This document shows positions 1 to 64,000 of a stretch of DNA of 64,000 nucleotides, in pieces. Location of the stretch: positions 62,001 through 126,000 of the forward strand of contig NZ_JAPJDL010000011.1 of the NCBI RefSeq assembly GCF_026242055.1. The letters run 5' to 3'. The stretch's first letter is position 1, and every line of letters begins with the position of its first letter. The notes beneath the pieces were generated by a model that saw only the letters and a list, made by a program, of their open reading frames with translations, did not search any database and had not been told where the DNA came from. The position numbers were made by a program, and so were the translations under genes. This stretch comes from Lentzea sp. NEAU-D7. GTDB lineage: Bacteria; Actinomycetota; Actinomycetes; Mycobacteriales; Pseudonocardiaceae.

Positions 1-305
1 TCCTGCCAGTCGTGGTGGGTGTCGTAGGCCTCGGCGAGCAGTCGCAGCAACGCCTCGTCGTCGCCGCGTTCGACCTCGGTGCGGAGCTGGGTGAGCTTCT
101 CGGGGAACGGCACGGGGTGGCGTTCCTCCGCGGCCTGGATCGGACCGGGCAGCAGGAGCAGGCCGGCGCCGTCGTCGGAACGCGTGATGCGCAGCCTGCC
201 CCGGCCCTCGGCCTCGTCGAGCAGCGGCAACTCTCCTCGCGCCAGGCGCTGTTCGTCCTCGGTCAGCCGATCGAGGACGAAGCGCCGGAGTTCCTCGGTG
301 TCCAT
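1..305 (-). CDS. hypothetical protein, 3'-truncated by window edge (possible DUF6221-like)
   Basis: The minus-strand frame opens with ATG at 303-305 (MDTEELRRFVLDRLTEDEQR) and stays open to the window edge, giving about 101 residues of an incomplete protein. It is charged, with an N-terminal amphipathic helix and no membrane segment or signal peptide. The layout of helix with 'LxEDE', a central beta-rich stretch and then 'LLRLLAEAYDTHHDW' recalls DUF6221 proteins of actinomycetes and their phages, but I cannot confirm this without a profile search. Codons are G/C-ending like its neighbours. No function can be stated. Confidence 0.6.
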   Translation of the reverse strand, partial: MDTEELRRFVLDRLTEDEQRLARGELPLLDEAEGRGRLRITRSDDGAGLLLLPGPIQAAEERHPVPFPEKLTQLRTEVERGDDEALLRLLAEAYDTHHDWQ

Positions 306-339
306 GGTGCGGGGGTATCCACTGGACGGCCGGCCATGC

Positions 340-465
340 TCAGTCCGGCGGCTCGCTCTCGTCCTCGGTCGTCTCCTGCGTGACTTCGGGTTCCTCGACG
401 TCCAGGTCGTCGAGGCTCGGCGTGCCCGGCGAGTGCGGTGCTTCAGGGTTGACGGGATCGGTCAT
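340..465 (-). CDS. small acidic protein (41 aa), unknown
   Basis: A 41-codon frame from ATG (463-465) to TGA (340-342) encodes a Pro/Glu/Asp-rich peptide with no Cys, Trp or Lys, including SLDDLDVEEPEV and ending DESEPPD. There is no membrane segment or signal. It lies 34 bp upstream of the truncated gene on the same strand and downstream of the strong hairpin at 509-540. The composition is too acidic and ordered to look like random GC-rich noise, and third positions are mostly G/C. The Shine-Dalgarno site is weak. It may be a small regulatory or precursor peptide; no family was recognised. Confidence 0.45.
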   Translation of the reverse strand: MTDPVNPEAPHSPGTPSLDDLDVEEPEVTQETTEDESEPPD

Positions 466-508
466 GTCCAGCGGTTACCCACGCCGCCTGGCCTCAAGCG
501 CCGGAACG

Positions 509-540
509 GGAAGACCGGTGTCTGCGGACACCGGTCTTCC
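509..540 (-). terminator. 14-bp perfect stem-loop terminator
   Basis: Arms 509-522 and 527-540 pair perfectly (GGAAGACCGGTGTC with its complement) around a 4-nt loop. It sits 7 bp beyond the stop codon of the GH30/CBM13 gene, in the usual place for an actinobacterial intrinsic terminator. There is no long U tract, as is common in high-GC genomes. Confidence 0.8.
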
Positions 541-547
541 GCTCAAC

Positions 548-2362
548 CTACGCGGGCACCGTCCACCGCTGGTTGGCCCCGCCGGTGCAGGACCAGATCT
601 GCAGCTTCGCACCGTCCGCGGTGTTGCCGCCGATGACGTCCAGGCACTTGTTGCTGCCCACGTTCACCAGCGTGCCGCCGGACGCCGTCCACCTCTGGTT
701 GGGCCCGCCGAAGCAGTCCCAGAGCTGGACCGCCGCACCGTCCGCCGTGCCGTTCGCGGTCACGTCGAGGCACTTGCCCAGGCCGCGCACCGTGCCGTCC
801 GACTGCAGGGTCCACGTCTGGTTCGGGCCGCCGAAGCAGGTCCACAGCTGCGGCAGGGTGCCGTTCGCGGTCGAGCCGTCGGTGACGTCGAGGCACTTGC
901 CGCCCAGGCCCGTGATGGCACCCGTGCGCCCGCCGGGCTGGCCTGGGTCGAGCGTGCCGGGCCAGGTGAACGTCGCCATCGCCCCCGCCGGGAGGGTGTA
1001 GCCGAACGTCTGGCCGCTGTAGGAGACGCGGAAGTCCTGCTGACCGCCGGTGTTCAGGGCGACGAGCACGATCTGGCCGTTCGGGTTGCGGAACGCGACG
1101 TTCTGCACGCCACCCTCGCCGAAGCCGGTCGAGTCGATGCGGACCGCGCCGGGCTGCACGAACTTGGACAGGTGGCCGAGGACGTAGTACTCGGCGTTGT
1201 AGGTGACGTTGCCGCCGTTGGTCGTGACGACACCCGTGCAGTTGGTGCAGCTGCCGATCACCGGACCGTTGTTCTGGTCCAGCGCCATGTTCCAGATGGC
1301 GACGGTCCGCGCGTGGTTGCGCGTGGCGCCGATCGCCAGGTTCATGCCCTGCCAGCGCAACGTGTCGCGGAACGTCGCGGCGTCGTCGGCCGACCTCGTG
1401 CCGGAGCACTCGGTGAAGAAGACGTCCTTGCCGGGCTGGTTGTTCTTCACGATGGACTGCCGGCTGGGGTCACCGCCGTAGCAGTGCCACGCGGACCCGA
1501 TCACGTTGCCGCCCGCGCCGTTGTTGACGGTCTGCGCGTAGTCGACGTTGTCCCAGTTGTGGTCGTAGCCCAGCAGGCGGGCCTGCTCACCGGCGGCGCG
1601 CAGCTTCGGCACCAGGGTGTTGATGACGTTGACCTGCTGCTGCGGCGACATGTACATGCCGGGGTAGCCCGGCGGCTCGAAGAGCGGCTCGTTCTGCACG
1701 CTCAGGTAGTCGATCGGGATGCCCGCGGCCCTGTACGCCTGGGCGAACTTGACCAGGTAGTCGACGTAGACCCCGATGCGGCTGTCGTTGAGCGAGCCCC
1801 GGATGAGGTTGTTGTTGTTCTTCATCCACGCCGGCGCGCTCCACGGCGTCGCCATCACGGCGAGCTGCGGGTTGATCTGCTTGGCCTGCTGCAACAGCGG
1901 CAGGATGTACGGCCTGTCGTGGTCGATGGAGAACCGCGAGAGCGACGGATCCGCCGCGCCGTCGTTGTAGGTGTAGAAGCTCCTGGAGAAGTCGCTCGCG
2001 CCGATCGGTTGGCGGAGGAAGCTCAGGCCGATGCCGGTGTTCTTGTCGAACAGGTTGCTCATGATCTCGTTGCGGCGCGGCGAGTTGAAGATGTTCCACG
2101 CCGCCGCGTCCGTGAACGACGCGCCGAAGCCCACCATCGACTGGTAGGTGGAGTTCGGGTTCACCGTGATCGTCGACCCGGTGCCACCCGAGCCGAACGT
2201 CACGTCCGCCTTCCTGGTCAGTGCGTTCGACTTGTCAGCGGTGGTCAGCCACACGCTCGCGTTGGTCGCCGCGGTGGCGGCGGGGGACACCAGCGTGCTC
2301 CCCGCCGTCACCACGGCCGCCGCGATCGCGATGCCGCGCCAGCGTTGTGTCGTCTTTGACAT
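548..2362 (-). CDS. secreted GH30 glycanase with C-terminal ricin-type (CBM13) lectin domain
   Basis: This 604-aa protein has a Sec signal peptide (about residues 1-32, ending ATAA), a GH30 (beta/alpha)8 catalytic domain (about 36-465) and a ricin B-type trefoil (about 475-604) with three repeats of the form QLWDCFGGPNQRW. The acid/base Glu is E225 in SVQNEP and the nucleophile is E318 in FFTECSG, both expected for clan A retaining enzymes. GH30 includes endo-beta-1,6-glucanase and glucosylceramidase-type activities; the lectin domain suggests an extracellular polysaccharide. Which one (for example fungal beta-1,6-glucan) is inference. AAGGAG lies about 6 nt before the ATG. It is the second gene of a pair with the GH30 at 2403, 40 bp upstream, probably both controlled by the divergent LacI protein. 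Confidence 0.92.
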   Translation of the reverse strand: MSKTTQRWRGIAIAAAVVTAGSTLVSPAATAATNASVWLTTADKSNALTRKADVTFGSGGTGSTITVNPNSTYQSMVGFGASFTDAAAWNIFNSPRRNEIMSNLFDKNTGIGLSFLRQPIGASDFSRSFYTYNDGAADPSLSRFSIDHDRPYILPLLQQAKQINPQLAVMATPWSAPAWMKNNNNLIRGSLNDSRIGVYVDYLVKFAQAYRAAGIPIDYLSVQNEPLFEPPGYPGMYMSPQQQVNVINTLVPKLRAAGEQARLLGYDHNWDNVDYAQTVNNGAGGNVIGSAWHCYGGDPSRQSIVKNNQPGKDVFFTECSGTRSADDAATFRDTLRWQGMNLAIGATRNHARTVAIWNMALDQNNGPVIGSCTNCTGVVTTNGGNVTYNAEYYVLGHLSKFVQPGAVRIDSTGFGEGGVQNVAFRNPNGQIVLVALNTGGQQDFRVSYSGQTFGYTLPAGAMATFTWPGTLDPGQPGGRTGAITGLGGKCLDVTDGSTANGTLPQLWTCFGGPNQTWTLQSDGTVRGLGKCLDVTANGTADGAAVQLWDCFGGPNQRWTASGGTLVNVGSNKCLDVIGGNTADGAKLQIWSCTGGANQRWTVPA

Positions 2363-2402
2363 AAGCGCTCCTTGCAGGGGTTGGGCGCCCGACAGCAGAT
2401 GT

Positions 2403-4259
2403 TCAGTCGTACAAACGGAAGTCGGCGATGCTCCACCAGTTGCTCGCGGAACCCGTGGAGGTGATGCGGAGGTACCGCGCGCTCGTCCGGCGGACGTCGA
2501 TGGTGGTCAGCTGGCCGACACCCGCGCCGGACGCGATCGAGCGCCAGGTCGTGCCGTCGTCGCTGACCGAGAGCTCCCAGGCGCGGGCGTAGTCGCCGAG
2601 GTTGCCGCCGGAGTCCACGGCCACGCGGCGGAAGTCCTCGCGACGCCCCAGGTCGACCTGCAGGAACTGACCGGGAGCCTGGGCCGCGCCGTTGGACCAG
2701 CGGGTCGACGCGTCGTCGTCGATCGCGAGCGCGCCGTCGGGGATGGCGGTGGCGCCCTTGAGCGACACGGCGTCGAGCTTGTCGCGGAGCCGGCTGGTCC
2801 AGGTGAACGTCGCCAGCGCGCCGCCGGGCAGGGTGTACTCGAACGTGCGGTCACCGGCGTTGACGGCGAACGAGCGCGGGTCGTCGTGCTGGTTGTGCAC
2901 CACCAGGGCCGTGGATCCGTCCGGGTTGCGGAACGCGGCGTCCATGATCTGGCCGTTCCAGCCGGTGGTGCCGAACGACGTGCTGGCGACGCGGCGCGCG
3001 CCGGGCTTCACGAACTTCGAGAGGTGGCCGATCGTGTAGTACTCGGCGTCGGTGACAACCGACCCGTCCGGCTGCACGGTGACGAGGCCGGTGCACGTGC
3101 CGCAGCCGCCGTTGTGCGGGCCGCCGGTGCTGTCCAGGGCGATGTTCCAGTTCACCGCGCTGCGGGCCCAGTTGCGGGTGGTGCCGAGGACGACGTTGCG
3201 GGCGTGCCAGCGCAGGGTGTCGCTGAAGACCTTGGCGGGCGGGTCGGTGGCGCCCTTGGAGCCTGAGCACTCGGTGAACCAGATCCCCTTGTCCGGGAAG
3301 GCGTCGCGCAACTCGGTCTGCGCGCTCGGGTCGCCGTAGTAGCAGTGGTACGCGGTGCCGGCCAGCCACTTCGCGGCCTTGCTCTTCAGGATCTGGTACG
3401 GGTAGTCGGCTTCCGCCGTGCCGTCGTTGGGGTGCGTGGCCCAGTTGTGGTCGTAGCCCAGGATCTTGGTGCGCGGGCTGGCGAGCCTGAGCTTCGGGCC
3501 GAGCGCCTCGACCACCTCGATCTGCGCCGCGACGGGCATGTCCGTGCCGGGGTAGGCGTCGGGCGTGCGGTTCTGCGGCTCGTTCTGCACGGACAGGAAG
3601 TCGACCGGCACACCGGCCTTCGCGTACGCCTGCACGAACTTCACGAGGTAGCGCGCGTAGGCGTCGTAGATCTTCGGGTCGTCCTTGAGCCTGCCGCCGA
3701 CGAGCGAGTCGTTGTCCTTCATCCACGCCGGTGGGCTCCACGGCGTGGCCATGACCTTCAGGCGCGGGTTGAGGCGCTTCGCCTCCCGCAGCAACGGGAG
3801 GATCTTCGCCTCGTCGTGGCGGACGCTGAAGTGCCGCAGCGGGAAGTCGGTCTGCCCGGCCGGCACGTCGTCGTAGGTGTAGTGCTCGGCGGCGGCCGTG
3901 AAGTCGGACGAGCCGATGGGCTGGCGCAGGAAGCTGACCCCGATGCCGTGCACCGGGTCGAAGAGCTTGCGCATGGTCTCGGCGCGGACGGCCGGGGCGA
4001 GACCCGCGAGCAGTTCGGCGGACGAGTCCGTGATGGACGCGCCGAAGCCGTCGATCTCCTGGTACTGGCGGCCGGAGTAGACCACGATCGTCGGATGCGC
4101 CGACGTGCCGGTGCCGAAGGTGACGCGCGGCCGTTCGTGCATCAGTTCCGCGCGATCAGGCGTGGTCACCCACACCCGCACCTCAGGCGCGCCGGACGCC
4201 TCCGCCGCCGGTGCAGCGGTGAGCCCGAGCACCAGGGCCACGATCGCGGTTCGTCTCAT
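2403..4259 (-). CDS. secreted GH30 glycanase with C-terminal F5/8 type C (CBM32-like) domain
   Basis: I start this at the ATG giving MRRTAIVALV, an immediate signal peptide; an ATG 18 nt upstream would add six residues before it. The 618-aa product has a signal peptide (1-22), a GH30 catalytic domain with acid/base E227 (SVQNEP) and nucleophile E330 (IWFTECSG), and a discoidin-like beta-sandwich (about 490-618) with motifs such as DDDASTRWSNG. Its catalytic domain is a clear paralogue of the next gene's but the carbohydrate-binding module differs, which suggests two enzymes targeting the same glycan in different contexts. It is the promoter-proximal gene of the pair and is divergent from the LacI regulator. 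Confidence 0.9.
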   Translation of the reverse strand: MRRTAIVALVLGLTAAPAAEASGAPEVRVWVTTPDRAELMHERPRVTFGTGTSAHPTIVVYSGRQYQEIDGFGASITDSSAELLAGLAPAVRAETMRKLFDPVHGIGVSFLRQPIGSSDFTAAAEHYTYDDVPAGQTDFPLRHFSVRHDEAKILPLLREAKRLNPRLKVMATPWSPPAWMKDNDSLVGGRLKDDPKIYDAYARYLVKFVQAYAKAGVPVDFLSVQNEPQNRTPDAYPGTDMPVAAQIEVVEALGPKLRLASPRTKILGYDHNWATHPNDGTAEADYPYQILKSKAAKWLAGTAYHCYYGDPSAQTELRDAFPDKGIWFTECSGSKGATDPPAKVFSDTLRWHARNVVLGTTRNWARSAVNWNIALDSTGGPHNGGCGTCTGLVTVQPDGSVVTDAEYYTIGHLSKFVKPGARRVASTSFGTTGWNGQIMDAAFRNPDGSTALVVHNQHDDPRSFAVNAGDRTFEYTLPGGALATFTWTSRLRDKLDAVSLKGATAIPDGALAIDDDASTRWSNGAAQAPGQFLQVDLGRREDFRRVAVDSGGNLGDYARAWELSVSDDGTTWRSIASGAGVGQLTTIDVRRTSARYLRITSTGSASNWWSIADFRLYD

Positions 4260-4279
4260 GTAACACCCAATCGTCACTG

Positions 4280-4306
4280 TGAAACATCAGCTTCCAGGAT
4301 GAAACA
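4280..4306. promoter_or_regulatory. candidate LacI operator: TGAAACA direct repeats
   Basis: TGAAACA occurs at 4280-4286 and 4300-4306, exactly 20 bp (two helical turns) apart, between the divergent GH30 and LacI genes. A third copy at 4381-4387 overlaps the preferred LacI start codon. This fits a cooperative repressor site but is inference. Confidence 0.4.
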
Positions 4307-4379
4307 CCCGGTCGTGGCAAGGGTCAATGGTCTGGAGGAGTTCCGGTACATTGACCTGGTGGAACGCAAGATCGAGCAC

Positions 4380-5408
4380 GTGAAACAGCGCGCTAGTCTC
4401 CGTGACATCGCGGCGGAGACGGGTGTGTCGGTCGCGACCGTGTCCCGCGTGCTGAACGATCACGTCAACGTGGCGCCGCGCACCCGTGACCTGGTGCTCC
4501 AGGCCGTGGAACGGCGCCGGCAGGAGACGCCCGCGAGGCTGCGGACCGTCTACGTCCGGTGCCCGTACGTGCTCACCGACTACTTCGGCCTGATCGTCTC
4601 CTCGATCGCCGAGACGCTGAAGCTGCACGGCCTGCGCGTGCTGCTGGACGCGGGGGAGTCGGGTCAGCGCAGCGACGCGCTCAAGGCGCTGCCGCGCGAG
4701 GCCGGTGTCGACGCCGCGATCCTCATCCTGCCTCCGGAGGAGGGGGACGAGCTGGTCGCCCTGTCCGAGTCGGGATTCCCGTTCGTCGTGGTCGACCCCC
4801 GCACCCCGCCACCGCCGGACATCGCCGCGGTCTCGGCCGCCCACTCGTCCGGCGCGCGGGCCGTCGCGGACCACCTGATCGGCCTCGGCCACCGCGACAT
4901 CGCCGTGATCGCCGGACCGGAGGAGTGGCTCGCGGGGGACGCTCGACTGGCGGGCCACCGCGCGGCGCTGGCCAAGGCGGGGGTGCTGCTGACGCCGGAG
5001 CGGCTGCGGCACGTGGAGGCCACGACGGCGCACGGCAAGCGCGCCGCGGCGGAGCTGCTCGACCTGGACCCCCGCCCCACCGCCATCGTCTGCTTCAACG
5101 ACAAGGTCGCCGTCGGCACGTTGCAGGCCGCACGGGAACGAGGGTTGCGCGTGCCCCAGGACCTGTCGGTGGCCGGGTTCGACGACATCGACCTGGCCGA
5201 GGCCACGAGCCCGCGGCTGACGACGGTGCGGCAACCGTTGCAGGAGATGGGAAGGATCGCCGTCACGCAGCTGATGCGGGTGCTGGACGGGCACCGGCCG
5301 GAGGCGTTGCACCTGGAGCTGGCGACGACGCTGGTCCTGCGGGAGTCGACGGCGGGCGTCGTGTCGTCCGAGGTGCGGGGTCAGGGCACCACGAGAACCG
5401 GCCAGTGA
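4380..5408 (+). CDS. LacI family transcriptional regulator
   Basis: The protein opens with a canonical LacI HTH (KQRASLRDIAAETGVSVATV SRVL) followed by the hinge region and a periplasmic-binding-like sensor domain (about 60-330) with the family signatures VVVDPR, FNDKVAVGTLQAARERG and LSVAGFDDIDLA. I place the start at the GTG of 4380 because it puts the HTH at residues 4-25 as in the family. In-frame alternatives are GTG 4359 and ATG 4299; none has well-spaced Shine-Dalgarno support. It is divergent from the two GH30 genes and so probably a glycan-breakdown sensor for them. Its 3' end overlaps the convergent UspA gene by 28 bp. Confidence 0.85.
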   Translation: MKQRASLRDIAAETGVSVATVSRVLNDHVNVAPRTRDLVLQAVERRRQETPARLRTVYVRCPYVLTDYFGLIVSSIAETLKLHGLRVLLDAGESGQRSDALKALPREAGVDAAILILPPEEGDELVALSESGFPFVVVDPRTPPPPDIAAVSAAHSSGARAVADHLIGLGHRDIAVIAGPEEWLAGDARLAGHRAALAKAGVLLTPERLRHVEATTAHGKRAAAELLDLDPRPTAIVCFNDKVAVGTLQAARERGLRVPQDLSVAGFDDIDLAEATSPRLTTVRQPLQEMGRIAVTQLMRVLDGHRPEALHLELATTLVLRESTAGVVSSEVRGQGTTRTGQ

Positions 5409-5866
5409 CCTGACCTGATCAGCCGCGTCGCCACCGACCCGGCGAACCGGTGCCCGGCCTGCTGCGACGCCCCGACGACGACCATGTCGGCCTGGCACTG
5501 GTCGGCCGAGTCGCGCAGCACCGTGTACGGGTCGCCGAACGCCTTCGCGAACGTCACCGGCACGTCGAGCTCCTCGGCGAACTCCCGGACCTGGTCGCAC
5601 AGCTCGGCGTGCAGCCGTGCCGTCGCCTCGTGCTCGAACACGGAGGCGACGGCAGGGCTCAGCGCCGCCAGGGACGAGTGGCACGCCACGAACGTGACGA
5701 CCAGACGGGCTCCCTGGCGGCGGGCCAGGCCGAACGCGGCCGCTGCCGCGCGCATGGCGGTGTCGGTGCCGTCCATCCCGACCATGATGGTCCTCGACGA
5801 CGGCAGGGGAGCGGGACCGAAGCAGTCCACTGTGGACTCGAAGGCGTTGTTCAGGCCGGCGCTCAT
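5381..5866 (-). CDS. universal stress protein, UspA family
   Basis: This 161-aa single-domain UspA-fold protein has a Rossmann-like start (IMVGMDGTDTAMRAAAAAFG) and a C-terminal ATP-binding pattern of the G-x2-G-x9-G-S type (GASQQAGHRFAGSVATRL). Such proteins usually bind nucleotide and act in stress or dormancy physiology; the partner is not evident. GAGGAG precedes the ATG by 6 nt. It follows the MFS exporter by 13 bp on the same strand, so the two are likely co-transcribed. Its 3' end overlaps the LacI gene tail-to-tail. Confidence 0.88.
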   Translation of the reverse strand: MSAGLNNAFESTVDCFGPAPLPSSRTIMVGMDGTDTAMRAAAAAFGLARRQGARLVVTFVACHSSLAALSPAVASVFEHEATARLHAELCDQVREFAEELDVPVTFAKAFGDPYTVLRDSADQCQADMVVVGASQQAGHRFAGSVATRLIRSGHWPVLVVP

Positions 5867-5879
5867 GGGTGCTCCTCGG

Positions 5880-7424
5880 TTATCGTGCGACCGCTGAGTC
5901 TGCTTCCTTCTTCTCGAGATCGATCGTCGTGCGCAACGTGATCGGCTTGAGCAGCAGTGCCGCGACGATGCCCACGACGCCGACGGCGGCGGAGATCAGG
6001 AAGATGTGCGCGGTCGCGTCGCCGTAGACGGTGTGCACGATCGTCTGCACCTGGGGCGGCAGGGCGGAGAGGTTCAGCGCGCTGGTGCTGCCGGTCGACT
6101 GACCCGCCGGCACGTGCAGCGCGGCGGAGAGGTCCGCCGTCACGCGGTTGGCGAGGACGGCGCCGAGCACCGACACGCCGATCGTGCCGCCCAGCGAGCG
6201 GAAGAACGTGACGGACGCGCTCGCGGCGCCCAGCTCGCTCAGCGGCACGCTGTTCTGCACGGCCAGCACGAGGTTCTGCATCGTCATGCCGACGCCGATG
6301 CCCACGACGGCCATCGCGACGCCGACGATCCACAGCGCGGTGGCGTGGTCGACGAAGCCCAGGCCGAGGAAGCCGAGCACCAGGATGATCGTGCCCGCGA
6401 CGATGTACGGCTTGATCCTGCCGGACCGGCTGATCAGGCGGCCGGAGATCGTGGACGACACCAGCACGCCCGCCATCAGCGGGATGGTCAGCAGGCCGGC
6501 CTCGGTCGGGCTGTAGCCACGGCCGATCTGGAAGTACTGGCCGAGGAACACCGCGCCGCCGAACATCGCCATGCCCACCGAGAGGCTCGCGATGATGGCC
6601 AGCGCCGGGGTGCGCTGGACGACGATGTGCAGCGGCACGACGGGCTGCTCGACCCGGAGCTCGACGGCGATCGCCGCGCCCAGCAGCACGAGACCGCCGC
6701 CGACCATGGCCCCGGTCTGCCACGAGATCCAGTCGAACGAGTTGCCGACGAACGAGACCCAGACCAGCAGCACGCTCACGCCCGCGGCGATCAGGCCGGC
6801 ACCCAGGTAGTCGATCTTCACGTTCTCCCGGCGCACGGTCTCCAGCTTGAGCGTCGCCTGCAGCACGACGAACGCCAGCGCGGCGATCGGCACGGCGACC
6901 CAGAAGCACCAGCGCCAGCCGAGCCACGACACGTCGACGATGAGGCCGCCGAGCAGCGGGCCGCCGACCGTCGCCACGGCCATGACCGCGCCGAGGTAAC
7001 CGTTGTAGCGGCCGCGTTCGCGCGGCGGGATGATCGCGGCGATCACGACCTGCACCAGTGCCTGCAGACCGCCGACGCCGAGGCCCTGGAACGCGCGGGC
7101 GGCGATGAGCTGGCCCGTGTCCTGGGCGAAGCCGGCGAGCAGCGAGCCGATCACGAAGATCACGATCGCGGCCTGGACCAGCGTCTTCTTGTTGAACAGG
7201 TCGGCGAGCCTGCCCCAGAGCGGGGTGGTGGCCGTCGCCGTGAGCAGGGTGGCCGTGACCACCCAGGTGTACTGCGTCTGCGTGCCGTTCAGCGAGCCGA
7301 TGATCCGCGGCAGCGCGGTGGAGACCACCGTGGAGCTGACCATGGCCACGAACAGCGCGAGCAGCAGTCCGGACAGCGACTCCAGCACCTGCCGGTGCCC
7401 CATCGCCCGAGTTTCGATCTTCAC
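5880..7424 (-). CDS. DHA2 family MFS multidrug exporter (14 TM)
   Basis: From the GTG at 7424 (preceded by AGGGGCGGG) the product is 514 aa with about 14 hydrophobic helices. Motif A appears as GRLADLFNKK after TM2 and a motif C-like glycine-rich helix as GPLLGGLIVD. Length and topology match EmrB/QacA-type drug:H+ antiporters in the plasma membrane. An ATG seven codons inside (7403) is an alternative start. It is divergent from a TetR gene 81 bp away with palindromic sites between, the classical drug-responsive exporter arrangement. The substrate is unknown. Confidence 0.9.
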   Translation of the reverse strand: MKIETRAMGHRQVLESLSGLLLALFVAMVSSTVVSTALPRIIGSLNGTQTQYTWVVTATLLTATATTPLWGRLADLFNKKTLVQAAIVIFVIGSLLAGFAQDTGQLIAARAFQGLGVGGLQALVQVVIAAIIPPRERGRYNGYLGAVMAVATVGGPLLGGLIVDVSWLGWRWCFWVAVPIAALAFVVLQATLKLETVRRENVKIDYLGAGLIAAGVSVLLVWVSFVGNSFDWISWQTGAMVGGGLVLLGAAIAVELRVEQPVVPLHIVVQRTPALAIIASLSVGMAMFGGAVFLGQYFQIGRGYSPTEAGLLTIPLMAGVLVSSTISGRLISRSGRIKPYIVAGTIILVLGFLGLGFVDHATALWIVGVAMAVVGIGVGMTMQNLVLAVQNSVPLSELGAASASVTFFRSLGGTIGVSVLGAVLANRVTADLSAALHVPAGQSTGSTSALNLSALPPQVQTIVHTVYGDATAHIFLISAAVGVVGIVAALLLKPITLRTTIDLEKKEADSAVAR

Positions 7425-7449
7425 GTCCCGCCCCTTCGTCACCACAATT

Positions 7450-7475
7450 CTTGCGCGTTGTGCAAGTTTGCGCAA
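7450..7475. promoter_or_regulatory. candidate TetR operator
   Basis: Between the divergent MFS and TetR genes, CTTGC/GCAAG form an inverted repeat (7450-7454 and 7462-7466). It overlaps TTGTGCAA (7458-7465) and the perfect palindrome TTGCGCAA (7468-7475). The overlapping sites would cover the promoters of both genes. Confidence 0.5.
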
Positions 7476-7505
7476 TGAGCAACTTACACCGCTACGCTGG
7501 AAGGC

Positions 7506-8087
7506 ATGGAGACCCTCACCACGCGGCGGGAGCACAACAAGGCGGTGACCAGGCGGTCGCTGGCCGCGGCGGCGTTGAGGCTCGCGATGGAGCACGGGCT
7601 GGACGGGGTGACCGTCGAGGACATCGCGGACGCGGCGGGTGTCTCGCGCAGGACGTTCTCCAACTACTTCACCAGCAAGGAGGACGCCGTCCTGGACGCC
7701 GACCGCGAGCGGCTCAGGGCGCTGGTGGCCATGGTGGAGGCGCGTCCGGCCGGCGAAGGCGCCTGGCAGGCCCTGCGCGCGTCCACCGCCGAGCTCTACC
7801 GCGTCCGGCCCCTGCCGGACGTCGAGTGGATGGCCCAGCTCCGGCTGCTGCGCCGACACCCGTCGCTGCTCGCACGTCAAGCAGGGGACCAGGTCGCGCT
7901 CGAACGCGACCTGGCCGCCGTTCTCGTCCGCCGCGAACCGGACGAGGAGGCCGCCCGGCTGATGGCGGCGACCTTCCTCACGACGATCCGCACGGGCATC
8001 GCGCTGTGGCTGGAGGGAGCCGGCGCGCAGGAGCTGCCCGACCTCGTGGACCGCCTCCTCGGACGGGTCCAGGTTCAGGGCACGTAG
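7506..8087 (+). CDS. TetR family transcriptional regulator
   Basis: A 193-aa regulator with an N-terminal TetR HTH (about residues 14-60; LTVEDIADAAGVSRRTFSNYF-like, here VTVEDIADAAGVSRRTFSNY) and an all-helical ligand domain. The Tyr-Phe after the recognition helix is the usual TetR signature. It is transcribed away from the DHA2 exporter and is likely its local repressor. GGAAGG lies almost against the ATG, so translation may be near-leaderless. Its last 13 bp overlap the convergent SDR gene. Confidence 0.88.
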   Translation: METLTTRREHNKAVTRRSLAAAALRLAMEHGLDGVTVEDIADAAGVSRRTFSNYFTSKEDAVLDADRERLRALVAMVEARPAGEGAWQALRASTAELYRVRPLPDVEWMAQLRLLRRHPSLLARQAGDQVALERDLAAVLVRREPDEEAARLMAATFLTTIRTGIALWLEGAGAQELPDLVDRLLGRVQVQGT

Positions 8088-8665
8088 ACCTGCCCGGTCT
8101 GCCGTCCCTCGATCGACCGCACGTAGGCCTGCGCCACGTCGGCCAGCGGCACGGGCTTCATGCCGGGGAAGTAGTCGCCGTAGCGTTCCAGCGCCTCGGT
8201 GAAGACGGTGGGGCTGACGGCGTTGACGCGCCGCGGGGCGATCTCGACGGCGGCGGCGCGCACGAACGCCTCGACCGCGCCGTTGACCAGGGACGCGGCG
8301 GCACCGGTGACGATCGGCTCGCGCGCCAGCACGCCCGTGATCAGCGTGAACGAGTCCGTCACGTGGGCGAGCCCCTCCCGGACCAGCGCGACCTGGGAGA
8401 GCACCTTCCCGGTCACCCCGGCCTGGTAGTCCGCGATCGTCAGCTCACCGAACGGCTTGAACGGCACGTGCCCGGCCGCCGACGCGACGGCGTCGACCTG
8501 GCCGACGGTCTGGTAGAGATCGGCCACCTGGGCCGGGTCGGTCACGTCGTACTGCAGGTCGCCTCCAGTGCGTGAGACGGTCACGACGTCGTGCTTGCGT
8601 TCGACGAGCACCTCGTGCACCGCGGTGCCCAGCAACCCTGTCGCTCCAACGAGCAGAATCCTCAT
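8075..8665 (-). CDS. short-chain dehydrogenase/reductase (atypical, short)
   Basis: This 196-aa protein begins with a Rossmann NAD(P)-binding loop (MRILLVGATGLLGTAVHEVL) and has DVTD, an SAAG strand and an N-S-P-T-like segment (VNAVSPTVFTEAL). The normal YxxxK active site is not obvious: the position after TGAAASLV reads NGAVEAF, so it may be a non-canonical SDR of the small 200-aa type. The start is the ATG directly before the GxxGxxG loop. It is divergent from a LysR gene with a 69-bp spacer, which suggests LysR control. Confidence 0.8.
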   Translation of the reverse strand: MRILLVGATGLLGTAVHEVLVERKHDVVTVSRTGGDLQYDVTDPAQVADLYQTVGQVDAVASAAGHVPFKPFGELTIADYQAGVTGKVLSQVALVREGLAHVTDSFTLITGVLAREPIVTGAAASLVNGAVEAFVRAAAVEIAPRRVNAVSPTVFTEALERYGDYFPGMKPVPLADVAQAYVRSIEGRQTGQVYVP

Positions 8666-8734
8666 GCCGCCGACGCTAGGTGCGGTCCCGCGAGGTGGGA
8701 AATGCCGTTCGTGCAGCACTTATGATCGGTGGTC

Positions 8735-9595
8735 ATGAATGTCGAGCTGCGTCATCTGAGGGCACTCGCGGCAATCGGCGACCACCGGTCGATCACCGCG
8801 GCCGCCCAGGCGCTGCACGTCACGCAGCCCGCGCTCTCCCGCACGCTCGACCAACTGGAACGACGCCTGGGCGTGCGGCTGGTCGAACGCACGACCAGGC
8901 ACGTCGCCCTGACCGAGCCCGGCCTGCGCCTGTGGGAGCACAGCCACCGCATCCTCACGTCCCTGGACGCGGCCCTGGCCGACGCCGCCCAGCCGCAGCC
9001 GATCCGGCTGACCTTCGCCTGGGCCGCGCTCGGCCGGTTCACGATCCCGTTCCTGCGCGAGTGGCGGGCCGAACACCCCGACGTCCTCGTGCGCATCCGC
9101 CAGGCCGACGACCCGGAGGCGGCACTGCGCCGAGGTGAGGCGGACGTGGCCGTCCTGCGCACCGAACCCGCCGGGACCGGCCTGGCGCACGTCGCGCTCG
9201 TCGAGGAACCCCGGATCGCGGCGGTGGCGGACGACCACCCGCTCGCGACCCGCGACGCCCTCGTGCTCGACGACCTCGTGGGCGAGTGCGTCGCGGTGTG
9301 CGAGACGGCGGCGACCACCGGCGCCGACCTCTGGCCGGCCGGAGCGCGCCCGCGCACGGTGGACGTCCCCGGCGTGGTCGAGTGGCTCACGTCGATCGCG
9401 ACCGGCACGGCGGTCGGGGTGACGGCGGCCGGCACCAGTCACCACCACCCCCATCCCGGCGTGACCTACCTGCCTTTGACCGATGCCGAGCCCATCGTGG
9501 TGCACCTGGCGTGGCCGGAGGTGGCGGCGCATCCGTTGACGGAGGTGTTCGTTGAGCTGGCGCAGCGTCATCTCAGCCTCGGGCCGGTCGTGTAG
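8735..9595 (+). CDS. LysR family transcriptional regulator
   Basis: A 286-aa LysR protein: winged HTH at residues 1-60 (ELRHLRALAAIGDHRSITAA then QALHVTQPALSRTLDQLE) and a substrate-binding domain (about 85-285). I use the ATG giving MNVELRHL; a GTG two codons upstream is possible. It is divergent from the SDR gene, the usual layout for a regulator with its target. The C-terminal coding end (PLTDAEPIVVHLAWP) has a near-identical second copy as a fragment at about 10282, past the HIT gene. Confidence 0.9.
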   Translation: MNVELRHLRALAAIGDHRSITAAAQALHVTQPALSRTLDQLERRLGVRLVERTTRHVALTEPGLRLWEHSHRILTSLDAALADAAQPQPIRLTFAWAALGRFTIPFLREWRAEHPDVLVRIRQADDPEAALRRGEADVAVLRTEPAGTGLAHVALVEEPRIAAVADDHPLATRDALVLDDLVGECVAVCETAATTGADLWPAGARPRTVDVPGVVEWLTSIATGTAVGVTAAGTSHHHPHPGVTYLPLTDAEPIVVHLAWPEVAAHPLTEVFVELAQRHLSLGPVV

Positions 9596-9767
9596 TTCGG
9601 GGTCACGGCGGCCTGGAAGGTGAACGTGGTGTGGTCTCCGGAGTTGGTTCGTGTGCGTCACGAGGGCACTCTGGTGCAACGAGCGCCTCGAGAGGACGCA
9701 AGGTGGTGCGCTTGGAGGACCGGGAACTCGCTCGCGTCGCCCACGACGCAACTGCAACGCTTTGGAC

Positions 9768-10247
9768 GTGAACGACCAGAGTCCTGAGAAATGCGTCTTC
9801 TGCGCCATCGTCGCCGGAGAGGCCGAGGCGAGCGTGGCATATGCAGATGATCGAGTCGTTGCGTTCATGGACCTCGGCGCGGTGACGCCGGGGCACGTCC
9901 TCGTAGTGCCACGGCTGCATGCCATCGGGCTGGAAGACCTGGACGAGGAGACGAGCACACACGTCTGGAGGATCGGCCACCGCGTCGCCCGCGCCCTTCG
10001 ACGCTCAGGCCTGCGCTGCGAGGGCGTCAACGTGTTCCTCGCCGACGGAGAAGCCGCCTTCCAGGAGATCTTCCACTTCCACCTGCACGTCTTTCCACGC
10101 TTCCGCGGCGACAGCTTCCGCATCGACGCGGACTGGGCCACCCGTGCTCGCCATTTGCTCGACGAAGAAGCTGGAGCCGTTCGCCAGGGGCTGGACGTCA
10201 TCAACGCCGACCCATCACCAGCAGCGCCCGCCAACACGGAGAACTAG
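9768..10247 (+). CDS. HIT family protein (histidine triad hydrolase)
   Basis: From GTG 9768 the 159-aa product has the N-terminal zinc-type CVFC pair, the HIT fold and the triad HFHLHVFPR near residue 105. HIT proteins hydrolyse or transfer nucleotides (AMP-amidates, Ap4A-type). Composition is less GC-rich than its neighbours, with codons such as gca, tat, gat and cga that are rare nearby. It is flanked by fragments of other genes (9600-9700 minus and 10282-10380 plus), which suggests insertion or rearrangement. The start gives the usual short lead-in to the CxxC. Confidence 0.85.
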   Translation: MNDQSPEKCVFCAIVAGEAEASVAYADDRVVAFMDLGAVTPGHVLVVPRLHAIGLEDLDEETSTHVWRIGHRVARALRRSGLRCEGVNVFLADGEAAFQEIFHFHLHVFPRFRGDSFRIDADWATRARHLLDEEAGAVRQGLDVINADPSPAAPANTEN

Positions 10248-10281
10248 CGCACTGCGCTTGACTCGATCACCCACATGAGTG

Positions 10282-10375
10282 CCGCTGACCGACGCCGACC
10301 CGATCGTCGTGCACCTGGCATGGCCGCCACCGGCGACGCACCCGTCGACCGAAGCGTTCATCGCGCCGGCGCGGC
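10282..10375 (+). pseudogene. fragment of a LysR C-terminus, duplicate of the gene ending at 9595
   Basis: Translated in frame from 10282 this reads PLTDADPIVVHLAWPPPATH, against PLTDAEPIVVHLAWPEVAAH in the intact LysR at 8735-9595. There is no start codon or HTH. The fragment runs into the 3' end of the convergent PucR gene. It looks like the remnant of a duplicated or paralogous LysR gene left by rearrangement around the HIT gene. Confidence 0.6.
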
Positions 10376-11965
10376 GCCGCCTGGCCGCCACAGCCGGAGC
10401 TGCAGCATCGCCGCGAACCGCGCGTCCGGATCGCTGAGATCGATCTCCCCGACCTCCGACAGCCGCCGCAGCCGATAGCGGAAGGTGTTGGGGTGTACGA
10501 AAACGGCGGCGGACGCGGCGGCCACGTCGCCGAAGGCGTCTAGCCACGCGCTGAGCGTCTCGACCAGGCACGCGCTGTGCTTGCGGTCGTACTCGATCAG
10601 CCGCGCGACGGGCCCGGTGAGCGTGTCGCCGCGTTCGGCGATCAGGTCCGACAGCTCCAGCAACAAGCCCTCGCTGTGCACATCGGACACCCGCGCGACC
10701 GACCGGGACGCGCGCCCGGCCCGCAACACCCGCAGCACCAGGTCGGCACCGGCCCGCGACCGCGACAGCGTGAGGCCGTCGGACACCTCGCCGACGCCCA
10801 CCAGCACGTGGTTGCCGATGCGGTTGCGGAAGTCCGTGGCGATCCGCAGGGCCCGGTCGTCCGACTCCGCGGGCAGGATCGCGTAGGCGACGTCGCCGAT
10901 CAACGCGGCGGCGGCGCGGGGGTGCACGGCCGTCAGGTGCATGGCGAGCGCGTCGGCGATCTGCTGGCGTTCGGCCAGCAGCCGGGCGTGCGCGGCCGGG
11001 TCGTCGCCGTGCGAGTGGGCGAGCGCCAGCGCCAGCACCACGCACGCCTGGTCGGCCAGACCCAGGCGCCGCACCGCCTCCGCCGCGCCCGCGCCTCCCT
11101 CGATCGCGGTCGAGACGAGGTCCGCGCGCAGCCGCCGTTCGACGTCGGCACCCGCGCGCTGGCGCATCATGTGCAACGCCACGAGCTTCGCCGCGTCGCC
11201 GAAGGCGGTGGAGTCGTCCGGGGACAGCGGCGCACGGACGGCGGCCCAGATCGAGCCGAGGAACTCGTCGCCCGCGCGCACCGCCACGGCGAGGCGGGGC
11301 AGGCACAGCGACCCGTCGTCGGCGGGCAGGCCCTCGATGTAGACGGGCTGGTCGCTGCGGTAGAGCCGCTGGAACACCCCGCGCGCCTCCAGCATCTGCG
11401 TGTAGCGCGCGGGCACCTTCCTGCCCAGGATCGTCTCGACGCGCGAGGAGTCGGCCTCGTCCTGGCGCCCCGAGAACGCGAGCACGCGCGAGCTGCGGTC
11501 CTCGATCGTCACCGGAGCGCTGATCAGCGACGCCACCGCGTTGGCCAGAGCGAACAGGTCCCCGGCCGGCACGCCGCCGAGGGTTTCCGACGGGTCGACC
11601 TCGCCCTCGGCCAGCAGCGACCGCAGCATCGCGGCGAGCTGGGTCCACGACGCGCCCGGCGCCAGGCCGAGCAGGGTCACCCCGGAGCGGTCGACGGCCT
11701 CGGAGAGCTCCGCGGTGAGGGCGATCGGCCCGCGCACGACCAGCGCGGCCGCCCCCTCCTCGCCCAGCAGGGCCAGCAGCGGTGCGGGTTCGCGCACGCC
11801 GACGCCCAGCACCAGCGCGCACGGCGGCAGCACCTGGTCGTCCTCCGGATCGTGGATCACCACGCCGCCGATGTCGGTGGCACGGCCCGGATCACCACGC
11901 ACGAGGTCGATCAGCGTGGTGCCCAGGTCGTCCAGCACGCGGGTGAGGCCTGTTCGCGGGCTCAT
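10358..11965 (-). CDS. PucR family transcriptional regulator
   Basis: A 535-aa protein with an N-terminal sensory region, a central GGDEF-like/CdaR segment (about 270-400) and the C-terminal PucR HTH (VFVHPNTFRYRLRRLSEV, about residues 480-535). Such regulators control purine, gamma-aminobutyrate or other catabolic genes. The ATG (MSPRTGLTRVL) has AAGGTGG 5 nt upstream; longer readings only add low-complexity sequence. No obvious target gene lies beside it, and the upstream DNA carries only a coding remnant, so the partner may have been lost. Confidence 0.85.
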   Translation of the reverse strand: MSPRTGLTRVLDDLGTTLIDLVRGDPGRATDIGGVVIHDPEDDQVLPPCALVLGVGVREPAPLLALLGEEGAAALVVRGPIALTAELSEAVDRSGVTLLGLAPGASWTQLAAMLRSLLAEGEVDPSETLGGVPAGDLFALANAVASLISAPVTIEDRSSRVLAFSGRQDEADSSRVETILGRKVPARYTQMLEARGVFQRLYRSDQPVYIEGLPADDGSLCLPRLAVAVRAGDEFLGSIWAAVRAPLSPDDSTAFGDAAKLVALHMMRQRAGADVERRLRADLVSTAIEGGAGAAEAVRRLGLADQACVVLALALAHSHGDDPAAHARLLAERQQIADALAMHLTAVHPRAAAALIGDVAYAILPAESDDRALRIATDFRNRIGNHVLVGVGEVSDGLTLSRSRAGADLVLRVLRAGRASRSVARVSDVHSEGLLLELSDLIAERGDTLTGPVARLIEYDRKHSACLVETLSAWLDAFGDVAAASAAVFVHPNTFRYRLRRLSEVGEIDLSDPDARFAAMLQLRLWRPGGAAPAR

Positions 11966-12044
11966 GCCACCACCTTGCCAACCGTCTACACAGGAACTTG
12001 TCCAATGATTGAAGCCTACTGGCGCACCAGCATGTTCAGGCTGG

Positions 12045-12150
12045 TCAGGTGCCCTCCACGTAGGTCTCGTTCGGATCGGGCATGAGGTTGCCGAGGAACA
12101 CGCCGACCCCGACGATCCGGCGCACCGACGCGGGGATCGGACGCGGGGCA
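12045..12150 (-). pseudogene. short coding remnant, unidentified
   Basis: A minus-strand frame ending at TGA 12045-12047 reads RRIVGVGVFLGNLMPDPNE then TYVEGT, protein-like and with G/C third positions, but no start or full domain fits upstream. It looks like the C-terminal stub of a lost gene. The rest of 11966-12404 holds no gene: from about 12200 the DNA becomes AT-rich and carries short repeats. Confidence 0.3.
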
Positions 12151-12215
12151 CCTCGATCCGGTATGCCTGCCGCGCACTCTTCGGGAGCTTCAGCTGCATG
12201 CGATGGCAGGCCGAT

Positions 12216-12236
12216 GATAAGTATGTCTCATTTGAG
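12216..12236. promoter_or_regulatory. AT-rich motif A (GATAAGTATGT and TCTCATTTGAG)
   Basis: GATAAGTATGT (12216-12226) recurs exactly at 12365-12375. TCTCATTTGAG (12226-12236) recurs with 9 of 11 matches at 13035-13045 and, inverted, at 15752-15762. All lie upstream of genes in the 12.4-22 kb block. Candidate shared operator. Confidence 0.4.
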
Positions 12237-12364
12237 TCTATGAAATCACCTGAGGCGATCGGTTGGGCTGTACCTAGGGGTAAAGCCCAGTCCAGAAAAG
12301 CAACGTAAGGCAGACGGCATGCAGGTGTGATGATAGATCGCTATCAAGTGATACAGTTGCCTCA

Positions 12365-12375
12365 GATAAGTATGT
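12365..12375. promoter_or_regulatory. second copy of GATAAGTATGT
   Basis: Exact 11-bp copy of the element at 12216-12226, 30 bp upstream of the preferred start of the SnoaL-like gene. It contains the alternative ATG at 12372, which argues that this ATG is promoter or operator DNA rather than the start. Confidence 0.35.
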
Positions 12376-12404
12376 ACACACTCTCACCTCGTCAGGGGGA
12401 CACC

Positions 12405-12905
12405 TTGTTGTCCGACACCCATCCGAACGCCGTGTGGCTGGCCGAGATGTACCGAGGCGGCGCGAAGATCACGGCCGATCCGAACCTCAGCGAGGAGGAA
12501 CGGTTGCGGCGACTGCAGGAGCACACCAACGAAGTGATGGGGCGGATGTCCCCGGACTTGGTGATCCACACCGGGGGCGTGCGCCTGGCGGCGACCGGCG
12601 GGATGGACTTCCTGCGCCGCTACACGAAGCGGCGGGCGAGCCTCGCCGACGCCAACGTCGAACCCGTCGAGTTCGACCAGATCCTCGCCGACGACCACTA
12701 CGGGATCGTCCACGGGACGTTCCGCACGACTCGCGGCGACTGGAAGTGGACCCGCGTGGGCATGGGCGCGTGGCGCTTCAAGGACGGTCTGGCCGTCGAG
12801 CACTGGGAGCTCTCCGACGGGCCCACGTGGGACGAGTTCTTCCTCGCCGGCGACCCGGAGTCGTTCACCGGATCCGCGCAGGAGTTCTGGACGCGCGGCG
12901 TCTGA
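12405..12905 (+). CDS. SnoaL-like / NTF2-fold protein
   Basis: About 166 aa from TTG 12405, chosen because GGGGGA lies 4-5 nt upstream; an in-frame ATG at 12372 would give 177 aa. The pattern of N-terminal helices with EEERLRRLQEHTNEVM, then IHTGG, FLRRYTKRRA, YGIVHGTFRTTRG, and a final WELSDGPTWDEFF resembles SnoaL-like polyketide cyclase or ester-binding cone folds. Function is uncertain; such proteins often bind small carbonyl compounds. It is 155 bp upstream of the RraA-type gene on the same strand, separated by a GC-rich inverted repeat. Confidence 0.72.
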   Translation: MLSDTHPNAVWLAEMYRGGAKITADPNLSEEERLRRLQEHTNEVMGRMSPDLVIHTGGVRLAATGGMDFLRRYTKRRASLADANVEPVEFDQILADDHYGIVHGTFRTTRGDWKWTRVGMGAWRFKDGLAVEHWELSDGPTWDEFFLAGDPESFTGSAQEFWTRGV

Positions 12906-12917
12906 CCGCGCCGCCTC

Positions 12918-12971
12918 GCCGGTTTCGCCGCGGAGCGGAGGTCGCGCCTTCAGCCCTGCGGCGGAACCGGC
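12918..12971 (+). terminator. inverted repeat after the SnoaL-like gene
   Basis: Arms 12918-12933 and 12956-12971 (GCCGGTTTCGCCGCGG against the complement of its near copy) pair with two mismatches around a 22-nt loop. It begins 13 bp after the stop codon. There is no U tract, so this is a possible terminator only. Confidence 0.4.
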
Positions 12972-13034
12972 CCCTCGGAACGGCACCTTGTCGACGCCTC
13001 GCAGGAAGGCTATGGTGACTAATTGATAGAGACA

Positions 13035-13045
13035 TCTCATTTAGG
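13035..13045. promoter_or_regulatory. AT-rich motif C upstream of the RraA-type gene
   Basis: TCTCATTTAGG matches TCTCATTTGAG of motif A at 9 of 11 positions and lies 14 bp before the GTG of the aldolase gene, where a regulator would block translation initiation or promoter escape. Confidence 0.35.
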
Positions 13046-13059
13046 AATGGACTACCGCC

Positions 13060-13719
13060 GTGTACATAGTCGCAGCGACCGACAGGGTGTCGCTTGCCCA
13101 GGGCTGGCCCAGAACAGCGACGGCGGAGATCCGCCGGCTGGGGGAGGTGCCGGCCGCCAACGTCGGTGATGCGCTGGAGCGGATGACCGTCATGGACGGC
13201 GGCATCCGGCTGCTCGCCGGACGGGGGAAGCTGCTGGGCAACGCGCTGACCGTGGACGTGCGGTCGGGTGACAACCTGGCCGTTCACCGCGCGCTCGACG
13301 AGGCCCTGCCGGGAGACGTCCTGGTCGTCAACGGGCACGGCGACCTGACGCGCGCGTTGGTCGGCGATCTCATCGGCGAGATCATGGTCAACACCGGCGT
13401 CGTGGGTGCCGTGGTCGACGGTGCGGTGCGCGACGTCCAGGCGCTGTCCGAGATGGGACTGGCCGTGTACGCACGGGCTGTCACCCCCGCGGGGCCGTTC
13501 AAGGACGGGCCCGGAGGCATCGGTGTGCCGGTGGCGGTCGGCGGTGTGGTGGTGGCGTCGGGCGACGTGCTCGTCGGCGACGCCGACGGCGTCGTGGTCG
13601 TGCCGCGGCACCGGGTGCGGGAGGTCGTCGACGCCGTCGACGGGATCGGTGAGAAGGAGGACGCGCTGCGCAAGCGCATCCTCGCAGCGCGTCCCGTCCG
13701 TGCGGTGGTGACTCGATGA
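13060..13719 (+). CDS. RraA-like / 4-hydroxy-4-methyl-2-oxoglutarate aldolase family protein
   Basis: A 219-aa RraA-fold protein with the substrate/metal signature GVVGAVVDGAVRD and the C-terminal GDADGVVVVPRHR. Within this family RraA inhibits RNase E, while HMG/CHA aldolases with the same motif cleave 4-hydroxy-2-oxo diacids to pyruvate (and decarboxylate oxaloacetate). The DG..RD motif fits the aldolase branch. It starts at GTG 13060 and its stop overlaps the aminotransferase start (ATGA), so the two are translationally coupled. That pairing suggests the aminotransferase supplies a 2-oxo acid to be split here; this is inference. Confidence 0.82.
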   Translation: MYIVAATDRVSLAQGWPRTATAEIRRLGEVPAANVGDALERMTVMDGGIRLLAGRGKLLGNALTVDVRSGDNLAVHRALDEALPGDVLVVNGHGDLTRALVGDLIGEIMVNTGVVGAVVDGAVRDVQALSEMGLAVYARAVTPAGPFKDGPGGIGVPVAVGGVVVASGDVLVGDADGVVVVPRHRVREVVDAVDGIGEKEDALRKRILAARPVRAVVTR

Positions 13720-14864
13720 CCGCCGTGCTGCCCGCGCGCCGGGTCGAGGAGCTGCGGCGGTTCTCGCGGCGCCCGGCGCTGACCCCCGCGCCGCCGGGTG
13801 CGGTCTCCCTGGCCATGGGCGAGCCGGACTTCCCGACCCCGCGGCCCGTGGTCGAGGCCGCCGTGGCCGCCCTGCGCGCCGGGGACCACCACTACGCCGA
13901 CCAGCAGGGCCTGCCGGAACTGCGCGCGGCTCTCGCGCAGCGGTTGCCCGTGCACCCCGGCCGTCCGTGGAGCGCTGACGACCTCCTCGTCACCCACGGT
14001 GCCACCGGTGCGCTGGCGGCGGCGGTGCTCGCGCTGGTCGGGCCCGGTGACCGCGTGGTCATCCCGGAGCCCGCCTACTCGTTGTACGCCGACCTGGTCG
14101 TCCTGGCCGGTGGCACGGTGGACTTCGTCCCGCTCGGCCAGGACCTGCACTGGGACCTCGACGCGCTGGCCGCCGCGCTTCCCGGCGCCGCCGTGGTGAT
14201 CTTCTCGAACCCGTCGAACCCCACCGGCATCGTGCACCGCGAGCAGGAGCTGAAGGCCCTCGGAGACCTCCTCGACGGCTCGGACACCCTGGTCGTGAGC
14301 GATGAGGCGTACCACCGCCTGGTCTACCCGGGGCACGAGGCGATCTCGGCGCTGGCGGTCGAATCGCTGCGGGACCGGACGGTCTACGTGCAGACGTTCT
14401 CGAAGACGTACGCGATGACGGGCTGGCGGGTGGGGTACCTGACCGGGCCCCGCGCGGTGGTGGACGCGGCGGCCCAGGTGCACAGGACCCTCAAGGGGTC
14501 CGTCAACACGGCGGTCCAGCGCGCCGCCCTCGCCGCCCTCGCTCTGCCGGACGACGTCGTGAGCACCATGGTCGACGCCTACCGGCGGCGTCGTGAGCTG
14601 GTGACGGCGCAGCTGTCGGGCGTTCCCGGCCTGCACCTGGTCCCGCCGGAGGGCGCGTTCTACGGGTTCCTCCGCTACGAGGCCCGCCGCTCCTCGCACC
14701 AGGTCGTCCGCGAACTCGCGGAGCGGAAGGTGCTGGTCAGGGCAGGTGCGGAGTACGGACCCTCCGGCGAGGGACACATCAGGATCTCGTTCGCGGCGTC
14801 CGAGGACGACCTGAGGACCGGACTGGACCGCATCGTCGGCCACCTCGGCGTCCCCGGCCCGTGA
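13716..14864 (+). CDS. PLP-dependent aminotransferase, class I/II
   Basis: A 382-aa fold-type I aminotransferase. It shows MGEPDFPTPRPV, YADQQGLPELR, the FSNPSNPTG loop, the PLP-binding Asp in VVSDEAYHRLVYPG and the Schiff-base lysine in QTFSKTYAMTGWRVGYL. The C-terminal arginine appears in the GHIRISFA segment, as expected for carboxylate binding. Its start overlaps the aldolase stop by 4 bp. Substrate is unknown; the context (aldolase, gamma-glutamyltransferase) hints at a glutamate-like amino acid. Confidence 0.9.
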   Translation: MTAVLPARRVEELRRFSRRPALTPAPPGAVSLAMGEPDFPTPRPVVEAAVAALRAGDHHYADQQGLPELRAALAQRLPVHPGRPWSADDLLVTHGATGALAAAVLALVGPGDRVVIPEPAYSLYADLVVLAGGTVDFVPLGQDLHWDLDALAAALPGAAVVIFSNPSNPTGIVHREQELKALGDLLDGSDTLVVSDEAYHRLVYPGHEAISALAVESLRDRTVYVQTFSKTYAMTGWRVGYLTGPRAVVDAAAQVHRTLKGSVNTAVQRAALAALALPDDVVSTMVDAYRRRRELVTAQLSGVPGLHLVPPEGAFYGFLRYEARRSSHQVVRELAERKVLVRAGAEYGPSGEGHIRISFAASEDDLRTGLDRIVGHLGVPGP

Positions 14865-14939
14865 CCGACCGCAGCGGTGAACGGCGCGATGATCGAACGC
14901 GTTACCCTTTGCCGGCACTTCTACGAGGCGGAGGAGACC

Positions 14940-15557
14940 GTGTCCGATCAGCAGCCCGCCCCGAGTGGGGGGCGCAAGTTGCGCAGCGACACCCGCCGCA
15001 ACCGCCGGCGTCTCCTCGAAGCCGTCGGTGAGCTCGCCAGGGAGGCACCCGACGAGCTGACCATGCAGGCGGTCGCGTCGCGTGCGGAGATCGGGCCGGC
15101 CACGGCCTACCGCTACTTCTCCTCGATGGACGAGGTGCTCGCGGCCTACGTGCTCAGCGTCGTCGAAGAGCTCAGCGACTTCACCGCGGCCTCCACCGCG
15201 CAGGGGCGGCCGCTCTTCGAGGCCGTCGTGGACAAGTGGGTGGACCTCCTCCGCGACCACGGCCCGGCGCTGGTCCAGCTGCGGTCCCGCCGCGGGTACC
15301 TCGAGCGGCTCCACGACGGCAACGAGATCATCGCGACCATGCGGGACGCCTGGAGCGAACCCGTGCTGGGACTTCTGAGGGACCTGGGCCTCTCCGAGGA
15401 CCTGATCGAGGACGCCCTGTTCCTCAACAACATGATGTTCGACCCGCGTGAGGTCCAGGACCTGTTGCAGGGCAAGCGCCTGTCGCGCCGGCAGGTCATC
15501 ACCAGGCTGACCGAGGCGTACTGCGGTGCGCTGCGCGGCTGGGCGCGGGTCGGCTGA
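14940..15557 (+). CDS. TetR family transcriptional regulator
   Basis: From GTG 14940, preceded by GGAGGAGACC, the product is 205 aa. The TetR HTH spans about residues 18-65 (LTMQAVASRAEIGPATAYRY), followed by a helical ligand-binding domain. It sits between the aldolase/aminotransferase pair and the DUF3500 operon, all on one strand, and is the obvious candidate regulator for both. The AT-rich motif at 15752-15762 upstream of the DUF3500 gene is a candidate binding site. Confidence 0.88.
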   Translation: MSDQQPAPSGGRKLRSDTRRNRRRLLEAVGELAREAPDELTMQAVASRAEIGPATAYRYFSSMDEVLAAYVLSVVEELSDFTAASTAQGRPLFEAVVDKWVDLLRDHGPALVQLRSRRGYLERLHDGNEIIATMRDAWSEPVLGLLRDLGLSEDLIEDALFLNNMMFDPREVQDLLQGKRLSRRQVITRLTEAYCGALRGWARVG

Positions 15558-15751
15558 CCCGCGCGCCGCTCGCGTGACGACGTCCGCCGAGCCGCACCGG
15601 TAACCCGCGTTCCAGTCGCCGTCCTCCGCCACTCGGCGGGCCCGGCAGGTTCACCGCGTCCGTTCGCGGTTCACCCGCATGCCGCGGCGACTTCCACTTC
15701 AGACGACCTTCGTTCAGCCGTTCCGCAGTGCCCATAATCTGGTAGAGTTCT

Positions 15752-15762
15752 CTCAAATCATA
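15752..15762. promoter_or_regulatory. AT-rich motif D (inverted copy)
   Basis: CTCAAATCATA, whose complement TATGATTTGAG matches motif A at 9 of 11 positions. It lies 32 bp before the DUF3500 operon in a 236-bp spacer that otherwise shows nothing recognisable. Confidence 0.35.
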
Positions 15763-15793
15763 CGATAGTTACACTTCGCGTCGGCGAGGAGCG

Positions 15794-16957
15794 GTGTTGT
15801 CACCAGGACCAGGGAAGCCCGGACTCGAGGAAACGGCCGCTCGGACCGGGGTCGCGACGCGGATGGCGGAGGCGGCCGGTGCCTGGCTCGACTCCCTAGA
15901 CCCCGGTCAGCGCGAGGTGGCGGTCGGACCGCCACCTGCCGCCGGCGGTGAGTCCGAAGTGGAACGCACCCGGTGGTACTACACGCCCACCGACCACGGC
16001 GGCCTGACCTTCCACGAACAGCGCCCGGCCCAGCACCGGTCGGTCATGCGACTGGTCGCGAGTGGACTGTCCGAAGCCGGCTACACCACCGTTGCCACCG
16101 TCCTCGGCCTGGAGAACGTCCTCGACCGCGTCGAGGGCTTCTCGGTGAACTGGGGGAGGGAGCGCACCCGCGATCCCGGCGAGTACTACCTGCGCGTCTT
16201 CGGTGAGCCCGGTGGACCGCGGCCGTGGGGGTGGCGCTTCGGCGGCCACCACGTCTCCCTCAACTACCTCGTGGTGGACGGGCGGATCGCCGCGTCCACC
16301 CCGAACTTCCTGGGTGCCGATCCAGCTGCGGCACCGCTGCTGGGCGGTGCGGCGCTGCGTCCGCTGGGGGTCGCGGAAGACCTGGCAGGGGAACTGGTCC
16401 GGTCCCTGCACCCCGAGCTGGCCGCCCGCGCGGTGCTGCTGCCCCGCCCGCCGAACGACGTCGTGGCGGGCAACAGCGCCAGGGTCGAGGACCGCGTGGT
16501 GAAGCGCGCCGAGCTGTGGCGTCCCGGGCACCACGTCCCCGACCGCGCCGAGCAGCCGGTCACCGGCCTCGACGGCGCCGACCGGAGTGCGCTGGCCATC
16601 ACCCCGGCTCCCAGGGGCGTTGCGGGCAGCGAGCTCAACGCCGCGCAGCGGGAGCTGCTCCGCGGCCTGCTGGGCACCTACCTCGACCGTGCTCCCGAGG
16701 GGGTGTCCCCGCTGCCCCGTTACGACGATCCGGCGGCGCTGGACGCCGTGCACCTCGCCTGGGCCGGCTCCACCACGGCGGGCGAACCGCACTACTACCG
16801 GCTGCAAGGCCCCCGGTTGCTCATCGAGTGGACGAACGTCCACCGCGGTGCCAACCACGCGCACGCCGTGTGGCGGGACCCGGAGACCGACTTCGGCGGC
16901 GATGTGCTGGCCGACCACCACGCCGCGCACCACCAAGCCACCACGTACCGCTCTTGA
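15794..16957 (+). CDS. DUF3500 family protein
   Basis: A 387-aa protein without signal peptide or membrane segments. Histidine-rich conserved-looking blocks (FGGHHVSLNYLVVDG at about 155-170; LLIEWTNVHRGANHAHAVWR and DVLADHHAAHH near the C-terminus) are typical of DUF3500 and suggest a metal-binding or redox active site, but no reaction is established. GTG 15794 is taken as start; TTG 15797 is equally well placed behind GAGGAG. It heads a five-gene operon with GGT, DUF1275, MFS and flavin monooxygenase genes. Confidence 0.8.
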   Translation: MLSPGPGKPGLEETAARTGVATRMAEAAGAWLDSLDPGQREVAVGPPPAAGGESEVERTRWYYTPTDHGGLTFHEQRPAQHRSVMRLVASGLSEAGYTTVATVLGLENVLDRVEGFSVNWGRERTRDPGEYYLRVFGEPGGPRPWGWRFGGHHVSLNYLVVDGRIAASTPNFLGADPAAAPLLGGAALRPLGVAEDLAGELVRSLHPELAARAVLLPRPPNDVVAGNSARVEDRVVKRAELWRPGHHVPDRAEQPVTGLDGADRSALAITPAPRGVAGSELNAAQRELLRGLLGTYLDRAPEGVSPLPRYDDPAALDAVHLAWAGSTTAGEPHYYRLQGPRLLIEWTNVHRGANHAHAVWRDPETDFGGDVLADHHAAHHQATTYRS

Positions 16958-16973
16958 ACGGAGTCCGACGTCC

Positions 16974-18785
16974 ATGGCCGGTTCACCACCGCCACCGATC
17001 GACGCCCTGCCCCGCACAACGCGTCCCACGCTCCGCGGATCCTTCGGCATGTGCGCGTCGACGCACTGGCTCGCCTCCGCGACCGCCCAGTCCGTCCTGG
17101 AGCGCGGTGGCAACGCGTTCGACGCGGCCACGGCGGGCGCCTTCGTGCTGCACGTGGCCGAACCCCACCTGAACGGTCCGGGAGGTGACCTCGTCGCCGT
17201 CCTCGCGACCGCGGCGGACCCGTCCCCGCGCGTGCTGGCGGGTCAGGGCCACGCCCCGCGACGGGCCACGATCGACCACTTCCTGGCCGAGGGGCTCGAC
17301 CACGTCCCCGGCACCGGCGCGCTGGCCGCCGCCGTCCCCGGCGCCGTCGACTCGTGGCTGTGGCTGCTCGCCGAGCTCGGCACCTGGGAGCTCACCGACG
17401 TCCTCGCCTACGCGATCGACTACGCGGAGCGCGGCGTTCCGGTCGTGCCCCGGCTGGCGCACGTCCTGTCCACTGTGGAGGACCTCTTCCGCGACCACTG
17501 GCCGACGTCGTACGCGTTGTGGATGCCGGAAGGCAGCGTTCCGCAGCCGTACAGCACGCTGGTGAACCCGACCTACGCCCGGACGTTGCGCAGGCTGTGC
17601 GCCGCGGCCACCGGCGAGACGAGAACGGGCAGGATCCAGTCCGCCCGCGACACCTGGCGAACCGGGTTCGTGGCGGCGGAGGTGGCCGAGTTCGCGCAGG
17701 TGCCGCACCGGCACTCCTCCGGCCGCGACCACGCCGGGGTGATCACCGCGGCCGACTTCGCCGACTTCACCCCGTCGCTCGAACCCGCGGTGACCGCGGA
17801 GTTCCGCGGGACCACGGTGGCGAAGCCCGGTCTGTGGTCCCAAGGGCCCGTGCTGCTGCAGGCCCTCACCGTGCTCGACCACTTCGACGACGAGCAGATC
17901 GATCCGTCGACCGCCAGGGGGATCCACACGATCACCGAGGTCGTGAAGCTCGCCATGGCGGACCGGGAGGCGTACTACGGACAGCTGGACCCGGTGGACG
18001 CGGAGCCCGTGGTGCGCCGGCTGCTGTCCCGCCGCTACAGCGAGGAACGCGCCGCCCTCGTCGGTGAGGTCGCGTCGACCGAGTTCCGGCCCGGCGACAT
18101 CGGCGTCGCGCCGTACACACCCGCCCTGGTCACCCGGCGACCCGCCGACCTGGCCGACGGCGTCGGGGAACCCACCGTGCAGCAGACCGGGGAAACGCGG
18201 GGCGACACCTGCCACATCGACGTCGTCGACCGCTGGGGGAACATCATCTCCGCCACCCCGTCGGGAGGCTGGCTCCAGTCGTCCCCCGCGGTGCCGGGAC
18301 TCGGTTTCGCACTGGGCACGCGGCTCCAGATGACCTGGCTCGACCCCGCCGCCCCGGCACGCCTGGCGCCGGGACGACGACCTCGCACGACGCTGAGCCC
18401 GACCCTGCTGCTGCGCGACGGCAGACCGGTGGCGGCGCTGGGCACCCCGGGAGGTGACCAGCAGGACCAGTGGCAGCTGCCGTACCTGCTGCGCACGCTC
18501 GTGTTCGGCCTCGACCCGCAGGAGGCGATCGACGCGCCCACGTTCCACACCACCGCGGTGGTCAGCTCGTTCTGGCCGCGGACCTGGACGCCGGGCGGGC
18601 TGGTGGTCGAGGAACGAGCGGGTGAGGCGGTGGTCGCCGAATTGGTCGCCCGCGGCCACGACGTCACCGTCTCCGGACCGTGGAGCCAGGGCCGGTTGTC
18701 GGTCGTCACCCGTGATCCGGACACCGGTGTCCTGCGCGCGGCGGCGAACCCGCGTGGCGCCCAGGGTTACGCGGTGGGGCGATGA
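16974..18785 (+). CDS. gamma-glutamyltransferase family protein
   Basis: A 603-aa Ntn-hydrolase of the GGT family. The N-terminal region has ASATAQSVLERGGNAFDAAT and HLNGPGGD. The autoprocessing/nucleophile threonine is T412 in GDTCHIDVVDRWGNIISATP, and the C-terminal subunit has LAPGRRPRTTLSPTLLLRDG and GTPGGDQQDQ. No signal peptide is present, so it may act in the cytoplasm, unlike classical GGT. The family cleaves gamma-glutamyl amides or cephalosporin-type acyl groups. The start is the ATG with GGAG upstream, 16 bp after the DUF3500 stop. The stop overlaps the DUF1275 start (ATGA). Confidence 0.88.
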   Translation: MAGSPPPPIDALPRTTRPTLRGSFGMCASTHWLASATAQSVLERGGNAFDAATAGAFVLHVAEPHLNGPGGDLVAVLATAADPSPRVLAGQGHAPRRATIDHFLAEGLDHVPGTGALAAAVPGAVDSWLWLLAELGTWELTDVLAYAIDYAERGVPVVPRLAHVLSTVEDLFRDHWPTSYALWMPEGSVPQPYSTLVNPTYARTLRRLCAAATGETRTGRIQSARDTWRTGFVAAEVAEFAQVPHRHSSGRDHAGVITAADFADFTPSLEPAVTAEFRGTTVAKPGLWSQGPVLLQALTVLDHFDDEQIDPSTARGIHTITEVVKLAMADREAYYGQLDPVDAEPVVRRLLSRRYSEERAALVGEVASTEFRPGDIGVAPYTPALVTRRPADLADGVGEPTVQQTGETRGDTCHIDVVDRWGNIISATPSGGWLQSSPAVPGLGFALGTRLQMTWLDPAAPARLAPGRRPRTTLSPTLLLRDGRPVAALGTPGGDQQDQWQLPYLLRTLVFGLDPQEAIDAPTFHTTAVVSSFWPRTWTPGGLVVEERAGEAVVAELVARGHDVTVSGPWSQGRLSVVTRDPDTGVLRAAANPRGAQGYAVGR

Positions 18786-19540
18786 CGGGCTCCGCGACCC
18801 GCACCGCGCGCCGGCTCGTGCGGTGGCAGGTGACCCCGGTGCACCTGATGCTCGCGCTCACCTTCACGACCGGTGTCGTCGACGCCGTCGGGTACCTGCG
18901 CCTGGACCAGGTGTTCGCGGGCAACATGACGGGCAACGTGGTCATCCTCGGGATGGCGGCGGTGGGAGATACGGGGCTGCCGGTGCTCGGTCCGGCCGTG
19001 GCGCTCGTGTCCTTCCTCGCCGGCGCGGCCGCAGCCGGACGGGCGCTGCGGACCGCCGCCCCCGGTTGGAGCCGCCTGCACACCGCGTTGCTGGGCGGCG
19101 TCGACCTGCTGCTGGCCGCCACGGCGCTCGGCGTGGCTGTCATCGGGACCGGCGCCGCCGCGACCCGTGCGGTGCTCGCGGCGGCGCTCGCGCTGGCCAT
19201 GGGAGTGCAGGCGGCGACGGCCCGCCACCTGGCGGTCAAGGACGTGACCACCGTCGTCGTCACCTCCACGCTGACCGGACTCGCGGCGGACTCCCGGCTG
19301 GGAGCCGGCCGCCGCCAGGGGGCGAAGCGGCGGGTCGCGGTCGTCGCCCTCCTCGTCGTCGGAGCGGTCGCCGGTGCGGCGTTGTGCCAGGCGCACGCGG
19401 GCATCGCGGTGGCGGCAGCGGCGGTGGTCGTACTGGTGGTGAGCGGTCTGGGCCACGCGTCCGTCCGTTCCGCCGACGACAGCACCACGCGCACGGCAGG
19501 CGTTTCACACACCAGGAACCGACCAGAAGGACCGTCATGA
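18782..19540 (+). CDS. DUF1275 (YoaK family) membrane protein
   Basis: A 252-aa membrane protein with six to seven hydrophobic segments and the YoaK signatures FTTGVVDAVGYLRLDQVF and NMTGNVV, plus VTTVVVTSTLTGLA. YoaK-type proteins are of unknown function; some are proposed small-molecule transporters. Both ends are coupled by ATGA overlaps to the GGT and MFS genes, so it belongs to the same functional unit, perhaps as an auxiliary transport component. Confidence 0.85.
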   Translation: MTGSATRTARRLVRWQVTPVHLMLALTFTTGVVDAVGYLRLDQVFAGNMTGNVVILGMAAVGDTGLPVLGPAVALVSFLAGAAAAGRALRTAAPGWSRLHTALLGGVDLLLAATALGVAVIGTGAAATRAVLAAALALAMGVQAATARHLAVKDVTTVVVTSTLTGLAADSRLGAGRRQGAKRRVAVVALLVVGAVAGAALCQAHAGIAVAAAAVVVLVVSGLGHASVRSADDSTTRTAGVSHTRNRPEGPS

Positions 19541-20934
19541 CCGCAGCTGCGTCACCTCCGGTGACCATGGGCAAGCCCGCTCTCGTAGCGCTCAGCGTGC
19601 TGGCGCTCGCCACCGGCGCCCTCGAGTCGGTGGTGACGCCGACCCTCCCGCTCCTGCAACGCGAGCTCGGCATGAGCCCCGCCGAAGGGGCGCTGCTCAG
19701 CATCGTGCTCCTCATCACCGGCGCGCTCATCACCCCGATCGCCGGCAAGCTCGGTGACCGCTACGGCGGGAAACCGGTCCTGATCAAGCTGATGTCCGTG
19801 GTGAGCGTCGGTGGCCTGGTGTCGGCCCTCGCCCCGAACCTGCCCGTGCTGCTGTTCGGCCAGGTGCTGCAGGGCGCGATGGTGGGTGCGCTGCCCCTGT
19901 CGTTCATCCTCGTGCGCAAGCACCTGCCCGTCGGCGGTGCGAAGGTCGCCATCGGGTGGGTCAGCGGGCTCTTCGTCGGCGGCGGGATGGTGGGAACGCT
20001 GACCGCCGGTCCCGTGGCCGAGCAGCTGTCCCGACACTGGATGTTCGCGCTGCCCACGATCGCAGTGATCGCGTCGACCATGGCGATGAACCGGCTGATG
20101 CCGCACGATTCCCCCGGCCGCTCCGAAGGCGCCGGGATCGACTGGCCCGGCTTCGCCCTCCTGAGCGCAACGCTGGTCACGCTCATGGGCGTGCTCGCGG
20201 TGGCACCCGACATCGCCTCGAAGCCGCTCGTGCTCGTCGGCCTCGTCGTGCTGCTGGCGGCGTTCGCAACCGGATGGGTGGCCGTCGAACGCCGTGCGGC
20301 CGCGCCCATGGTCGACCTGCGCATGCTGGCCCAGCCCGCCGTGTGGAAGTCGTGCCTGCTGACGTTCGTCATCTGCCTCGGCACCGCGGGCGCGGTTTAC
20401 CTGGTCCCACAGCTCTTCGCCGTCTCGGGCGACGGCTACGGCTTCGGTGCCAATGCCACCCAGATCGGGTTCTACCTCCTGCCGGGAGCCGTGGCCGCGT
20501 CACTGGCCGGCCCGCTCGGCGGGATGGGGGCGCGCCGGTTCGGCTCGCGTGCCGTGGTCACCGCCGGCGCCGTCATGATGGCCGTGGCCCTGCTCGCCCT
20601 GGCCGCCGTGCACACCGAGGTCTGGCACCTCGTCGTCGCCAAGGCGCTGATCGCGCTCGCCAACGGTCTGTGCGTCACGGCGATGGTCACCAGCACCGCC
20701 ACGTCCGTCGACCAGGGTGACACCGGCATCGCCACCGGCCTGGTCCTGGTGACGCGTGTGCTCGGCTTCGCGGTGGGTGTGCAGGTCAGCGGCGCCGTCC
20801 TCACCGCGGGAATCCCCGCAGGTTCCGAAGTCCCCGCCGAATCGGCCTTCGTCATCGGCCTCGTCATCGCCGGCGCCGTCACCGCGCTGGCCCTGCTGAT
20901 CACCCGCACCATGCGCAAAGGAGTCACGCAATGA
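19537..20934 (+). CDS. MFS transporter
   Basis: A 465-aa major facilitator protein with about 14 membrane helices and a motif A-like loop (GKLGDRYGGKPV) after TM2. The start ATG overlaps the DUF1275 stop, with AGAAGGA 6 nt upstream. The helix count suggests a DHA2-like exporter, but it could import the compound handled by the operon. The next gene starts by ATGA overlap. Confidence 0.88.
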   Translation: MTAAASPPVTMGKPALVALSVLALATGALESVVTPTLPLLQRELGMSPAEGALLSIVLLITGALITPIAGKLGDRYGGKPVLIKLMSVVSVGGLVSALAPNLPVLLFGQVLQGAMVGALPLSFILVRKHLPVGGAKVAIGWVSGLFVGGGMVGTLTAGPVAEQLSRHWMFALPTIAVIASTMAMNRLMPHDSPGRSEGAGIDWPGFALLSATLVTLMGVLAVAPDIASKPLVLVGLVVLLAAFATGWVAVERRAAAPMVDLRMLAQPAVWKSCLLTFVICLGTAGAVYLVPQLFAVSGDGYGFGANATQIGFYLLPGAVAASLAGPLGGMGARRFGSRAVVTAGAVMMAVALLALAAVHTEVWHLVVAKALIALANGLCVTAMVTSTATSVDQGDTGIATGLVLVTRVLGFAVGVQVSGAVLTAGIPAGSEVPAESAFVIGLVIAGAVTALALLITRTMRKGVTQ

Positions 20935-22148
20935 CCCGCACCGACCGAGCAGGCCTGTCCACCGCGCCGGGGCGCACGGTCCTGATCTCCGGGGCGAGCG
21001 TCGCGGGTCCGGTGCTCGCGTTCTGGCTGCACCGCTACGGGTACGAGGTGACGGTGGTCGAGAAGGCGAGCGCACCGCGCAGCGGTGGCTACCCCATCGA
21101 CATCCGCGGCACCGCGCTCGAGGTCATCCGGAGGATGGGAGTCCTCCCGCAGTTGCAGGACGCGCACATCGACCTGCGCCGGCTCACCTTCCTCCACGGC
21201 GACGGCAGCGAGGTGACCTCGCTGCACCCCCACGCCGTCACCGGCGGCGTGGAGGGACGCGACCTGGAGGTCCGGCGCGGCGACCTGACCGAGGCGCTCT
21301 ACGCGGCGGTCCGCGACGACGTGGAGTTCCTGTTCGACGACTCGATCCGCACCCTCGACCAGCACGACCACGGGGTCGACGTCCTCTTCCACGGTGGCGG
21401 CGCCCGCACGTTCGACCTGGTGCTCGGCGCTGACGGCACCCACTCGCAGACCCGCGAGATGCTCTTCGGCCCTGAGGAGCAGTTTCACCGCTACCTCGGC
21501 TACTGCTTCGCCGTGTTCACCATGCCCAACACCTTCGGGCTCTCCCACGAGACCGTCATGTGGAACACCCCTGGCAGGGCCGCGGCGCTGTACGCCGTCG
21601 GAGACGAGGACGAGGTGCACGCGTTCCTGAACTTCGCCCAGCCGGAACCGCCGTTCCACGCGTTCGGCGACCCGGCGGCCCAGCGCGACCTGCTCGCCGC
21701 GGTCTTCGCCGACGCAGGCTGGGAGGTCCCCGGCATGCTCGCCGCCGCACGCGACACGAGCGACCTGTTCTTCGACGCGGTCAGCCAGATCCGCATGCCC
21801 CACTGGTCGAACGGCAGGGTCGCACTGGCGGGCGATGCCGCGTACGCACCCTCGTTCCTCACCGGCCAGGGCACCAGCCTCGCGCTCGTCGGCGCCTACA
21901 TGCTCGCCGGATCCCTCGCCGGCCGCTCCCACAGCGAGGGCTTCGCCGCCTACGAGGAGAGCACCCGTGAGTTCGTGACCATGAACCAGGACCTGGTCGG
22001 CCGGGGCAGCGCCACGCTCTTCCCGGTCACCGCCGAAGCGTTGCAGCAGCGCAACGACAGGCTGCGCAGCCTCACCGCCATGCCGGCCAGGGAGGGACGA
22101 CCGGCCCACTCGGCACTCACCCTGCCCGAGTTCGCGCTCACGACCTGA
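20931..22148 (+). CDS. FAD-dependent monooxygenase (PHBH/TetX-like)
   Basis: A 405-aa group A flavoprotein monooxygenase. The N-terminal FAD loop is VLISGASVAGPVLAFWLHRY (a GxSxxG variant of GxGxxG), the DG motif is LVLGADGTHSQTRE and the GD motif is GRVALAGDAAYAPSFLTGQG. Such enzymes hydroxylate aromatic or polycyclic substrates with NAD(P)H and O2, and some inactivate tetracyclines. It is the last gene of the coupled DUF3500-GGT-DUF1275-MFS operon. A weak hairpin lies at 22228-22244. Confidence 0.9.
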   Translation: MTRTDRAGLSTAPGRTVLISGASVAGPVLAFWLHRYGYEVTVVEKASAPRSGGYPIDIRGTALEVIRRMGVLPQLQDAHIDLRRLTFLHGDGSEVTSLHPHAVTGGVEGRDLEVRRGDLTEALYAAVRDDVEFLFDDSIRTLDQHDHGVDVLFHGGGARTFDLVLGADGTHSQTREMLFGPEEQFHRYLGYCFAVFTMPNTFGLSHETVMWNTPGRAAALYAVGDEDEVHAFLNFAQPEPPFHAFGDPAAQRDLLAAVFADAGWEVPGMLAAARDTSDLFFDAVSQIRMPHWSNGRVALAGDAAYAPSFLTGQGTSLALVGAYMLAGSLAGRSHSEGFAAYEESTREFVTMNQDLVGRGSATLFPVTAEALQQRNDRLRSLTAMPAREGRPAHSALTLPEFALTT

Positions 22149-22227
22149 GCCCGGCACGTGGTGTGGCTCCGAGAGTGGTGGCGTCGACGAAGATCCCGGC
22201 TCCGCCGGCGTTTCCGGCATCGCCCTG

Positions 22228-22244
22228 CGCGGATCAAGTCCGCG
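22228..22244 (+). terminator. weak stem-loop after the monooxygenase operon
   Basis: CGCGGA (22228-22233) and TCCGCG (22239-22244) pair around a 5-nt loop, 80 bp after the monooxygenase stop and just before the convergent LysR gene. There is no U tract. Confidence 0.3.
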
Positions 22245-22265
22245 GTTGCCGCCGTGGCGGTGTCG

Positions 22266-23153
22266 TCACGCCCTGACGGACTCCCGCACGAGGGTGCGCA
22301 GCCATCGGTGGGCCGGGTCGGCGTCGAGCCTGGCGTGCCAGAGCGAGGACACCGTCACCTCGGGCGTGGGGAACGGCAGCGCGAAGGAGTGCATGTCCTG
22401 GCTCAGGGGCGCGGCGTGGAGTTCGGCGACGGTGGCCACCAGGTCCGACGCCCTCGCAAGCGCCAGGGCTGCGCCGAAGCCGTCCACGACGGTGACGATG
22501 TCACGTCGCCGGCCGGTCGGGCGCAGGGCCTCGTCCACCAGGCCCTCCTCGGCGCCGCGCCGGGCGACGTGGACGTGCCGCGCGGAGGCGTAGCGCGCCA
22601 CGGTGATCTTCCCGGTGGTCAGCGGGTGCCCGGCGCGCACGACTCCGATGAACCGGTCGGTCAGCAGCGGCTCGCTGAGCACGTCCGGTGTCAGCGGCCG
22701 GTCGATCACGCCGGTCTCCAGGTCGACGTCGCCGGCGCGCAACGGGCCGGTGTTCTTCGTGGTCCTCCGCAGGAACCGCAGCCGCACGCCAGGCGCCTGC
22801 AGGCCGACTGCCGCGACCAAGCCGGGTCCGAACCGCTCGACGAACCCGTCGCCCACGCGCAAGGTGAACGTCCGGTCGAGCGTGGCCGGGTCCAGTTCCC
22901 CGACCGGCCGCAGGACTTCCTCCGCTTCCCGCACCAGGCGGTGCACGCGATCGCGCAACTCGATCGCGCGCGGGGTGGGCACGAGTCCGCGACCAGACCG
23001 CACCAGCAGCGGGTCGCCCGTGGCGCGGCGCAGGCGGGCGAGTGCGCGGCTCATCGCCGAAGGGCTCAGGGCAAGCCTTTCGCCGGCTCGGGTGACGCTG
23101 CCCTCCTCCAGCAGCACGTCGAGCGTCACCAGGAGGTTGAGGTCGCGGGGCAT
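22266..23153 (-). CDS. LysR family transcriptional regulator
   Basis: A 295-aa LysR protein starting at MPRDLNLLVTLDVLLEEGSV, with the HTH completed by RAGERLALSPSAMSRALARL. The effector domain spans about 90-295. DLNLL at the start and the SPSAMSRALARLR helix place it in the NodD/SyrM-like subgroup. It is divergent from the MFS gene at 23279 with a 125-bp spacer containing a strong inverted repeat, so this transporter is its likely target. Confidence 0.88.
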   Translation of the reverse strand: MPRDLNLLVTLDVLLEEGSVTRAGERLALSPSAMSRALARLRRATGDPLLVRSGRGLVPTPRAIELRDRVHRLVREAEEVLRPVGELDPATLDRTFTLRVGDGFVERFGPGLVAAVGLQAPGVRLRFLRRTTKNTGPLRAGDVDLETGVIDRPLTPDVLSEPLLTDRFIGVVRAGHPLTTGKITVARYASARHVHVARRGAEEGLVDEALRPTGRRRDIVTVVDGFGAALALARASDLVATVAELHAAPLSQDMHSFALPFPTPEVTVSSLWHARLDADPAHRWLRTLVRESVRA

Positions 23154-23243
23154 GCGAACAGAGTCCCACGTGACCTGGCGTCGCGTGCACAAATGCCTTT
23201 CCAACTTTGCGCCTTCCGCCAGATCAGGCACGAACCTAGCGTC

Positions 23244-23276
23244 GATGGCACCTCCCCGACTCACGAAGGTGCCATC
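23244..23276 (+). promoter_or_regulatory. perfect 10-bp inverted repeat covering the ribosome-binding site of the MFS gene
   Basis: GATGGCACCT (23244-23253) and AGGTGCCATC (23267-23276) are perfectly complementary around a 13-nt spacer. The right arm contains the AAGGTG Shine-Dalgarno of the TTG-start gene at 23279. In RNA the stem would hide the ribosome-binding site; in DNA it could be an operator. Confidence 0.5.
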
Positions 23277-23278
23277 CC

Positions 23279-24664
23279 TTGAAATCACTGCAAGAGAAGA
23301 AACAACCGGCTCTCACGTGGTCGCTGACCGCCTTGTCGCTGTCAATGTTGTTGCCGTCGCTGAGCACCAGCATCGCCAACGTCGGCCTGCCGAGCATCGC
23401 CACTGCGGTCGACGCGCCGTTCGGCGCCGTCCAGTGGGTCGTGATCGCCTACCTGCTGGCCACCACGACGCTGATCGTCGGCGCCGGACGGCTGGGCGAC
23501 ACCATGGGCCGCCGCCGCGTCCTGCTCGGTGGCATCGTCGTGTTCACCGCCGCCACGCTGCTGTGCGGCCTAGCCCCGAACCTGCCGTTGCTGATCGCCG
23601 CCCGGGCGGTTCAGGGAGCGGGTGCCGCGTGCATGATGGCGCTGACCATGGCGATGTCGGCCGACGCCATGCCCGAGGGGCGCACCGGCGCGGCAATGGG
23701 CCTGCTGGGAACCACGTCCGCGGTCGGAACCGCGTCGGGGCCGGCACTGGGCGGCGTCCTCGTCGAGGCCTTCGGGTGGCGTGCGATCTTCCTCGTCGTC
23801 GTGCCGCTGGGTGTCCTCGCCTTCGCTCTCACCCGTCACGCCCTGCCCGGATCCCTGCCGTCGTCCAGCAAGTCCCGCTTCGACGCCACAGGCACCGCAC
23901 TGCTGGCGATCGCCCTGGGCGCCTACGCGATGGCCGTGACCGTCGGAAACGCTTCTCTCACAGTCGGACTGCTCGTCACCGCGGCGGCCGTTCTCGTGGC
24001 GTTCGTGCTCATCGAGCGCCGAGTCGCGGTCCCGTTGGTCGATGTCGCGATGGTCCGTGACCCGCTCCTGGCCGCGAGCCTGATCACCAGTGCGCTCGTG
24101 TCGACCATCGTCATGACGACCCTGGTGGTGGGCCCCTTCCACTTGGCGGGCACGCTCGACCTGGCACCGGCCCTCGTCGGCCTGGTGATGTCGGCCGGCC
24201 CTGCGGTGTCCGCTCTCACCGGTGTCCCGGCCGGGCGTGCCGCGGACCGCTTCGGCACCGGAGCGGTGGTCGTGGCAGGACTCGGCGGTGTCCTTTGCGG
24301 CACGGTGGCGTTGTTCGTGATGCCCGCGGGAGCTGGTGTTCTGGGTTACCTCCTCCCACTGGTCACCACGACCTCCGGCTACGCGTTGTTCCAAGCGGGC
24401 AACAACACGGCAGTCATGGGACACGTGCCCGCTCACGAGCGGGGCGTGGTGTCCGGCATGCTGAACCTGTCGCGGAACCTGGGCCTCATCACCGGGGCCT
24501 CGGTCATGGGAGCGGTGTTCGCCTTCGCCGCCGGCACAACAGATGTCACCGCGGCGACACCGCTCGAGGTGGCCCGCGCGACGCACTGGACCTTCGGTGT
24601 CGCCGCGATGCTCGCCGTCCTGGGGCTCGGAGTGACCCTCGGCGCGCGACGTCACACGCGCTAG
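23279..24664 (+). CDS. DHA2 family MFS transporter
   Basis: A 461-aa transporter with about 14 TM helices starting at TTG 23279, 7-9 nt after GAAGGTG. After TM2 it has GRLGDTMGRRRV (motif A) and later GPALGGVLVEAFGWRAIF (motif C-like), both typical of drug:H+ antiporters of the EmrB/QacA type. It is divergent from a LysR gene. The start region is embedded in an inverted repeat that may control translation. Confidence 0.9.
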   Translation: MKSLQEKKQPALTWSLTALSLSMLLPSLSTSIANVGLPSIATAVDAPFGAVQWVVIAYLLATTTLIVGAGRLGDTMGRRRVLLGGIVVFTAATLLCGLAPNLPLLIAARAVQGAGAACMMALTMAMSADAMPEGRTGAAMGLLGTTSAVGTASGPALGGVLVEAFGWRAIFLVVVPLGVLAFALTRHALPGSLPSSSKSRFDATGTALLAIALGAYAMAVTVGNASLTVGLLVTAAAVLVAFVLIERRVAVPLVDVAMVRDPLLAASLITSALVSTIVMTTLVVGPFHLAGTLDLAPALVGLVMSAGPAVSALTGVPAGRAADRFGTGAVVVAGLGGVLCGTVALFVMPAGAGVLGYLLPLVTTTSGYALFQAGNNTAVMGHVPAHERGVVSGMLNLSRNLGLITGASVMGAVFAFAAGTTDVTAATPLEVARATHWTFGVAAMLAVLGLGVTLGARRHTR

Positions 24665-24740
24665 GCGTTCATCTGCCGAGACACCCGACACTCCACATCG
24701 GACTGCAGTTCGACCGTGCTAGTCGGTGTGCGCGGCATGC

Positions 24741-24968
24741 TCAGCCCGGGATGTCACGCGGGTCGCGGCTCCGCGGGTAGGTGTTCTTCTCGCCGATCGT
24801 GCCGTCCAGGTTGCGGATGACGTGCTCCACGCCGCGGTCGACAGCCATCTCGCGGCCCCTGGCGACTGCTTCGTCCTTGGTGTCGTGGGTACTGGACGCC
24901 TGGGAGTTGCCTTCGACCTTGTTCTTCCACGTTCCGTTCTCGTGGTACGTCTCGACGTCACCCTGCAT
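24741..24968 (-). CDS. DUF2188 domain protein
   Basis: A 75-aa protein with the DUF2188 pattern: tyrosine/tryptophan-containing first strand (TYHENGTWKNKVEGN), SSTHDTKDEAVARGREMA, then VIRNLDGTIGEKNTYP and the terminal DPRDIPG. The family is small, basic/acidic mixed and of unknown function, common in bacteria and phages. GAGGAGACC precedes the ATG. It lies in a stretch of small and broken genes between two large blocks. Confidence 0.85.
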   Translation of the reverse strand: MQGDVETYHENGTWKNKVEGNSQASSTHDTKDEAVARGREMAVDRGVEHVIRNLDGTIGEKNTYPRSRDPRDIPG

Positions 24969-25065
24969 CGCGGTCTCCTCAATCCGTCAGGTTTCTTCAG
25001 GGGTGCCCAGATCGACGATCTCCGACACCGGGATCGAACACGACGCAGTCGAGAGGTCGAATATC

Positions 25066-25328
25066 ATGAATTGGAAGCTCATCGAAGGCGAACCCGGCAT
25101 CACCTCCACCCACAGGGATGACAGTGGACAAATCGTCTGAAGCCGCCGAGGTGTTCCCTGAGCGTGCTCCGAGACGCGATCAAGGAGCTTTCCGGGTGCA
25201 TCGCCGAAGGTGATCTCGACGAGGCCAGGCATCCGCTCGCGGAGATCGAGTCCGTCGTTTCGGCGATGATGTCCACGTACGAGGACGCGTCTCGGGCACG
25301 CGGGTTCAAGCTGCCCTACGCCACCTGA
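25066..25328 (+). pseudogene. probable frameshifted small gene
   Basis: A first frame from ATG 25066 (MNWKLIEGEPGITSTHRDDS then GQIV) ends at TGA 25138-25140. A second, well-coded frame follows (25164-25328; LRDAIKELSGCIAEGDLDEA, ending GFKLPYAT). Together they look like one helical protein of about 85 residues split by a frameshift, though two separate micro-ORFs are possible. The antisense frame over the same DNA has poor codon use. Confidence 0.4.
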
Positions 25329-25429
25329 TCGCGGTGAGCGATCGGTTGTGATGTGGCGGGGTGGTGCTCATGGTGAGCGCTGCCCTGGTACTTCGGTGCG
25401 GTGGCCGCCTTCGTAGCGTCAGTGGCGTG

Positions 25430-25611
25430 ACGGACAACAAGATCTTCTTCCCGAGGTTCGTGCTGTGCAGAGCGAGGATTGCTCCGACACAGCACGGCGA
25501 CCTCTTACCGCAGCACCAGCAGTTCGACATCCTTGGCCGCCGATGAGCGGCCGAGGAGAACCATCAGCCGCAGAGCCAGACGAAGGTCAGGTACAGCAGT
25601 AGTAACGCCAC
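25430..25611 (-). pseudogene. degraded integrase-type transposase N-terminus
   Basis: From GTG 25611 the minus strand reads MALLLLYLTFVWLCG before a stop. In another frame it continues AAKDVELLVLR, stop, EVAVLCRSNPR. Joined across stops and a shift this matches the start of rve-type IS transposases (LLYL..VRLCG.., KDVELLVLRHEVAVLRR.NPRPR). Only this N-terminal stub remains and no inverted repeats were recognised. The rest of 25329-25664 holds nothing else that I can support. Confidence 0.55.
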
Positions 25612-25664
25612 ACCTCACGATCATGCCCCTGCACCCTGGTCCACGATCGCCGCAGATCCGCGGG

Positions 25665-26780
25665 TCAGTGCGGCGTCGACGACAGAGGAACCCACTCCGT
25701 CTTCACCGTGACCGCGTCCAGGGCGTCCGGCAACGGCGTCACGCCCAGGCCCGGACCGGTCGGCACGGTCAGGTGCCCGTCCTCCAGCACGAACGGCTCG
25801 GTGACGTCCATCTGGTAGTAGCGGTCCGACGCCGAGGTGTCGCCGGGCAGCGTGCAGCCGGGCAACGCCGCCAGCGCCACGTTCGCGGCACGGCCGATGC
25901 CGGTCTCCAGCATTCCGCCGCACCACACCGCGATCCCGTGCGCCGCGCAGACGTCGTGGATGCGCCGGGCCTCCAGATAGCCGCCGACCCGGCCGGGCTT
26001 GATGTTGACGATCTGGCAGGCGCCGAGCTTGATCGCGTCGGCGGCCGAGGACGCCGAGGTGATCGACTCGTCGAGGCAGATCGGTGTCCGGACGACCTTG
26101 GCGAGTTCGGCGTGCGCGAGCAGTTCCTCCTCGTCCAGCGGCTGTTCGATCAGCAGCAGGTCGAACGGGTCGAGCTTCGCGAGGTGCCGGGCGTCGCCGA
26201 GCGTGTAGGCGGTGTTCGCGTCGACCTGCAGCAGCACGTCGTCGCCGAAACGCTCGCGCACGGCCCGCACGGGCTCGACGTCCCAGCCCGGTTCGATCTT
26301 CAGCTTGATCCGCGCGTAGCCCTCGTCGACGTAGCCGCCGACCGCGTCCAGGAGTTCCGGGACGGAGTTCATGATCCCTACGGACACCCCGCACGGCACG
26401 CGGTCGCGGACGGCGCCCAGCTCGCGGCCGAACGATACCCCGCGCGCCCGCAGTTCGGCGTCCAGGACGGCCATCTCCAGCGCTGCCTTGGCCATCCGGT
26501 GCCCGCGGAACCTCGCCAGCCGCGGGGCCACCGAGATGCCGTCGATCGGCCCGGTCAGCGCCGGGATCAGGAACCGCCGCAGCACGTCCGCGCAGCCCTC
26601 CATGTACTCGTTGGAGTACACCGGGTCGGCCATCGCGACGCATTCGCCCCAGCCCTCGCCCTCGTCCGTGACTGCGCGCAGCAGCAGCAACTGCCGCACG
26701 GTCTGCGTGCCGAACGAGGTGCGGAACGGCGACTTCAGCGGCATCTCGATCCAGCGGATCTCCACCCCGGTCAACTTCAC
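25665..26780 (-). CDS. N-acylamino acid racemase / o-succinylbenzoate synthase family enzyme
   Basis: A 371-aa enolase-superfamily protein. Catalytic lysines K159/K161 (RIKLKIEPG) and K261 (NIKPGRVGGYLEA) flank the metal ligands D187 (VDANTAY), E212 (IEQPL) and D237 (LDESI). The CGVSVGI strand is typical of the OSBS/NSAR group, and residue spacing matches the Amycolatopsis N-acylamino acid racemase within two positions. Here the neighbours are a GNAT acyltransferase and an M20 deacylase rather than menaquinone genes, so racemisation of N-succinyl (or acyl) amino acids is the likely role. GTG 26780 follows AGGAG and overlaps the GNAT stop (GTGA). It is the last gene of the operon. Confidence 0.88.
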   Translation of the reverse strand: MKLTGVEIRWIEMPLKSPFRTSFGTQTVRQLLLLRAVTDEGEGWGECVAMADPVYSNEYMEGCADVLRRFLIPALTGPIDGISVAPRLARFRGHRMAKAALEMAVLDAELRARGVSFGRELGAVRDRVPCGVSVGIMNSVPELLDAVGGYVDEGYARIKLKIEPGWDVEPVRAVRERFGDDVLLQVDANTAYTLGDARHLAKLDPFDLLLIEQPLDEEELLAHAELAKVVRTPICLDESITSASSAADAIKLGACQIVNIKPGRVGGYLEARRIHDVCAAHGIAVWCGGMLETGIGRAANVALAALPGCTLPGDTSASDRYYQMDVTEPFVLEDGHLTVPTGPGLGVTPLPDALDAVTVKTEWVPLSSTPH

Positions 26781-27577
26781 GAACTGCTCCTGTCCACGAC
26801 GTACCAGCCTGACCTGTCGAACCCGGTGACGCGGGCGCCGCTCGCGAGCAGCCCGCCGAGCACCTCCCGCACGGCGTGACGCCACTCGGTGGCCGCGGCC
26901 GGGTTCGCGACCCGCAGCGCCTCGATGTCCGGAGGAACGGCGACCAGCGCGGTGGCGCCCGTGCACGTGCCTCGCACCGGCAGCCCGTCGTCGGAGATCC
27001 CCAGGGCGACCGCGCCCGTGGCGCTGACGACCTTCGGCTGACCGGCGCAGGCGGCGACGACCTCCGGGGCCTGGACCCGCCAGCTGACCAGCAGCCTGTC
27101 GCTCTCGCCGCCGGCGTTGATGTCGTCGTGCATCAGGCCGTAGAAGTCCGGCAGGTACTCGGTCGCGTCCGCGCCGAGCTTGCCGAGGTTGAAGTAGGCG
27201 TTGCGGCGCACCAGCGGGTCGAACGTCCAGGTGACCTCGCGCAGCCCTCGTTCCAGCGCCCACGTCCGCTGGTGCAGCTTCAACGCGTACCCCACGTTGC
27301 GCCCTCGCGCGCCCGCCGCCACGCCGGCGATGTGGCTGTGCAGGGAGCCCGCGTCCGGCGGCGAGCAGAAGCCGATGCACGCGCCGATCAGATCGTCACC
27401 GGCGAACGCGCCCGCGACGTAGCTGCCCGCCTTGGTCATCGCCCGCAGCAGCTCGGCGGTGACCGGGGGAGTGTTGCCGTTCGACCGCCAGATCGACTCG
27501 TAGAGCCGTTGGGTGGCAACGAGTTCGGTGAACTCGGTGAGCTGGCGGACGACGACGTTCTGTGCCACCAGCGTCAT
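26777..27577 (-). CDS. GNAT family N-acyltransferase (COG3375-like)
   Basis: A 266-aa GNAT protein. The acyl-CoA-binding region is HSHIAGVAAGARGRNVGYALKL, followed by EVTWTFDPLVRRNAYFNLGK and DRLLVSWR, a signature of the acyltransferases found beside N-succinylamino acid racemases. In Geobacillus the equivalent enzyme N-succinylates D-amino acids before racemisation. ATGA overlaps join it to the M20 gene before and the racemase after, supporting that pathway here. The acyl donor and amino acid range are not visible in the sequence. Confidence 0.85.
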   Translation of the reverse strand: MTLVAQNVVVRQLTEFTELVATQRLYESIWRSNGNTPPVTAELLRAMTKAGSYVAGAFAGDDLIGACIGFCSPPDAGSLHSHIAGVAAGARGRNVGYALKLHQRTWALERGLREVTWTFDPLVRRNAYFNLGKLGADATEYLPDFYGLMHDDINAGGESDRLLVSWRVQAPEVVAACAGQPKVVSATGAVALGISDDGLPVRGTCTGATALVAVPPDIEALRVANPAAATEWRHAVREVLGGLLASGARVTGFDRSGWYVVDRSSS

Positions 27578-28638
27578 GTCAGCTCCCTCACGAGGGCCGC
27601 GAGCAGCCGGGTGCGCGGGACGAGCTCCGACACCAGCACGTGCTCGTGCTCGGCATGCGCCCCACCGCCGACCGCGCCGAGCCCGTCGAGCGTCGGGACC
27701 CCGGCGCCCGCGGTGAAGTTGCCGTCGGACGCACCGCCGACCGCCGCCTGCGTGATCCCCGGGAGGAACCCCGAAGCCAGCTCGAACAGGGCCGAGGACG
27801 CGGAGAGCTCCATCGGCGGGCGGTTCGGGCCACCGGCCACCTCGACCTTCGCGCCGTCGAGCACGGGCCGCAGCGCCTTCATGTCCTCGTCGACCCGCAA
27901 CTGCTCGGCGAGGTTCCGCACGCGCACGTCCACCATGAACTTCCCTTGCGCGGGAACGGTGTTCGTCGTCGTGCCGGAGGACAGCACGGTCGGCACCACG
28001 GTGGTGCCGGTCGCCGGGTCGGCCAGCTGCGAGACCGCGAGGATCTGGTGCGCCGCCTCGATCGTGGCGTTCACACCGCGTTCGGGTTCGAGCCCGGCGT
28101 GCGAGGCACGGCCGTGCAACGTCACCTCGTACATCGACGTGCCCTTGCGCTCGGTCTTCAGCGCGCCGCCGTCCGCCGAGCCCTCGCAGACCAGTACGGC
28201 CGCGTGCTCCACGGCCTCGGTCTCGATCAGGCCGCGCGACGACGGCGAGCCGACCTCCTCGTCGCCGGTCACGAGAACCGTGACGCCGTCGGGAGAACCC
28301 AGCGACGCGACCGCGTGGAAGATCATCGCCACGCCGGTCTTCATGTCGAAGCAGCCGGGCCCGCGCAGGACGCCGTCCTGCACGCTGAACGGAATCCGTT
28401 CCAGCGTCCCGATCGGCCACACCGTGTCGTGGTGGCCGAGCAGCAACACCCTGCGCGGCCCCGATCCCAGCCGCCACCGCAGATGCGTGCGGCCGTCGAG
28501 CACGATCCGCTCCGGTGCCGCGCCGAGCAGTGCGGCGCCCACCTCGGCGGTGACCTCCGCGCTGCGGGCCACCGCCGCCAGGTCGGTGGACGGCGACTCG
28601 CAGGACACGAGCCGCCCGATGTCGTCGATCAGGTTCAT
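27574..28638 (-). CDS. M20 family metallopeptidase / N-acyl-amino acid deacylase
   Basis: A 354-aa M20 peptidase starting MNLIDDIGRLVSCESPSTDL. Di-zinc site residues are visible: H and D of LLLGHHDTVWP, D of GPGCFDMKTGV, the catalytic EE of TGDEEVGS, and a C-terminal His in HAEHEHV. The lid domain begins near TERKGTSMYEVTLHGRASHA. Its place between the acyltransferase and the peptidases suggests that it removes the acyl group from the L-isomer, completing D-to-L conversion; a carboxypeptidase role is possible. No signal peptide. Both ends overlap neighbours by 4 bp. Confidence 0.87.
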   Translation of the reverse strand: MNLIDDIGRLVSCESPSTDLAAVARSAEVTAEVGAALLGAAPERIVLDGRTHLRWRLGSGPRRVLLLGHHDTVWPIGTLERIPFSVQDGVLRGPGCFDMKTGVAMIFHAVASLGSPDGVTVLVTGDEEVGSPSSRGLIETEAVEHAAVLVCEGSADGGALKTERKGTSMYEVTLHGRASHAGLEPERGVNATIEAAHQILAVSQLADPATGTTVVPTVLSSGTTTNTVPAQGKFMVDVRVRNLAEQLRVDEDMKALRPVLDGAKVEVAGGPNRPPMELSASSALFELASGFLPGITQAAVGGASDGNFTAGAGVPTLDGLGAVGGGAHAEHEHVLVSELVPRTRLLAALVRELT

Positions 28639-31600
28639 CAGGACACCTTCGGGGTGGCGCGGACACCCATGTGCACGTACTGCTCCCCGGTGGGCAGCGA
28701 GTAGAACACCAGGGAGGACCAGCTCTTGGAGTCCGGCCACAGGTAGAGGAAACGCCCGTCACCGGCGGGGACGAGATCGACCGCGGGCGGTTTGGGGAAC
28801 ATGCCCGCCAGCGGACCGGTGGGTGTCACGTCCAGCTGCAGCCCGCTTTCCCCCTCGACGACGTCGAGCCTCATGGAGGCGCGCTCGTACCTGCCGAGGT
28901 AGGGGGAGTTGTCGACGACGGGCGGCTCGGCGGCCGGCACCCTGGGCATCGGCATGTCGAGGTCCGCCAGTTCGGCGAAGATCTCCTCGTACAGTTCCAG
29001 GTACACCTCGCGGGCGGTGTCGCCGTTGGTCAGCAACGTGACCGCGAGGTCGTGCTCCGGCAGGATGCGCAGGAACGCGGACTGCCCGATGGTGTTGCCG
29101 TCGTGGCCGACCAGCCGCTGCCCGTCCCAGCCGAACCGGATCCAGCCGATGCCCCAGGAGTCGCCCAGTGCCTCCGGGTCGGGGACGTCGGTCTGCTTCT
29201 CGGTCATCGCGGCCACCGACGCCTCGGACAGCACCCGCGTGCCGTCCTCGGCCACGCCGCCGTTGAGGTGCATGCGCGCGAACTTCAGCACGTCCTCCGC
29301 ACAGGCGAAGATCGTCCCGGCGGGGCCGAGCGAGCGCGGCAGCATCCACACCGGCGCCGTTTCGAGCTTCTCGTCCTTGGTGACGTGGCCGACCGCGGCG
29401 CGGTGCAGCAGCGCTTCCTCGGGCAACGTGCCCGCGCGGGTGAGTCCGAGAGGGGCGTAGAGCTTCTCGCGCATCGCCACGTCCCACGTCTTGCCGGTGA
29501 GCTTCTCGATCACCCGGCCGGCGAGGACGAAACCGGCGTTGCTGTAGGAGAAGGTCGCGCCGAGCGGGTGGTTCTGGGCGGCGTCGGCGAGCAGTTCGGT
29601 GTAGCGCTCCAGGCAGTCGTCACCGCGGCCGGTGTCGGTGAAGTTGTCGCCGTCGATGCCGCTGGTGTGCGTGAGCAGGTGCCGCATGGTCACCTTCTGC
29701 TCGACCACCGGGTCGGAGAGCTTCAGCTCGGGCAGCACGTCGGTGATCGGCGCGTCGAGGTCGAGCAGACCCTCGTCGACGAGCCGCATGACGACCGTCG
29801 TCGTCCACACCTTGCCCATCGAGCCGATCTGGAAGATCGTGTCGTCGGTGACCTCGACGCCGGTCGACAGGTTCAGCACGCCGTGGTGCGCGAGGATCGT
29901 CTCGCCCTTGTAGAAGATGCCGAGCGCTGCGCCAGGCAGGTCGTGCTTCTTCGAGAGCGCGGAAAGCCTGCGCTGCCAGTGCTTCTGGTCGAGCGGCTTG
30001 CGGTTCTCCGCGTGCTCGCGCACCCAGTCGACCACGCGGCGGTTGAAGTCCTCGCGGTGCGACGGCTTGCCGTTCAGGATGAACAGGTGCGACTCGTCCG
30101 GGTAGAGCACCAGTTCGGCCGGCACGCCGTTGCGGCGCAGCGCGGTGAACCACTGCTCGGCCTGGCCCACGGGACACCGGTCGTCGGCGGCGCCGTGGTA
30201 GATCAGGGTGGGCGTGCGGACGTCGTCGACGCGGGTCAGCGGGGAGAGTTCCGCGAGGTGCGCGCCCTCGCCGCCCAGTTCGAGCTCGGTCACGTAGTGG
30301 CCGCCGTCGGACGTGCCCGCCATGCTGGTCAGGTCGCTGACGACACCGCCCGCGACGGCGGCGGCGAACCGGGTGTCGCGGCTGGTGAGGTAGCAGGTCA
30401 TGTAGCCGCCGTAGCTGTAGCCGGTGACGGTGAGCCTGGCCGGAGCGGCGAGGCCTTCCGCGACGAGCTGGTCGAGCGGTTCCAGGAAGTCCTTGGCGTC
30501 CGCCTTGCCCCACGCGCCGAGGGCCGCCTGGTAGAAGGCCTCGCCGTAGCCGTCGCTGCCGCGCGGGTTGAGCAGCAGCACCGTCCAGCCCTGCTGTGCC
30601 AGCACCTGGTGGTAGAGGTGGATCGGGTCGGCCGTGCCGTTCCACGCGTTGTGCGGGCCGCCGTGGATGTCGAGCAGCAGCGGCGACGGGCCCGTGAGCT
30701 CGGGGTCGCGGACCAGCCAGCCGTGCACGACCGTGCCGTCCGAGATCGTGAACTCGCGTTCCTCGCGCACGATCGGCGTGATCTCGTTGTGTCCGGTGTG
30801 GACGGTGACCTCGCCCGTCTTCAGGTCGACGGTGGCGATCTCGCCGTAGGAGGACGGCGTGCCCAGGACGACGGCGGCGACGTCGCCGGCGACGGAGAGC
30901 CCTGACACGACTCGGGAATCGCCGCCCAGCACCAGACGCGGCACCTCACCGTCTTCCAGGCCGACGGCGTAGAGCTGGGTGCAGCCCCGGTCGCGGGCGC
31001 AGAACAGCACCGTGTTCCCGTGCTGCACGGGCAGACCGCCGGGATAGCCCGACATGCCGGGCATGAGGTTGCGGTCGAGCGATGCCGACAGGGCGCGCAC
31101 CTCGCCGTCCAGCGGCAGGTGCAGGAGGTCGAGGTGGCCGGCGCTCGTGGTGGTGCGCCCGACGACGAGCAGACCTGCCCCGGTCCACGTGACCGTCGCG
31201 GCCTGCCCTTCGGCCAGTCCGGCGACCCGCGGTTCGGCGTGACCGTCGACCTCGACGACGTGCACCGCCGAGCGGAACGTCAGGTCGGAGTCGTCGTCCC
31301 GCGAGGCCGTGAAGGCGAGCTTCGTGCCGTCCGGGGACCACGCGGGCGTGCCCGCGTGCCAGTCGCCGCTGGTCACCTGCCGGACCTCGCGGGTCTCCAG
31401 GTCGAGGACGTGCAGGTGGGCGCGGATGCTGCGCAGGTAGCCGGACCCGTCGGCCTTGTGGGACAGGCGGCTCGTGACGATCGGCGCGGAGGCGTCCGCG
31501 ATGTCGACGGGCGCGGAGAACGCGAGCTTCGTGCCGTCCTCGCTCCACACCGGTGTGCCGGCGCCGAGGGGGAGGGTCGTCAGCTGTTCGGGCTCGCCGT

Positions 31601-31859
31601 CGAGCAGCCAGATCTGGGCAGGTCCGTCCTGGGCGCGCAGGAACGCGATCCTGCCGTCCGGTGACCAGGCGGGTGCCGTGTCGGACTTGCCCCTGGTGAG
31701 CTGCTTCGTCCTGCCGTTCGACACCTTCCAGAGCGCGCGGTCGTCGCGGTCGTTCTCGCGGTCGGTGGTGCGCAGGACGTAGACGACCTCGGTTCCGTCG
31801 GGCGAGATCGCGGGCTGTTCCGGCAGCGCGTGGCCGTACAGGTCCTCGATGGTGGTCAC
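28638..31859 (-). CDS. fusion: S9 prolyl oligopeptidase-type peptidase + serine hydrolase (beta-lactamase/PBP fold)
   Basis: A 1073-aa two-enzyme fusion from GTG 31859 (GAGGGGAT upstream). Residues 1-370 form a seven-bladed beta-propeller (WSPDG repeats). Residues 375-615 are the alpha/beta hydrolase with nucleophile S482 (GYSYGGYM), Asp near 559 (GAADDR) and H591 (DESHLF). Residues 625-1073 are a class C beta-lactamase-like domain with S680-M-G-K683 and Y772-S-N. No signal peptide is present, so both act in the cytoplasm. S9 enzymes cleave short peptides; the PBP-fold half may be a D-aminopeptidase or esterase. This combination within one chain is unusual. It lies between the M19 dipeptidase and the M20 gene. 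Confidence 0.9.
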   Translation of the reverse strand: MTTIEDLYGHALPEQPAISPDGTEVVYVLRTTDRENDRDDRALWKVSNGRTKQLTRGKSDTAPAWSPDGRIAFLRAQDGPAQIWLLDGEPEQLTTLPLGAGTPVWSEDGTKLAFSAPVDIADASAPIVTSRLSHKADGSGYLRSIRAHLHVLDLETREVRQVTSGDWHAGTPAWSPDGTKLAFTASRDDDSDLTFRSAVHVVEVDGHAEPRVAGLAEGQAATVTWTGAGLLVVGRTTTSAGHLDLLHLPLDGEVRALSASLDRNLMPGMSGYPGGLPVQHGNTVLFCARDRGCTQLYAVGLEDGEVPRLVLGGDSRVVSGLSVAGDVAAVVLGTPSSYGEIATVDLKTGEVTVHTGHNEITPIVREEREFTISDGTVVHGWLVRDPELTGPSPLLLDIHGGPHNAWNGTADPIHLYHQVLAQQGWTVLLLNPRGSDGYGEAFYQAALGAWGKADAKDFLEPLDQLVAEGLAAPARLTVTGYSYGGYMTCYLTSRDTRFAAAVAGGVVSDLTSMAGTSDGGHYVTELELGGEGAHLAELSPLTRVDDVRTPTLIYHGAADDRCPVGQAEQWFTALRRNGVPAELVLYPDESHLFILNGKPSHREDFNRRVVDWVREHAENRKPLDQKHWQRRLSALSKKHDLPGAALGIFYKGETILAHHGVLNLSTGVEVTDDTIFQIGSMGKVWTTTVVMRLVDEGLLDLDAPITDVLPELKLSDPVVEQKVTMRHLLTHTSGIDGDNFTDTGRGDDCLERYTELLADAAQNHPLGATFSYSNAGFVLAGRVIEKLTGKTWDVAMREKLYAPLGLTRAGTLPEEALLHRAAVGHVTKDEKLETAPVWMLPRSLGPAGTIFACAEDVLKFARMHLNGGVAEDGTRVLSEASVAAMTEKQTDVPDPEALGDSWGIGWIRFGWDGQRLVGHDGNTIGQSAFLRILPEHDLAVTLLTNGDTAREVYLELYEEIFAELADLDMPMPRVPAAEPPVVDNSPYLGRYERASMRLDVVEGESGLQLDVTPTGPLAGMFPKPPAVDLVPAGDGRFLYLWPDSKSWSSLVFYSLPTGEQYVHMGVRATPKVS

Positions 31860-32887
31860 GATGCGGATCCCCTCAGTTCGGAACGGAACAGGTCGAGCAC
31901 GTTCTGGCCCAGGACGCGGACGATGTCGGCCTCGGGCCATCCCCTCTTCTGCAGTGCCTCGGTCACCAGCGGCAGTCCCGCCGGCCCTTCCAACCCTGGC
32001 AGGAACCGGTCCGTCGGGACGCCTTCGATGAACTGGGCCTCGCAGCACGGCGGTGTGACGTCCTCGAGGACCTCCTTGACGAAGTCCGGGCCCAGGCCGA
32101 CGTGGCGCACGCCCATGACGCCCGCGATGTGCTCGATGTGGTCGACCAGGCGGCCGATCGTGAAGTCGGACTCGTGCAGGAACGGCGCGAAGAAGTTCAC
32201 GCACACCACGCCGCCGTTGTCCGCGATGCCCTTGAGCTGGGCGTCGGTCAGGTTGCGGTGGTGGTCGCGCAACGCCCGCGCCGACGAGTGCGTCGCCATC
32301 ACCGGACGGGTCGAGAGCTCCAGCACGTGGTCGACGCCCGCCGCGCTCAGGTGGCTGACGTCGAAGATCATGCCGAGGCGTTCCATCTCGGCGTGCGCGG
32401 CGACGCCGGCCCTGGTCAGCCTGCTGCCGGTGGCGTCCTCGCCGCTGCCGTCGGCCAGCGCGGTGCGGCCGAAGTGCGCAAGGGACGCGATCCGCACGCC
32501 CAGCCGGTACAGGGTCTCCAGCAGCTCGACGTCCTCACCGACGCCCGGCGCGCTCTCCAGCGCGAGCACGAGCGCGATCTGGTCGTTCGCCAGCGCCTGG
32601 TCGATGTCGGTGCCGTCGAAGCAGAGCCTGGTCTCCGGGCTCGCCTCGGCGATGCGGTGGGCCGCCTCGACCATCCGCAGCGTCTGCCTGAGGGCGCCCT
32701 CCGGCCGGAACACGTCGTCGATGAACACCGGCAGCACCTGCAGGTCGACGCCGCCCGCGTGCAACTGCGGCAGCCAGCGTTCGCGGAAGTGCGGCACCCA
32801 CCGCTCGACCGGGCGGTGGACGATGGCGTCCAACAGGTCGTTGTGGGTGTCCGCGACGACGCTGCGCCCGTGCAGATCGTCGATCAT
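31856..32887 (-). CDS. membrane dipeptidase, M19 (renal dipeptidase) family
   Basis: A 343-aa amidohydrolase-fold dipeptidase with the zinc ligands DTHND near the N-terminus, the bridging Glu in LALESA, the DVSHLS and ATHSSARAL His motifs, and GLGPDF in place of the usual G-S-D-F-D-G. M19 enzymes hydrolyse dipeptides and tolerate D-residues at the C-terminal position. No signal peptide or anchor is seen, so it probably works on imported dipeptides. ATGA/GTGA overlaps join it to the DppF gene and the S9 fusion. Confidence 0.9.
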   Translation of the reverse strand: MIDDLHGRSVVADTHNDLLDAIVHRPVERWVPHFRERWLPQLHAGGVDLQVLPVFIDDVFRPEGALRQTLRMVEAAHRIAEASPETRLCFDGTDIDQALANDQIALVLALESAPGVGEDVELLETLYRLGVRIASLAHFGRTALADGSGEDATGSRLTRAGVAAHAEMERLGMIFDVSHLSAAGVDHVLELSTRPVMATHSSARALRDHHRNLTDAQLKGIADNGGVVCVNFFAPFLHESDFTIGRLVDHIEHIAGVMGVRHVGLGPDFVKEVLEDVTPPCCEAQFIEGVPTDRFLPGLEGPAGLPLVTEALQKRGWPEADIVRVLGQNVLDLFRSELRGSAS

Positions 32888-33591
32888 GAAGCCTCCAGCC
32901 TCGTGTGCCGTCTGGGCGCGGCCGCGAGCAGCTCGCGCGTGTACTCGTGCCGCGGGTCTTCGAGCACCCGCGCGGCGGGCCCCTCCTCGACGATCCGGCC
33001 CGCCTTCATCACCGCGATGCGGTCGCTCACGTACCGCACGACCGCGAGGTTGTGCGAGATGAACAGCATGGAGAGGCCGAGCTGTCGTTGCAGGTCCCGC
33101 ACGAGGTTCAGCACGGCGCCCTGCACGGACACGTCGAGCGCGGACGTGATCTCGTCGGCGATGACGACCCTGGGACGTCCGGCCAGCGCCCTGGCGAGCG
33201 CGACGCGTTGCCGTTGCCCGCCGGAGAGCCTCGCCGGCAGTGCCGTGGCCCGGCCGGGGTCGAGGTTCACCAGGTCGAGCAGCCGCGCGACCTCCGCCTT
33301 CTTGTCGGTGCCTCTCGGCATGGCCTCGGCGATCGAGTTGCCGATGCTCATCCTCGGGTCGAGCGAGGAGTACGGGTCCTGGAAGACCATCTGGACCTTG
33401 CCGTCCGCGCTGATGTGGCCCGAGGTGGGCTTGCGCAGACCGACCGCGGTGGCGGCGAGCGTCGACTTGCCCGACCCCGACTCGCCGACGAGGCCCATGA
33501 CCTGCCCGGCCGGCACGGTGAGGCTGACGTCGTCGACGGCCGTGTGGTGGCCGAAGCGGACGGTGACGTTGGTGAAGACGAGTTCGCTCAT
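32884..33591 (-). CDS. peptide ABC transporter ATP-binding protein (DppF-like)
   Basis: A 235-aa ATPase with Walker A GESGSGKST, the Q-loop MVFQDPYSSLDPRM, signature LSGGQRQRVALARAL and Walker B VVIADEITSALD with the H-loop SHN. It is shorter than usual DppF/OppF proteins and stops at the ARRxYTRELLAAAP segment, lacking the C-terminal Cys-Pro domain that the DppD half of the neighbouring fusion does have. It powers peptide import with that fusion. The start MSELVFTNV overlaps the preceding stop. Confidence 0.9.
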   Translation of the reverse strand: MSELVFTNVTVRFGHHTAVDDVSLTVPAGQVMGLVGESGSGKSTLAATAVGLRKPTSGHISADGKVQMVFQDPYSSLDPRMSIGNSIAEAMPRGTDKKAEVARLLDLVNLDPGRATALPARLSGGQRQRVALARALAGRPRVVIADEITSALDVSVQGAVLNLVRDLQRQLGLSMLFISHNLAVVRYVSDRIAVMKAGRIVEEGPAARVLEDPRHEYTRELLAAAPRRHTRLEAS

Positions 33592-35414
33592 CGCACCCCT
33601 GCCAGTTCGGTCTCCGACTTCCAGCACGCGACCCGGTGGTCCTGCCGGAGGGTCCTGAGTTCGGGTTCTTCGGTGCGGCACTGGTCGTCGGCGAGCGGGC
33701 AGCGGGGCGCGAACGGGCACCCCCGGCCGATCTCGCCGGGCTCCGGTGGCCGTCCGGGGATGACCGCGAGCGGCGCGTCCCGGTCGGTGTCGAGGTCCGG
33801 CACCGCCTTCAGCAACGCCGTCGTGTACGGGTGCCGCGCGGCCGTGAAGAGCTCGTCCGTGGGCAGTTCCTCGACGATCCGGCCCGCGTACATCACGAGC
33901 ACGCGATCGCAGGTCTGCGCCACGACGGTGATGTCGTGGCTGATGAGCAGCACCGCGGCACTGCGGACCTCCCTGATCCTGGCGAGCAGCTTGAGCACCT
34001 CGCGCTGCACCGTGACGTCGAGCGCGGTGGTGGGTTCGTCGGCGATCACCAGCTGCGGTTCGCCCATCAGCCCCATCGCGATCATCGCCCGCTGCCGCAT
34101 CCCGCCGGAGAACTCGTGCGGGTACTGCTTCGCCCGGCGCTCCGGCTCCGGGATCCGCACGGCGTCGAGCCGGTCGACGGCCTTGGCCGCCGCGGCCTTG
34201 CGGTCGAACCCCTGGTGCACCTCGGACACCTCGGCGAGTTGGCGGCCGATGCGCTTGGTGGGGTTGAACGACGTCGTCGGATCCTGGAACACCATGGCCA
34301 GGCGCGTGCCCAGCTCCCGGTCCGGAGTGCTGTCGAGCGGCTTCCCGTTGAACTCCAACGTGTCCGCGGTGACCGAACCGGGGTGCTCCACGAGCCGCGA
34401 CACGGCCAGCGCGGTGAGGCTCTTGCCGGAGCCGGACTCGCCGACCACCCCGATCATCTCTCCGTTGTGGACGCTGAACGACACGCCGCGCACCGGCGTG
34501 ATGCCACCGGGGAAGGTGACGTGCAGGTTCCGCACGGTCAGCAACCCGCCGTCAGCGGGCGAGCCGACGGTCTTCGGCTGCGGGGTGGCGGCGCGGTGCG
34601 ACCGCTGGCGGTGACCCGCCGCGGCCGCCTCGCCGAACAGGTTGAACGCGAGCCCCGCGAGCACCACCGCCACCGCGGGCCCGAGCGCGGGAGCGGGGGA
34701 GATGTAGATGCGGTTGAGGCCCTCGCCGAGCAGCCGGCCCCAGTCGTAGGAGGGCGCCTGCACGCCGATGCCCAGGAACGACAGCCCGGCGAACGCGGTC
34801 AGCGCCGACCCCGCCGCGAGCGTGGCGTTGATGACGAGCGGCTCGGCGATGTTGGGCAGGACGTGCCGGGTCAGCAGCCGGAACCGCCCCACCCCGCACA
34901 CCCGCGCGGCCGCGATGAAGTCACGTCCGCTGACCGAGGCCGTCAGCGTCTGGGTGAGACGGGCGAACGACGGCGTGATCGCGAACGCGATGGCCAGCAC
35001 CGCCCCGATCGTCCCGGTGCCGAAGATGACGGCGAAGAACAACGCCAGCAACAGCCCGGGGAACGCGACCGCGATGTTCACCGCGGACGTGACGATCCGC
35101 CCCGCCCACCTCGGGAGCACCGACGGCACCGAGCCGAGCACCAGGCCCGTGACGACGCCGATCATCGTCGCGAGCAGCGCGAGGCCGATCGTGAGCCGGG
35201 TGGCCACGAGGACCCGGAAGAAGATGTCGCGCCCGAGCTGGTCGGTGCCCAGCAGGTGGTCCGCGGACGGGCCCTGCTGGAGCGCGTCGGTGTCGATGGC
35301 GGCGGCGCGGTCGCCCCAGAGGATCGGGGCGAAGACGGCCAGGGCGAGCAGGACGGTGAGCAGGACGGCGGAGGCGGCGCCGACGGGAGAGCGGAGGACG
35401 GTCAGGCGACGCAT
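33588..35414 (-). CDS. peptide ABC transporter permease-ATPase fusion (DppC-DppD)
   Basis: A 608-aa fusion. Residues 1-285 are a DppC-type permease with an N-terminal TM, the GTDQLGRDIFFR loop and the EAA-like segment AARVCGVGRFRLLTRHVLPN. After a 25-residue linker (HRQRSHRAATPQPK) comes a DppD ATPase with GESGSGKS, FSGGMRQRAMIAMGL and VIADEPTTALD, ending in the oligopeptide domain GCPFAPRCPLADDQC. Inner-membrane location. ATG 35414 has GGGGAGG upstream. The fusion would force 1:1 stoichiometry of the two parts. It overlaps the DppF gene by 4 bp and is preceded by a repetitive coupled ORF. Confidence 0.9.
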   Translation of the reverse strand: MRRLTVLRSPVGAASAVLLTVLLALAVFAPILWGDRAAAIDTDALQQGPSADHLLGTDQLGRDIFFRVLVATRLTIGLALLATMIGVVTGLVLGSVPSVLPRWAGRIVTSAVNIAVAFPGLLLALFFAVIFGTGTIGAVLAIAFAITPSFARLTQTLTASVSGRDFIAAARVCGVGRFRLLTRHVLPNIAEPLVINATLAAGSALTAFAGLSFLGIGVQAPSYDWGRLLGEGLNRIYISPAPALGPAVAVVLAGLAFNLFGEAAAAGHRQRSHRAATPQPKTVGSPADGGLLTVRNLHVTFPGGITPVRGVSFSVHNGEMIGVVGESGSGKSLTALAVSRLVEHPGSVTADTLEFNGKPLDSTPDRELGTRLAMVFQDPTTSFNPTKRIGRQLAEVSEVHQGFDRKAAAAKAVDRLDAVRIPEPERRAKQYPHEFSGGMRQRAMIAMGLMGEPQLVIADEPTTALDVTVQREVLKLLARIREVRSAAVLLISHDITVVAQTCDRVLVMYAGRIVEELPTDELFTAARHPYTTALLKAVPDLDTDRDAPLAVIPGRPPEPGEIGRGCPFAPRCPLADDQCRTEEPELRTLRQDHRVACWKSETELAGVR

Positions 35415-35971
35415 GCTGCCTCCCCGGCGGCCGGTGGTGCGGGCTTCGTGTGAGCGGCGGCGCACGCCTGCGTGGTCTTGGGCTGCGGTGGGGCGAGCGG
35501 GTGGAGAACGGCGTGCGCCTCCCTGGTCGTGGGCTGCGGTGTGCTGGGGGTGCGAGAGGTGTTGCGCGCCTTCCTGTCGGCCGGCTGCAGCCGGAGCCGA
35601 GCAGCGCACGCACTTCCGGCAGCCGGGTGCGGACGGGTGGGCCGGAGCTGAGCGGCGAGCGCCGGGTGCGGGTGGGTGAGGCTGGGAGCGCTGTGCGTCT
35701 CTCCCTGCGTGGGCTGGGGCGGGGTGGGCGTGCGAGGGGCGCCGCACGCCTTTCCTTCCGCCGGCTGCGGCCGGAGCCGAGCTGCGAAGGCATTTCCGGC
35801 AGCCGGGAGGGGGCGGGGGACGCTGTCCGCCTCTCTGCGCGAGGGCTGCCGCGAGGTGAGCGTGCGAGGAGCGCCGCACGCCTCCCCGTCCGCCGACCGC
35901 GGCGGACTGGGCCGGAGCCGAGCGGCGAACGCGTCTCCGACAGCCGTGTGCGAGCGGAAGGCCGGGCCCAT
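35402..35971 (-). CDS. low-complexity repeat ORF inside the peptide-transport operon
   Basis: The DppB stop and an ATG overlap as TGATG, and from that ATG a 189-codon frame runs to a stop at 35402, 13 bp inside the next gene. The translation consists of about four degenerate copies of a 45-48 residue unit (GNAFAARLRPQPAEGKACGA then PRTPTPPQP...). It has no predicted fold, signal or membrane span. It may be translated as a coupling device, or be an expanded minisatellite that happens to stay open. Codon third positions are less biased than in neighbouring genes. Confidence 0.35.
   Translation of the reverse strand: MGPAFRSHTAVGDAFAARLRPSPPRSADGEACGAPRTLTSRQPSRREADSVPRPLPAAGNAFAARLRPQPAEGKACGAPRTPTPPQPTQGETHSAPSLTHPHPALAAQLRPTRPHPAAGSACAARLRLQPADRKARNTSRTPSTPQPTTREAHAVLHPLAPPQPKTTQACAAAHTKPAPPAAGEAACVA
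35420..35968 (-). repeat. degenerate tandem repeats, about 140 bp unit
   Basis: The DNA between the DppB-like and DppC/D-like genes is built of roughly four imperfect units of about 140 bp. Recurring blocks include GGCAGCCG, GGAGCCGAGC and TGCGGGGCGCC-like strings. The array separates two genes that are otherwise adjacent or overlapping in Dpp operons. Confidence 0.6.
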
Positions 35972-36921
35972 CACGCCTCCCTGATCGTCGAACGCGGATC
36001 CAGCAGTGCCAGCACCACGTCCACCACCAGGTTGACCAGCAGCACCCCGGCCCCGTACACCAGCACGATGCCCTGCACGGCCGGGTAGTCCTTCTGCTGG
36101 ATGGAGCCGACGATGGTCGACCCCAGTCCCGGCCACGCGAACACGTTCTCCACCAGCACGGTCCCCGCGACGAGGGCGGCGAGCATCATGCCGCCCAGGG
36201 TCAGGGTCGCGGTGACGGCGTTGGGCAGCGCGTGCCGCACGTACACCAGCCGCGCCGGCAGGCGCTTCGCCCGTGCGGTTCGCACGTAGTCGTTGCCCAG
36301 CACGGAAAGCAGCTCCACCCGGACGATCCGGGCGAGCACCGCGGCAGGGCCGGTCGCGAGGGCCAGCACCGGCAGCACCCACGAGCCGGCGGCGTCGTTG
36401 CCCGCCACGGGGAACAGGCCGAGCTGCACGGCGAAGAGGCTCACGAGTCCCACGGCGAGCAGGAACTCCGGGATCGCGGCCAGCACGACGCTCGTCGACG
36501 TGAACGCCAGCTCGCCGCCGCGCCGGCGGCCGCCCTTCGTCAGGACGGCCATCACGACGCCCACCGGCACCGCCACGGCGATGACCACCAGGAAGGCGAG
36601 CACCGCCAGCTGCACGGTGGCGGGCAGCCGGTCGCCGATCAGCGACGCGACCGGCGTGCCGCTGATCAGCGACGTGCCGAACTCGCCGCGGAACAGGCCT
36701 CCGAGGTAGTGCCAGTACTGCACGAGCAACGGGTCGTCGAGACCCAGGGAGGCGCGGCGGGAGGCGACGAGGTCCGGTGGTGCGGTCATGCCCAGTGACT
36801 CGCGGACCGGGTCGCCCGGGATCAGGTGGATCATCAGGAAGGCCGCGGTCACCAGCACCCACAGCGAGGTCAGGAAGCGCAGCGCCCGCCGCCGCGCGAA
36901 CGGGACCCAGCCAGTGGTCAT
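35971..36921 (-). CDS. peptide ABC transporter permease (DppB-like)
   Basis: A 316-aa inner-membrane permease with six TM helices. The family features are the first helix FLTSLWVLVTAAFLMIHLIP with GDPV, the periplasmic loop containing LGLDDPLLVQYWHYLGGLF then RGEFGTSL, and the cytoplasmic EAA loop DYVRTARAKRLPARLVYVRH with ALPNA. It forms the translocation pathway with the DppC half of the fusion. ATGA overlaps the binding-protein stop. Confidence 0.92.
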   Translation of the reverse strand: MTTGWVPFARRRALRFLTSLWVLVTAAFLMIHLIPGDPVRESLGMTAPPDLVASRRASLGLDDPLLVQYWHYLGGLFRGEFGTSLISGTPVASLIGDRLPATVQLAVLAFLVVIAVAVPVGVVMAVLTKGGRRRGGELAFTSTSVVLAAIPEFLLAVGLVSLFAVQLGLFPVAGNDAAGSWVLPVLALATGPAAVLARIVRVELLSVLGNDYVRTARAKRLPARLVYVRHALPNAVTATLTLGGMMLAALVAGTVLVENVFAWPGLGSTIVGSIQQKDYPAVQGIVLVYGAGVLLVNLVVDVVLALLDPRSTIREA

Positions 36922-38486
36922 GAGCTGAGCATCCGGATCGAGGCCGGGTCGACGCTGTCGCTGATGGTGAACTTCGCGCCCTTGACGAACGTCGGCACGA
37001 CGGCGTCGAAGTACGGCACGAGTCCGGCGTCGCGGACCAGGGCGGCCTCGGCCTTGCCCCAGTGCTCGCACCCCTGCGCGCCGGCCAGTGACGCGGCCTG
37101 CTTCGACTCGGCGGCGAACTCCGCGTTGGTGACGTGGGCGAAGTTCACGCCCTGCGGCGGCACCGGGCCGGACGAGAACGGGACGAGCTGGCTCGGCAGC
37201 GACAACGTCACCGGCGCCATCGACACGTCCCACGCGCCGGTGCCGAACAACGTCTGGTTGATGCCGGCCGCGTCGACGGGCTGGATCTCCACCCGCACAC
37301 CGATCGCCTGCCACGCCTGCTGGATCAGCTCGGCGGCCGAGGTCAGCGTCGGGCCGAGGACGGTCGGCTGTAGCAGCTTGACCGACAGCTGTGTGCCGTC
37401 CTTCGACCGCACGCCGTCCGATCCGGCACGCCACCCCGCCGAGTCCAGCGCACCGGCGGCGGCCGCCTTGTCGAACTTCGGCAGGTGCGGCGTGACGTTG
37501 TCGCCGGTGCAGGGACGCGGTTCCACGGTCACGAGGCTCTTGGACGGCCTGCCCTTGCCGTTGGTCAGCACCTTGCCGACCTGGGCGAGGTCGAGCGACT
37601 GGACCAGCGCGCGCCGGACGGCGGGGTCCTGGCCGGGATGGCCTGCCGCCTGGTTGAACCACAGCGTGCCCAGCGGGGTCGCGGTGTCGACGTGGTCGAG
37701 CTTCTGGCCGAACAGGCGTTCCTGGTCGGGGCCGGCCACGGTCGCGGCGCTGAGCTGACCGGACAGCAGCAGGTTCACGGCGGTCGTCTCGTTGGCGATC
37801 ACCCGGACGACGACCTTGTCCGGCAGGCCCTGCTGGTCCTTCTGCCAGTCGCCGGGGCCCCACGCGAAGTCCTTGCGGCGCGTCAGGGTGTAGTGGTCGT
37901 TGGGCACGATCTCCGAGATCGTGAACATGCCGGTGCCCTGCTCGCCCTTGGCGAGCAACGCGCGGTCGCTCAGGCCCTTGGCGCACACGATCGGCAGCGT
38001 GCCGACGTTGGTCAGCAGGAACGCGTCGGGCGCGCCGCTGGTCACGGTGACGGTGCGCGTCGCCTCGTCCGCCGTGGCCGACGTGCCGGGGGCGACCTGG
38101 AGCCCGGCCAGCGGCGAGTTGTTCTTCGGGTCGCCGACGAAGGTGATGTTCGCGGCGACGTCCGCGGCGGTCAGCGGCGCGCCGTCGGCGCACGTGATGC
38201 CTTGGCGCAGCGTGAAGGTCGCCGTGGTGACGGTGGCGTCCCACTTCTCGGCGAGACCGGCCACGATCTCGCCGCTGGACGTGCGTTCGACCAGCCTGCC
38301 GTAGAGGAACCGCCCAACCTGCCGTGCCACCGACAGGACGGTCAGCGCGGGATCGAGCGAGCCCGGATCCGCACCGACGGACATCGTGAAAGTCCCGCCC
38401 TCGGCCAGGTTCTGGCCACCGGAGTTCGCCGAGGTTCCGCACCCGGCCAGGGCAACGGCCGCCAACAGGGCCACCGCACGCTTCAT
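36918..38486 (-). CDS. ABC transporter substrate-binding lipoprotein, family 5 (peptide)
   Basis: A 522-aa solute-binding protein with a lipoprotein signal (VALAGC, Cys16) and the SBP_bac_5 architecture, with conserved features such as GSLDPAL, ADDGxPLTAADVAANI-like LTAADVAANITF and GTGMFTISEIVPNDHYTLTR. It is the only clearly exported product of the operon and captures peptides at the cell surface. Relatives bind oligopeptides, dipeptides or murein peptides; specificity cannot be read from the sequence. GGAGGA precedes the ATG, which overlaps the stop of the PBP-like gene before it. Confidence 0.92.
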   Translation of the reverse strand: MKRAVALLAAVALAGCGTSANSGGQNLAEGGTFTMSVGADPGSLDPALTVLSVARQVGRFLYGRLVERTSSGEIVAGLAEKWDATVTTATFTLRQGITCADGAPLTAADVAANITFVGDPKNNSPLAGLQVAPGTSATADEATRTVTVTSGAPDAFLLTNVGTLPIVCAKGLSDRALLAKGEQGTGMFTISEIVPNDHYTLTRRKDFAWGPGDWQKDQQGLPDKVVVRVIANETTAVNLLLSGQLSAATVAGPDQERLFGQKLDHVDTATPLGTLWFNQAAGHPGQDPAVRRALVQSLDLAQVGKVLTNGKGRPSKSLVTVEPRPCTGDNVTPHLPKFDKAAAAGALDSAGWRAGSDGVRSKDGTQLSVKLLQPTVLGPTLTSAAELIQQAWQAIGVRVEIQPVDAAGINQTLFGTGAWDVSMAPVTLSLPSQLVPFSSGPVPPQGVNFAHVTNAEFAAESKQAASLAGAQGCEHWGKAEAALVRDAGLVPYFDAVVPTFVKGAKFTISDSVDPASIRMLSS

Positions 38487-39334
38487 GAGGTCCTCCGGAC
38501 TTGGTCGACGGCGAGGCGCCCGGCGCGGCCGATCACCGCGTCGGCGCTGGGGTTGCGCAGGTCGAGCGACTGCGAGCGGGTGAACACCGCGACGGCGTAG
38601 CTGCGGCCGTCGGGGTAGGTGACGACGCCGGCTTCGTTGCGGACGCTCGGCAGCGTGCCGGTCTTGGCGGCGACGCGGACGTCGGCGGGGAAGCCCGACG
38701 CGAGCCGGTGCGGCCAGATCTGCTGGGCCATGATCGCCCGGACTCGTTCGCACGCCTCGGGTGCGGCGGCGCGGTCGGTCCAGATCGCGTCGAGCAACGT
38801 CGTGATCTCCCGCGGCGTCGAGGAGGTGGTGCGCTCCGGGTCCACAATGGACAGCTTCGGGACCACGGCGGGGTCCGTCATCGCCTCCTCGACGTCCTCG
38901 GTGCCGAGGTCCGCGACCACCGAGGCGAAGAGGTCCTCGCAGCAGCCCAGGATCCGGGTCCGCGGCAGCCCTGCCACCACGGCGTCGACGGCGGCCTGCC
39001 CGACGCGGTGGAAGATGACGTCCGTCGCGGCGTTGTCGCTCATGGTCATCATGAACAGCGCCAGGTCGCGCCAGCTCATCTCGGCGTCGTCGCGGCACCC
39101 GGCCGTGCCGATCCCGCCGATGCGGTAGCGGGGCGTGACGCGCGTCCGCGCGGTCTCGTCGAGCCGTCCCGCCGCCACCTCGGCCGCGTAGGCCACGGCG
39201 ACCGGGATCTTGAACACCGACGCCAGCACGACCTGCTCGTCGGCGCCGTGCCCGGCCTCCGGGCCGTTCACCCCGATCTCGCGGGCGTGGACGAAACCCT
39301 CCACGCCCGCTTCGGCGAAGGCCTCGGCGATCAC
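38483..39334 (-). CDS. class A beta-lactamase-like serine hydrolase (no signal peptide)
   Basis: A 283-aa serine beta-lactamase/PBP-fold protein with S39-V-F-K42, S99-D-N101 and K224-T-G226. The class A ExxLN glutamate that deacylates penicilloyl-enzyme is not recognisable, and there is no export signal. A periplasmic resistance enzyme is therefore unlikely; a cytoplasmic D-amino peptidase or amidase acting on imported peptides fits better (inference). It overlaps both neighbours by 4 bp. Confidence 0.85.
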   Translation of the reverse strand: MIAEAFAEAGVEGFVHAREIGVNGPEAGHGADEQVVLASVFKIPVAVAYAAEVAAGRLDETARTRVTPRYRIGGIGTAGCRDDAEMSWRDLALFMMTMSDNAATDVIFHRVGQAAVDAVVAGLPRTRILGCCEDLFASVVADLGTEDVEEAMTDPAVVPKLSIVDPERTTSSTPREITTLLDAIWTDRAAAPEACERVRAIMAQQIWPHRLASGFPADVRVAAKTGTLPSVRNEAGVVTYPDGRSYAVAVFTRSQSLDLRNPSADAVIGRAGRLAVDQVRRTS

Positions 39335-40707
39335 CGGACGACCCGGCGGTCCGCGCGGCCGGTGTGCAGGAACAGCGCCCGCCCGTTCCCGTCGTCACCG
39401 ACGAACGCGTGCGGCATGTGGATGCCCATGACGGGTTCGGCGGCGACGAGCGTGTCGTCGCGCCACGGCACCAGCTCCGTCTTGCCGGCGGACTCCGGGC
39501 TCAGCTCGGCCATGATCCCCTTCGGGATGACCTCCATCCAGATCCGGCCGTCCTCGTCCTGGGTGACCACGCGCTCGCCGACCGCCGAGACGTACACGCC
39601 GGTGAACCGCTCACCGTCGACCTCCGGGGGTTCCGCGGCGGGCTCGGGCATCGCGGGCAGCTCGACGCCGGTGAGCTCGCGCAGCACGTGCCGGAAGATC
39701 GCCTGGTACAGGTCGATCGTCTTGCCGCCGTTGGTCAGCAACGCGACGGCGACGCCGTGCTCGGGAACCAGGCGCAGGAAGGCGTTCTGCCCGATCGTGC
39801 CGCCGTCGTGCCCGATGACCGTCGCCTGCGGATAGTGGAACAGCTCCCAGCCCAGACCCCAGGCGTCCCCCATCAACGCGAGGTCGGGCACCTGCACCTG
39901 GACCTGCCGCATGGCCGCGACGCTGTCCGGCGACAGCACCCCGGCACCGTCGTTCATGTGCATGCGCGCGAACTTCAGCAGGTCGCGAGGACTCATCGCG
40001 AGCATCGACCCGGCCGGGGCGTTCGACCGCACCAGTGCCCAGACCGGCGCCGTCTGCGGCCCGGCGGCCTCGTCGTGGGTGAGGTGCCCGGCGGCGGCGC
40101 GGTGCAGGATCGCCTCGTAGGCGTCGGCGGCGGCGTGGGTCAGGCCGAGCGGGGCGAACAGGTGCTCGCGCAGGCAGTCGTCGTAGGACTTGCCGCGCAT
40201 CACCTCCACGATCCGGCCGAGCACGCAGTAGCCCGCGTTGTTGTAGCTGAACATCTCGCCGGGAGCGAAGAGTTGAGGCGTGTCGTGCAACGTGGCGACG
40301 TACTTCTCCACGCAGTCGTCACCGCGGCCGGTGTCGGTGAAGAGGTCGCCTTCGAAGCCGGACGTGTGGTTCATCAGCTGCCGCACCGTGATCCGCGCGG
40401 CGGCGTCCTCGTCGGCGATCCGGAACTCCGGCAGGTAGTCGCGGACGGGCGCGTCGAGGTCCAGCAGGTCCTCGTCGACCAGCTGCATCGCGAGCGTCGT
40501 CGTCCAGACCTTGGTGATCGACCCGATCTGGAACAGCGAGTCGGTCGTCGTCTCGACCCCGGTGTTCTTGTTGAGCACCCCCGCCGCAGCCTCGGCCACC
40601 TCGTCGCCGACGGTGACGGCCACCGCCGCCCCGGGCACCCCGTGCTCGGCCACCAGCCGCGGGAGGTTCTCCTGCAGCCAGTCGTTGATCTCGTTGAGCT
40701 TGGACAT
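39331..40707 (-). CDS. serine hydrolase, class C beta-lactamase / D-aminopeptidase-like
   Basis: A 458-aa PBP-fold hydrolase with S63-I-T-K66, a Y-N-N triad (FSYNNAGYCVLG) and HDGGTIGQNAF, followed by a C-terminal beta-barrel-like region (about 350-458). It is a clear paralogue of the C-terminal half of the S9 fusion (shared NHTSG, FTDTGRGDDC, LLKFARMH). No signal peptide. D-aminopeptidase, DD-peptidase or esterase activities all occur in the family. It is the first gene of the 15-kb minus-strand operon. Confidence 0.87.
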   Translation of the reverse strand: MSKLNEINDWLQENLPRLVAEHGVPGAAVAVTVGDEVAEAAAGVLNKNTGVETTTDSLFQIGSITKVWTTTLAMQLVDEDLLDLDAPVRDYLPEFRIADEDAAARITVRQLMNHTSGFEGDLFTDTGRGDDCVEKYVATLHDTPQLFAPGEMFSYNNAGYCVLGRIVEVMRGKSYDDCLREHLFAPLGLTHAAADAYEAILHRAAAGHLTHDEAAGPQTAPVWALVRSNAPAGSMLAMSPRDLLKFARMHMNDGAGVLSPDSVAAMRQVQVQVPDLALMGDAWGLGWELFHYPQATVIGHDGGTIGQNAFLRLVPEHGVAVALLTNGGKTIDLYQAIFRHVLRELTGVELPAMPEPAAEPPEVDGERFTGVYVSAVGERVVTQDEDGRIWMEVIPKGIMAELSPESAGKTELVPWRDDTLVAAEPVMGIHMPHAFVGDDGNGRALFLHTGRADRRVVR

Positions 40708-40727
40708 CCGCGCCCCATCCAGGTCGA

Positions 40728-40743
40728 CGTGACTCCGGTCACG
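40728..40743. promoter_or_regulatory. palindrome CGTGAC-N4-GTCACG upstream of the peptide operon
   Basis: A perfect 6-bp inverted repeat 21-36 bp upstream of the first ATG of the minus-strand operon, well placed for an operator. No regulator gene is adjacent. Confidence 0.4.
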
Positions 40744-40777
40744 GCCAACGCTAGGTTCGGCGCCCTCACCGCCACCT

Positions 40778-40791
40778 CGTCGGAGCCGACG
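40778..40791. promoter_or_regulatory. palindrome CGTCGG-AG-CCGACG
   Basis: Perfect 6-bp arms around two bases in the divergent promoter region between the peptide operon and the ABC exporter. Half-sites CCGACGAA recur at about 40818. Confidence 0.3.
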
Positions 40792-40835
40792 AATCTGACC
40801 TCCCCGATCTGTCCGCGCCGACGAACCGGTGCGGG

Positions 40836-40853
40836 GGTGGAGCCTGCTCCACC
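40836..40853. promoter_or_regulatory. palindrome GGTGGAGC-CT-GCTCCACC
   Basis: Perfect 8-bp arms around two bases, central in the divergent intergenic region. It is a likely protein-binding site for either operon. Confidence 0.4.
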
Positions 40854-40894
40854 TCGTTCCCGGCAGCCTGCGTGATCGTTCCGCCCCGCCTCGC

Positions 40895-40907
40895 AGAACT
40901 ACGTTCT
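40895..40907. promoter_or_regulatory. palindrome AGAAC-TAC-GTTCT
   Basis: Perfect 5-bp arms 35-47 bp upstream of the exporter ATPase start. It could be an operator for the plus-strand operon. Confidence 0.35.
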
Positions 40908-40941
40908 TGCTCAGAAGTCGTTGAGAGCCAAGGAGAACGTG

Positions 40942-41673
40942 ATGAGTGCAGACGCGCTGTCGCTGCAGGCGGTGCGGAAGGTGTACGGCTCCGGGGGTGG
41001 TGCCGTCACCGCGCTGGACGAGGTCACCGTCGGCATCCGGCGGGGCACGTTCACCGCCGTGATGGGACCGTCCGGCTCGGGCAAGAGCACCTTCCTGCAC
41101 TGCGCGTCGGGCATGGACCGGCCGACGTCCGGGCGTGTGCTGCTCGGTGACACCGACCTCGGCGGCCTGAAGGAGGCCGCGCTGACGAAGGTGCGGCGGG
41201 ACCGGATCGGGTTCGTCTTCCAGGCCTACAACCTGCTGCCGTCGCTGACCGTCGAGCAGAACGTCACCCTGCCGCTGCGCCTCGCCGGACGCACGGCGGA
41301 CCGCGGGTGGCTGCGGGAGGTCGTCGGCAGGGTCGGGCTCGACGGACGGCTCGACCGGCTCCCGGCCGAGCTGTCCGGAGGCCAGCAGCAACGTGTCGCG
41401 ATCGCCCGCGCGCTGGTGGCCCGGCCCGAGGTGGTGCTGGCCGACGAACCGACCGGCGCGCTGGACTCCAGGACCGCGCACCAGGTGCTGACGCTGCTCC
41501 GGTCCATTGTGGACGAGATGGGGCAGACGGTCCTGATGGTGACGCACGACCCGGTCGCCGCTTCGGCCGCGCACAGCGTGCTGTTCCTGGCGGACGGACG
41601 GCTCGCGGGCGAGCTCGTCGGCCCGACGCCGGAGCGCGTGGCGGAGCGCATGACGCACCTGGGGGAGTGGTGA
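40942..41673 (+). CDS. ABC transporter ATP-binding protein (MacB/LolD type)
   Basis: A 243-aa ATPase with Walker A GPSGSGKST, Q-loop FVFQAYNLLPSLTV, signature LSGGQQQRVAIARAL, Walker B VLADEPTGALD and H-loop THD. The LLPSLTVxxNV and DEPTGALDS strings are characteristic of the MacB/LolD/FtsE group that partners FtsX-fold permeases. AAGGAGA precedes the ATG. The permease follows after a coupled micro-ORF. It probably drives export or mechanical extraction of an envelope molecule or antimicrobial. Confidence 0.92.
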   Translation: MSADALSLQAVRKVYGSGGGAVTALDEVTVGIRRGTFTAVMGPSGSGKSTFLHCASGMDRPTSGRVLLGDTDLGGLKEAALTKVRRDRIGFVFQAYNLLPSLTVEQNVTLPLRLAGRTADRGWLREVVGRVGLDGRLDRLPAELSGGQQQRVAIARALVARPEVVLADEPTGALDSRTAHQVLTLLRSIVDEMGQTVLMVTHDPVAASAAHSVLFLADGRLAGELVGPTPERVAERMTHLGEW

Positions 41674-41768
41674 GCGTGAACCAGTTCGGACAGGTCCTGA
41701 GCGTGGAACTGCTGGTCGTCGTGCTGGCGATCGCGTCACGAGTCGTGGGGAGTGATCGGCGGTGCTGA
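41670..41768 (+). CDS. putative 32-aa membrane micro-protein
   Basis: A GTG overlapping the ATPase stop (GTGA) opens a frame of 33 codons that ends at TGA 41766-41768, overlapping the permease start. The peptide (MSVNQFGQVLSVELLVVVLA then IASRVVGSDRRC) has one hydrophobic helix and a basic tail. Coupling at both ends would let ribosomes pass from ATPase to permease. It may be a real small subunit or merely a translational bridge. Confidence 0.4.
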   Translation: MSVNQFGQVLSVELLVVVLAIASRVVGSDRRC

Positions 41769-44242
41769 GCCTGGCCTGGCAGACCGTGAAGGCGCGCACG
41801 GGCGGGTTCATCGGCGCGTTCGTCGCCATCCTGTGCGGCACCGCGCTCGTCGCGGCCTGCGGGATCCTGATGGAGTCGGGCCTGCGCGGCGGCGTGCCGA
41901 CCCAGCGTTACGCGGCCGCCGACGTGGTCGTCACCGGTGACCGGATCGTGCGGCCTCCCGGCGGCGACGTCATGGCGTTCGAACACGCCGCCGAGCAGCC
42001 TGCCCTTCCCGCGGCGCTGGTCGCCAAGATCGCCGCGGTGCCGGGTGCGCGGGCCGTCGCCGAGCAGACCTTCCCCGCCGTGGTGGTGGGCCAGGACGGG
42101 CAGCCGCTCGCGAGCAAGCCGTCGTTCGGCCACAACTGGGACTCCGCCGTGCTGGCGCCGTTCACGCTGAAGGAGGGCACGGCGCCGAAGCGGGGCGAGG
42201 TGGTCCTGGACTCGGCACTGGCGGCCGAGGCCGGTGTCGGCGCGGGTGGCGAGGTCAGGATCATGACCCGTTCCGTGCCCGAGACCTACCGCGTGGCCGG
42301 GGTCGCCGAGGCGGCGGGACGGGCGCGCCAGGCCTCGGTGTTCTTCAGCGAGACCGAGGCGGCCGCGCTGTTCGGGCGCTCCGGCCAGGTGAGCGCCATC
42401 GGCGTGCTGGGCGCCGACGCCCGGCAGGTCGAGAAGGTCCTCGCGAACGACCACGTCACGGTGTCGTCCGGCGCCGACCGCAGCGCCGCCGAGTTCGACG
42501 ACGTCAGCCGGACCAAGTCGATCCTCACGATCCTGGCCGGCTCGTTCGGCGGGTACGCGATCCTGGTCGCGATCTTCGTCGTGGCCAGCACCCTCGCCCT
42601 GACCGTCGAGCAACGCCGCCGCGAGTTCGCCCTGCTGCGGGCCGTCGGCGCGACGCCGCGGCAGGTCCGCAAGCTCATCGGCGTCGAGACGACGGTCGTC
42701 TCGGTGATCGCCGGCGTGATCGGCAGCCTGCTCGGCATCGTGGTCAGCCAGGGGCTCCGGGCCGCGTTCGCGCGGATCGGCGTGGTGCCGGACGACTTCG
42801 CCCTCTCGATCAGCCCGATCCCGCTGGTGGCGGCGCTGCTGATCGGCGTGGGCGCGGCACGCCTCGCCGCCTGGAGCGCGTCGCGCAGGCCGTCGTCGAT
42901 CAACCCCGTCGAGGCGCTGGGCGAGGCCGCGGTGCAGAAGCGGGACGTCGGCAGGATCCGGCTGGCCATCGGGTGGGTCCTGACCGTGGCCGGCCTCGGC
43001 GCAACGGTCGTGCCGGTCGTCGTCGGCGGGCAGATCGGCGCGGCGATCGCGGTGTCGGCGGCTCTCGTGCTGATCATCGGGCTGGCGCTCACCGGACCGA
43101 GGGTGATCGGTGCGGCGGTCCGGGTGATCGCGCCGGTGCTCGCCAGGTCGTCCGGTGTGAGCGGTTACCTGGCCTCGGCGAACGTGCTGAAGAACTCGCG
43201 CAGGCTCGCGGCCGCGGTGACGCCGCTGATGCTCGCCATCGGGTTCGCGGTGGTGAACTACTACAGCCAGACGACGCTCACGGCCGCCGTGCACCAGCAG
43301 ACCGAGCGGTCCATCACCGCCGACCACGTGATCAGCGGTGGCACGGGCGTGCCCGCCGAGGTCGTCCGGCAGATCCCGGGCGGGACGGCCACGTCGCTGG
43401 TGCGCACGCAGGTGATCACCGCGAGCAGGACGGGTGACGGCGTCGAGGTGCAGAGCCGTCAGGCCAACGGCCTCGACGCCACCGCGAGCGGCATGGTCGA
43501 CCTCGGCGTCGTGTCCGGCAGCCTGGACGACCTCCGGACGGGCACGGTCGCGCTGAGCGACGCGCACGCCTCGTGGGAGGACAAGAAGATCGGCGACACC
43601 GTGGAGTTCTGGTTCGCGGACGGTCAGCAGGCGAACCTGAAGGTCGTCGCGACCTACGAGCACGACCTCGCGTTCGGCGACTACGTGCTCTCGGCCGCCG
43701 ACGCCCGCGCCCACACCACGGCCGGCGTGGACAGCGCAGTGCTCGTCAAGGGCGCGGACGTCACCGCTCTCAAGGACCTGACCAGCCGCTACCCGGGCCT
43801 GCGGGTGACCGAGCGGGTGGCCGCGCAGGACCGGAGCACCGAGCGGACCCAGTTCCTGCTCAACCTGGTCGCGGTCGGCGTGATCCTCGGCTACGTCGCG
43901 ATCTCCGTGTCGAACACGCTGGTGATGTCCACGGCCGCACGCCGCCGCGAGTTCGCCCTGCTGCGGCTGGTCGGCACCGGACGCCGTCAGATCGTCCGGA
44001 TGATGCGCACCGAGGCGCTGCTGACGGTCGGACTGGCCGCCGTGCTGGGGTCGCTGGTGGCGGCGGTGCCGCTGGCCGTGCTCTCCCTCGGCCTCACCGG
44101 CAGCCCGGTGCCCGCCGGGTCGGTCCTGGTCTACCTGGGCACGCTCGCCGGTGCCGCGCTGCTCGGCCTGGTGTCGATCGCGGTGTCCACCCGGTTGTCG
44201 CTGCGGGCGAAACCCATCGACACGATCGGCATGCGGGAGTGA
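41762..44242 (+). CDS. FtsX-like ABC transporter permease (two FtsX domains)
   Basis: An 826-aa permease from GTG 41762. Topology is TM1 (residues 12-34), a large extracytoplasmic MacB_PCD-like domain, three TMs with EQRRREFALLRAVGATPRQV (FtsX domain 1, about 255-375), two central TMs (about 395-460), a second extracytoplasmic domain, and FtsX domain 2 (about 695-826; ARRREFALLRLVGTGRRQI). Such duplicated permeases work with one LolD-type ATPase in export of antimicrobials, lipoproteins or signals. Its stop lies against a strong terminator. Confidence 0.9.
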   Translation: MLSLAWQTVKARTGGFIGAFVAILCGTALVAACGILMESGLRGGVPTQRYAAADVVVTGDRIVRPPGGDVMAFEHAAEQPALPAALVAKIAAVPGARAVAEQTFPAVVVGQDGQPLASKPSFGHNWDSAVLAPFTLKEGTAPKRGEVVLDSALAAEAGVGAGGEVRIMTRSVPETYRVAGVAEAAGRARQASVFFSETEAAALFGRSGQVSAIGVLGADARQVEKVLANDHVTVSSGADRSAAEFDDVSRTKSILTILAGSFGGYAILVAIFVVASTLALTVEQRRREFALLRAVGATPRQVRKLIGVETTVVSVIAGVIGSLLGIVVSQGLRAAFARIGVVPDDFALSISPIPLVAALLIGVGAARLAAWSASRRPSSINPVEALGEAAVQKRDVGRIRLAIGWVLTVAGLGATVVPVVVGGQIGAAIAVSAALVLIIGLALTGPRVIGAAVRVIAPVLARSSGVSGYLASANVLKNSRRLAAAVTPLMLAIGFAVVNYYSQTTLTAAVHQQTERSITADHVISGGTGVPAEVVRQIPGGTATSLVRTQVITASRTGDGVEVQSRQANGLDATASGMVDLGVVSGSLDDLRTGTVALSDAHASWEDKKIGDTVEFWFADGQQANLKVVATYEHDLAFGDYVLSAADARAHTTAGVDSAVLVKGADVTALKDLTSRYPGLRVTERVAAQDRSTERTQFLLNLVAVGVILGYVAISVSNTLVMSTAARRREFALLRLVGTGRRQIVRMMRTEALLTVGLAAVLGSLVAAVPLAVLSLGLTGSPVPAGSVLVYLGTLAGAALLGLVSIAVSTRLSLRAKPIDTIGMRE

Positions 44243-44285
44243 ACGCGAGAAAAGGCCACCCGGTCCGGGTGGCCTTTTCTCGCGT
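44243..44285. terminator. long bidirectional terminator
   Basis: ACGCGAGAAAAGGCCACCC pairs perfectly with its complement on the other side of GGTCC. The stem contains an A-run on one flank and a T-run on the other, so it works for both strands. It starts on the base after the FtsX-like stop and ends 6 bp before the convergent C39-like gene. Confidence 0.88.
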
Positions 44286-44290
44286 CGTCA

Positions 44291-45217
44291 TCAGCCCACG
44301 GGCGGAGCCATGTCGAACCAGTTGAAGCCCTCGACCAGCACCGTGGTGGTCGGCGTGGAGGTCGGCGTGGTGAGCTGCCAGCGGGTCACCGTGCGGTAGG
44401 TGCCCGGCGTGAGGCTCTCGTCGGTGTCGGTGTCCGGGTTGTCGGTCACCGGGATGTACTCGTAGACGGACCTCTTCGTCAGCGTCGCGGTGACCGTCGC
44501 GTAGGTGGACTGCGTCTTCAGGTAGTCGCCCACGCCGTGGTCGGCCGCCTTGGCCGGGTCCATGTAGCGCACCTGCACGGTGTTGCCGCCGAACGACCCC
44601 TCGACCGCCGTCACCGTGACGAGGTGGCCGCCGCCGCGCTGCAGGCTGCTCTGCGGACCGGCCGTGTAGCGGCCGTAGAGCATCTGCAACGGCCCGCGGG
44701 CCAGCTTCTTCGCCATGTCCCCGCCGAAGTCCGCGTTCCCGTGCGGGCTGATGCCCTCGGTGGCGGTGCTCCAGCCGGCGTCACGGGCGGGCTTGGTCGC
44801 GATGGTCCACGCGGTCCGCAGGTTGCTGAGCTTCGTGCCCTTGCTCGTGTACTGCGCGTCGACGCCGATCCGGCCGACGGAGTTGGTGATGACGTTGTGG
44901 TCGGCCGGGTCCTTCGGGTCGAGGTTCTTGACCTTCGTGGTCAGCCACCCGACCGGCGCGTTCCGCTCGTGCGCCCAGTGGTGCAGCACGTTGTAGAGCG
45001 AGCTGGGGCCGCAGTAGGAGCCACCGTTGTTCTCCAGGCCCGCGCGGTACTGGTCGACGTCGCTGATCCCGCACTGCTTCACCGAGAAGTCCGCGCCCGC
45101 CAGGTCGGCGATCTTCACGCACGGCGCGGGCTGGCCGATGACCGGGTCCGCGGCGGCGACGGCCGGGAGGGCGATGGTCGAGAGGGTGGCGGCGGCGATG
45201 ATGGCCTGGCGGATCAT
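44291..45217 (-). CDS. secreted C39-like cysteine peptidase-fold protein
   Basis: A 308-aa protein with a signal peptide (about 1-23, cut after AVAAA). C69 in GGSYCGPSSLYNVLHHWA matches the nucleophile helix of C39-like papain-fold enzymes, followed by His in GGGHLVTVTAVEG and Asp in VRYMDP. The C-terminal 60 residues are Thr/Pro/Asp-rich. It could be an extracellular protease or peptidoglycan-active enzyme; an inactive binding protein is possible. It is transcribed toward the terminator and lies downstream of the P450 gene on the same strand. Confidence 0.72.
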   Translation of the reverse strand: MIRQAIIAAATLSTIALPAVAAADPVIGQPAPCVKIADLAGADFSVKQCGISDVDQYRAGLENNGGSYCGPSSLYNVLHHWAHERNAPVGWLTTKVKNLDPKDPADHNVITNSVGRIGVDAQYTSKGTKLSNLRTAWTIATKPARDAGWSTATEGISPHGNADFGGDMAKKLARGPLQMLYGRYTAGPQSSLQRGGGHLVTVTAVEGSFGGNTVQVRYMDPAKAADHGVGDYLKTQSTYATVTATLTKRSVYEYIPVTDNPDTDTDESLTPGTYRTVTRWQLTTPTSTPTTTVLVEGFNWFDMAPPVG

Positions 45218-45287
45218 GGTCTCTACCTTCCGTTCGCGGAATGCGTTGGCAGGTGAAGACTGTTCGAACGCGATCCGGAAGGCATGA

Positions 45288-45340
45288 GGGATGGCCCCTC
45301 AACCCCAACCGGGGAAATGTTGGGTGTATCAGGCCATCCC
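45288..45340 (-). terminator. inverted repeat after the P450 gene
   Basis: GGGATGGCC (45288-45296) and GGCCATCCC (45332-45340) pair, with an inner CCCC/GGGG stem at 45303-45314. It starts 14 bp beyond the P450 stop codon and could end that transcript before the C39-like gene. Confidence 0.4.
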
Positions 45341-45353
45341 CCACCCGACTCCG

Positions 45354-46670
45354 TTAAAGAACCTGCTGGATCGGACTGGGCTGCGCGCCGAGGTGCATGG
45401 GCATCGAGTGCAGCCCGTAGACGATCGAGAGCTTGCGGAACGACAGGTCGCCCGGCGCGACCGCGAGGCGCATCTCCGGGAACCGCTTGACGAGCGCCGG
45501 GTAGGCGATGCGCAGCTCCATCTTCGCGAGCTCGGCGCCGATGCAGCGGTGCGCGCCGTAGCCGAACGCGAGGTGCTGACCCGCGGCGCGCTCCGGCACG
45601 ATGACGTCGGGGCTCGGGTACGCGCTCGGGTCGCGGTTCGCCTGCGACAGCGAGCACGCCACGATGTCGCCCGCCTTGATCTTCGTGCCGGCGACCTCGA
45701 TGTCGTGGCGCGCGATCCGCAGGAACGCCACCGACACGACGCTCAGGTGCCGCAGCAGCTCGTCGACCAGCCCGTTCACGGCCTTCTCGTCGCCGAGCGC
45801 CTGTTCGCGCAGGGCGGGGTCGCGCAGCAGCGCGAGGGTGCCGAGCGAGATCATGCTCGCCGTCGTCTCGAACCCGCCGGTGAGCAGGCCGTCCGCGAGA
45901 CCCGCGAGCTCGTCGTCGTCCAGCTCGTCGCCGTGCTTGCGGACGAGTTCGCCGAGCAGCCCGTCGGTCGGGTCCAGCCGCTGGGCCCGCACGAGCTCCC
46001 GGAAGTAGACGATCGACTCGGACACGGCCGACAGCGACGTCGTGGCCGCGCCGCCGAGGTCGAACCGCGAGACGCTGCGGCGCTGGAACTCCTCGCGCTG
46101 ACTCGCGGGCACGCCCAGCAGCTCGCAGATGGTGAGCGCCGGCACGGTCATCGCGAAGTGCTCGACGAGGTCGACGGGACCGTCCTTCATGGACATGAGG
46201 TCGAGCTGGTCGGCCACGATCGCCTCGATCCGCGGCACGAGCCGGGAGAGGCGGCGCATGGTGAACTCCGGCGTCAGCACCTTGCGCAGCCGCGTGTGCT
46301 CGGGCGGGTCGCTGAACCCCAGTCCGCCCGGCGCCTCGTCCGAGAACAGGCCGAGCTCGCGCAGGTGCCCGAAGTCGTTGCTGAACGCCTCGGAGTCCAC
46401 GAGCACCTGCTTGGACGCCTCGTAGCCCGTCACCAGCCACACCGTCACCGGCAGCGGCAGCCGCGTCACCGGACCGTGGGCCTGCATCCGCGCCAGCTCG
46501 GGCACGGGGTCCAGGCCGTTGCGCCGCAGCGGGGCGAGCACGCGCGACGGCACGAACCAGGACGACTCGAGGTCGAACCCGGTCTTGCTGAGGTGCGCGA
46601 GGAACCGCTTCCCCATCCACTCGGTGACGCGCGACCGGACGTCGGTCGCTGACTGCAGAACTTCCCACAT
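45354..46670 (-). CDS. cytochrome P450
   Basis: A 438-aa soluble bacterial P450. It has an I-helix LLTGGFETTASM (about 262-273, Gly-Gly-Phe-Glu-Thr in place of the usual A-G-x-D-T), ExxR at E304-L-L-R307 and the haem loop FGYGAHRCIGAELAKMEL with C376. The start is MWEVLQ, 9 nt after GGAGGG. It needs ferredoxin and reductase partners, none of which are nearby. The substrate is unknown. It is divergent from a methyltransferase gene, so a tailoring role is conceivable, but no other biosynthetic gene is present. Confidence 0.92.
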   Translation of the reverse strand: MWEVLQSATDVRSRVTEWMGKRFLAHLSKTGFDLESSWFVPSRVLAPLRRNGLDPVPELARMQAHGPVTRLPLPVTVWLVTGYEASKQVLVDSEAFSNDFGHLRELGLFSDEAPGGLGFSDPPEHTRLRKVLTPEFTMRRLSRLVPRIEAIVADQLDLMSMKDGPVDLVEHFAMTVPALTICELLGVPASQREEFQRRSVSRFDLGGAATTSLSAVSESIVYFRELVRAQRLDPTDGLLGELVRKHGDELDDDELAGLADGLLTGGFETTASMISLGTLALLRDPALREQALGDEKAVNGLVDELLRHLSVVSVAFLRIARHDIEVAGTKIKAGDIVACSLSQANRDPSAYPSPDVIVPERAAGQHLAFGYGAHRCIGAELAKMELRIAYPALVKRFPEMRLAVAPGDLSFRKLSIVYGLHSMPMHLGAQPSPIQQVL

Positions 46671-46754
46671 GACGCGGCTGTCCCTCCGGCGGAAAGGGGT
46701 TACGGGTTGATGATGACCAACGGAACGGACAATAACGACGTGACCGCCCGCACG

Positions 46755-46785
46755 CGTCATACCTGGGCCTAACGCGCCGTCATAC
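46755..46785. promoter_or_regulatory. CGTCATAC direct repeat in the P450/methyltransferase spacer
   Basis: CGTCATAC occurs at 46755-46762 and 46778-46785, 23 bp apart and each preceded by ACGCG or ACGCGC. The 371-bp divergent spacer 46671-47041 otherwise holds no supported gene; a 34-codon minus frame beside the repeats (ending LIDVWTKV) is protein-like but too short to call. Confidence 0.3.
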
Positions 46786-47041
46786 TTTGGTCCAGACGTC
46801 GATCAGAACCAGCGCGGACAAATGCGCAGGGCGTTCGGAACGGAACAGAGCGTCAGCATTGACGACGAATCCGCGTGCCTGGACCTGCCCGACGCGGACG
46901 AGCGTACTTGGCGCGATTCTTCCCGGGCGGATCGAGCCCTGGTCCCGGACGTCCGCCAGGCGGTGCGGCCTCGGCAGCACGCCACAGTGGACCGGGCGAA
47001 AGCGGCCGGGCGCGCACGCGCTCTCTGGCAGGGTCTGCGCG

Positions 47042-47779
47042 GTGACGAGTGCAGAGGACTTCGACCGCTGGTACGCCGATCGGGCCGCCTCACCGCTGGC
47101 CGACGACCTGGTGCGGCGGACGCTCGGCCTCCCGCCGGGCCTCGAGTCGACCAGCCTGCTGGGCGGCGCGGGCCTCGACGAGGTCGTGCCGGCGCTGCGC
47201 CTCGCGGAGGGCCGGGTGCTGCTGGACCTCGCGTGCGGCCGGGGCGGGTACGGACTGGAGATCGCGCGCCGCACCGGGTGCCGGCTGGTCGGCGTGGACT
47301 TCTCCGCCGTGGCCGTCGGGCAGGCCAGGCAGCGCAGCGACGGCGGCGACTTCCGGCTCGGCACGCTGACCGCCACCGGCCTGAGTGCGGGCTCCGTGGA
47401 CGCGGTGCTGGTCGTCGACTCCCTGCAGTTCGCGGAGTCCAAGCCGGACGCGCTGCGCGAGTGCCTGCGCGTCCTGCGGCCAGGCGGACGGCTCGTCGTC
47501 ACCTGCTGGCAGGCGGCCGAGCCCGGGGACGAGCGCGTCTGGCGCCGCATCCGCGAGATCGACCTCGCCCGCCAGCTCCCCGAGGCCGGGTTCACCGACG
47601 TCGAGGTGGCCGACCGGCCGGAGTGGCGGGAGCGGGAGAGGCGGATGTGGGAGGGGGCCCTCGCCACCGACGCACCCGGCGACCCCGCGGTGGAGTCCCT
47701 GCGGAAGGAGGCGCGGAGCGTCCTGGAGACCTTCGACCACAAGCGCCGCGTCCTCGCGACCGCGACCCGGCCCCGCTGA
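47042..47779 (+). CDS. SAM-dependent methyltransferase, class I
   Basis: A 245-aa class I methyltransferase. Motif I is VLLDLACGRGGYGLEIARR with the acidic residue of motif II in VGVDFS. Motif post-I region is DAVLVVDSLQFAESKPDALR and motif III is LRPGGRLVVTCW, the UbiE/Methyltransf_11 layout. GTG 47042 is taken as start, with AGGG upstream. It is divergent from the P450 and convergent with the DUF899 gene, whose stop is directly adjacent. Substrate unknown. Confidence 0.87.
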   Translation: MTSAEDFDRWYADRAASPLADDLVRRTLGLPPGLESTSLLGGAGLDEVVPALRLAEGRVLLDLACGRGGYGLEIARRTGCRLVGVDFSAVAVGQARQRSDGGDFRLGTLTATGLSAGSVDAVLVVDSLQFAESKPDALRECLRVLRPGGRLVVTCWQAAEPGDERVWRRIREIDLARQLPEAGFTDVEVADRPEWRERERRMWEGALATDAPGDPAVESLRKEARSVLETFDHKRRVLATATRPR

Positions 47780-48529
47780 TCAGTGGCAGTGGCCCTGCCG
47801 CCCCAGGGTCCGCACGGGCGTCGCGCCCGGCCGGGTCCACTGCGGCACGGGCCTGCTGTCCTCGCCCCAGCTGGAGTCGCCGTCGGCGTTCGTCCGCCAG
47901 AACCACCCCGCCGGACGTGGCTCGGGCCAGCCCTCCGGGTGCTGCTCCCAGACCTCGCCGCGCCCGCGGACGGTCATGTCGAGCAGCGCCAGCGACCCGT
48001 TGACCCGCTCGCAGCCGCGCGCGGTCGTGGAGTAGGTGAGGAACGTGCGGTCGCCGTCGCGCAGGTAGCTGGTCAGGTATCCCATGTCGCCACCGGCGGG
48101 ACCGTCCACTCCGCGCACGGAGTACCACGGCTGGGTGTAGCCCATGAACTCCACGAACGGCGCCACCTCGTCCCACGCGCCGGTGGTCAGCATCGCGAAC
48201 GACACCCCGCGCGCGTTGAGGTAGGCGGCGTTGTCGAAGTGCCACGGCACGTGGGTGCAGCCCTCGCACTGGCCCTGGTGCGGTGCGCCGTCCCACCACA
48301 TGTGCTTGTAGACGACGAGCTCGTCGCGTCCCTGGAACAGCTCCACGAACGGCACCGGCCCCTCGGCGCCGACGACCTCGACCTTGCCGTCGAACTCGAC
48401 CATCGGCAGCTTCCGGCGTTCGGCCGCGATGGCGTCGCCCTCGCGGGTGTGGGCCTTCTCGCGGACCAGCAGCGCGTCGCGGGCCTGCTGCCAGGTGGCG
48501 AGGTCGGCGACGGGCGGGCGTCCGGTCAT
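47780..48529 (-). CDS. DUF899 family thioredoxin-like protein
   Basis: A 249-aa protein starting MTGRPPVADLATWQQARDAL, with GGAGGACTG 7 nt upstream. The LLVREKAHTREGDAIAAERR lead, VVYKHMWW, QCEGCTHVPW and FLTYSTTARGCERV are characteristic of DUF899, a thioredoxin-fold family of unknown function. The CxxC in QCEGC could be redox active. It stops exactly beside the methyltransferase gene. Confidence 0.88.
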   Translation of the reverse strand: MTGRPPVADLATWQQARDALLVREKAHTREGDAIAAERRKLPMVEFDGKVEVVGAEGPVPFVELFQGRDELVVYKHMWWDGAPHQGQCEGCTHVPWHFDNAAYLNARGVSFAMLTTGAWDEVAPFVEFMGYTQPWYSVRGVDGPAGGDMGYLTSYLRDGDRTFLTYSTTARGCERVNGSLALLDMTVRGRGEVWEQHPEGWPEPRPAGWFWRTNADGDSSWGEDSRPVPQWTRPGATPVRTLGRQGHCH

Positions 48530-48578
48530 GATCAGTCCTCCGTGGTGTGCGGTGAGTCCTTGCACAACCACGTCGAAG

Positions 48579-49427
48579 CTAGTTCCGCGGGTTCGACATC
48601 ACACGCCGCGTGACGTTGTCGTCCAGCCAGAGTTCTCCCGGACGGCACGGCAGCGGGTCGTGGCGGAAGTAGCGCTCCCACTGCCCGCCCGTCCTCGGCA
48701 GGTACGGCGGCTTGTCGTTCGCCAGCCAGAGCCACAGCTCGGCCGAGATCGGCACGCGCGTGCCCGGCACGGGCCAGGGCTCGCCGGTCTGCGGATGCCG
48801 GGGCACCATCAGAAGATCGGCCTGAGCGCGAAGGCCCGGCCCGGCCAGCGCCAGGGTCCGGGGAGGTGGCCCCGGCGGCCGCCACGCGTCGAGATGGCTC
48901 TGGAACAGGTCGTGGACAGGTCCTTCCGCGGCGAGCACGGGCGCGTTCCGCGCCGCGAGGAGCACGCCCGCGAGCGCGGCCCCGGCCGCGATCCCCACCC
49001 GTCTGGGCCACCACAGCTCGCCCTCGGTCAGCGGCACGCTGTCCCAGCCGAACGCCTCCCACGGCCGCACCGGATCCGGCTCACCAGTGGCCCGGACCGC
49101 GCCGGGTTCGAACCGCACCACCTGCCACCACGAACAGTCGTCGACCCGTGTCGCGACCGGCTGCCCGCACGCGCAGGCGAGGTTCGGGTCAGAGCCGTTC
49201 ACGCCACAGCACCAGCCCTCGGGGTGTTCGTCCACCCAGAACAGGCCTCGCACGTCCCCAGGCCCGACGAGGAAGTCGCCCTGTGCGGCGTAGGTGCCCG
49301 GCGGGAGGAGCGACGGCGTGAATTCGGTGCTGTTCGCCCACGCGTGGTGCTCGTGGTCGGGCCGGTCGACCTGGCTGAGCGGAACGGTCAGCGCCGCACC
49401 GCACGCCACGCACTCGAACACCACCAT
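48579..49427 (-). CDS. hypothetical Cys-rich protein
   Basis: A 282-aa protein of no family I recognise. It starts with a possible zinc ribbon (FECVACGAAL), and a second Cys cluster follows at about 72-97 (WCCGVNGSDPNLACACGQPV then C at VDDC). One hydrophobic stretch (VGIAAGAALAGVLLAA, about 145-160) could be a loop or weak TM. The C-terminal half is Trp/Pro-rich. GGGGGTT precedes the ATG. It lies 16 bp after the ABC-F stop and may be co-transcribed with the ABC-F pair. Confidence 0.7.
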   Translation of the reverse strand: MVVFECVACGAALTVPLSQVDRPDHEHHAWANSTEFTPSLLPPGTYAAQGDFLVGPGDVRGLFWVDEHPEGWCCGVNGSDPNLACACGQPVATRVDDCSWWQVVRFEPGAVRATGEPDPVRPWEAFGWDSVPLTEGELWWPRRVGIAAGAALAGVLLAARNAPVLAAEGPVHDLFQSHLDAWRPPGPPPRTLALAGPGLRAQADLLMVPRHPQTGEPWPVPGTRVPISAELWLWLANDKPPYLPRTGGQWERYFRHDPLPCRPGELWLDDNVTRRVMSNPRN

Positions 49428-49443
49428 GACAACCCCCGGACCA

Positions 49444-51036
49444 TCATCCGGAGCCTGTCCAGCGAGTTAGGCCGATCTGCGCACCTCGCCAGCGGTGCCG
49501 CAGCCACCGGTCGTGGCTCGCGAGCACGATCGCGCCCGGACCCGGCCCCAGCGCGTCCTCCAGCTCGTCGCACAGCGTCGGCGACAGGTGGTTGGTCGGC
49601 TCGTCGAGGAGCAGCAGGTGCGGTGGGTCCGCCACGAGCAGCGCCAGCGCGAGGCGCCGCCGCTGGCCCACCGACAACGCGCCGACCGGCTTGCCCAGGT
49701 CCCACTTGTGCAGCAGTCCCAACGACTCCAGCGGCACCTGCGCGATGCGTTCGGCACCGAGCGCGCGGCCATAGGTGGCTCGTGCGGTGAGCCGGGGGTT
49801 CGCGAACGACGTGTCCTGGTCGAGCAGTCCAGCGCGGACGCCGGCCTGCCGCCGCACGCCCCCGGACGGGAGGCGGCCGGCCAGCACGTGCAGCAACGTC
49901 GACTTGCCCGCGCCGTTCGGGCCGGTCACGAGCAGGCGGTCGCCGTCGCGCACGTCGAGGAGGTCGAGCGCGAGGCGGCCGGGCACCCGGACCTTCCGCA
50001 ACGACACCAGGTCCTCGGCCGGCAGCGCCACCGTGTCCGGCGCGAACCGCAGCGGGCGCGGGGGAGCGGGCACGGCGTGGCGTTCCAGGTCCTCCAGGCG
50101 CCGGGTGGCGTTGCGGACGCGGCGGGAGATCTGGCTCTGCACGCGGTTCGCCCGCACGCCGTAGCCCATCTTGTCGCTGTCGCGCATGGCCCGGTTCGGC
50201 GCGACGCGGCCCGCGATCAGGCCGAGCGAGTCGCGGACGGCGGCCAGCTCCTCCTGCTCCTCGGCGTAGCGGCGTTCCCAGCGGTCGCGGTCGGCGCGTT
50301 TCTGCCGCAGGTACTCGCTGTAGGTGCCGCCGAACCGCACCGGCCCGTCCACCGCCGGATCGAGGTCGATCAGGTCGGTGCACACCGCGTCGAGGAACGC
50401 CCTGTCGTGGCTCGCCAGCACGACTATGCCGGGCAGTGCTCGCAGCTGCTCCTCCAGGAACGCGGCCGCGGCGTCGTCCAGGTGGTTCGTGGGCTCGTCC
50501 AGCAGCAACGCCGCCGGCCGCCGGATCACCAGCGCGGCCAGGTCGAGACGGCGCCGCTGACCGCCGGACAACGACCCGAGCGCGCGGTCGTGAGCCACCT
50601 CGCCGAGCCCGAGTCCGTCGAGGACGACGGCGGCCCGGCGGTCCGCGTCCCAGGCCTCGTGCCGCTGCGCGAGCTCCAGCCGTTCCGAGTACTCCTCCAG
50701 GTACGCGGGATCGGCGACCAGCGCGCCCAGCCGTTCCAGCTCGGCCAGGTCCTCCCGTGCCTCGGCGAGCGCGTCGTCGAGGACCTGGGCGACGGTCGCC
50801 GAGTCCGGGAACGGCATCTCCTGGTGCAGGAAACCCAGGTCCGCCGGCCGGGTGACGGAGCCGCCGTCGGGCTGGTCGGCGCCCGCCAGCAGCCGCAGCA
50901 ACGTCGACTTGCCCGCGCCGTTCTCGCCGATCAGCCCGATGCGCCGGCCGGGCGCCGCGGTCAGCGACACCCCGTCGAGCACGCGCCGGCCACCGAACCC
51001 GCGCACCAGCTCGGTGGCGACCAGTGCCTCAGCCAC
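49444..51036 (-). CDS. ABC-F family ATPase, antibiotic-resistance type (second of pair)
   Basis: A 530-aa soluble ABC-F protein with two ATPase domains: GENGAGKST, LSGGQRRRLDLA and LLLDEPTNHLDD in the first; GPNGAGKST, LSVGQRRRLALA and LLLDEPTNHLS in the second. The intervening region (about 230-300) is the interdomain arm that reaches the ribosomal P/E site. There is no TM domain. The TNHLSPTLCDELEDAL string is common in actinomycete TlrC/OleB/VarM-type ribosome-protection proteins. GTG 51036 with GGAGGT overlaps the upstream ABC-F stop by 8 bp. Confidence 0.9.
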   Translation of the reverse strand: MAEALVATELVRGFGGRRVLDGVSLTAAPGRRIGLIGENGAGKSTLLRLLAGADQPDGGSVTRPADLGFLHQEMPFPDSATVAQVLDDALAEAREDLAELERLGALVADPAYLEEYSERLELAQRHEAWDADRRAAVVLDGLGLGEVAHDRALGSLSGGQRRRLDLAALVIRRPAALLLDEPTNHLDDAAAAFLEEQLRALPGIVVLASHDRAFLDAVCTDLIDLDPAVDGPVRFGGTYSEYLRQKRADRDRWERRYAEEQEELAAVRDSLGLIAGRVAPNRAMRDSDKMGYGVRANRVQSQISRRVRNATRRLEDLERHAVPAPPRPLRFAPDTVALPAEDLVSLRKVRVPGRLALDLLDVRDGDRLLVTGPNGAGKSTLLHVLAGRLPSGGVRRQAGVRAGLLDQDTSFANPRLTARATYGRALGAERIAQVPLESLGLLHKWDLGKPVGALSVGQRRRLALALLVADPPHLLLLDEPTNHLSPTLCDELEDALGPGPGAIVLASHDRWLRHRWRGAQIGLTRWTGSG

Positions 51037-52639
51037 CTGCGACCTCCAGCAGCCTGCCGCCCTCCAGGCGCAGCCGGCGGTCGATCCTCACCTCGCTCAG
51101 GAACCGTTCGTCGTGGCTGACGACGACGAACGCGCCCCGGTACGCGTTCAGCGCGCTCTCCAGCTGGCCGGCGCTGACCAGGTCGAGGTTGTTCGTCGGT
51201 TCGTCCAGCAACAGCAGCTGCGGCGCGGGTTCGGCGAACAGGACGCACGCCAGCGTGGCGCGCAGCCGCTCGCCGCCCGACAGCACCCCGACCGGCAGGT
51301 GCGCGCGGGCACCGCGGAACAGGAAGCGCGCCAGCAGGTTCATCCGCTCGGCAGGGGGCATCGCCGGGGCGAACGCGGCCAGGTTCTCCGCCACCGTGCG
51401 GGAGTCGTCGAGCAGGTCGAGCCGCTGGGACAGGTAGGCGACCCGGCCGTCGGCCCGCTTCACCTCACCGCTGTCCGGCGTCAGCGAACCGTGGACCACC
51501 CGCAGCAGCGTGGACTTGCCGGCGCCGTTCGGGGCGGCGAGCGCGATGCGTTCCGGTCCCCGGACGGCGAAGTCCAGGCCGGAGAACAGGTCCCGCACCC
51601 GGATGTCCGCGCCGAGGAACAGCGTGCGGCCCGCCGGCACCGCCGTCTGCGGCAGCTCCAGACTGATCCTCTGCTCGTCCTTCAACGCGCGTTCGGCCTG
51701 GTCGAGCTTCGAACGGGCCGCGCCGAGCCGGGCCGCGTGCGTGCCGTCCGCCTTGGCCGCCGACACCTCCGCGTTGCGCTTCATGTTGCCCGCGAAGATC
51801 TTCGGCAGTCCCGCGTTCGAGAGGTTGCGCTGTGCGGTGGACGCCCGGCGGGCGGCACGTTCGCGGGCCTGCTGCATCTCCCGCTTCTCGCGCTTGACCT
51901 CCTGCTCGGCGCTGCGGACGTTCTTCTCGGCCGCCTCGCGCTCGGCCGCCACCGCGTCCTCGTAGGACGAGAAGTTCCCGCCGTGGAAGCGGATCTCGCC
52001 GCCGTCGAGCTCGGCGATCCGGTCCATCCGGTCGAGCAGCGCCCGGTCGTGGCTCACCACGAGCAGGCACCCGCGCCAGTCGTCCAGCACCTCGTAGAGG
52101 CGGTGCCGGGCGTCCAGGTCGAGGTTGTTGGTCGGCTCGTCGAGCAGCAGCACGTCCGGCTGCTTCAGCAACTGGGCCGCGAGCCCGAGCGAGATGACCT
52201 GCCCGCCGCTCAGCGTGCCGAGCACCCGGTCGAGCGCGAGGTCGCCGAGGCCGAGCCGGTCGAGCTGGGCGCGCGTGCGTTCCTCCAGGTCCCAGTCGGT
52301 GCCGATGGTGGTGAAGTGCTCCTCGGCGACGTCACCGGACTCGACGGCCGCGATGGCGCGCAGCACGTCCGCGACCCCGAGCACCTCGGCCACGGTCAGC
52401 CCGGCGGTGAGCGGCAGGTCCTGCGGGAGGTAGCCGAGGACGCCTTCGACGGTCACGCTGCCCTCGGACGGCGTGAGCGCGCCCGCGACGAGCTTGAGCA
52501 GCGTCGACTTGCCGGCACCGTTCGGGGCGACGAGACCGGTGCGCCCGCCCGGCACCGAGACGGACAGGCCGTCGAACACGGGGGTGTCGTCCGGCCAGGA
52601 GAAGGACAGGGAGGACACGACGATGAATGCGTCGGACAT
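51029..52639 (-). CDS. ABC-F family ATPase, antibiotic-resistance type (first of pair)
   Basis: A 536-aa ABC-F protein with paired ATPase domains (APNGAGKSTLLKL, TLSGGQVISLGL, LLLDEPTNNLDLDA; then APNGAGKSTLLRV, LSGGERLRATLA, LLLDEPTNNLDLVS). The linker between them (about 225-325) is long, charged and coiled-coil-like (EREAAEKNVRSAEQEVKREK), a length seen in Lsa/Msr/Vga-like resistance factors. The start is MSDAFIVV with AGAGGT upstream. Upstream DNA carries short ORFs and a hairpin that may attenuate expression. Its 3' end overlaps the second ABC-F gene. Confidence 0.9.
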   Translation of the reverse strand: MSDAFIVVSSLSFSWPDDTPVFDGLSVSVPGGRTGLVAPNGAGKSTLLKLVAGALTPSEGSVTVEGVLGYLPQDLPLTAGLTVAEVLGVADVLRAIAAVESGDVAEEHFTTIGTDWDLEERTRAQLDRLGLGDLALDRVLGTLSGGQVISLGLAAQLLKQPDVLLLDEPTNNLDLDARHRLYEVLDDWRGCLLVVSHDRALLDRMDRIAELDGGEIRFHGGNFSSYEDAVAAEREAAEKNVRSAEQEVKREKREMQQARERAARRASTAQRNLSNAGLPKIFAGNMKRNAEVSAAKADGTHAARLGAARSKLDQAERALKDEQRISLELPQTAVPAGRTLFLGADIRVRDLFSGLDFAVRGPERIALAAPNGAGKSTLLRVVHGSLTPDSGEVKRADGRVAYLSQRLDLLDDSRTVAENLAAFAPAMPPAERMNLLARFLFRGARAHLPVGVLSGGERLRATLACVLFAEPAPQLLLLDEPTNNLDLVSAGQLESALNAYRGAFVVVSHDERFLSEVRIDRRLRLEGGRLLEVAGG

Positions 52640-52708
52640 GGGTGTGAGACCTCTGAGACGTACCGCGCGCGGAACGATCGCGCGTGTGGAAAAAGGGGAC
52701 GACTGAAC

Positions 52709-52729
52709 GGCCATCGGCGATCGATGGCC
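52709..52729 (-). promoter_or_regulatory. candidate attenuator hairpin upstream of the ABC-F pair
   Basis: GGCCATCG pairs perfectly with CGATGGCC around a 5-nt loop, immediately downstream of the stop of a 19-codon uORF. A run of five T (minus strand, 52694-52690) follows 14 nt later, and a second GC stem lies at about 52664-52685. The set resembles ribosome-mediated attenuation of resistance genes. Confidence 0.45.
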
Positions 52730-52731
52730 TG

Positions 52732-52791
52732 TCACATCCAGGGCTCACCCTGAGATGTCGTCTTCACCCACCAGCACGTCGAGCTCCTCAT
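52732..52791 (-). CDS. candidate leader peptide (19 aa), frame 1
   Basis: ATG 52789-52791 to TGA 52732-52734 encodes MRSSTCWWVKTTSQGEPWM, rich in Trp. It ends two bases before the attenuator hairpin, so a ribosome stalled on it would sit against that stem. The Shine-Dalgarno is weak (GGAAGTGAG at long distance). Confidence 0.35.
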   Translation of the reverse strand: MRSSTCWWVKTTSQGEPWM

Positions 52792-52816
52792 CGAGGGCGG
52801 TTGATCTCACTTCCAC
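52745..52816 (-). CDS. candidate leader peptide (23 aa), frame 2
   Basis: An alternative uORF from GTG 52816 to TGA 52745-52747 overlaps the first in another frame and encodes an acidic peptide (STALDEELDVLVGEDD core). It looks more like ordinary actinomycete coding sequence than the Trp-rich frame. Only one of the two is likely to be used. Confidence 0.35.
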   Translation of the reverse strand: MEVRSTALDEELDVLVGEDDISG

Positions 52817-52856
52817 AGTAGCAGCGTGGTGCAGGGCCCGCAGATAGGGTTTCGGC

Positions 52857-53783
52857 ATGACGGTTCTCGAGTTGCTGCGCGAGCGCAGGCGGCAGCAAAG
52901 CGTTCCAGGACAACGGAACGACGACGCGCGGCTCGTCCTGCTGGTCGAGGGCGGCAGCTCGCGCGGCGTCTACTCCAGCGGGATGACCGTCGCGATCGAA
53001 CGGCTCGGGCTGCTGCCGCTGTTCGACGCCGTCTACGGCAGCTCGGCGGGATCGCTGAACGCGGCCTGGCTGCTGTGCGGCCGGGCGGACAGGAGCAAGC
53101 ACGCCTGGTGGGACCCGGCCGTCATGCGCACCACCATCAACCCGAGGCGCGCGTTCACCCGGCGGCCTGTCGTGGACACCCACCACCTCGTCCACACCGT
53201 CTACACGGAGGTCCACCCGATGGGCTTCCAGGAGATCCTCGACAACCCCGTCGAGTTCCACCCGATGGCGACGGACGGTCTCACCGGCGAGGCGACCGAC
53301 CTGCACGGCCACGTCCGCGACACCCCGAGCCTGCAGACCGCGCTGCGGGCGTCGACCGCGATGCCGTTCCTCGCGGGCGACCCCGTGATGATCGACGGCC
53401 GCCCGTACGTCGACGCCGGGCTGAGCGAGACGATTCCCGTGAGGACGGCTCTCGCGCAGGGCGCCACGCACGTCGTCGCGCTGCGCACGCGGCGCGAGGA
53501 CGAGTTCCTGGGCGTGCCGCCGTCCCGCGGGGAACGCTTCGTGCTGTCGCGGTGGTTCGCCCGCCACGCGCCGGGCGTCGTGACGGCCTGGTTGCGGCGC
53601 GAGGACATCAGGGCGCTGGACGAGCAGCTCCTCGCGTCCCACCCCGCCTGCCTGCAGATCCGGCCGCCGCTCGGCAGCGCGACGATCGGCCGCACCGAAC
53701 GGCGCCCGCGCGTGATGCAGGCCGCCCTCGACGTCGGCGTGGAGGCGGCGATGAAGGACCTGGCGGGCTGTCTCGTGTCCTGA
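52857..53783 (+). CDS. patatin-like phospholipase
   Basis: A 308-aa patatin-fold acyl hydrolase with the oxyanion loop EGGSSRGVYSSG (about 31-42), nucleophile S63 in VYGSSAGSLNAAW and catalytic D186 in YVDAGLSETIPV, the Ser-Asp dyad of the family. No signal peptide. It probably hydrolyses phospholipid or acylglycerol ester bonds in the cytoplasm. The ATG lies near the presumed transcription start, with no clear Shine-Dalgarno. It is divergent from the ABC-F operon leader. Confidence 0.88.
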   Translation: MTVLELLRERRRQQSVPGQRNDDARLVLLVEGGSSRGVYSSGMTVAIERLGLLPLFDAVYGSSAGSLNAAWLLCGRADRSKHAWWDPAVMRTTINPRRAFTRRPVVDTHHLVHTVYTEVHPMGFQEILDNPVEFHPMATDGLTGEATDLHGHVRDTPSLQTALRASTAMPFLAGDPVMIDGRPYVDAGLSETIPVRTALAQGATHVVALRTRREDEFLGVPPSRGERFVLSRWFARHAPGVVTAWLRREDIRALDEQLLASHPACLQIRPPLGSATIGRTERRPRVMQAALDVGVEAAMKDLAGCLVS

Positions 53784-53882
53784 CCCTCGTGGACGGCGGC
53801 CCGGCTCGGTCCGCTGGGCACGAGGAAACCCCGCTGTGGTGCGGAAGACCGTCTTCGGCGGTCGAGCGGTTACCTTGAGCGC

Positions 53883-55355
53883 GTGGACTTCGACGAGTAC
53901 CGGAAGTACGACGCCACCGGGCTGGCCCGGCTCGTCGCGGACAGGCAGGTGTCCGCGGCCGAACTCCTCGCGGTGGCGAGGGAACGCGCCGCGGAGGTCA
54001 ACCCCCGGCTCAACGCGATCGTGCGGGAGGTCCCGGCCGAACCGTCCGGCGACCTCACCGGCCCGTTCGCCGGCGTGCCGTTCCTGATCAAGGACCTCGG
54101 CCAGGACTACGCGGGCCTGCCGACCTCGAACGGGTCGCGCTCGCTGAAGGCGCTGAAGGCCGCCGCGCACTCGACCGTCGTCCAGCGCTGGATCGACGCG
54201 GGCCTGGTGATCTTCGGCAAGACCAACCTGCCGGAGTTCGGTGCCAAGGCGATCAGCGAGCCGGCCGTCTGGGGCCCGGCGCGCAATCCGTGGGACCTGG
54301 AACGGACCCCCGGCGGTTCTTCCGGCGGTTCGGCGGCCGCGGTCGCCGCCGGGATCGTGCCCTGCGCGGGCGCGAACGACGGGGGTGGCTCGACCCGGAT
54401 CCCGGCGGCCTGCTGCGGGCTCGTCGGGCTGAAGCCGGGACGCGGCCTCACGCCGTTCGGGCCCGACACCGCCGAGATGATGCACGGAGCGGCGGTGCAG
54501 GGCGTCGTCTCGCGCACGGTCCGCGACACGGCCGCGATGCTCGACGTCATCTGCGGTGGTGAGCCGGCCGGGCCTTACTCGCCCGCGATGCCGCCGGAGT
54601 CGTTCCTCTCCTACGTCGGCCAGGCTCCCGGCTCGCTCCGGATCGGCGTGCGGGTGCCGTCGGCGATCAACCCGGACCCGCATCCCGAGGCGGTCGCGGC
54701 CGTCGCGGCGGCCGTCCGCGTGCTCACCGGCCTCGGCCACCACGTCGAGGAGCTGCCGCGGGCGCCGTTCGACGACGCGGTGCTGGCCAAGGACTTCCTG
54801 CTGACGTGGTTCGTGAACCTCGCGTGGAAGGTCGCCGACGCGAAGCGCCTGACCGGGGCGCCGGACAGCGCGTTCGAACGCGACACGCTGCTCATGGCCG
54901 CCCTGGGACGGGCCACGAGCAGCGTCGACTACGTGGACGCCGTGCAGCGGCGGCACGAGCACACCCGCCGGCTCAGCACCTACTTCGAGTCCTACGACCT
55001 GCTGCTGACGCCGACGCTCGCGACCCCGCCGCCGAAGGTCGGCCAATTCGACCTGCCGGTGTCGCTGCAGAGGGCGACCGACGTGCTGCTCAGGACCGGT
55101 ACGGCCCGGTTCCTCAAGCACACGAAGATCGTCGACGACATGATCTCCGAGAACCTCGGCTGGGTGCCGTACACGCAGCTCGCGAACATCACCGGCCGCC
55201 CCGCGCTCTCGTTGCCGCTGCACTGGACGGCGGACGGGCTGCCGCTCGGCGTCCAGTTCGTCGCGCCGCTCCAGGGGGAGGCGTTGCTGATCAAGCTCGC
55301 GGCACAGCTGGAGGAGGCGCTGCCGTGGTCCGATCGCATGCCGGTCATGAACTGA
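53883..55355 (+). CDS. amidase (amidase signature family)
   Basis: A 490-aa amidase-signature enzyme with the Ser-cisSer-Lys triad: K70 (PFLIKDLG), S146 (TPGGSSGGSA) and nucleophile S170 (DGGGSTRIPA). Length and motifs match bacterial amidases acting on short-chain or aryl amides and 6-aminohexanoate-type substrates; specificity is unknown. GTG 53883 is the start. The 3' end overlaps the convergent alpha/beta hydrolase gene by 11 bp. Confidence 0.9.
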   Translation: MDFDEYRKYDATGLARLVADRQVSAAELLAVARERAAEVNPRLNAIVREVPAEPSGDLTGPFAGVPFLIKDLGQDYAGLPTSNGSRSLKALKAAAHSTVVQRWIDAGLVIFGKTNLPEFGAKAISEPAVWGPARNPWDLERTPGGSSGGSAAAVAAGIVPCAGANDGGGSTRIPAACCGLVGLKPGRGLTPFGPDTAEMMHGAAVQGVVSRTVRDTAAMLDVICGGEPAGPYSPAMPPESFLSYVGQAPGSLRIGVRVPSAINPDPHPEAVAAVAAAVRVLTGLGHHVEELPRAPFDDAVLAKDFLLTWFVNLAWKVADAKRLTGAPDSAFERDTLLMAALGRATSSVDYVDAVQRRHEHTRRLSTYFESYDLLLTPTLATPPPKVGQFDLPVSLQRATDVLLRTGTARFLKHTKIVDDMISENLGWVPYTQLANITGRPALSLPLHWTADGLPLGVQFVAPLQGEALLIKLAAQLEEALPWSDRMPVMN

Positions 55356-56298
55356 GGAAGCGCAGCAGCTCGGTCGTGACGAACCGCGGGTTCTCCTCGA
55401 CCAGCCAATGTCCCGCCTTGGGGACGTCGAGCGCGCGCACGATGTTCGTCATCCGCGGTGCGGCCGTGCCCTTGATCGCCTCGGCTTGGCCCTCCGCGGC
55501 CATGACCAGGGCCGGGGCCTGGACCGGCCGGGCGGCCTCGGTGTCGCGGACGTCCTGGTCGAGCGCGCGGTACAGCTCGAAGCCGTTGGAGAGGGCCGCG
55601 CCGTAGGTGCGCGCGTACTCGTCGATCTCGTCGTCCGCGAACGGGGACGTCGTCGACGTGCCGCCGAACGCGCTGCCCTGGTAGGAGACCTGCGGGTAGA
55701 AGAGCTCGAGGTAGTCGCGCACGTCGTTCTGGACGATCGCCTCGGGAACCCGGGGCTGGGAGTGGAACGCGATGTGCCAGCTGAGCGTGCGGTAGGTGCG
55801 CGCGTCGATCGCCGGGCCCGGTAGCGGCAGGTCGAGGTAGCCCAGACGGGCGGTGTCCCCCGGGAACTGGCTGGCGTACTGGAACGCGACGGCCGCGCCG
55901 AGGTCGTGCCCGACGACGGAGGCGTCGCGAAGACCGAGCTTGCTGGTCAGCGCGTGGACGTACCGCGCGAGCGTGGCCTTGTCGTAGCCCTTGGGCTTGC
56001 CGGTGCTGTCGCCCAGTCCGGGCAGGTCCAGCGCGTAGACGGTGTGGCGTTCGGCGAGCGCGGGCATGATCGGCCACCAGCCGTACCAGGTCTGCGGCCA
56101 GCCGTGGATGAGCACGACCGGGCTGCCGCTGCCTCCGGTCACGTAGTGCATGCGCATGCCGTCGACGTCGGCGAACTCGTGCCGGAAGGTCTTCTGGAAA
56201 GCCGGGTCGTTCTGGGTGGCGGTGGCGTACGCCGGGGTCTGCTGGGGCGTGGCACAGGCCGTGATCAGGAGCAGCAAGGCGAGCACTAGGCGTTTCAT
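55345..56298 (-). CDS. alpha/beta hydrolase lipoprotein, epoxide hydrolase-like
   Basis: From MKRLVLALLLLITAC the 317-aa product has a lipobox (ITAC) and is probably anchored outside the membrane. The hydrolase core has HGWPQTWYGWWPIM, nucleophile Asp in VVGHDLGAAVAFQYA (Asp rather than Ser, as in epoxide hydrolases and dehalogenases) and a C-terminal His in AGHWLVEENP. An extracellular detoxifying or xenobiotic-hydrolysing role is plausible. It is divergent from an XRE-cupin regulator with a perfect operator-like palindrome between them. Confidence 0.88.
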   Translation of the reverse strand: MKRLVLALLLLITACATPQQTPAYATATQNDPAFQKTFRHEFADVDGMRMHYVTGGSGSPVVLIHGWPQTWYGWWPIMPALAERHTVYALDLPGLGDSTGKPKGYDKATLARYVHALTSKLGLRDASVVGHDLGAAVAFQYASQFPGDTARLGYLDLPLPGPAIDARTYRTLSWHIAFHSQPRVPEAIVQNDVRDYLELFYPQVSYQGSAFGGTSTTSPFADDEIDEYARTYGAALSNGFELYRALDQDVRDTEAARPVQAPALVMAAEGQAEAIKGTAAPRMTNIVRALDVPKAGHWLVEENPRFVTTELLRFLSS

Positions 56299-56339
56299 GC
56301 GGCCAGCTTGGGCTGCGGTTGCTGGATCTGGCACGAAAA

Positions 56340-56356
56340 CTTGCCAGTGTGGCAAG
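56340..56356. promoter_or_regulatory. operator-like palindrome CTTGCCA-GTG-TGGCAAG
   Basis: Perfect 7-bp arms around GTG, 9 bp upstream of the XRE-cupin start and 42 bp upstream of the divergent hydrolase start. It is an excellent candidate for autoregulated control of both genes. Confidence 0.65.
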
Positions 56357-56365
56357 CTCGGACCC

Positions 56366-56953
56366 GTGAACCGCGAAACCGAAGACGTTCTCGACGGGGT
56401 GGGCGCGCGGCTGCGGACGTTGCGCCGGCACCGGGGCATCACGCTCGCCGACCTCGCGACGACCACGGGAATCTCGGAGAGCACCCTGTCCCGGCTGGAG
56501 AGCGGGCAGCGCCGGGCGACCCTGGAGCTGCTGCTGCCGCTGTCGCGCGTCTACGACGTGCCGCTGGACGACCTCGTCGGCGCCCCGCGGACCGGTGATC
56601 CGCGCATCCACCTCAAGCCGATCCACAAGTACGGCATGACGTTCGTGCCGTTGTCGCGGCGGCCGGGCGGGGTGCAGTCGTTCAAGATGCTCATCCCGGC
56701 CGTGCCGGAACCGCTGGAGCCGACGCTGCAGACGCACGACGGGTTCGAGTGGCTCTACGTCCTCAACGGACGGTTGCGGCTGGTGCTCGACGACCTCGAC
56801 CTGACGTTGCCGCCCGGTGAGGCCGCCGAGTTCGACACCTCGAAGCCGCACTGGCTGGGCAGCGCGGACGGCGGCGCGGTCGAACTGCTGATCCTGTTTG
56901 ACCCCCAGGGGGTGCGCACGCACGTCCACGCCGACCGGATCAGCTCCGGTTGA
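56366..56953 (+). CDS. XRE family regulator with C-terminal cupin
   Basis: A 195-aa protein with an HTH_XRE domain (about 10-66; LRTLRRHRGITLADLATTTG, SESTLSRLESGQRRATLELL) and a cupin sensor domain (about 100-190; HDGFEWLYVLNGRLRLVLDD, LPPGEAAEFDTSKPHWLGS). This architecture is common in regulators of small-molecule detoxification. GTG 56366 is the start. It is divergent from the lipoprotein hydrolase, with the palindrome between. Its end overlaps the convergent MFS gene by 14 bp. Confidence 0.9.
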   Translation: MNRETEDVLDGVGARLRTLRRHRGITLADLATTTGISESTLSRLESGQRRATLELLLPLSRVYDVPLDDLVGAPRTGDPRIHLKPIHKYGMTFVPLSRRPGGVQSFKMLIPAVPEPLEPTLQTHDGFEWLYVLNGRLRLVLDDLDLTLPPGEAAEFDTSKPHWLGSADGGAVELLILFDPQGVRTHVHADRISSG

Positions 56954-58157
56954 CCCGCACCATCGCGACCACGCTGACCAACGTCACGACCGCGACGACG
57001 ATCCAGTAGCCGATGGCCATGGACGTCGCTCCGACGACACCGGCGAACAGTCCCGCGATGATCGCCGAGCTGCCCATCGCGAGGTAGCCGACGAAGAAGA
57101 TCGCGGTGAACAGCCCGGCGCGTTCGTGCGGTGCGACCTCGGGCACGAGCCCGCGCGTGGTGCCGGCGAACGACGCGCCGATCCCGGCGCCACCCACGAC
57201 CGCCGCGGCCCAGAGCAGGGGAAGCGACGTGGCGCCGATGCTGCCGACGAACAGCACGGCTCCGGCGACCATCGCGATCGTGCCGCCGAGCCGCAGCCTC
57301 GGTGCCTTGACACCGCTGGAGAACGCGGAGGCCACTGTGGACGCTCCGAGCGCGACGAAGGCGAGCAGCGACCCGACGATCGGGCTCTGCACGGCGAACA
57401 CCGCGACCAGCAGCGCGGGCACGAGTCCCATGAACGCCGTCATCGTCATGAACCCGCCGACGATGCCCGGAACCGACGTCCAGTAGAGCCTGCGCACCTG
57501 GGCGGGCAGGGAGATGCGGGGGTTCAGCGAGGCCAGGGCGCCCGGCTTGCGGGTCGCGGTCTCCGGCGTGAAGACCGCGAAGACGGTCCCGGCCGCCATG
57601 ACCACGGCGAGCACCAGCCACACCTCGAACGTCGCGTCGGAGGCGAACTCCGCCAGCAGACCCGCGAAGAGCGCGCCGATCGCCAGTCCGCCGAGCGGCG
57701 CCATGCTGGTCATCTGGGCGCCGAGCTTCTTGTACCGCTCGGGCGCCAGCTCGACGACGGCGGCACTGAGCGCGCTGGAGGCCGCACCGGTCGCGACACC
57801 CTGCACGACCCGTGCCGCGATGACCCAGCCGATGCTCGGCGCGACCAGGAACATCACCATCGCGACGAGGTCGACGGCCAGCGCGGCGATCATCAGCGGC
57901 CGCCGTCCCACGTAGTCCGACAGCGACCCGATCACCAGGATCGAGACCAGCAGCGAGAAGGCGTAGATGCCGAACGCGAGGGTCAGCACCCACGGCGCGA
58001 ACCCCCATTGCTGCTGGTAGATCGGCAGCAACGGCGTCGGCGCGCCGGCCGCCACGAGGATCGCGACCATCGCGGCCGAGATGCCCGCGAAACCGGCACC
58101 GCGGGACAGGAACGGGCGCCGCACGGCCGTGTCGGTGCGATCGAGCAGTGCGGTCAT
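56940..58157 (-). CDS. MFS transporter (12 TM)
   Basis: A 405-aa MFS protein with 12 hydrophobic helices and motif A GSLSDYVGRRPLMIAALAVD after TM2. The size and single-block repeats fit a drug or sugar-efflux type (DHA1-like). AAGGAAG precedes the ATG. It is divergent from an HxlR regulator 121 bp away, with a palindrome beside the regulator start, suggesting induction by its substrate. Confidence 0.88.
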   Translation of the reverse strand: MTALLDRTDTAVRRPFLSRGAGFAGISAAMVAILVAAGAPTPLLPIYQQQWGFAPWVLTLAFGIYAFSLLVSILVIGSLSDYVGRRPLMIAALAVDLVAMVMFLVAPSIGWVIAARVVQGVATGAASSALSAAVVELAPERYKKLGAQMTSMAPLGGLAIGALFAGLLAEFASDATFEVWLVLAVVMAAGTVFAVFTPETATRKPGALASLNPRISLPAQVRRLYWTSVPGIVGGFMTMTAFMGLVPALLVAVFAVQSPIVGSLLAFVALGASTVASAFSSGVKAPRLRLGGTIAMVAGAVLFVGSIGATSLPLLWAAAVVGGAGIGASFAGTTRGLVPEVAPHERAGLFTAIFFVGYLAMGSSAIIAGLFAGVVGATSMAIGYWIVVAVVTLVSVVAMVRVNRS

Positions 58158-58250
58158 CGCACTTCCTTCGAGTTCGGGAGCAGGTTGCGACGACGGTAAG
58201 GCTTGATGCTTCGTTTTTGCAAGTGAACTTTGTGTTGCGTAGTTGGCTGC

Positions 58251-58262
58251 GCTTGCGCAAGC
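58251..58262. promoter_or_regulatory. palindrome GCTTGCGCAAGC upstream of the HxlR gene
   Basis: A perfect 12-bp palindrome 17-28 bp before the HxlR GTG, overlapping the likely -10 region. A related half-site TTGCAAG lies at 58217. It is a candidate site for HxlR acting on itself and the divergent MFS gene. Confidence 0.5.
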
Positions 58263-58278
58263 TTGCTATGGTTCGGCT

Positions 58279-58932
58279 GTGAAGCGACGTGATTTCGGCC
58301 AGTACTGCGGCCTCGCCCGCGCGCTGGAACTGGTCGGCGAGCGGTGGGCGTTGCTGATCGTGCGCAACCTCATGGTGCGGCCGCGCCGCTACACGGAACT
58401 GCAGACGGGCCTCGCGGGCATCCCGACGAACGTGCTGGCCACGCGCCTCAAGGAGCTGGAACAGGCGGGCATCGTCGAGCGCCAGGTAGCCCCGGCGCCC
58501 GCCCGCGGAGTCGTCTACGCGCTGACCCCCGTCGGCCAGTCGCTGGAGCCGGCTCTGCTGTCGCTGGCCCGCTGGGGCGCGACGCAACTGGGCGAGCCGC
58601 AGAAGAACGACGTCGTCACCCCCGAGGGCATGGTGCTGAACCTCCGCGCCGTCTTCCAGCCGGAACAGGCAACCGGGCTGACGGCGTCGTGGGAGATCCA
58701 CGTCCGCGACGTGGTGGTGCACGCGGTGGTGACCGACGGCGCGTTGCTCACCGGCCTGGGCCCCGCACCGGCGGGCCCCGACCTGACCATCACCGTGGAA
58801 CTCGCCGACGACGACCTGGCGTCCTACCGCGCGATCGTCAGCGCGATGCGGGACGGCACGGTCGGGCTGGCCGGGGATCCCGCACTGCTCGGGACGTTCC
58901 TGCGCGTGTTCACCGTCCCGCGCGCGGCCTGA
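58279..58932 (+). CDS. HxlR family transcriptional regulator with C-terminal SCP2-like domain
   Basis: A 217-aa regulator with an HxlR winged helix (about 5-95; CGLARALELVGERWALLIVR, RRYTELQTGLAGIPTNVLAT, RLKELEQAGIVER) and an extra C-terminal domain (about 120-215) resembling sterol-carrier/SCP2-like folds found in some actinobacterial HxlR proteins. GTG 58279 gives the standard short lead. It probably controls the divergent MFS gene. Its end overlaps a small minus-strand gene. Confidence 0.87.
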   Translation: MKRRDFGQYCGLARALELVGERWALLIVRNLMVRPRRYTELQTGLAGIPTNVLATRLKELEQAGIVERQVAPAPARGVVYALTPVGQSLEPALLSLARWGATQLGEPQKNDVVTPEGMVLNLRAVFQPEQATGLTASWEIHVRDVVVHAVVTDGALLTGLGPAPAGPDLTITVELADDDLASYRAIVSAMRDGTVGLAGDPALLGTFLRVFTVPRAA

Positions 58933-59059
58933 GCGCCACCGAGCCCGCCAGGAGCAGTCCGGCGGCGATCAGCAGGGCGTGTGGGGTGAGCAGGCCTGCT
59001 GTGAGCAGCGCGAGAGCCGTTAGGTGAGCGGGCCAGGTTCGGGTGCGGCGGGGGGTCAT
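58910..59059 (-). CDS. small membrane protein (49 aa)
   Basis: ATG 59057-59059 with GGGAGG 7 nt upstream opens a 49-codon frame: a basic N-terminus (MTPRRTRTWPAH), two hydrophobic helices (LTALALLTAGLL and ALLIAAGLLLAGSVAL) and a basic tail. The strong ribosome-binding site and clean topology support a real gene. It overlaps the HxlR 3' end by 23 bp. No family was recognised. Confidence 0.6.
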   Translation of the reverse strand: MTPRRTRTWPAHLTALALLTAGLLTPHALLIAAGLLLAGSVALRPRAGR

Positions 59060-59227
59060 CGGGCGCCTCCCGTGGGGTTGAGGGCGTCTGGCTCCACGAT
59101 CCGTCACCTCGGGCTGGTGGGGCGATCCGTCGTGGCACTCAACCGGGGTGCTGTCCGGGGCAGCCGAGGTGTGGCGTCGTGGGTGTCACCGCCCACCGGT
59201 TCTGGGTTGCGCGGCTGGCCGGTGCCG

Positions 59228-59430
59228 CGCAGCTCGGTGTCTTGCAGCTCGGTGTCTTGTCGCATCGCCTGGGGTTGCGCGACCGATCCGCGCCGCCCAG
59301 CGACGCCTCGTCGCACCGGCTGTGGTCGCGCAGCTGGCTCGGTCACCTAGCGCGTTGCCTTGTCGCATTGCCTGTGGTCGCGTCGCTGACCCGCGCCGTT
59401 GCCTCGTCGCATCGGCGCTGGTCGCGCGGC
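59228..59430. repeat. degenerate repeats with GTCGCA..GGTCGCG core
   Basis: A core close to CCTTGTCGCATTGCCTGTGG TCGCG recurs about four times at 44-52 bp spacing (near 59255, 59306, 59358 and 59401). It is preceded by a doubled GCAGCTCGGTGTCTT. The copies are diverged, as in an ageing minisatellite. Confidence 0.6.
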
Positions 59431-59470
59431 CGAACCGTGCCACCCAACACCCTCACCTCGCCGCGCCACC

Positions 59471-59640
59471 CACACGGCCGCGCCACCTACTACTGCCGCC
59501 GTGCCACCCGCCGCCGCGCCGCCCACACGGCCGTGCCATCCACACGGCCGCGCCACCTACTACTGCCGCCGTGCCACCCGCCGCCGCGCCGCCCACACGG
59601 CCGTGCCATCCACACGGCCGCGCCACCCACTACTGCTGCC
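59471..59640. repeat. 70-bp tandem repeat, two exact copies plus a partial third
   Basis: The unit beginning CACACGGCCGCGCCACCTAC at 59471 repeats exactly at 59541, and a diverging third copy begins at 59611. Each unit contains two CACACGGCCG boxes. Seventy is not a multiple of three, so no frame repeats. The spacers are not constant-length as in CRISPR. Confidence 0.85.
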
Positions 59641-59668
59641 ACGCCACGCCACCGCCGTACCGCCACGC

Positions 59669-59724
59669 CACGGCCGCCTCGCCACGGCCGCCTCGCCACG
59701 GCCGCCTCGCCACGGCCGCCTCGC
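59669..59724. repeat. 14-bp tandem repeat, four exact copies
   Basis: CACGGCCGCCTCGC is repeated head to tail at 59669, 59683, 59697 and 59711. Exact copies imply recent slippage. The 848-bp stretch 59060-59907 holds these arrays and no supported gene; long open frames on either strand are by-products of the repeats. Confidence 0.9.
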
Positions 59725-59907
59725 CGGGCGCGACCCACGTCACTCCACCCGGCGTGACGGTCCCCACCAGAACCCCACCCGCAGCCCGCCGACCGGCGCA
59801 CCCGCCCGGCCCCCGCGAACATGGGTGTTGCCACGGATGGACACGTGGTGCCCCCACCCGTCAGCCTCGCAGGCGTGGCGGGAAGTGATCACGGAGAGGC
59901 GGCGCGC

Positions 59908-60858
59908 GTGTCGTTGTTCGGGCGGATCTTCCTGCTCAACGCCCTGGTCCTGCTGATCGCGGCCGCGTTGCTGGTGTTCGGGCCCGCGACCGTGTCGACG
60001 CCGGCGCCGTTGCGCGAGGTGCTGGTGCTGGGGGCCGGGCTGGTGGTGATGCTGATCGCGAACGCCGTGCTGATCCGGGTGGGGCTGGCGCCGCTCGGGC
60101 GGCTCACGCGGGCGATGACCACGATCGACCTGCTCAAGCCCGGGCCTCGGTTGCGGGCGGCGGGGCACGGGGAGATCGCTGAGCTGATCACCACGTTCAA
60201 CAGCATGATCGACCGGCTGGAGACCGAGCGCGGGTACAGCTCGGCCATCGCGCTGTCGGCGCAGGAGTCCGAGCGGCGGCGGGTGGCGCAGGAGCTGCAC
60301 GACGAGGTGGGGCAGTCGCTGACGGCGGTGTTGCTGAGTCTCAAGCGGGTGGCGGACCAGTCGCCGCAGGAGACGCGCGAGGAACTGCTCCAGGTGCAGG
60401 AGACCACGCGCAGCACGCTCGACGAGATCCGCCGCATCGCGCGGCGGCTCCGGCCTGGTGTGCTGGAGGAGCTGGGACTGGTCAGCGCGCTCAAGGCGCT
60501 CACGCGGGAGATCGGTGACCCGGCCGGCCTCACGATCAAGCGGTCGTTCGACAAGAACCTGCCCGCGCTCGACGCCGAGACCGAACTGGTCGTCTACCGC
60601 GTCGCGCAGGAAGGGCTCACCAACACCGTCCGGCACGCGCGGGCCGACCAGATCGAGCTCGCCCTGACGGCCCGTCCGTCCGAAGTGGAGCTGCTGCTGC
60701 GCGACAACGGGCGGGGGATCGGCGACGGCCAGGAAGGGGCGGGCATCCGCGGCATGCGGGAACGGGCGCTGCTGGTCGGCGCCGACCTGACCGTCGGGCC
60801 GGCGCTGCCGGGCACCGAGGTCAGGCTGGTGGTCAAGGCCAAGGGGGAGGGCGGATGA
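59908..60858 (+). CDS. sensor histidine kinase, NarL-partner type (HisKA_3)
   Basis: From GTG 59908 (GGAGAGG upstream) the 316-aa kinase has two TM helices (about 7-26 and 38-57) with almost no periplasmic loop, a HAMP-like linker (58-110), a HisKA_3 dimer domain with phospho-acceptor H131 (RRRVAQELHDEVGQSLTAVL) and a HATPase_c domain with DNGRGI. The lack of an external sensor domain suggests it senses membrane or internal signals. An upstream in-frame ATG (59821) would start inside repeat-flanking DNA. It overlaps the response regulator gene (ATGA). Confidence 0.9.
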   Translation: MSLFGRIFLLNALVLLIAAALLVFGPATVSTPAPLREVLVLGAGLVVMLIANAVLIRVGLAPLGRLTRAMTTIDLLKPGPRLRAAGHGEIAELITTFNSMIDRLETERGYSSAIALSAQESERRRVAQELHDEVGQSLTAVLLSLKRVADQSPQETREELLQVQETTRSTLDEIRRIARRLRPGVLEELGLVSALKALTREIGDPAGLTIKRSFDKNLPALDAETELVVYRVAQEGLTNTVRHARADQIELALTARPSEVELLLRDNGRGIGDGQEGAGIRGMRERALLVGADLTVGPALPGTEVRLVVKAKGEGG

Positions 60859-61502
60859 CCGTGCGCATCCTGCTCGCGGACGACCACGCGCTGGTCCGCC
60901 GCGGCGTCCGGATGATCCTGGACAACGAACCCGACCTGGAGGTCGTCGGTGAGGCGGGCGACGGTGCCGAGGCGATCAGCATGGCGCGCAGGGAGAAGCC
61001 GGACCTGGCGATCCTCGACATCGCCATGCCGCGGCTGACCGGGCTGCAGGCCGCGCGCGAGCTCTCGCGCCTCCTGCCGGACCTGCGGATCCTGATGCTG
61101 ACGATGTACGACAACGAGCAGTACTTCTTCGAGGCGCTCAAGGCGGGCGCCTCCGGGTACGTGCTGAAGTCCGTCGCCGACCGCGACCTGGTGGAGGCCT
61201 GCCGCTCGGCCATGCGCGGCGAGCCGTTCCTCTACCCCGGCGCGGTGAACTCGCTGATCCGCAACTACCTCGACCGCGCGGGGGAGGGCGGTGGCCTCCC
61301 GGCCAAGGCGATCACCGATCGCGAGGAGGAGATCCTCAAGCTGGTCGCGGAGGGCCATTCCTCCAAGGAGATCGCGGACATGCTCGTGATCAGCGTCAAG
61401 ACCGTCGAGCGGCACCGGGCCAACCTGCTGCAGAAACTCGGGCTCAGGGACCGCCTCGAACTCACCCGGTACGCGATCCGCGCCGGGCTCGTTGAACCCT
61501 AG
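60855..61502 (+). CDS. NarL/FixJ family response regulator
   Basis: A 215-aa regulator with a receiver domain (1-120; acidic pair near D9-D10, phospho-acceptor D55 in LAILDIAMP, K105 in GYVLKS) and a LuxR-type HTH (about 150-210; TDREEEILKLVAEGHSSKEI, SVKTVERHRANLLQKL). It is coupled to the kinase gene by ATGA. The immediately following antiporter genes suggest that it regulates ion homeostasis. Confidence 0.93.
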   Translation: MTVRILLADDHALVRRGVRMILDNEPDLEVVGEAGDGAEAISMARREKPDLAILDIAMPRLTGLQAARELSRLLPDLRILMLTMYDNEQYFFEALKAGASGYVLKSVADRDLVEACRSAMRGEPFLYPGAVNSLIRNYLDRAGEGGGLPAKAITDREEEILKLVAEGHSSKEIADMLVISVKTVERHRANLLQKLGLRDRLELTRYAIRAGLVEP

Positions 61503-61510
61503 GAACTCGA

Positions 61511-61984
61511 GTGAACGTCGAAGTGACGCCCCTGCCCGGCATAGGGGTCAGGCAGGACTTCTCCCTCCGCTCCGGCCGCCGGATCGGCGTGATCTCCTAC
61601 CGCGACGGCAAGTTCGAGCTCATCATGTCCAAACAGGACGATCCCGACACGACCGTCGCGTCGATCCCGCTCGCGCCGGAGGAGGCGGGCACGCTCGCCG
61701 GGCTGCTCGGGGCGCCGCAGCTCGTCTCGAAGCTTGCCAGGCAGCACGCCGACATCACCGGGATCACGACCCGCCAGCTGCCGGTCACGGCGTTCTCCAG
61801 CCGCACGCTCGGCGACACGGCGCTGCGCACCCGCACCGGCGCCTCCGTCGTCGCGGTCGTGCGCGCGGGCAACGCGCATCCGTCGCCCGGCCCCGAGTTC
61901 CTGTTCGAGAACGGCGACCTCGCGGTCGTCGTCGGCACCTCGGACGGTCTCGACGCCGCCGCGGACATCCTGACGGGCGGCTGA
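61511..61984 (+). CDS. KhtT-like regulatory subunit with TrkA-C (RCK_C) domain
   Basis: A 157-aa soluble protein from GTG 61511. The N-terminal part (about 1-65; VEVTPLPGIGVRQDFSLRSG RRIGVISYRDG) and the C-terminal TrkA-C domain (about 75-157; LGDTALRTRTGASVVAVVRA then GPEFLFENGDLAVVVGT) match KhtT-type proteins that gate CPA2 K+/H+ antiporters in response to nucleotide or pH. TAGGAA lies upstream. It is 4 bp before the antiporter gene. Confidence 0.87.
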   Translation: MNVEVTPLPGIGVRQDFSLRSGRRIGVISYRDGKFELIMSKQDDPDTTVASIPLAPEEAGTLAGLLGAPQLVSKLARQHADITGITTRQLPVTAFSSRTLGDTALRTRTGASVVAVVRAGNAHPSPGPEFLFENGDLAVVVGTSDGLDAAADILTGG

Positions 61985-61988
61985 GCCG

Positions 61989-63164
61989 GTGCACGACACC
62001 ACGATCGCCCTGATCCAGCTGGGTGCGGTCTTCTTCGGACTGGGCCTGCTCGGCCGCCTCGCCTGGAGATTCGGCATCTCGCCGATCCCGCTCTACCTCG
62101 TCGGCGGTCTCGCGTTCGGCTCGGGTGGACTCGTCCCGTTGCACGGCATCGAGGAGTTCGCCCACCTCGCCAGCGAGATCGGCGTGGTGCTGCTGCTCCT
62201 GCTGCTGGGCCTCGAGTACTCGGCGTCCGAACTCACCACCGGCCTGAAGAAGTCGTGGATGGCCGGTGTCCTCGACATCGTGCTCAACGCGGCACCCGGC
62301 GCGATCGTCGCGCTGATGCTCGGCTGGGGCCCGGTCGGCGCGCTGGCGATGGCGGGCGTCACCTACATCTCGTCGTCCGGCATCATCGCGAAGGTCCTCG
62401 GCGACCTCGGCCGCCTGGGCAACCGCGAGACTCCGGTGATCCTCTCGGTGCTGGTGTTCGAGGACCTGGCGATGGCCGTCTACCTGCCGGTGCTCACGGC
62501 CGTGCTCGCGGGCGTCAGCTTCGTCGGCGGGCTCACGTCGGTCGGCATCTCGCTGCTCGCGATCACCGTCGTCCTGGTCGTGGCGCTGAAGTACGGCCGG
62601 TTCATCTCGGCCGTGGTGGACAGCCCCGACCACGAGGTGTTCCTGCTCAAACTGCTCGGGTCGGCGCTGCTGGTCGCCGGCATCGCCTCGGAGCTGCAGG
62701 TGTCCGCCGCCGTCGGAGCGTTCCTGCTCGGCATCGCGATCTCCGGCTCCACCGCCGAGAACGCCACGCGGCTGCTCGAACCGTTGCGGGACCTGTTCGC
62801 CGCGATGTTCTTCGTCGTGTTCGGACTGAACACCGATCCGCGCACGATCCCGCCCGTGCTCGGCATGGCGGTGCTGCTGGCCGTGATCACCACCGCGACG
62901 AAGGTGGCGACGGGCTGGTGGGCGGCACGGCGCCAGGGCATCGGGACGATGGGCCGCGCCCGCACCGGTGCCGCGCTGGTCGCGCGAGGGGAGTTCTCCA
63001 TCGTCATCGCCGGTCTGGCCGTCGCCTCCGGCCACGTGAACGATCAGCTGGCCGCGCTCGCCACCGCGTACGTGCTGCTGATGGCGATCATCGGCCCCAT
63101 CGCGGCGCGCTACGTGGAACCGGTCGGCGAGTTCTTCCTCCGCAGGCGGGCAGCGGCTCGGTGA
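61989..63164 (+). CDS. CPA2 family cation:proton antiporter (KhtU/KefB-like)
   Basis: A 391-aa membrane protein with about 12-13 TM helices and CPA2 features: GLEYSASEL near TM3, TYISSSGIIAKVLGDLGRLGN, LVFEDLAMAVYLPVLTAV (ED in the transport core), and VARGEFSIVIAG. Shorter than KefB/C because the TrkA domains are on the separate KhtT-like subunit encoded just upstream. It probably exports K+ or another cation in exchange for H+. GTG 61989 is the start. Confidence 0.92.
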   Translation: MHDTTIALIQLGAVFFGLGLLGRLAWRFGISPIPLYLVGGLAFGSGGLVPLHGIEEFAHLASEIGVVLLLLLLGLEYSASELTTGLKKSWMAGVLDIVLNAAPGAIVALMLGWGPVGALAMAGVTYISSSGIIAKVLGDLGRLGNRETPVILSVLVFEDLAMAVYLPVLTAVLAGVSFVGGLTSVGISLLAITVVLVVALKYGRFISAVVDSPDHEVFLLKLLGSALLVAGIASELQVSAAVGAFLLGIAISGSTAENATRLLEPLRDLFAAMFFVVFGLNTDPRTIPPVLGMAVLLAVITTATKVATGWWAARRQGIGTMGRARTGAALVARGEFSIVIAGLAVASGHVNDQLAALATAYVLLMAIIGPIAARYVEPVGEFFLRRRAAAR

Positions 63165-63463
63165 GGTGGCCGGCACTCCTGCTGGCCCTGCTGCTGGCGT
63201 TCGTCGGCACGAGCACCCGCGACACGGCCTCGGACCGGCCGGGATCAGGGCTGAACGCTCCGGTCTCGGCCGTGCACGTGCAGACGACGGCGTCTCCGGA
63301 CGCCTGCTGGGCGCTGCCCGGCCCCGCGTCCGGCCCACGCCCGCCGCAGGGCCCGGCGGCGGTCGTCGTGGCCGCCGCCCAGCACGTCGAGGGAACGACC
63401 TCAGGTCACCGGTCGAGCCGGGCACCGCCGCACGCGGCCGCTCCCGGCTCCACCCACCCCTGA
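63161..63463 (+). CDS. small exported or membrane-tethered protein (100 aa)
   Basis: GTG 63161 overlaps the antiporter stop (GTGA). The product starts MRWPALLLALLLAFVGTSTR, a signal peptide or anchor, followed by a Pro/Ala/His-rich segment with one Cys (SPDACWALPG). No family was recognised. Translational coupling to the antiporter supports expression; the low-complexity tail argues for a non-enzymatic role. Confidence 0.55.
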   Translation: MRWPALLLALLLAFVGTSTRDTASDRPGSGLNAPVSAVHVQTTASPDACWALPGPASGPRPPQGPAAVVVAAAQHVEGTTSGHRSSRAPPHAAAPGSTHP

Positions 63464-63477
63464 CCTGAGGACCTCCC

Positions 63478-63642
63478 ATGTCGTACGTCGTTCTGCTGTT
63501 GTTCGTCGCGTCCGTGCTCGCCGGTGTCGGTGCGCTGGGCGCGATGGTGTTCAAGAAGGAGCCGTTCTACGGCGTCGTCGGACTCGTGACCATCTGCGTC
63601 CCGAGTTCGCTTCTGGCCTTCCTCTACCTGGCCGTGGCCTGA
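63478..63642 (+). CDS. small membrane protein (54 aa)
   Basis: ATG 63478 with GAGGA upstream; 54 residues with two hydrophobic helices (YVVLLLFVASVLAGVGALG and VVGLVTICVPSSLLAFLYLA) joined by a short KKEP loop. It follows the antiporter operon by 15 bp and may be an accessory membrane peptide. Its 3' end overlaps the convergent carboxyltransferase gene by 19 bp. Confidence 0.6.
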   Translation: MSYVVLLLFVASVLAGVGALGAMVFKKEPFYGVVGLVTICVPSSLLAFLYLAVA

Positions 63643-64000
63643 TCGGCGGACTGGTCGGGCTGGGCGATCCCCCGCGCCACGCCCAGCTCGACCAGGTCCT
63701 GCGGCCGCAACCGCAACTCCTCCGCCGTCTGCCGCGCCCGCGCCGGGTCCCGCTTCAGGATCGCGTTCGCCAGCTCGGGCGAGATCACCGCGAAGTAGCA
63801 GTCCGGCGTCACCCACATCCGGTCCGGCGCGGCGAACGCCAGCGCGCCACCGGATCCGCCCTCTCCGATCACCAGCGTCGTCACCGGCACCCGCGCCGCC
63901 GCGACCGCGGTGAACATGTCCGCGATCGCGGCGCCCACCCCGGCCTTCTCGGCCACCTCGTCGTTGGCGGCACCCGGTGTGTCCACGAGCGTCAGCACCG
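63624..64000 (-). CDS. acetyl/acyl-CoA carboxylase carboxyltransferase subunit (5' end outside window)
   Basis: The C-terminal 125 residues of a carboxyltransferase. VDTPGAANDEVAEKAGVGAA followed by IGEGGSGGALAFAAPDRMWV and YFAVISPELANAILKRD is the crotonase-fold acyl-CoA/biotin site of the AccA-type subunit. The next residues (EELRLRPQDLVELGVARGI) fit the family C-terminus. The frame stays open to the window edge, so the start lies beyond it. It would transfer CO2 from carboxybiotin to acetyl- or another acyl-CoA. Confidence 0.88.
   Translation of the reverse strand, partial: VLTLVDTPGAANDEVAEKAGVGAAIADMFTAVAAARVPVTTLVIGEGGSGGALAFAAPDRMWVTPDCYFAVISPELANAILKRDPARARQTAEELRLRPQDLVELGVARGIAQPDQSADQATAR

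Follow-up and report, generated by a model that had tools for sequence, protein, structure and literature searches.

How a single leader might command two ribosome-protection genes, and which of its overlapping reading frames would sense the drug, are questions raised by the window, i.e. the whole 64,000-nucleotide stretch of Lentzea sp. NEAU-D7 DNA that was analysed. The original prediction placed in it two tandem ABC-F genes overlapping by 8 bp and a possible drug-responsive leader upstream. Both minus-strand open reading frames were recovered, together with the shared sequence GTGGCTGA (51036-51029, minus strand), in which the stop of the first gene overlaps the start of the second.

The tandem ABC-F genes

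51029..52639, minus strand: ABC-F1, ATG at 52639, stop at 51029, 536 aa, a TiaA-like ABC-F ribosomal protection protein
49444..51036, minus strand: ABC-F2, GTG at 51036, stop at 49444, 530 aa, a relative of the TlrC/CarA/OleB/SrmB ABC-F group

ABC-F1 has a pair of ABC ATPase domains on a single chain, matching PF00005 over two stretches (150.3 bits). Its top NCBIfam model is NF000355, at 365.1 bits against a cut-off of 380, so that the TiaA-like label depends on orthology and not on this model. The orthology is indirect: ABC-F1 is 73-74% identical to the ABC-F proteins encoded behind the peptide MVGDDDISG in S. tendae (L218) and S. olivaceus (L162), and it is through these genes, not through SCO0636 itself, that it would be a TiaA orthologue. 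The peptide in both species is exactly the published tiaAL peptide. ABC-F2 is likened to the ARE4 group (TlrC/CarA/OleB/SrmB) by NF000171, its best curated and top NCBIfam model, at 431 bits and well under the cut-off of 800; it was not filed as a member, and could equally belong to an actinobacterial AAF group outlined in the available part of PMC6723617.

An ABC-F2 gene lies next in 33 of 152 loci, distributed over several genera, and this recurrence, together with the 8-bp overlap, makes it plausible that both ABC-Fs are carried on one transcript. The original prediction added that such a pair may widen the drug range. The recurrent tandem further suggests that one drug sensor is able to drive two different ribosome-protection proteins, and it bears on how intrinsic resistance is bundled in soil actinobacteria.

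Two overlapping frames in the leader

52815..52823, minus strand: extended -10 promoter element TGCTACTGT, from the sequence, with a predicted transcription start near 52809
52784..52789, minus strand: Shine-Dalgarno (SD) sequence of the conserved uORF, GAGGAG, from the sequence and relatives
52745..52777, minus strand: conserved leader-peptide uORF, GTG at 52777, MLVGEDDISG, TGA at 52745, 10 codons
52732..52791, minus strand: Trp-rich 19-codon frame MRSSTCWWVKTTSQGEPWM, overlapping the conserved uORF in another frame

The leader analyses drew on 147 leaders with an assigned start, reduced to non-redundant subsets of 63, 59, 49 or 40 according to the test; an earlier round had used 35 of 69 leaders. 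Of the 63 non-redundant leaders, 51 have the promoter element TGNTANNNT at -80..-15 relative to the uORF start, compared with 1.2 expected from shuffles.

A 19-codon Trp-rich frame ending two bases before a perfect 8-bp hairpin had been described in the original prediction, and both are present (52791-52732 and 52729-52709). Its choice as the sensor did not hold. That this frame responds to drug or to tryptophan shortage is highly improbable: although it exists, with its stop two bases ahead of the hairpin, its ATG is preceded in the sequence by no SD and is retained in 5 of 14 Lentzea rows (L001, L013, L017, L144 and L215), or 4 of 12 distinct Lentzea leaders once two duplicate genomes are removed. 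The frame is interrupted by an internal stop in L015 and has lost its stop in L161. Its tryptophan codons would be irrelevant, because published stalling occurs at the start codon. The Trp-rich uORF was rejected as a drug sensor on the poor retention of its ATG and on these broken frames, and we judge it a likely by-product of the conserved frame that it overlaps.

The conserved frame is the second, overlapping uORF that had been mentioned only in passing. It is an SD-preceded uORF ending in [ED]DDISG upstream of an ARE5 ABC-F, as in tiaAL-type leaders, and across the wider set the frame that keeps its start, SD and stop is the MLVGEDDISG type, the Trp-rich frame having been counted within Lentzea only. 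Since the named loci had been picked by motif, conservation was counted on a family search blind to the leader motif and covering loci of at least 58% identity, with family rows G164 and G067 (>60% identity) left out. A relaxed form of the motif occurs in 71 of the 93 TiaA-like loci of the window's family that were found by protein in this manner. A related or short SD-preceded uORF is carried by 16 of the 22 motif-less loci and was recognised by eye in L071; in L067, L084, L085, L091 and L097 the uORF is absent or doubtful. Seven TiaA-like loci (66-76%) outside the family, from a phylum search, include two with the motif and two with a variant, and in the remaining three no such uORF was found. 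Among the 80 named loci chosen by motif, an ABC-F1 homologue of 67-95% identity lies directly downstream in 75, and an ABC-F2-type gene directly behind the leader in three (L181, L205 and L200). The ten-codon MLVGEDDISG uORF probably senses ribosome-blocking drugs.

WhiB7/WblC commonly control resistance genes, and the leader might be structured with no drug-switch role here, the genes being simply on or under promoter control of the WhiB7 type. We consider this quite improbable, given that the uORF, the hairpin at its stop codon and their spacing are kept across several genera, and given the published tiaA experiments (PMC12421871).

Leader folding and the level of control

52803..52809, minus strand: predicted transcript 5' end UGAGAUC, which in the minimum-energy fold pairs with GGUCUCA (52651-52645) over the ABC-F1 SD
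52757..52762, minus strand: P0 5' arm GACGAC, inside the uORF (alignment, fold, sequence)
52734..52758, minus strand: P1, hairpin whose loop contains the stop codon of the uORF, ACATCTCAGGG-TGAG-CCCTGGATGT (complementarity)
52709..52729, minus strand: P2, perfect 8-bp hairpin with a 5-nt loop, GGCCATCG-atcgc-CGATGGCC (sequence, fold, alignment)
52698..52703, minus strand: P0 3' arm GTCGTC, with CCC and then U5 behind it
52690..52694, minus strand: U5 tract after P0/P2, a possible terminator tail (sequence, terminator-like match)
52666..52684, minus strand: P3, a GC-rich hairpin (CGCGCG-7nt-CGCGCG) lying 5' of the ABC-F1 SD (fold, sequence)
52650..52653, minus strand: ABC-F1 SD core GAGG, within GAGGTCTC (sequence)

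The predicted fold of the 173-nt leader has an energy of -77.2 kcal/mol (z -3.61), and none of 200 dinucleotide shuffles was as stable. The 8-bp hairpin of the original prediction, P2, is real and perfect, but is only one element of a larger folded leader. Its arm residues G65, C67, C68, G82, G83 and C85 (first-row numbering) stand in columns at least 90% conserved in an alignment of 91 rows. This alignment was built from 97 leaders in which the P0 3' arm could be recognised at the proper spacing, with identical rows removed. Complementarity of the uORF end with the post-stop segment, which defines P1, is strong in 63 leaders (z -5.6, 0 of 5000 permutations; reversed control 0.2). Covariation tests of P0 were mixed. 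Of 63 leaders, 32 carry GTCGTC after the uORF, against 8.1 expected; a permutation test on ten hand-chosen variant leaders was null (z 0.1), and the within-family value (z -2.2) was the same as that of its reversed control (-2.2). A double change in P0, with GTCGAC on both sides, was seen in L035, a single hand-picked example. RNAalifold returned nine pairs from the 91-row alignment. In no pair had both sides changed, a result that probably reflects slippage of the arms' register from clade to clade. No Rfam family matched the window at gathering score, the one sub-threshold match scoring 14.6 against 37.

These elements could act on transcription: P0/P2 and U5 (52694-52690) would form a premature terminator, and a ribosome stalled at the uORF start would keep it from forming, as in lmrC. 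A mapped terminator controls that gene, likewise an ARE5, in the available part of PMC8546547, and a terminator and antiterminator have been predicted for the tiaA leader (PMC12421871). The window itself holds one terminator-like match, GATGGCC...CCCTTTTTCC, compared with 0.1 in shuffles, and a U-rich tract follows P0 in Lentzea leaders. However, of 27 leaders only 4 have a T-run of at least 4 behind GTCGTC, and any TTTT is present in 9 of a set of 59. In addition, tiaA responded to drug in a translational fusion only and its transcriptional fusion was constitutive, a possible reporter artefact according to the authors, whose study left open whether the leader acts on transcription or translation (PMC12421871). 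We regard transcription attenuation as possible but rather unlikely.

The comparative data supply a specific pairing for the question left open in the tiaA study. When judged against permuted partners, the 5' end of the transcript (-36..-16 of the uORF start) is complementary to the ABC-F SD region in 35 family leaders (z -5.98, 0 of 10000; reversed -2.14) and in 22 family leaders (z -3.67; reversed -1.62). The uORF ribosome site is likewise complementary to the ABC-F1 site in a family-only test (z -3.1), and when 260 pairs of leader segments were mapped over 40 leaders (map spread 1.29) the minimum, z -4.2, fell on the uORF and ABC-F ribosome sites, whose block held four of the map's five cells with z of -3 or below. 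Reversed controls in some tests within the family came to between -1.4 and -2.1, and the 63-leader analysis had one at -1.6. In other families (19-29 leaders) complementarity to the ABC-F site was not reproduced (z -0.5 to -1.8). The excess complementarity of the 5' end and uORF site to the ABC-F1 site within the window's family favours translational attenuation.

A model of SD accessibility under a stalled ribosome gave a rise from 0.296 to 0.354 in 70 leaders when the SD was set at a fixed position, and a slight drop from 0.354 to 0.340 in 59 leaders when it was placed by best match (26 fall, 13 rise; Wilcoxon 0.042). For the window, predicted accessibility went from 0.45 to 0.28 with a ribosome modelled on the uORF start. 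The two placements gave opposite signs across the leaders, and the model was discarded as evidence either way.

On balance, the leader is somewhat more probably than otherwise a ribosome-mediated translational attenuator of the tiaA type commanding a two-gene ABC-F unit. The promoter, constitutive if tiaA-like, would produce a leader of about 170 nt. In the absence of drug, ribosomes would move fast through the ten codons, and the ABC-F1 ribosome site, paired with the transcript 5' end as well as with the uORF ribosome site, would be translated at a low level. A lincosamide, streptogramin A or pleuromutilin would stall the ribosome at the uORF start, where it covers the 5' partner; the leader would then refold around P1 and P2, releasing the ABC-F1 site. 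ABC-F2 would be started through the 8-bp overlap by ribosomes completing ABC-F1. Of this picture, the present analysis itself establishes the uORF family, the promoter element, P1, the identity of the genes, their tandem arrangement and, within the window's family, the RNA complementarity. Control at translation, refolding and coupling are what we infer for this locus, and stalling and drug specificity are taken from tiaA. The original proposal that a drug-stalled ribosome on a uORF governs the ABC-F genes is well supported by tiaA homology in its type of control, and was mistaken in its uORF.

Comparison with known systems

The cplR translational attenuator, as described in the available part of PMC10201436, shares a short uORF and an anti-SD element acting on ABC-F translation; it is Clostridial, and the likeness is one of description, not sequence. 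The lmrC attenuator of S. lincolnensis resembles the window in its ARE5 gene, drug classes and ribosome-mediated control, and differs in its mapped premature terminator (available part of PMC8546547); a U-tract is not a conserved feature of the window's relatives. The are5sc (SCO6720) leader also places a short uORF ahead of an ARE5 ABC-F, with a different peptide, MLV (PMC12421871). In all 11 of the 52-54% paralogues (L129-L139) the uORF starts with TTG and is three codons long (LLV, LLF, LLI, LRI), which places the window gene on the TiaA side.

For tiaA (SCO0636) of Streptomyces coelicolor and its uORF tiaAL, published toeprinting and reporters show that lincosamide, streptogramin A and pleuromutilin stall the ribosome at the uORF start codon (PMC12421871). 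Its peptide MVGDDDISG is homologous to MLVGEDDISG, its leader is of the same length class (194 bp published against about 170 predicted here), and an ARE5-type ABC-F lies directly behind both. Conversely, the window's peptide is one codon longer, with GEDD in place of GDDD, and its locus, in the genus Lentzea, adds a second ABC-F overlapping by 8 bp. More broadly, and tentatively, the tiaA leader could be a translational switch in which the ribosome sites of uORF and resistance gene hide each other and a ribosome on one frees the other. Such a switch may drive two ABC-Fs of different groups by coupled translation in many actinobacteria. In some lineages (L181, L205, L200) it may have been relocated to immediately before the second gene, in which case lincosamides and pleuromutilins would induce an ABC-F of macrolide type. 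The leader of the window is, in any case, a clear relative of the Streptomyces tiaA-type switch, with some new twists.

Organization of the ABC-F tandem and its uORF

The two overlapping ABC-F genes and the elements of their leader are arranged as follows (window positions).

Extended -10 element TGCTACTGT, 52823-52815, minus strand, read from sequence
Conserved uORF MLVGEDDISG, GTG 52777 to TGA 52745, minus strand, preceded by GAGGAG
P1, hairpin enclosing the uORF stop, from arm complementarity
P0, possible pairing of GACGAC within the uORF with GTCGTC downstream
ABC-F1 (TiaA-like), ATG 52639 to stop 51029, minus strand, 536 aa
ABC-F2, GTG 51036 to stop 49444, minus strand, 530 aa

The predicted 8-bp overlap was confirmed, with GTGGCTGA common to the 3' end of ABC-F1 and the start of ABC-F2. 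A domain search placed two ABC ATPase stretches in each protein. The top curated models were the general ribosomal-protection ABC-F family for ABC-F1 (365.1 bits, cut-off 380) and TlrC/CarA/OleB/SrmB for ABC-F2 (431 bits, cut-off 800), so that neither protein passes its model. The closest solved-structure chains were a lincosamide-streptogramin A resistance protein, ExpZ and PoxtA for ABC-F1, and EttA for ABC-F2. ABC-F2 may belong to ARE4 or to one of the actinobacterial AAF groups, as these appear in the portion covered of PMC6723617.

The original prediction proposed a Trp-rich 19-codon uORF and a hairpin as a possible drug-responsive attenuator upstream of both genes. That frame exists, but it lacks a Shine-Dalgarno (SD) sequence and keeps its ATG in only 5 of 14 Lentzea rows, or 4 of 12 once duplicate genomes are removed. 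As the sensor it was rejected: it carries an internal stop in locus L015, its stop is missing in L161, and conservation falls on the overlapping frame instead.

Upstream of the uORF, TGNTANNNT occurs in 51 of 63 non-redundant leaders (1.2 expected), and the inferred leader length has a median of 178 nt (49 leaders). Transcription would start at about 52809 and not downstream of 52709; a start downstream of 52709 had been named as evidence against the attenuator. A patatin-like phospholipase gene (52857-53783) is divergent, its start lying some 34 bases from the -10 element.

Distribution of the uORF and the tandem

The window belongs to Lentzea, a genus of the Pseudonocardiaceae. A protein search blind to the leader gave matches at E 1e-100 or better in 116 of 200 genomes of this family, paralogues at 45-54% identity included; fetching 80 more regions yielded 93 family loci at 58% identity or above. 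A relaxed form of the uORF motif was present in 71 of these 93 loci, chosen without regard to the leader. In the 71, GAC is used for the two DD codons in 141 of 142 cases and GGG for glycine in 66, which suggests that not only the peptide but also the RNA is under constraint. The window's own genome holds a single copy of the motif.

A phylum search recovered seven TiaA-like loci outside the family (66-76% identity). The motif is present in two (L124, L126), a variant without the usual stop in two others (L122, L123), and no motif-type uORF was found in the upstream regions of L125, L127 and L128. L122 and L123 come from a different family within the order, and their uORF runs on as MVGELDISG followed by VTRL or ATRL. 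Five hand-picked loci with TiaA-like genes (L063, L071, L107, L111, L121) have much shorter uORFs (MLGDD, MLGDA, MGDH) whose final codons are able to base-pair with sequence further downstream; the P1 sequence was not seen in their upstream regions.

Scanning named genomes for the motif gave at least 80 loci. Among the 80 listed, an ABC-F1 homologue (67-95%) lies downstream in 75 and an ABC-F2-type gene (62-66%) in three (L181, L205, L200); of the other two, L145 is truncated and L189 appears to be a chance match. In two Micromonospora genomes (L181:3222-3380, L205:4593-4751) the tiaA-type leader stands directly 5' of the ABC-F2-type gene, with no ABC-F1 between. In Nonomuraea spiralis (L200:2300-4223) a 16-codon frame comes after the leader and overlaps the start of the ABC-F2-type gene, an arrangement that reads as if ABC-F1 had been lost or deleted and the overlap kept.

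Of the 152 loci whose downstream sequence is long enough to tell, 33 have ABC-F2 after ABC-F1; two of the 33 are duplicate genomes. A start codon occupies the 8-bp overlap position in 14 of these tandem rows (12 without duplicates), from Lentzea, Nonomuraea dietziae, Microbispora catharanthi and Actinoallomurus iriomotensis; the nine Streptomyces rows have a candidate ABC-F2 start 63-83 nt past the ABC-F1 stop.

Leader structure and mode of control

Folding of the 173-nt leader gives z -3.61, none of 200 shuffles being equally stable, and the originally predicted 8-bp hairpin corresponds to stem P2 of this fold. The two arms of P1 are more complementary to each other than permuted arms are (z -5.6, 0 of 5000; reversed control 0.2). 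The 3' arm of P0, GTCGTC, appears in 32 of 63 leaders against 8.1 expected. A permutation test of P0 in ten variant leaders was null, and splitting by source gave -2.2 for the family, the same as its reversed control, and -0.5 to -0.9 for other families.

A duplex-energy map scored pairing between windows of the 5' and 3' parts of 40 dissimilar leaders against that with permuted partners. Of its 260 cells, five had z of -3 or below, and +3 was reached in none (spread 1.29). The deepest (z -4.2) joins the uORF ribosome site to that of the ABC-F gene; three of the remaining four adjoin it, and one, at z -3.1, is P0. With wider windows, the two ribosome sites gave z -3.0 in 63 leaders (reversed control -1.6) and -3.6 in the 49 leaders with an assigned -10 (control -1.0), in which the transcript 5' end gave -3.1 (control -0.8). 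In 22-35 family leaders the uORF site scored -3.1 and the 5' end -3.7 to -6.0; the reversed controls ranged from 1.1 to -2.1. Complementarity in 19-29 leaders of other families reached only -0.5 to -1.8 and so did not independently replicate the family signal. With a ribosome modeled on the uORF start, mean SD accessibility rose from 0.296 to 0.354 (70 leaders); under another SD definition it fell slightly, from 0.354 to 0.340 (59 leaders).

The main rival to translational control is a terminator in the leader. One has been mapped in lmrC, another ARE5 gene (PMC8546547, in the part covered), and a U-tract follows P0 in Lentzea; however, such a tract was found in just 4 of 27 leaders overall. 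Taken together, these results lead us to favor translational control, with modest confidence. In the portion covered of PMC10201436, cplR provides a precedent for anti-SD control.

Relation to known ABC-F leaders

In the sections covered of a 2025 mBio study (PMC12421871), the S. coelicolor gene tiaA (SCO0636) carries a leader of 194 bp that contains the uORF tiaAL, MVGDDDISG. Promoter and transcriptional fusions of tiaA gave constitutive expression, and a drug response appeared in the translational fusion only; the authors note possible interference from the reporter's strong ribosome site. The exact tiaAL peptide occurs in S. tendae and S. olivaceus loci whose ABC-F proteins are 73-74% identical to ABC-F1. 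A literature text search found at least one of the strings DDISG, GDDDISG and GEDDISG in 14 papers; GDDDISG occurred in that study only, and GEDDISG in none.

Paralogues at 52-54% identity (L129-L139) resemble are5sc, with its uORF MLV, in that all 11 have three-codon TTG uORFs. These read LLV, LLF, LLI or LRI, are similar to the published are5scL1, and make a useful internal control.

Proteomics of S. lincolnensis, in the part covered of PMC8546547, reports one AAF4 and one ARE5 protein, each raised by clindamycin, with no link found to this tandem. No description of this ABC-F tandem under one leader was found in the literature listings searched or in the passages covered of four papers. The leader is a further example of the published tiaA type; what merits testing is the putative coupling of the second gene and the proposed pairing between the ribosome sites.
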